13,272 nt of DNA from an uncultured bacterium (GTDB lineage Bacteria > Patescibacteriota > Minisyncoccia > Phycocordibacterales > UBA1006): the NCBI GenBank assembly GCA_903873095.1, contig CAIQMU010000052.1, positions 1 through 13,272 of the forward strand, written 5' to 3'. Made by a program: the position numbers and the translations under genes. The notes beneath the pieces were generated by a model. That model was not told the origin of the DNA and did not search any database. It was given only the letters and a program-made list of their open reading frames with translations. Below, one piece after another: positions 1-13,272 of this stretch. Position 1 is the stretch's first letter. Every line of letters begins with the position of its first letter.

Positions 1-129
1 AATTTTTAATTTCTTGCCAAGTTCCTTATTCTTTTCAAGAATCAAAACATTTTTTCCACACGAAGACGCAATTGCAGCTGCAAACATTCCTGATGCTCCC
101 CCGCCAATAACTACGACATCATAGTTCAT
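1..129 (-). CDS. NAD(P)/FAD-dependent oxidoreductase, YhiN/BaiN-like (HI0933 family), N-terminal fragment
   Basis: Only the first 43 residues are in the window; the gene runs off the left edge. The protein begins MNYDVVVIGGGASGMFAAA, a Rossmann dinucleotide-binding GxGxxG-type motif (GGGASG at residues 9-14) that binds the ADP part of FAD. The next strand ends in LILEKNKELGKKL (residues 30-42), where the Glu would hold the ribose. LEKN..LGKKL after a GGGASG motif is typical of the HI0933/YhiN/BaiN flavoprotein family, whose physiological substrates are mostly unknown. The ATG at 129 is chosen because the FAD motif follows at the usual distance. It lies 14 nt after the ABC-F stop codon, and a TATAAT box sits 6 nt before it. 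The family call is good; the exact subfamily is uncertain from a fragment. Confidence 0.8.
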   Translation of the reverse strand, partial: MNYDVVVIGGGASGMFAAAIASSCGKNVLILEKNKELGKKLKI

Positions 130-135
130 AAATCT

Positions 136-141
136 ATTATA
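136..141 (-). promoter_or_regulatory. -10 box (TATAAT) of the flavoprotein gene
   Basis: On the minus strand TATAAT is followed by AGATTT and then the ATG at 129. With initiation about 7 nt after the box, the mRNA would begin at or next to the start codon. No convincing -35 box is visible, and the box lies in the gap right after the ABC-F stop codon. Confidence 0.5.
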
Positions 142-143
142 GA

Positions 144-1613
144 TTATTTCCCAAGATCAAGTGTCTCGTCAATGCGAATTTTTTCGACGAAATCCGGAAC
201 GTGCGATACCATGATCATTGCACCTGAATATTTATTCAAAGCTTCTGCAATAACGGGAATATGTCGGAAGTTAATATGGTTCGTTGGTTCGTCCAAAATA
301 AGAAGTCCTGGTTTTAACAGTACAAGACTTGCAAAGGCAACAAGACCTTTTTGCCCTTCGGATAATGCGCCAATTTTGGTGTTAATGATTTCGCCTGTAA
401 TCAAGAAACTCGCCGCAACTGCTCGCATGTGTTCCTCGTCGAGTTTTCCTTCTACTGCGATCGTAATTTTTGACAACGCTTCGCGTGGAGTTTGATTAAA
501 ATCAAGAGTTGAGAAATCTTGTCGGTAATATCCAATGCGAATACCTGACATGATGACAGCACCTTCGGTTTCGTTTTTTGCGAGACGTTCAAGAAGGGTT
601 GATTTTCCAATACCATTTGGACCCTTGAGCAACAAGTGTTGATTTTTCTTGACGATGACGTTTACTTTTTTGTGTTTTGGTTTGTGGGTGTGTGGATCTA
701 AAATTGAAAGATCAGTAATTGTTACAACATTTCCACCGATATTTTCTTGAGCTGGAATGGTGAATGCACGAATCGTTTTGTCTTCTTTGCGAACATCAAC
801 AATGTCTTCTTCGAGCTCCTCGGCCATTTCACGCATTCGTTTTGCAACCAATCGCATCTGTCCTCCTTTGAAGGCGAACATGTTGGCTTTTTCTTTCTTG
901 GCTTGAATTTGTTTTTCAAGCTGTGCGTTTTTCATGTTTTCGCGTTCAACACGCGCAGTAATATCCTTGAGTACGTTTGAATAGTTTCCGACGTATTGTT
1001 CAATTTTTCGAGTATAAATATCCAAGTAAAGGACGCCTTCGGTAAAGGAATTGAGGAAGTCTGCATCGTGGGAAATGACGACAACGGTTTTCTTGTACGC
1101 TTTCAAAAATTCTGTGAGATGATCGATTCCTGCATGGTCCAAGTTGTTTGTTGGTTCATCAAGAAGTAAGATATCAGGATTTTGAATCAACGCAGATGCA
1201 AGTAAGAGTCGCGCTTGTTGGCCACCTGAAAATGATTTAATGATGCGATCGTGTGGTGCGTGGAGCCCCACAACGTCAAGCACTGCGTCTATTTTTGGAT
1301 CAATGTCATAAACTTTTTGAGAAAAACATTTCTGAAAAAATTCTGAAACAGTGAGTTCAAGTTGATCGCGTGGAATAACCTGACGAGCGATTGCGATCGT
1401 TGATCCCTTGTCGATATAGATTTCACCTTCGACAGGTTCGAGTGTTCCCGTGATCAAACCAAACAATGTTGATTTCCCTGCCCCGTTTTGCCCCATGATG
1501 GTGATTTTTGCACCTTTACGCAATGAAAACGAAACCTCATCTAAAATGGGTTTGTTTGCGTTATATTCAAATGATACGCCGTCAAAACGGACGATTACTT
1601 CATTTCTTGACAT
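144..1613 (-). CDS. ABC-F family ATPase (two ABC domains, ribosome-associated type)
   Basis: A 489-aa protein with two ATP-binding cassettes and no membrane segments, the ABC-F layout. These proteins usually act in the ribosomal E site on stalled or specialised translation. Cassette 1 has Walker A GQNGAGKST (41-49), signature SGGQQ (129-133), Walker B LLLDEPTNNLD (149-159) with catalytic Glu153, and H-loop SHD (181-183). The linker (about 205-285) is charged and helical, as expected for the P-site tRNA interaction motif. Cassette 2 has GPNGIGKST (331-339), signature LSEGQ (418-421 region) and LLILDEPTNH (437-446) with catalytic Glu442. Cassette 2 is atypical: LSEGQ replaces LSGGQ and the D-loop reads IN instead of LD. 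The subfamily (EttA, Uup, YdiF or resistance type) cannot be fixed from the motifs alone. Confidence 0.9.
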   Translation of the reverse strand: MSRNEVIVRFDGVSFEYNANKPILDEVSFSLRKGAKITIMGQNGAGKSTLFGLITGTLEPVEGEIYIDKGSTIAIARQVIPRDQLELTVSEFFQKCFSQKVYDIDPKIDAVLDVVGLHAPHDRIIKSFSGGQQARLLLASALIQNPDILLLDEPTNNLDHAGIDHLTEFLKAYKKTVVVISHDADFLNSFTEGVLYLDIYTRKIEQYVGNYSNVLKDITARVERENMKNAQLEKQIQAKKEKANMFAFKGGQMRLVAKRMREMAEELEEDIVDVRKEDKTIRAFTIPAQENIGGNVVTITDLSILDPHTHKPKHKKVNVIVKKNQHLLLKGPNGIGKSTLLERLAKNETEGAVIMSGIRIGYYRQDFSTLDFNQTPREALSKITIAVEGKLDEEHMRAVAASFLITGEIINTKIGALSEGQKGLVAFASLVLLKPGLLILDEPTNHINFRHIPVIAEALNKYSGAMIMVSHVPDFVEKIRIDETLDLGK

Positions 1614-1621
1614 GAACGGAA

Positions 1622-1627
1622 ATCATA
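1622..1627 (-). promoter_or_regulatory. Extended -10 box (TGA-TATGAT) of the ABC-F gene
   Basis: The minus strand reads TATGATATGAT, then 8 nt, then the ATG at 1613. The second TATGAT is preceded by TGA, an extended -10. The expected transcription start falls at or within a base or two of the ATG, so a leaderless mRNA is likely. No Shine-Dalgarno sequence is visible. Confidence 0.55.
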
Positions 1628-1656
1628 TCATATTTTGATTGAAATTAAAAGGATAT

Positions 1657-2199
1657 TTATATATTTTGCATAACAAAAACCCTGACGCTGCTCGCAATAG
1701 AAAATGCCCTATCCAGTTCCTGTTTAGAATAAGATTTTACTTTTTGATGTGATCCGATATGTTGGTCATTTCGCATAATTCTAATTTCATCAATCTCTTT
1801 AAAAAGTGATTTTTTGATAAGCTGTTTTGATTTTAAAAATGTAGAAATTTGTCCAAGATTAAGCTTTTCCTTGTCAATACTATGCTGTATCTTTTTATAA
1901 TCACCCGCAACGATTTGATGGTCATTGCTTATTATATGGAGAACTTTTTTATTTTTTAATTCCCAAGTATTCGTTACAAGTTCATGTTCGGATACTTTCT
2001 TTTCAAGAAGATGAAAAAGCAAAGCCTCCACAATCGATGCTGTATAAATAATAATCGTTTTTCTGAAAGAACTTTTTGCGGCAGAATTGTAACTTGATGA
2101 TTCTGTAAATGGTATTAGTGCCATAATATGATCAAAAGTCTCGTCCATATTCTGGCGAAGAATATTATTTTGGACAAAGGAAAAACGCGAATTCATCAT
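1657..2199 (-). CDS. HEPN-like hypothetical protein (180 aa)
   Basis: No named family is recognised with certainty. The protein is alpha-helical and soluble. An early helix reads YTASIVEALLFHLLEKK (residues 52-68), and a later one carries EIDEIRIMRNDQHIGSH (135-151). The pairing of an E-A-L-L-type helix with a late R-x6-H motif (R140 to H147, or RN at 143-144 followed by H147) resembles HEPN-fold proteins, where Arg and His form an RNase site or a nucleotide-binding face. The HEPN assignment is inference from motif shape only. The gene begins 12 nt after the stop of the small basic protein upstream, so the two are probably one transcript. It starts with ATG ATG and either could be used. It is more AT-rich than the ABC-F gene, in keeping with an accessory gene. 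A toxin-antitoxin role is possible but unproven. Confidence 0.6.
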   Translation of the reverse strand: MMNSRFSFVQNNILRQNMDETFDHIMALIPFTESSSYNSAAKSSFRKTIIIYTASIVEALLFHLLEKKVSEHELVTNTWELKNKKVLHIISNDHQIVAGDYKKIQHSIDKEKLNLGQISTFLKSKQLIKKSLFKEIDEIRIMRNDQHIGSHQKVKSYSKQELDRAFSIASSVRVFVMQNI

Positions 2200-2211
2200 A
2201 GAATGTAATTG

Positions 2212-2391
2212 TTAATCTTGAAGCATTTTTGCCAGCGATGGATAACCTTTTATTTTAAAATAATCACCAAGTTTCATAGTCCCGTCGACACCAAGTTTGA
2301 CTCGGTAATGTTTTTCAAAAGAAGAAACCGTTGTGTTGTAATGGTTTGAAAAAGTTCGTTTGTATTTATTTTTTGAACGTGTCGTATTCAT
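2212..2391 (-). CDS. Small basic hypothetical protein (59 aa), first gene of the HEPN-like pair
   Basis: A 59-residue protein from the ATG at 2391; an in-frame GTG at 2397 would add two residues. The N-terminal half is strongly basic (TRSKNKYKR), followed by SFEKHYRVKLGVDGTMKLGDYFKIKGYPSLAKML. The FEKHYRVKLG...MKLGDYFKIKGYPS stretch is rich in Gly, Lys and aromatic residues and may bind nucleic acid, but I recognise no family. It ends 12 nt before the HEPN-like gene, which supports a two-gene operon. On the minus strand a TATGAT box sits 11 nt before the ATG, with only a weak -35 (TGTGAT, 17 nt spacing). The tight pairing of a small basic protein with a HEPN-like protein is the main reason to treat it as real. 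Confidence 0.6.
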   Translation of the reverse strand: MNTTRSKNKYKRTFSNHYNTTVSSFEKHYRVKLGVDGTMKLGDYFKIKGYPSLAKMLQD

Positions 2392-2473
2392 GTACACAGG
2401 ATATCATATTCATTTTTTCTTTCAAATCACACTTGATAATTTCTTTATTTTTTCTTTATCTTTTAGTTACACC

Positions 2474-2496
2474 AAAAAACACCGATTCCGGTGTTT
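2474..2496 (-). terminator. Rho-independent terminator after the lmo0937-type gene
   Basis: The minus strand reads AAACACCG-GAAT-CGGTGTTT and continues into a run of six T. The 8-bp stem encloses a 4-nt loop and lies about 30 nt past the stop codon of the 46-aa membrane peptide. Confidence 0.85.
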
Positions 2497-2527
2497 CTGG
2501 GGTCTTATGATAAATCGATCAGGGTAT

Positions 2528-2668
2528 CTAGGCTTTTTTAACGAGCTTGATAATGAACAAAATAATCGCAACAACAAGGAGAATGTGAATATACCAACCA
2601 AGGGTATACACACCAATAATACCGAGTAACCAAAGAATCAAGAGAATAATACCAATCGTAATGAGCAT
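2528..2668 (-). CDS. lmo0937-family small membrane protein (46 aa)
   Basis: A short gene read directly from the minus strand: ATG at 2668, TAG at 2528-2530, 46 residues. The product starts MLITIGIILLILWLLGIIG, continues VYTLGWYIHILLVVAII, and ends in basic KLVKKA. Two hydrophobic helices (about 2-20 and 27-41) joined by a short YTLGWYIH turn, with the L-I-L-W-L-L-G and Y-T-L-G-x-x-I-H-I-L-L-V pattern, match the widespread lmo0937 family of tiny inner-membrane proteins of unknown function. The length agrees with the family (about 45-55 aa). It has its own promoter (TTGTAT-16-TATACT) and terminator, so it is a single-gene unit. No Shine-Dalgarno is evident. I am confident of the family and make no functional claim. 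Confidence 0.85.
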   Translation of the reverse strand: MLITIGIILLILWLLGIIGVYTLGWYIHILLVVAIILFIIKLVKKA

Positions 2669-2718
2669 ATAAACGTAACGTAATTAATGCTAATAAACTT
2701 CGGCCTTTCTGCATTCTT

Positions 2719-2746
2719 AGTATACTCTTATATGGTTGGGATACAA
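2719..2746 (-). promoter_or_regulatory. Sigma-70-type promoter of the lmo0937-type gene
   Basis: TTGTAT (2746-2741) and TATACT (2724-2719) on the minus strand, 16 nt apart. The leader to the ATG at 2668 would be about 45 nt. The promoter sits just after the trhO stop codon, so the peptide gene need not rely on trhO transcription. Confidence 0.6.
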
Positions 2747-2758
2747 GCAATCTGTGGA

Positions 2759-3709
2759 TCATCGTTTTAACAGGATTCGGTTGAGGATTTTTCCAATAAA
2801 TCCGAGATGTCCATAACAGCGATCTTTGCAGTACATCTTGCCATACTTGTTCAAACAATCTTTGCAATACAAGAATTGCCCATGACATGATTCATTTTTA
2901 CAGTCGACGTAATTTTCTGTTTTATTTCCACATCGTTTACACGTACCAATAATTTCGTGCGACTGCCCATCATAATCAATAACGTTTCGTCCATCAAATG
3001 AATACATGGCACCGTTGAAATTTTTCCCTGGAAATTGTTCCATATATGAAACCATTCCACCATCGAGTTGGTACACATCTTTAAATCCTTGGGATTTCAA
3101 ATAGCCACTTGCCTTTTCACATCGGACACCGCCGGTACACACCGTGAGAACTTTTTTATCTTTCAAGTGTTCAAGGTTAGGAAGTTCTTTTGGTAGATCC
3201 CTGAAGTTTTTTAATTTTGGCAAAATTGAATTTGGGAAATGACCAACAGCATGTTCGTAGTCATTGCGCATATCAATAATTTCAAATTCTTCTCCATTTT
3301 CAAACCATTTATGTAATTCCTCGGGTTTTAGATGAGTTCCTGTAATCTGGTTTGGATCAACATCATGTTCATCAAGCCCAAGTGAAACAATTTCTGGGCG
3401 AACTTTTATTTTTAATTTTGGAAATGAGGTTCCTGTTCCACGGCTGTATTTGATGTGCATATCAGCGAATCGTGGATCACTTGTGATTGTCTTGATATAT
3501 TCATTTGCAGCTTCGGGCGTTCCTTCACATGTTCCGTTTAGTCCTTCATGGGCGACAATAAACCGGCCCTTTATTCCAAGTTTCTCGCACAATGTGCGTT
3601 GTTCGTTCATAAACTGGGTAGGGTTTTCGATGTGTACGTACTTGTAAAAAAGTAACACAACAAAATCCCAATCTTTGATTTGTGGTTTTGTTTCGAATGG
3701 GATTTGCAT
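2759..3709 (-). CDS. trhO: tRNA uridine(34) hydroxylase, rhodanese family (TrhO/YceA)
   Basis: A 316-aa protein of the TrhO (YceA) family, which uses O2 to convert U34 to 5-hydroxyuridine in the anticodon of certain tRNAs. The N-terminal domain has the family pattern FYKYVHIENP (21-30) and the EGLNGT block (55-60). A rhodanese domain follows (about 125-235), with IIDMRNDYEHAVGHF (144-158) and active-site loop VCTGGVRCEKASGYL (190-204). Cys191 is the predicted catalytic thiol and Cys197 is the second conserved Cys. The C-terminal tail is Cys-rich (C257, C260, C270, C275, C282, C285, C294, C298), in keeping with a zinc-binding region seen in many members. Length and start fit the family. It has its own promoter (TTGAAA-16-TGC-TATAAT type). 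The stop codon is TGA, evidence that UGA is not reassigned here. Confidence 0.93.
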   Translation of the reverse strand: MQIPFETKPQIKDWDFVVLLFYKYVHIENPTQFMNEQRTLCEKLGIKGRFIVAHEGLNGTCEGTPEAANEYIKTITSDPRFADMHIKYSRGTGTSFPKLKIKVRPEIVSLGLDEHDVDPNQITGTHLKPEELHKWFENGEEFEIIDMRNDYEHAVGHFPNSILPKLKNFRDLPKELPNLEHLKDKKVLTVCTGGVRCEKASGYLKSQGFKDVYQLDGGMVSYMEQFPGKNFNGAMYSFDGRNVIDYDGQSHEIIGTCKRCGNKTENYVDCKNESCHGQFLYCKDCLNKYGKMYCKDRCYGHLGFIGKILNRILLKR

Positions 3710-3721
3710 AAGTAGGTTGAG

Positions 3722-3749
3722 ATTATAGCAGAATCTGTAATGATTTCAA
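3722..3749 (-). promoter_or_regulatory. trhO promoter with extended -10
   Basis: TTGAAA (3749-3744), 16 nt, then TATAAT (3727-3722) preceded by TGC, an extended -10. The ATG at 3709 is 12 nt past the -10, leaving a leader of about 5 nt with no Shine-Dalgarno. Confidence 0.75.
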
Positions 3750-3757
3750 GGGATTAC

Positions 3758-3786
3758 TTGACTTGTTAATATTATTGTGATAGTTT
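3758..3786 (+). promoter_or_regulatory. Possible promoter of the 117-aa plus-strand gene
   Basis: TTGACT (3758-3763) and TAGTTT (3781-3786) are 17 nt apart, with TGA just before the -10. The -35 box is good and the -10 weak. It diverges from the trhO promoter, about 10 nt away. Confidence 0.45.
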
Positions 3787-3810
3787 TAACTCAAATAAAA
3801 TTATAACAAA

Positions 3811-4164
3811 ATGATAAAAATAATAATCTACTCGTGTTTTCCTTTTGCAAAGGTTGTGCAGGATGATATTTCTATAAGAATTCAGCAAAAGATCTTCAAT
3901 AGAAATTTCATTAACATGGATCAGGTCGTCATAATTTTCGCTACAGGCCTTACAAATATTAATGCTTCACAAAAAGTAAAATTAAACAAAGAAGACGTTT
4001 TTCAAGAAATTAAGACTGGAAATCAAATTTTCATTGAAATGAAAGCCTCTGATCCAAATCCAGAAACCAACACATACCAGCGAAGCATCCTAGCTGAAAT
4101 TTTCACTGATTTCGAACAAAAACTTGAACACATTGTCAGTCTTGTAAGAATTGCAACTGGATAA
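3811..4164 (+). CDS. Hypothetical protein (117 aa), single-gene unit
   Basis: I do not recognise the family. The product starts MIKIIIYSCFPFAKVVQDD, a beta strand leading into a helix, and contains MDQVVIIFATGLTNINASQKVKLNKED (36-62). The C-terminal half has a second strand (GNQIFIEMKAS) and a helix (AEIFTDFEQKLEHIVSLV). The alternating strand/helix pattern suggests a small soluble alpha/beta domain, loosely like tautomerase-type subunits, but the catalytic Pro1 of that superfamily is absent and I would not name it so. It is real rather than a shadow: nothing overlaps it on the other strand, a promoter-like sequence lies upstream, and a strong terminator begins 7 nt after its TAA. It diverges from trhO and converges on the membrane-protein gene. 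No Shine-Dalgarno is seen. Confidence 0.7.
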   Translation: MIKIIIYSCFPFAKVVQDDISIRIQQKIFNRNFINMDQVVIIFATGLTNINASQKVKLNKEDVFQEIKTGNQIFIEMKASDPNPETNTYQRSILAEIFTDFEQKLEHIVSLVRIATG

Positions 4165-4170
4165 AAATGC

Positions 4171-4201
4171 AAAAATCCCACAAATATTTGTGGGATTTTT
4201 T
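4171..4201. terminator. Bidirectional rho-independent terminator
   Basis: A perfect 30-nt palindrome (4171-4200) with AAAAATCCCACAAAT and its exact complement, flanked by A5 and T6. It separates the convergent 117-aa gene (plus) and the membrane-protein gene (minus, stop at 4208) and can end transcription from both. Confidence 0.92.
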
Positions 4202-4207
4202 AATGAA

Positions 4208-4930
4208 TTAGTTTTGATGAGACACTTTCTCTTTCAAGAAATCATAAACTTTTGCATGAGCGAGTTTTGAGACTGGAACGGTGACAGCAAGTCCGACAAC
4301 TAAACAGATAAGTCCAAGAAGGTTATAAAATCCAAGGACGATTCCAAATCCAAGAAGTTGGAGCAAATTTCCTTTGGTTAGTTCGCCTGCTTTCTTGAAA
4401 ATAGCTTTTGATCTGAGTCCTGGATTATCAAGTGCAACATAGTACATAAATTGATAACGAAGCGCTACATAAATAGCACTGACGAGGAATGTGGCATATG
4501 CAAGGACTCCTCCGATGACGACAACAACATGAACGTGTGTTAAGTATCCAATGAGTGCGACAATGAGAAATGGCAGAACAGAAATGACGAAGAAATATGC
4601 GAATCGCAAGACGTACCAAACAAATACCTTGATTGCGCGAAGCCATGTTGCACTGTCTGTTTCAAATGTCGACCAGGTTGCTGTTCCTGTTCGATTCAGT
4701 GAAAGGAGTACTTTGCACCAACCAAGTCCGATCAAGATTGAGATAATCACTGAAACAATGGCTCCGAATATCTCGGCGATGGCATGACCCTGAACTCCTC
4801 GTTGTAATATTTTGAGGATTATTTCAATAACAACGGTTGCAAGTCCCGCTAAAATGATAAATTTCCAATTCTTTTTAAACGTCGCATATCCAGACGAAAT
4901 CATCGCGTTAAATGAAAATGATGTGTTCAT
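4208..4930 (-). CDS. Multi-pass membrane protein, DUF975/GPDPase-membrane-domain-like
   Basis: A 240-aa integral membrane protein with about five hydrophobic segments: 23-42, 52-76, 101-130, 133-157 and 190-218. There is no signal peptide and no enzymatic motif. The order of helices and the late segment RYQFMYYVALDNPGLRSK followed by AGELTKGN before the last helix resemble the DUF975 and glycerophosphodiesterase-membrane-domain families, which are predicted membrane proteins of unclear role. This is recognition by pattern, not by search. A conserved-looking WSTFETDSATWLRAIK loop joins segments 2 and 3. The ATG at 4930 is supported by an extended -10 (TGT-TATAAT) only 8 nt upstream, suggesting a leaderless message. 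The gene is transcribed alone, between the tRNA-side palindromes and a bidirectional terminator. Confidence 0.75.
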   Translation of the reverse strand: MNTSFSFNAMISSGYATFKKNWKFIILAGLATVVIEIILKILQRGVQGHAIAEIFGAIVSVIISILIGLGWCKVLLSLNRTGTATWSTFETDSATWLRAIKVFVWYVLRFAYFFVISVLPFLIVALIGYLTHVHVVVVIGGVLAYATFLVSAIYVALRYQFMYYVALDNPGLRSKAIFKKAGELTKGNLLQLLGFGIVLGFYNLLGLICLVVGLAVTVPVSKLAHAKVYDFLKEKVSHQN

Positions 4931-4938
4931 AGATATGT

Positions 4939-4947
4939 ATTATAACA
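4939..4947 (-). promoter_or_regulatory. Extended -10 (TGT-TATAAT) of the membrane-protein gene
   Basis: On the minus strand TGTTATAAT is followed by 8 nt and the ATG at 4930. A consensus extended -10 with no good -35 at normal spacing; a leaderless or near-leaderless transcript is predicted. Confidence 0.6.
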
Positions 4948-4988
4948 TAGGTGCCGTGCACTGCGAAGCAAAAACGTTAAATGTTGGC

Positions 4989-5012
4989 CCTGCTCCGCTA
5001 AAGCTACGCAGG
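4989..5012. repeat. Small imperfect hairpin next to the tRNA-side palindrome
   Basis: CCTGC (4989-4993) pairs with GCAGG (5008-5012), and GCT (4997-4999) with AGC (5002-5004), separated by symmetrical 3-nt internal loops. It abuts the long palindrome at 5013-5060 with no spacer. A further copy of the TGCGAAGCA unit lies at 4962-4970, so 4961-5060 is one repeat-built segment. Confidence 0.55.
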
Positions 5013-5060
5013 ACTGCTTCGCAAAAAACTCTGCCGAAGCAGAGTTTTTTGCGAAGCAGT
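5013..5060 (-). terminator. 48-nt perfect inverted repeat with UUCG-loop terminator, touching tRNA-Ile
   Basis: Two exact 22-nt arms (5013-5034 and 5039-5060) enclose a 4-nt loop, CGAA on the plus strand and TTCG on the minus. The inner part on the minus strand, ACTCTGC-TTCG-GCAGAGT followed by six T, is a textbook intrinsic terminator for the tRNA transcript. The outer part adds CTGCTTCGC and its complement, extending the stem up to the tRNA discriminator base at 5060. Confidence 0.85.
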
Positions 5061-5132
5061 GCGCGTGCTTGGGGTCGAACCAAGGACCTTTCGAGTATCA
5101 GTCGAATGCTCTACCAACTGAGCTACACGCGC
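5060..5132 (-). tRNA. tRNA-Ile(GAT)
   Basis: A complete 73-nt cloverleaf on the minus strand, from G1 at 5132 to discriminator A73 at 5060. The acceptor stem GCGCGTG/CACGCGC pairs over all 7 bp, followed by T8 A9. The D-arm is GCTC-AGTTGGTA-GAGC and the anticodon stem TTCGA/TCGAA has loop CTGATAC. The anticodon GAT (5099-5097) reads isoleucine ATC/ATT, with T33 and A37 as expected. The variable loop is AGGTC and the T-arm is CTTGG-TTCGACC-CCAAG. CCA is not encoded: the bases after A73 are CTG, so CCA-adding enzyme is needed. A promoter lies 22 nt upstream and a terminator hairpin begins at the discriminator base. Confidence 0.96.
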
Positions 5133-5154
5133 AAATTTAAAAATGAGCCCCGAA

Positions 5155-5183
5155 ACTATAACAAAAATTACAACAAAATGCAA
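5155..5183 (-). promoter_or_regulatory. tRNA-Ile promoter with extended -10
   Basis: TTGCAT (5183-5178), 17 nt, then TATAGT (5160-5155) preceded by TGT. The tRNA 5' end at 5132 is about 22 nt past the -10, leaving a short leader for RNase P removal. Confidence 0.75.
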
Positions 5184-5197
5184 CTTCCCCCATATGG

Positions 5198-5225
5198 TTG
5201 ACACCTTGGTAATTCTGAGTATGAT
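5198..5225 (+). promoter_or_regulatory. Promoter of the CysQ/IMPase-like gene
   Basis: A consensus TTGACA (5198-5203), 16 nt, then TATGAT (5220-5225). It diverges from the tRNA-Ile promoter. The predicted leader to the ATG at 5264 is about 30 nt. Confidence 0.8.
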
Positions 5226-5263
5226 GAAATTAAATCATTCTAAACAACAAAATTTAAGAAACC

Positions 5264-6217
5264 ATGGCAGTAAAACAAACCCAATTTTTTCAACCGATAA
5301 ACTCGCACAATATCGGAGTCATCATGAGAGAGGTTGTGCGTCGGATGTGTTCAACCATTCATAGGCAGCGCCTAGACTTTACCTTTGAAGGAAAGATTGT
5401 TGACTACAAACTAGGCGATGACTATGTTAGTAGTGCTGATACAGATGCACAATACATTGCCCTCGATTTTCTAGGGAGAAATTTCCCAGATTTTGGCATT
5501 ATTGCCGAAGAAAACAAACTGTTTAAAGATGCGAAAGAGCTTCATCATACGGATGGATCCATTCATAAATTCTTTTTCTCACTTGATCCACTCGATGGAA
5601 CAAAGGCTTTCATTAGAAAACAATCAGACAGTTATTCGAGTATGATCTCATTTATTCATGAGATCAATGGTGTAGCAACCGTGATTGGTGTTTGTATCGG
5701 TGATCCGATGACTGGTGAGATGTACTATACTCGACCTGATTCTCCTCGTGTACACCTGCTGGACAGAGATACAGATTTATCTCGCGTTCTTCAGTTCGAC
5801 AAGGAAATGAACCCGTCAGAAACGTTCGCTCTCTTACGGGAACCGTTGTATGATTTCTCTTCCATCATCAGAAAACTTGTAAATGAAAACGGGCTAGATA
5901 GAGAGAACTTTTTCCTCAAGGCTGAAAATGTGGGTGGCAGCATAGGTATCAGTTTCGCAAAACTGTGGAAGGGTCAATACGGCATGCTGGCACTCAAAGC
6001 CGGTAAAACTACTGTTTGGGATTCCGCGCCATGCATCGGCATCTCTGCCAAGTTAGGTTTTGTGCCCATGATCGTAAACAGTCAAAAGCGTCTCGAGGTA
6101 TCAAAGTTTTTCATTCACACCAAGCGTGAGAATATGGAACAGCACGAAACAATCATCGTACATAAAACACTAGTGCCAAGAATACTGGAATGGCAAAAGG
6201 ATACATTAATGCTTTAA
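5264..6217 (+). CDS. Inositol-monophosphatase superfamily protein, CysQ/IMPase-like
   Basis: A 317-aa soluble protein with all diagnostic motifs of the Mg-dependent IMPase/CysQ/FBPase superfamily. The N-terminal VSSADTDAQ (55-63) is the V-x-x-AD block. Metal ligands are the EE pair of IIAEEN (79-84) and the DPLDGTKAF motif (108-116). The C-terminal VWDSAPCIGISAKLG (251-265) is the WD-x-A-x-x-x-L-x-x-A-G signature. Members dephosphorylate inositol phosphates, 3'-phosphoadenosine-5'-phosphate (CysQ) or fructose-1,6-bisphosphate, and substrate choice cannot be read from these motifs. At 317 aa it is longer than typical CysQ (about 250), with extra sequence between residues 165 and 225. It stands alone with its own consensus promoter and terminator, opposite to the genes around it, which fits an independently acquired housekeeping or salvage gene. 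The ATG at 5264 is preceded by a weak AAGAAA purine stretch. Confidence 0.85.
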   Translation: MAVKQTQFFQPINSHNIGVIMREVVRRMCSTIHRQRLDFTFEGKIVDYKLGDDYVSSADTDAQYIALDFLGRNFPDFGIIAEENKLFKDAKELHHTDGSIHKFFFSLDPLDGTKAFIRKQSDSYSSMISFIHEINGVATVIGVCIGDPMTGEMYYTRPDSPRVHLLDRDTDLSRVLQFDKEMNPSETFALLREPLYDFSSIIRKLVNENGLDRENFFLKAENVGGSIGISFAKLWKGQYGMLALKAGKTTVWDSAPCIGISAKLGFVPMIVNSQKRLEVSKFFIHTKRENMEQHETIIVHKTLVPRILEWQKDTLML

Positions 6218-6222
6218 CAAGC

Positions 6223-6254
6223 AAAATCGCCCAACATCATTGAGCGATTTTTTA
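6223..6254 (+). terminator. Terminator after the CysQ/IMPase-like gene
   Basis: AAAATCGC (6223-6230) pairs with GCGATTTT (6244-6251), followed by further T. A short imperfect inner CCA/TGA extension lies in the loop. It begins 5 nt after the stop codon and separates this gene from the convergent prfA. Confidence 0.85.
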
Positions 6255-6262
6255 TTACACTT

Positions 6263-7225
6263 TTATTCCTCATCACTATCCCCCGTCTCACCTGCTGCAA
6301 GTGCGGCAATCATCTTGTCGATATTTCCTGCCATAAAGCCCGGAATGTTTGACCATGATTGTTTGATGCGGTGATCAGTAATGCGGTCTTGCGGATAGTT
6401 ATATGTTCTGATTTTTTCTGATCGATCTCCTGAACCAATCTGTCCCTTTCGCGAAGCGTCGTCTTTTGCGGCTTCTGCTTCATCTCGGATCTGTTGCAGT
6501 TTTGATTTGAGCAACGCGAGAACTCGTTCCTTGTTTGCAAGTTGTGAACGTTCAACGGTTGACCTGAATGAAATTCCTGTCGGTTTGTGAATGACACGAA
6601 CGGCAGATTCAACTTTGTTTACGTTTTGTCCTCCCGCGCCACCAGCGCGTGATGTTTCAAATTCCAAATCTGCCGGATTAAGTTCGACAGTAAACTTCTG
6701 ACGAATAGGCATGATGGCAACTGATGCTGTTGATGTGTGAATACGTCCCTGTTTTTCTGTTGCGGGAATGCGTTGTACGCGGTGTACACCTGTTTCAAAT
6801 TGCATTAACTTGAAACAATCACGTCCTTTAATTTCAAACGATACATCTTTGTATCCACCTAAATCATTTTCACTTGCGTCGATTTTTTTCCATGACCATC
6901 CCATTTTTTCAACATACCGTTCATACATTTCTGCCAAGTTTGCCGCAAAGAGTGCCGCTTCGTCTCCTCCTGCACCTGCGCGAATTTCAAGAACAAGTTC
7001 ATTGGGAAATTCTTCCTCTTCACGTTCCTTGTCCAAAATATCTTTGATTTGAAGTTCAACAACGTCACGTTCTGCTGAAATTGCTTTCAGTTCTTCTGCT
7101 GCAAGTTCAGCCATGCCTTCTTCGTTGGCAAGTGATGTTGTTTCAAGTTCTCGAGCACTTAAACGCTCCAGCTCCAAGGCTAGATAATGTGTTCGAGGAT
7201 TCTTTTTGAGTTCGTCGATGTTCAT
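6263..7225 (-). CDS. prfA: Peptide chain release factor 1 (RF1)
   Basis: RF1 recognises UAA and UAG in the ribosomal A site and triggers peptide release. The codon-recognition tripeptide is PAT (154-156) in [18 protein letters not shown], the RF1 form rather than the SPF of RF2. The catalytic GGQ is at 198-200 in [14 protein letters not shown] further family block is [14 protein letters not shown] (81-94). The start is set at the ATG at 7225 ([10 protein letters not shown]). An in-frame extension of 15 codons up to 7270 reads through part of the palindromic repeat and looks spurious. At 320 aa the protein is about 40 residues shorter than typical RF1 (about 360), all missing from N-terminal domain 1. 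It lies downstream of rpmE2, separated by the cloverleaf repeat, and ends beside a bidirectional hairpin. TGA also serves as a stop here, so an RF2 gene must exist elsewhere. Confidence 0.95.
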
Positions 7226-7241
7226 AATAATGCAACTGCAA

Positions 7242-7317
7242 ACCTCACCCGGTCGCCTAACGGCGACCACCCTCTCCTGGAACAGGAGAGGGTCGCTCCG
7301 AAGGAGCGGGGTGAGGT
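7242..7317. repeat. Palindromic mosaic repeat, complete four-way (cloverleaf) copy
   Basis: A 76-nt element built only of base-paired segments. The outer stem is ACCTCACCC (7242-7250) with GGGTGAGGT (7309-7317), 9 bp. Inside are three adjacent hairpins: GGTCGCC-taac-GGCGACC (7251-7268), ACCCTCTCCTG-gaa-CAGGAGAGGGT (7269-7293) and CGCTCC-gaa-GGAGCG (7294-7308). No base is left unpaired at the junction. It lies in the 96-nt gap between rpmE2 and prfA, so it would be in their shared transcript. Related partial copies are at 7630, 9074, 11108 and 12498. Confidence 0.9.
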
Positions 7318-7321
7318 CTTT

Positions 7322-7582
7322 TTATTTCTTCGCAACTTTCTTTGCAGCGCGAGCCTTGAATTTTTCAGCTCGTCCGGCAGTATCCAATTGCTTGTCCTGA
7401 CCTGTGTAAAACGGGTGTGACTGACTTGAAATTTCTACAACAACGAGAGGATATTCCTTGCCGTCTGTCCATTTAGCAGTTTCTTTTGATTCTGCGGTTG
7501 AACCGATCAAAAATTCGGCTCCGGAAGAGATGTCTCGGAAGATAACCATTCGGTAATTAGGGTGATGAATATCGGTTTTCAT
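7322..7582 (-). CDS. rpmE2: Ribosomal protein bL31, type B (zinc-independent)
   Basis: An 86-aa protein of the large ribosomal subunit, bridging the central protuberance to the small subunit. [29 protein letters not shown] (1-29) and the later [21 protein letters not shown] block (44-64) are typical bL31 sequence. No cysteines are present, so it is the type B (YkgM-like) zinc-free paralogue. The C-terminal tail is basic ([13 protein letters not shown]), for rRNA contact. One more His than usual appears in the DIHHP start. The ATG at 7582 is clear; a TATGAT box lies about 15 nt upstream and AGGA 10 nt upstream, one of the few possible ribosome sites in the window. The gene sits between the transglycosylase gene and prfA, all on the minus strand, with palindromic repeats on both sides. 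Confidence 0.95.
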
Positions 7583-7597
7583 AGTTGTTTTATCCTA

Positions 7598-7603
7598 TCA
7601 TAT
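7598..7603 (-). promoter_or_regulatory. Possible -10 box (TATGAT) of rpmE2
   Basis: TATGAT on the minus strand, 14-15 nt before the rpmE2 ATG. No matching -35 at normal spacing and no TG extension, so this is a weak call. Confidence 0.35.
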
Positions 7604-7629
7604 TTTCCAAGATATGCAAGTGGGTAGTA

Positions 7630-7680
7630 ACCCTCTCCTTCCAGGAGAGGGTGGTTTCCGTAAGGAAACCGGGTGAGGTT
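7630..7680. repeat. Palindromic mosaic repeat, partial copy at the 3' end of the transglycosylase gene
   Basis: Two adjacent hairpins, ACCCTCTCCT-tcc-AGGAGAGGGT (7630-7652) and GGTTTCC-gtaa-GGAAACC (7653-7670), followed by GGGTGAGGTT (7671-7680). The first hairpin and the last block match the cloverleaf copy at 7242. The middle hairpin has different bases but keeps full pairing. The 5' outer arm is missing. The last bases supply part of the transglycosylase TAA stop codon (7679-7681). Confidence 0.85.
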
Positions 7681-9058
7681 ATCCTCCTGCCCCATCAATC
7701 ACGTTAATATCAGCCTGAATTGAAGCCTCAATTTTAATTACCGAATTTCCATAGGACGAGGCATAGCCAGTACATTTATGGCCTGAATAGTATTCACAAG
7801 CCGCTGTGCGTTCCTGAGATGGACTACTTGCGCCCAAATCTTCCATATAGAGCGCTGTTGCCATAACTGCATCTTGTGGATCCCATGGATTCGAAGCTGT
7901 TTCATTAAGTGATTTTGCGATACGGTCAGCATACATAATCCATGTTGATGGAATGAACTGTGTTGGACCCATAGCACCTCCGTAACCCATATACGCACCG
8001 TTTACTTTTTCTGGACAAGAAACTTGAGTATTTGCAATCGTGAGACCCAATGCTGAAAGAATTTTCTGATACGGAACCGTATCACGCGGAGCCTTCATAA
8101 CACTTGCAATACTAACGCCAGTTGATGCTTTGCTTCCTGCTCCCGTCGAAAGATCAGTTACATAACATCCTCCTTGATCAGTTCCCAAATTTGATTCTTG
8201 TTTCAAGATGGCAAGAATAAACGCAGGGCGTACGCCGGTAATATTTGATGCAACCTTGGCATATTGATATGCATCACCAAACGGAATTGCTTTAGATCCT
8301 CCGGCAAATTTAAACAATGCTGCAGAAATTTTCGCAGCTTGAGCTTGTTTCTGTGCCAAGATTGATGCGTATGTTTGCTCTTGTGCTTTACTTGATGCGA
8401 GAAGTTGATTTTTAATATCTTGCTGAGCTTGGGTCTGTGCTTTTTGTGCAGCAATTTGATTTCGAAGAGTTGATTGCTCTGTTTGTTGTGTTTGGAGCGC
8501 TGCCTTTTCAGTTGTTGTTTCTTGTTTTGTGCCCTGAACCACATTCAATGATTCTTGAAGCGATTTGTTTACTGTTTCAAAATTATCAGCATCCAAAAAG
8601 AAATCTGAAATGTGATTATTGGATAACAACATTTCTGTAAGTGTCATCGTGTCGATCTCGTTTTTTTTGCGCAAGATTTGAGCAAGTGAATCGTTTTCGC
8701 GCCCAATTTTTTCAGTGAGTGTTTCGATTGTTTGTTGTTTTTGCCCAATCTGATTACCAAGTTGTTTAATGATTTGATCTTTGATATTAATTTGTTTTTT
8801 TGCTTTGGCAATAAGTGATGATAAAAGATCAACATCACTTTTAAGTGTTGAAGATTTTGATTGCTGATCGGCGAGTTCTGCTTGGGTTTGTGCTGCCTCG
8901 GCATTACACTGCGCCAGATATTGTACAAGTTGATCATGAGGATATGTTTGATTCGGATCAAAATCAGAACATGCTGCAAGTGCACGAAAAGGCGCAATCA
9001 ATAAACTTGATGCGATCATGGAGACTATTAAAACAACAGAGAAAAATTTTTTATGCAT
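7679..9058 (-). CDS. Secreted lytic murein transglycosylase with N-terminal coiled coil
   Basis: A 459-aa exported protein. Residues 1-29 are a signal peptide (MHKKFFSVVLIVSMIASS..., cleavage probably after ALA at 28-29). Residues about 45-250 form a long Gln/Lys/Ala-rich coiled coil, like the CwlO/PcsB/EnvC type that docks cell-wall enzymes to division or export machinery. The C-terminal domain (about 255-459) is an SLT/MltB-like transglycosylase. It has FILAILKQESNLG (280-292) with catalytic Glu288, GYGGAMGPTQFIPSTWIMYADRI (358-380), and NPWDPQDAVMATALYMEDLG (390-409). It would cut glycan strands to 1,6-anhydro ends during wall remodelling. Cys298, 348, 421 and 429 may form disulfides. The start at 9058 is set by the signal peptide; a 26-codon upstream extension is translated palindromic repeat and is rejected. 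An extended -10 at 9138-9143 gives a structured leader of about 70 nt. Confidence 0.88.
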   Translation of the reverse strand: MHKKFFSVVLIVSMIASSLLIAPFRALAACSDFDPNQTYPHDQLVQYLAQCNAEAAQTQAELADQQSKSSTLKSDVDLLSSLIAKAKKQINIKDQIIKQLGNQIGQKQQTIETLTEKIGRENDSLAQILRKKNEIDTMTLTEMLLSNNHISDFFLDADNFETVNKSLQESLNVVQGTKQETTTEKAALQTQQTEQSTLRNQIAAQKAQTQAQQDIKNQLLASSKAQEQTYASILAQKQAQAAKISAALFKFAGGSKAIPFGDAYQYAKVASNITGVRPAFILAILKQESNLGTDQGGCYVTDLSTGAGSKASTGVSIASVMKAPRDTVPYQKILSALGLTIANTQVSCPEKVNGAYMGYGGAMGPTQFIPSTWIMYADRIAKSLNETASNPWDPQDAVMATALYMEDLGASSPSQERTAACEYYSGHKCTGYASSYGNSVIKIEASIQADINVIDGAGG

Positions 9059-9073
9059 GGGTAGTGTTCGAAT

Positions 9074-9118
9074 CCTCCCCTTGATAAGGGGAGGTGCCCG
9101 CAGGGCGGAGGGGTGGTT
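9074..9118. repeat. Palindromic mosaic repeat in the transglycosylase leader
   Basis: CCTCCCCTT-gat-AAGGGGAGG (9074-9094), then GCCC-gca-GGGC (9096-9106), then GGAGGGGTGGTT (9107-9118). The order strong hairpin, short variable hairpin and purine-rich end block is the same as in the other copies. It occupies most of the predicted 5' leader of the transglycosylase mRNA. Confidence 0.8.
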
Positions 9119-9137
9119 GCGGGGGTGAAGTTCCAAA

Positions 9138-9146
9138 AGTATATCA
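9138..9146 (-). promoter_or_regulatory. Extended -10 (TGA-TATACT) of the transglycosylase gene
   Basis: On the minus strand TGATATACT follows directly on the T-run of the rplY terminator. There is no good -35 at the usual spacing. It would start an mRNA about 72 nt before the ATG at 9058. Confidence 0.5.
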
Positions 9147-9173
9147 AAAAACTACCCTCGTGGGTAGTTTTTT
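9146..9173 (-). terminator. rplY terminator
   Basis: AAAAAACTACCC (9146-9157) and GGGTAGTTTTTT (9162-9173) form a perfect 12-bp stem with a 4-nt loop and T-run on both strands. It lies 5 nt after the rplY stop codon. Confidence 0.92.
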
Positions 9174-9178
9174 GTGGA

Positions 9179-9823
9179 TTATTCGGCAGCAGGAGCTTCT
9201 TCTTCCTTCTTACCTTTTTGATCTGAAACTTCGATTGCAGAGAAATCAATTGGAGTAGAATCTTCTTCTTTCTCTTCTTTGATTGCAGAAATAACAGCAA
9301 CTGTATCTTCGTCATCATGTCCCTTGAGTTCAACTCCACTTGGAAGGTTCAAGTCTTTGATGTGAATAGCTGATCCAACCTCCTCAAGTCCATCGATTGA
9401 AACCTCGATTGATTTTGGAAGATTTTTTGGAAGGGCTTCAACTTCGACATTGTGAAGAACTTTTTCAAGGATTCCAAGACCTGATTTAACAGCAGGTGAT
9501 GTTCCGATGAATTCAAGCTCTACTTCTACTGATACCTTTGTATTCTTGTCGAGCGCGAGGAGGTCTGCGTGGATAACCATGTCGGTTGCAGGATCGATCT
9601 GGAAGTCATGGATGATGACATCGTGATCATGATCAAGGCCTGTGATGGTTACAGCAGTTGAAGAACCGGCTGCAGCCCAAGCTTTCTTGAACGATTCACG
9701 GTCGATTGCAATTGAAAGGGTTTCTTTTACTCCTTTTCCGTAAATAACGGCTGGGATTTTTCCTTCTGCGCGAAGTGCCTCAGAAGTTCCGGCGTTTCGA
9801 GTTGTGGCTGAAAGTGTTGTCAT
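9179..9823 (-). CDS. rplY: Ribosomal protein bL25, CTC/TL5 long form
   Basis: A 215-aa bL25 protein that binds 5S rRNA in the large subunit. The N-terminal domain has TTRNAGTSEALRAEGKIPAVIYGKG (7-31), then the HDVIIHDFQIDPATDMVIHADLLAL block, typical of 5S rRNA-binding L25. The C-terminal TL5/CTC beta domain follows (about 95-185), with SGLGILEKVLHNVEVEALPKNLP. The tail is acidic and Lys/Glu-rich (KEEKEED...KKEEEAPAAE), probably disordered. The start is set at the ATG at 9823 (MTTLSATTRN). An in-frame 18-codon extension to 9877 crosses the promoter and is rejected. The promoter TTGCAA-17-TACAGT ends 9 nt before the ATG, so the message is nearly leaderless. It is transcribed alone and stopped by a strong hairpin. 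Confidence 0.93.
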   Translation of the reverse strand: MTTLSATTRNAGTSEALRAEGKIPAVIYGKGVKETLSIAIDRESFKKAWAAAGSSTAVTITGLDHDHDVIIHDFQIDPATDMVIHADLLALDKNTKVSVEVELEFIGTSPAVKSGLGILEKVLHNVEVEALPKNLPKSIEVSIDGLEEVGSAIHIKDLNLPSGVELKGHDDEDTVAVISAIKEEKEEDSTPIDFSAIEVSDQKGKKEEEAPAAE

Positions 9824-9832
9824 AGTGGAGAA

Positions 9833-9861
9833 ACTGTACACTATTTGCAGATTTTTTGCAA
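9833..9861 (-). promoter_or_regulatory. rplY promoter
   Basis: TTGCAA (9861-9856), 17 nt, TACAGT (9838-9833). The ATG at 9823 is 9 nt past the -10, giving a leader of about 2 nt. Confidence 0.6.
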
Positions 9862-9877
9862 GTCTGTTATTTACCAA

Positions 9878-9903
9878 AGAAAAATCCTCCTAGTAAGGAG
9901 GAT
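9878..9903 (-). terminator. Terminator after the 171-aa orphan gene
   Basis: On the minus strand ATCCTCCT-TACT-AGGAGGAT is followed by TTTTC. The 8-bp stem lies about 12 nt after the stop codon at 9915. Confidence 0.8.
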
Positions 9904-9914
9904 CAATGAGATTA

Positions 9915-10430
9915 TTAGAGATAGAAACCAGACTTCCTTGCTTCTTCCAAAAGATTATATGAGGCATCAACACTGCTCGAAAAAAGTTCTAACCATTTTG
10001 GAAATTTGCTTGACCAAAAACGAACTGAAATTGAATTGTCGATAAAGCTACTTTCGTGAACAGGTTTGAATTTTTTTGCCAACCTTTGAATTAATTCATT
10101 TGACAGAAAGGGTCTTTGACGATGTTGAGACGCTTCCAAAAGAAGTTCTTTAGATGCTCCACACTCGAAAGAGGTTTTACACATTTTTAAAAAATCTACG
10201 AATCCCTCTTTCATTTTTCTCTTGCTGGCGTAACCTTTTTCTACGATAGCGTCGCTCATGAGTAAAACAGAATAAGGTTTTAGATTTTTTTCTTCGAGGC
10301 ATCCTGTAAAGAATGCAAACCTGTAACGTCCATCAGCACATTTTTTCCACACGAATGAAATGTTGTCTGAGTGGGCTGCGATAAAGATCCTTGCACGCAT
10401 GAACAACGCATTTTCTTTTCTTGCTTCCAT
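9915..10430 (-). CDS. Hypothetical protein (171 aa)
   Basis: I do not recognise the family. The ATG at 10430 (MEARKENALFMRAR) is preferred to an upstream TTG at 10457. The protein is basic, helical and soluble. Segments include FIAAHSDNISFVWKKCADGRYRFAFFTG, a short beta-rich patch, then helices with LLMSDAIVEKGYASKRKMKEGFVDFLKMCK. Near the C-terminus are ISVRFWSSKFPKWLELFSSSV and a Leu/Glu helix. Four Cys residues are scattered without a metal-binding pattern. The gene is a stand-alone unit with its own promoter and terminator. That promoter is nearly identical to the one of the 78-aa gene just upstream, hinting at shared control. No Shine-Dalgarno is visible; the leader is A-rich. Confidence 0.65.
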   Translation of the reverse strand: MEARKENALFMRARIFIAAHSDNISFVWKKCADGRYRFAFFTGCLEEKNLKPYSVLLMSDAIVEKGYASKRKMKEGFVDFLKMCKTSFECGASKELLLEASQHRQRPFLSNELIQRLAKKFKPVHESSFIDNSISVRFWSSKFPKWLELFSSSVDASYNLLEEARKSGFYL

Positions 10431-10457
10431 ATTATTTTTTTTAATTTGATTTATCAA

Positions 10458-10486
10458 AAAATACCACGTCTCACTACTTTTTGCAA
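10458..10486 (-). promoter_or_regulatory. Promoter of the 171-aa gene (shared motif, copy 1)
   Basis: TTGCAA (10486-10481), 17 nt, TATTTT (10463-10458) preceded by TGG. Together with copy 2 at 10782-10810, 26 of 30 bases are identical. Only 4 bases in the spacer differ, and here they break the palindrome that copy 2 has. Confidence 0.6.
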
Positions 10487-10487
10487 G

Positions 10488-10517
10488 TAAAATGCCAAGC
10501 TATTCATTGCTTGGCAT
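10488..10517 (-). terminator. Terminator after the 78-aa gene
   Basis: ATGCCAAGC (10492-10500) pairs with GCTTGGCAT (10509-10517) around an 8-nt loop. The T-tract on the minus strand is short (TTTT), so it may be leaky. It lies 5 nt after the stop codon at 10523. Confidence 0.6.
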
Positions 10518-10522
10518 GATAT

Positions 10523-10759
10523 TTAAGGATTTTCTACCACTCTCTTTTTATAAGCTGCGACTGCGTATGTTGCAGGCACAGAGGCGATGGTAAATCCAGA
10601 TCCTGTAACAATACCTCTGAGAGATCCGTTCTCGAAAAATAATTCAAGTTTTAAATCCTGTTTTTTGTTCGTCAAAATAAACCTATTTTCTCCAGCTTCG
10701 GGATATTTTGAAAATTTATCGGAAAGAATGTTGTAAATATGATCAAGTTTATTGGTCAT
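10523..10759 (-). CDS. Small hypothetical protein (78 aa)
   Basis: I do not recognise the family. The product MTNKLDHIYNILSDKFSKYP begins with a helix, followed by ENRFILTNKKQDLKLELFFENGSLRGIVTGSGFTIASVPATYAVAAYKKRVV. The middle looks like two or three beta strands and the end like a helix, so a small alpha/beta domain is plausible. There is no signal peptide or membrane segment. The gene is flanked by a promoter directly after the pheT stop codon and by a hairpin terminator, and no coding gene overlaps it on the other strand, which supports its reality. Its promoter matches that of the next orphan gene. Confidence 0.65.
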   Translation of the reverse strand: MTNKLDHIYNILSDKFSKYPEAGENRFILTNKKQDLKLELFFENGSLRGIVTGSGFTIASVPATYAVAAYKKRVVENP

Positions 10760-10781
10760 GATTTAAGTTTTAGTTGTGGCA

Positions 10782-10810
10782 AAAATACCACGTCGTGGTA
10801 CTTTTTGCAA
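10782..10810 (-). promoter_or_regulatory. Promoter of the 78-aa gene (shared motif, copy 2) with palindromic spacer
   Basis: TTGCAA (10810-10805), 17 nt, TATTTT (10787-10782) preceded by TGG. The spacer and -10 contain the 15-bp palindrome TACCACG-A-CGTGGTA, which could be an operator. The A-run and T-run around it could also make it the pheT terminator, since it begins 10 nt after the pheT stop. Both roles are possible. Confidence 0.6.
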
Positions 10811-10820
10811 TAGATTTGAA

Positions 10821-12650
10821 CTATCTCACCTCCCAACCTTTTTCTTTTACTTTTTCATAAACAACCTCCATAACCTTGTCTACTTCTTCATTCATGAGTG
10901 TTCGCTCGAACGATTGAAAGACAAGTCGGAATGCGACAGATGTTTTTCCATCTTTTGAGAATGTATCGAACAGTTTTGGTTCCCGTGCTAGTAAACTTGT
11001 TCCGTTTGATTTCAAAATTTCAAGGACCTCATCAGGATTTGTTTCTGATGGAATCCAGAGTGCAATGTCGCGAGTAATGAAAGGATATTCTGACCACATC
11101 ACAAAAACCTCACCCGCTCCAGACCCCTCAGTCACTCGCAGGGCCTCGTGCCAGCTCCCCTTAGCAAGGGGAGCATTCCGCTCCACATACTCATCAAGTG
11201 TCATTTCACTAATCCCCTTTTTATCTGCAAACGCAACATGAACAACCTCGCCAGTTTTTGGAAATACTGTTCCAACCTCAAAAATTTTCATCTCAGAAAT
11301 TCCAAGGAGATCAGCATTCTGCTTGTTGAGTTCATATGAAGATTTGAGTGCATCTGAAAGATTTGTTCGCAGTGCTGATTTTCCAACCGGGCCGCGCGCA
11401 ACCTCGAAATCTCCTTTTTTTGTAAACGAATACGTCATCACCTCGTTGTATCCCTTTGAAATCAAATCAAGTTTAATTGCAGAAATTGTATCAAATGTTT
11501 CATGACGAGTCGGTTTGAAATCAAGATTTGGAAGTACGGGTATAATTTTTTCGTATCCGTATGCACGCCCGATTTCCTCGACCATGTCGTGCGGTCCAAT
11601 CAAATCAAGTCGTTCATATGGAATTAATACTTTGAACAATTCATCTTCTTCCTCGAAGTTATACCCATAATTATTTAAAATGGTTTTAATTTCTTCTCGT
11701 GCAATATCTGTTCCTAAAATATTGTTGATGTAATCAGATGAAAAAATAATCGTGTTTTGTACGGCTACTTGTTTGTAGTCATCAATCGGATCGCATGGTT
11801 GCCCACCTGCAAGTTCGCAAATCAAATCAGTGATGATGTGAATCACCGTTCCTGCTAAATGCGGTGTCAGTTCATTTTCAAATCTTTTTGCAGAATCGGT
11901 TAAAATGCCAAGTTTTCGGGCTGTTTTTCGCACGGAAATAGGATCGAAGTTGGCAACCTCGATGATGATGCTTTTTGTTTCCGTTGTAACCTCAGCTGCA
12001 TTTCCACCTTTTACACCTGCAATTGCAAGGACTTTTTCTGAATCGGCAATTACTGCATCTGTTGCTGAAAGAGTAATTTCTTTTCCGTCGAGTGTTGTGA
12101 TCTGTTCTCCTTCGGTTGCGTTTCGAATAATTATTTTTCCATTTGAAACTTTGTCATAATCAAACGCATGAATCGGCTGACCGAGTCCGAACATGATGTA
12201 GTTTGTTGCATCAACAATATTATTTATTGAACGTTGCTCGATTGATTCGAGTCGTTCTACGAGCCAAGCCGGTGAAGGTCCAACAGTAACACCAAAAACC
12301 TTTCGTCCGATGTAACGACGACACATATCTGTTTCAATGGTTACCTGAACATCACCTTCAACGGATTCATGATTTTTGAACGTCAGAGGTTTTAATGTCA
12401 GCCCAAGTAATCCGCACACTTCACGCGCAATTCCGTAGTGTGACAAGCAGTCATGTGCACGATCAGGTAAAACTTTTATTTCGAAAACAGTATCAGTACC
12501 CCCTCGGCCTTCGGCCACTCCCCCTAAAAGGGGGAGACACTCGACATCTTCCACCTCAAAAGCACCGAAAATAATTTTCTCGGCTAATACTTCTGGTTCA
12601 GGAAGCTTTTCTTCGATATAGGTTTGTAGCCAGTTATAACTGATTTTCAT
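10821..12650 (-). CDS. pheT: Phenylalanine-tRNA ligase beta subunit, short form with two repeat-encoded insertions
   Basis: Structural and tRNA-binding partner of PheS in the alpha2beta2 enzyme that charges tRNA-Phe. At 609 aa it is well below the usual bacterial size of about 790-800. The start MKISYNWLQTYIEEKLPEPE (1-20) is the PheT B1 region, but the EMAP-type tRNA-binding domain that normally follows (about 110 aa) is absent. Residues 54 on (TVFEIKVLPDRAHDCLSHYGIAREV) rejoin the normal sequence. B3/B4 (editing) domain: about 85-270, with NNIVDATNYIMFGLGQPIHAFD. B5: about 315-380. The catalytic-like core runs about 385-485, with ALRTNLS. The FDX-ACB domain ends the protein (SEYPFITRDIALWIP... 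to 609). Residues 38-52 and about 493-515 are translated palindromic repeats. The stop is TAG, and the start overlaps the upstream nucleotidyltransferase gene by 17 nt. Confidence 0.93.
   Translation of the reverse strand: MKISYNWLQTYIEEKLPEPEVLAEKIIFGAFEVEDVECLPLLGGVAEGRGGTDTVFEIKVLPDRAHDCLSHYGIAREVCGLLGLTLKPLTFKNHESVEGDVQVTIETDMCRRYIGRKVFGVTVGPSPAWLVERLESIEQRSINNIVDATNYIMFGLGQPIHAFDYDKVSNGKIIIRNATEGEQITTLDGKEITLSATDAVIADSEKVLAIAGVKGGNAAEVTTETKSIIIEVANFDPISVRKTARKLGILTDSAKRFENELTPHLAGTVIHIITDLICELAGGQPCDPIDDYKQVAVQNTIIFSSDYINNILGTDIAREEIKTILNNYGYNFEEEDELFKVLIPYERLDLIGPHDMVEEIGRAYGYEKIIPVLPNLDFKPTRHETFDTISAIKLDLISKGYNEVMTYSFTKKGDFEVARGPVGKSALRTNLSDALKSSYELNKQNADLLGISEMKIFEVGTVFPKTGEVVHVAFADKKGISEMTLDEYVERNAPLAKGSWHEALRVTEGSGAGEVFVMWSEYPFITRDIALWIPSETNPDEVLEILKSNGTSLLAREPKLFDTFSKDGKTSVAFRLVFQSFERTLMNEEVDKVMEVVYEKVKEKGWEVR
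11108..11174. repeat. Palindromic mosaic repeat inside pheT (distal copy)
   Basis: In the pheT sense strand: GCTCCCCTT-gct-AAGGGGAGC (11174-11154), a longer variable middle with CAC/GTG ends, then GGAGCGGGTGAGG. The end block is nearly the same as that of the cloverleaf copy. It stays in frame and encodes APLAKGSWHEALRVTEGSGAG (about residues 493-513), just before the FDX-ACB domain. Confidence 0.8.
12498..12536. repeat. Palindromic mosaic repeat inside pheT (proximal copy)
   Basis: In the pheT sense strand: CTCCCCCT-ttt-AGGGGGAG (12536-12518), GGCC-gaa-GGCC (12516-12506), then GAGGGGGT. The order strong hairpin, short hairpin, G-rich end is that of the other copies. It encodes in-frame LPLLGGVAEGRGG (residues 39-51), exactly where the EMAP-type domain is missing. 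Confidence 0.85.
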
Positions 12651-13044
12651 AATTTTCTATTAGTTCAATATCTTTCAAATCTTTTTCTCGTCCCACTCGT
12701 TTTTTAAAAAACTTTATTTTTTCCAAAGTTTGGTATTTTCTTCCGTTGATCACATCTGCTTCTTGAAATTGTTGCTCTACAGTCCAAGGGTTTTCTTCTC
12801 TAAAGTTAGATAAAAATTCGATATCATTTATAAATAATGAATCATAGCCTGGAAATGTTTTAACTCCTTCGGGATATTCTTGTTTCAACTTTTCCCATAA
12901 AGAATTTGTTATAAATACATCTAAATCTTTACAATCACGAAGACCATGCACAGCCATAACAGCTCCACCTGTAAGCATGCATTCATCAGGATTCAGTCCA
13001 AGTGCATCAAATTTTTTTAAATATTCTGTAAAATTAGGAAACAT
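12634..13044 (-). CDS. Nucleotidyltransferase-fold protein inserted between pheS and pheT
   Basis: A 136-aa protein with the nucleotidyltransferase superfamily signature. LTGGAVMAVHGLRDCKDLDVFI (24-45) carries GG (26-27) followed 12 residues later by the DLD pair (40-42), which would hold Mg-NTP. The third acidic position may be Glu77 in NDIEFL. The end has KRVGREKDLKDIELIE (115-130), the R-x-KDL-x-DI block common in stand-alone AbiEii/MNT-like and related NTases. The substrate is unknown: nucleotide transfer to protein or RNA, or an inactive relative. The ATG at 13044 is 5 nt after the pheS stop, and its 3' end overlaps pheT by 17 nt, so translation of the three genes is probably coupled. 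This is unusual, because pheS and pheT are normally adjacent. No partner HEPN gene is next to it. Confidence 0.75.
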   Translation of the reverse strand: MFPNFTEYLKKFDALGLNPDECMLTGGAVMAVHGLRDCKDLDVFITNSLWEKLKQEYPEGVKTFPGYDSLFINDIEFLSNFREENPWTVEQQFQEADVINGRKYQTLEKIKFFKKRVGREKDLKDIELIENYENQL

Positions 13045-13049
13045 AGAAT

Positions 13050-13272
13050 TTAAAACTGATTCAATCGCACATCTCCTTGATAAAACAATCGAATATCCGG
13101 AACGTTGAATTTAATCATCGCAATTCGATCAATTCCCATTCCAAAGGCAAAGCCAGAATATTTTTTTGAATCAATTCCTGTAGCTTCAAGGACGCTCGGA
13201 TGTACCATCCCTGCACCTAATACCTCGAACCATTTTCCATTGAAGAAAATATCAACCTCCACACCGGGTTTG
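13050..13272 (-). CDS. pheS: Phenylalanine-tRNA ligase alpha subunit, C-terminal fragment
   Basis: The last 73 residues of PheS, running off the right edge. It is the class II catalytic subunit that activates Phe and charges tRNA-Phe. Visible are the [25 protein letters not shown] block and the class II motif 3 sequence [22 protein letters not shown], with the motif 3 Arg in GIDRIAM. The ending [13 protein letters not shown] is close to the usual DLRFLxQF. The GTG at 13262 is an internal Val codon, not a start. It is followed after 5 nt by the nucleotidyltransferase-fold gene and then by pheT, giving a three-gene minus-strand operon. Confidence 0.93.

Follow-up and report, generated by a model that had tools for sequence, protein, structure and literature searches.

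Translated palindromes in bacteria

Translated palindromes have already been described from Rickettsia, Wolbachia and several other bacteria. Both the Rickettsia palindromic elements (RPEs) and the Wolbachia palindromic elements are short palindromic repeats which, like the elements described here, lie in frame in many housekeeping genes. Table 1 of PMC3767692 lists RPE-7 in Rickettsia pheT, ileS and the genes of a lytic transglycosylase and a DNA helicase (there RPE-6 in R. felis), and RPE-6 in uvrC (RPE-4 in R. felis). According to that article, RPEs are 100-150 bp long (68-192 in the table) and the aligned rickettsial orthologues are filled at the same sites, so that hotspots are not separable from one old insertion. 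Passages of PMC10969869 and PMC2267715 also mention RPEs, and those of the latter note small repeats read in different frames. A second group comprises the REPs. Di Nocera et al. 2013 (PMC3733652) report intragenic GTAG/CGTC REPs in DNA-repair, tRNA synthetase and TruB genes as well as different REPs at about one recB site in two Xanthomonas species; the main text contains neither ‘OD1’ nor ‘candidate division’, and the sections consulted name no Patescibacteria. REPINs are mobilised by RAYT transposases (cf. PMC3116915). Among the matches listed in the open-licence literature, no title or abstract start concerned palindromes of such kind in Patescibacteria.

The window analysed here is a whole contig of 13,272 nucleotides from an uncultured bacterium of the Patescibacteriota. 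An earlier note on this DNA had proposed that a mobile palindrome landed in pheT and was kept as protein, and had pointed to Rickettsia; this precedent is apt and even closer than stated, RPE-7 being listed in pheT too in the table cited above. The elements studied here work in an RPE-like way, with many palindromic copies, some of them inside coding sequences without a frame break (30 of 126 located copies). They differ in length (41-75 nt for the copies of this genome and of the sister species, against 100-150 bp), and empty sites occur in close relatives, whereas the rickettsial orthologues aligned in PMC3767692 are filled at the same sites.

With the GTAG/CGTC REPs of PMC3733652, our elements share stems of ~8 bp, opposite-orientation dimers and similar host genes, but they possess a second hairpin and a G-rich end and lack AT pairs at the base of the stem. 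By eye, no terminal unpaired GTAG is present at either end of the copies. CGTC REPs are marked by an unpaired terminal motif, CGTC, TGTC or CCTC. Many copies of type 1 start with TGTC and one with CGTC, but this C belongs to the stem, and the 8-bp stem begins with C-G pairs, contrary to the CGTC stem rule. Frequent dimers in opposite orientation, a general REP trait, do occur (52 of the 126 located copies). The likeness to REPINs lies in opposite-orientation pairs, which account for 44 of 96 copies outside confirmed coding sequences (within 150 nt); the difference is that PF01797 was not found in the four genomes of the genus. Given the absent GTAG tag and the departure from the CGTC stem rule, we would file the elements as their own untagged family which works like RPEs. 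New here are the lineage, the untagged two-hairpin element and the occurrence of both empty and occupied sites among close relatives.

Element A in the pheT reading frame

The pheT gene (10821-12650, minus strand) encodes a phenylalanyl-tRNA synthetase beta subunit of 609 amino acids which, from Pfam and PDB alignment, has no EMAP-like domain, and it hosts two palindromes, A and B. Element A is a 43-nt palindrome of type 1 (12497-12539, minus strand) whose translation, residues 38-52, reads CLPLLGGVAEGRGGT; it was recognised by BLAST, by a covariance model and by empty sites in relatives, and its extent is that of the match to the R1 model, taken as the whole element. An 8-bp hairpin is followed by a short GGCCGAAGGCC hairpin and a G-rich GAGGGGGTA end. 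The presence of a GC-rich two-hairpin repeat inside the frame at residues 39-51 (LPLLGGVAEGRGG, encoded by 12498-12536), as the earlier note had it, is confirmed by the translation and by BLAST, an 81-nt query finding 14 places in the 657-kb genome, namely itself and 13 others with E values from 4e-15 to 2e-5. The element order is also common to 19 aligned copies, among them the copy at 9072-9115, in line with the claim that copies between genes of the same window follow it.

The R1 covariance model was built from these 19 copies, with only the first hairpin modelled as paired, and element A matches it at E 3.7e-12. At E 0.01, it has 40 matches in this genome (G000, of which the window is contig C52), 12 in the sister species G001, 49 in G002 and 10 in G003, these being the four genomes of the genus. 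Outside the genus, 39 matches were found in G006 (same family), three weak ones in G008 and none in G005. Across the order (E 1e-4, stricter filters), matches occur in 12 of 148 genomes, this one included, thus the palindrome family is patchy.

Folded alone, element A is only modestly unusual: the 56-nt stretch around it reaches -12 kcal/mol (z -2.53), and 3 of 200 shuffles did equally well. The case for element A therefore rests on repetition and on empty sites. An assembly artefact or contamination can practically be dismissed: the source is a draft genome of 122 contigs, but the frame is intact, the PheT protein is listed with seven contigs, and genic copies are also found in the separate genomes G001, G002, G003 and G006.

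Empty and filled sites in relatives

The closest other PheT among the matches listed, P0002 (92% identity, known as protein), reads EVEDVEKLVTGDTVFEIKV where this PheT reads EVEDVECLPLLGGVAEGRGGTDTVFEIKV. In G001, whose PheT is 77% identical, site A, the place of element A, is empty in the DNA itself. Furthermore, element A is identical over 43 of 43 nucleotides, among the loci compared, to a copy in G001 (C15:43353) which lies outside any frame of at least 100 amino acids; its codons thus show no sign of shaping at the protein level. From the empty sites and this identity, it follows that element A is a recent insertion, which occurred after the split from the relative with the 92%-identical PheT. 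Together with the tree described below, they also favour, from comparison of sequences, the proposal of a palindrome that entered the gene and stayed there as part of the protein.

That an old, functional loop of the protein has by chance acquired codons of palindromic appearance is, by comparison, very improbable. Conservation of residues 38-52 across distant relatives with synonymous changes, which the earlier note had named as the mark of an ancient loop, was not found, with one caution: P0011 (63% PheT identity, protein only), from another part of the tree, carries LPLVGGVAEGRGG, nearly the same peptide, at site A. The peptide of element B, identical at 23 of 25 positions between P0001 and P0003 against 77% for the whole protein, also speaks for an old loop. 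Against it stand the empty site A in the closest relative found, the identity of element A to a copy of another species that lies in no long frame, and the ~40 matches of the same DNA family in the genome, a family that is read in either orientation, and in frames other than this one, where it lies in other genes. For element A, an old conserved loop is contradicted by the empty P0002 site and by the tree of 61 PheTs.

The net gain at site A amounts to about 10 residues for an element of 43 nt, so some host sequence was lost as well. In the flanks of the G000 and G001 copies, no target duplication was evident by eye.

The loop at the missing EMAP-like domain

When aligned with 3pco, which we take to be the E. 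coli enzyme, PheT residues 1-38 correspond to chain residues 1-37 (weakly, with a score below zero), and residue 52 onward corresponds to 154 onward (very strongly). Element A thus sits where 3pco has about 116 residues, presumably the EMAP-like domain. The Pfam tRNA-binding domain was found in none of the 64 PheTs scanned, this one included, and the commonest length of the site-A loop in 101 PheT rows is 13 codons. On these grounds, the loss of the domain is old and the insertion young, the former long predating the latter. The idea that the repeat entered a loop left by domain loss consequently holds for its position at the missing domain, whereas the two events are separated in time.

Recurrent occupation of sites A and B

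We built a quick tree of 61 PheTs (60 of the 120 proteins listed plus G001) from which the trait columns had been removed; it came with long-branch warnings, P0045 among the rows concerned. The relatives include Candidatus Paceibacterota, Nomurabacteria and Kaiserbacteria. On this tree, the six rows marked as inserted at site A need six changes. Only P0001 and P0012 (G002) among the six are shown to be repeats in DNA, P0003, P0011, P0045 and P0050 being protein rows. Filled and empty sites form sister pairs twice: P0001 with P0002 (SH-aLRT 100) and P0003 with G001 (99).

The repeats found at site A differ in their DNA: G000 carries type 1 there, G002 type 3 and L069 another one. The type-3 repeat of G002 has 20 BLAST matches in its genome (overlapping strands counted) at 15 distinct places including itself, and the repeat of L069 recurs at four other places in its own genome. 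In G008, the palindrome at site A has no other match in its 79%-complete genome and is not shown to be a repeat. It is therefore shown that the same loop is occupied by different palindromes in different species.

A larger set of 101 PheT rows (29 of 30 and 72 of 80 loci, with at least four genomes present twice) contains nine rows in which the site-A stretch has at least 20 codons. Four of these nine (G000, G002, G008 and L069), and none of the 92 others, possess a stem that is 8 bp or longer and contains six or more G or C. The remaining five expanded loops have no GC-rich stem: L137, L081, L066 and G037 possess no long stem and that of L077 is AT-rich. Compared with a same-gene background which includes the elements, the stem reaches p 0.06 in G000 and 0.017-0.087 in the other three. 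The site-A stem is thus not far out within single genes and its lone fold is modest, which leaves repetition and empty sites to carry the argument. In the same set, two Nomurabacteria contigs have broken pheT frames in the frame taken (L092:3001-4798, 9 stops; L132:3001-4565, 41 stops).

An unguided count of insertions of at least seven residues over the median in 121 PheTs placed 14 rows at site B and 10 at site A; the next sites had 5, 4, 3 and 3 rows, and not all of these insertions are palindromes. Site B is the place of element B, a 55-nt palindrome of type 2 in the same pheT (11122-11176, minus strand, R1 E 1.1e-5). This second in-frame copy, which the earlier note did not mention, lies in the linker before FDX-ACB and is read as NAPLAKGSWHEALRVTEGS. 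Judged from the proteins, element B seems to be older than element A, its peptide being common to P0002 and P0003. By eye, 23 of 25 residues are identical between P0001 and P0003 (window 11110-11180), and this may reflect selection at the protein level or conversion by another copy.

In G001, site B holds a type-3 element, one of eight matches there to R2, the model of that type. The palindrome at site B of G002 is absent among the listed R1 and R2 matches and is not shown to be a repeat. More distant relatives (P0078, P0092, P0117 and also P0086) carry at site B a different, long recurring insert, EEHGYFSAEKFL..., which is seen in the proteins and could represent a further mobile coding element. 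LPAQAG peptides in P0089 and P0103, likewise protein rows, resemble what we assume to be a translated REP of the CGTC type.

Other palindromes in the window and the type-3 family

Three further palindromic places lie between genes of the window. The type-2 copy at 9072-9115 (plus strand, BLAST and R1) is directly upstream of the lytic transglycosylase gene and, since it precedes the likely ATG, is taken as non-coding. A pair at 7242-7317 (overlapping matches 7242-7293, minus strand, and 7269-7317, plus strand) separates two genes which we take from their sequence to encode a release factor and an L31-type ribosomal protein, and a single copy at 7630-7679 (plus strand) lies between the L31-type and the transglycosylase genes. 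The pair and the single copy are of type 3, a second related family with the same plan. The R2 model has 25 matches in G000, 8 in G001, 39 in G002 and 33 in G003, some of which are both strands of one palindrome.

The second hairpin of type 3 varies in sequence, with 98.4% of cells paired and five of seven pairs changed on both sides, and the covariation score of the whole structure was reached by none of 500 shuffles. Pairing is hence maintained across copies in general, as would be expected if the hairpin were retained for a role in pheT mRNA or DNA (RNA stability, attenuation, a nuclease site) and the peptide were incidental. We nonetheless find this role improbable: the family is paired wherever it occurs, copies between genes included, close relatives do without a hairpin at site A, and no U-tract follows the hairpin in the sequence.

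Rfam returned only tRNA above the gathering score in the window and no family for the palindromes, which rules out a described RNA family as the identity of the element. Two other repeats were observed in the window. A perfect 22-nt inverted repeat (5013-5060) adjoins the tRNA gene at 5060-5132 and is possibly a terminator. Two 30-nt direct repeats, 87% identical (AAAAATACCACGTC..., 10457-10486 and 10781-10810), flank an open frame of 78 amino acids.

Copies in other genes

The repeat was searched as a structural model and its copies in coding sequences were counted. Out of 140 R1 matches in G000, G001, G002 and G006, 126 were located (39, 11, 46 and 30, respectively), and the 30 mentioned above were judged to be in frame inside conserved coding sequences. 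By our own judgement, a copy qualified if a Pfam match enclosed it or if the same protein had matches on both sides of it. Pfam supports one side only in five cases (PriA, G000 TruB, both UvrC copies and PheT element A), the left side of element A resting on the orthologue alignment. C-terminal extensions (a T2SSE pair and ParB), an N-terminal case (G000 C96:7753), frames without a Pfam match and copies directly upstream of a likely start were excluded, and three open frames of at least 150 amino acids (L238:371-1117, L246 and L242) lay outside the scan.

The genes concerned are, in G000, those for PheT (two copies), FtsK, PolA, PriA, a PIF1-like helicase, a class-V aminotransferase (presumably cysteine desulfurase-like), a CCA-type nucleotidyltransferase, TsaD and TruB. 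G002 contributes TopA (two), UvrB, RecJ, a PIF1-like helicase, LepA, TatD, Fmt and TruB (two), G006 contributes RecG, a class-I tRNA synthetase which we take to be IleRS-like (two), UvrC (two), MnmA (two) and TsaE (two), and G001 contributes TsaE. The frame of the G006 synthetase with its two palindromes (L266:989-3100, minus strand) also has a Pfam match to histidine phosphatase at residues 47-212. Of the 30 copies, 13 are read in one orientation and 17 in the other, and all three frames occur, which indicates that the DNA is what spreads and that the peptide is a by-product. It is also shown that loops of further essential enzymes in this genus and family contain copies in frame. The inserts in LepA and UvrB correspond to gaps of about 12 and 19 residues in comparison with solved structures.

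Type-3 elements are likewise read in frame: PheT contains them in G001 and G002, and others lie in CCA, Fmt, MiaA, Dus, MetRS, an ABC transporter and LigA (55 loci, some duplicate, in frames of at least 200 amino acids; Dus is supported on one side only).

Three side observations concern individual genes. In G001 tsaE (L252:1307-1903, minus strand), the palindrome is followed by a further small inverted repeat, CTGCGCAAGATGCGCAG. The empty tsaE site of G000 starts with TATTCCCTTAC, which resembles the C-rich end of the element, a possible target preference. Finally, Fmt (methionyl-tRNA formyltransferase; L150:902-1813, minus strand; L226:27-968, minus strand; L154:631-1608, plus strand) has two loops which differ in length and sequence in all three species of the genus that were compared. 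Three of its inserts are model matches (loop 1 in G000 and G003, loop 2 in G002) and the others are only candidate inserts.

Fresh insertion and replacement in place

The loops of PheT, TsaE and Fmt are shown to differ between species in the element that they hold or in its orientation. Insertion alone does not account for everything, since the gain at site A is small and the elements at site B seem to have replaced one another. One could propose that a single old palindrome settled at each loop and was later overwritten by others through recombination or template switching. Several observations agree with this proposal: at site B, the type-3 element of G001 and the type-2 element of G000 share the tail SGAGEVF and differ in the rest; the net length gains are below the element lengths; MiaA carries the same type in the same frame at the same site in G002 and G003; and the PIF1-like helicase is occupied at the same site and in the same orientation in G000 and G002. 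It is harder to reconcile with P0002 and G001, which are short at site A, and with the six changes needed by the six inserted rows. In addition, one place in TsaE is empty in G000, filled by a single element in G001 and by a double one in G006. In loop 1 of Fmt, the type-3 element of G000 points the opposite way to that of G003, and loop 2 contains a type-2 copy in G002. Overall, we consider such replacement in place less likely than not.

Mobilisation and proposed mechanism

The RAYT-type gene PF01797 was found in none of the four genomes of the genus nor in G006 and G008 (genomes 79-97% complete), and it is present in 14 of the 41 genomes searched. A RAYT-driven REP system inside the genus is rejected on these four negative results, although a gene could be missing from genomes that are not complete.

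We conclude with high confidence that what lies in pheT is one copy of a short, mobile palindrome rich in G and C, which keeps the reading frame and whose DNA is that of the unaltered element. According to the mechanism that we propose, the element would be copied in trans by an enzyme, although no mobilising enzyme was identified, and its copies would land in intergenic DNA as well as inside genes. Selection would remove most of those inside genes. The survivors would be those that are free of stops, keep the frame and lie in a loop tolerant of length changes, where they would be translated as inert decorations; the loop at the missing EMAP-like domain would be one such place. The least certain step concerns later elements, which might be new insertions or might overwrite a palindrome already present.

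Beyond this locus, we tentatively suggest, with somewhat less than even confidence, that, in this Paceibacterota genus and the family around it, mobile palindromes repeatedly dock at a fixed set of surface loops in proteins of translation and DNA repair. Element families would enter, leave or replace one another at sites A and B of PheT and in TsaE and Fmt, rapidly enough for sister species to differ. Besides what selection tolerates, the inserting machinery itself may determine the choice of site.

Implications

Empty and filled sites, together with different elements at one loop, make the question of hotspots versus one old insertion testable by comparison. In PheT residues 38-52 and comparable peptides of Patescibacteria proteins, one is looking at raw mobile DNA, which calls for caution before such peptides are read as functional motifs. 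The copies are also natural maps of insertion tolerance in essential enzymes. If the suggestion of docking sites is true, essential enzymes would carry rapidly exchanged decorations.
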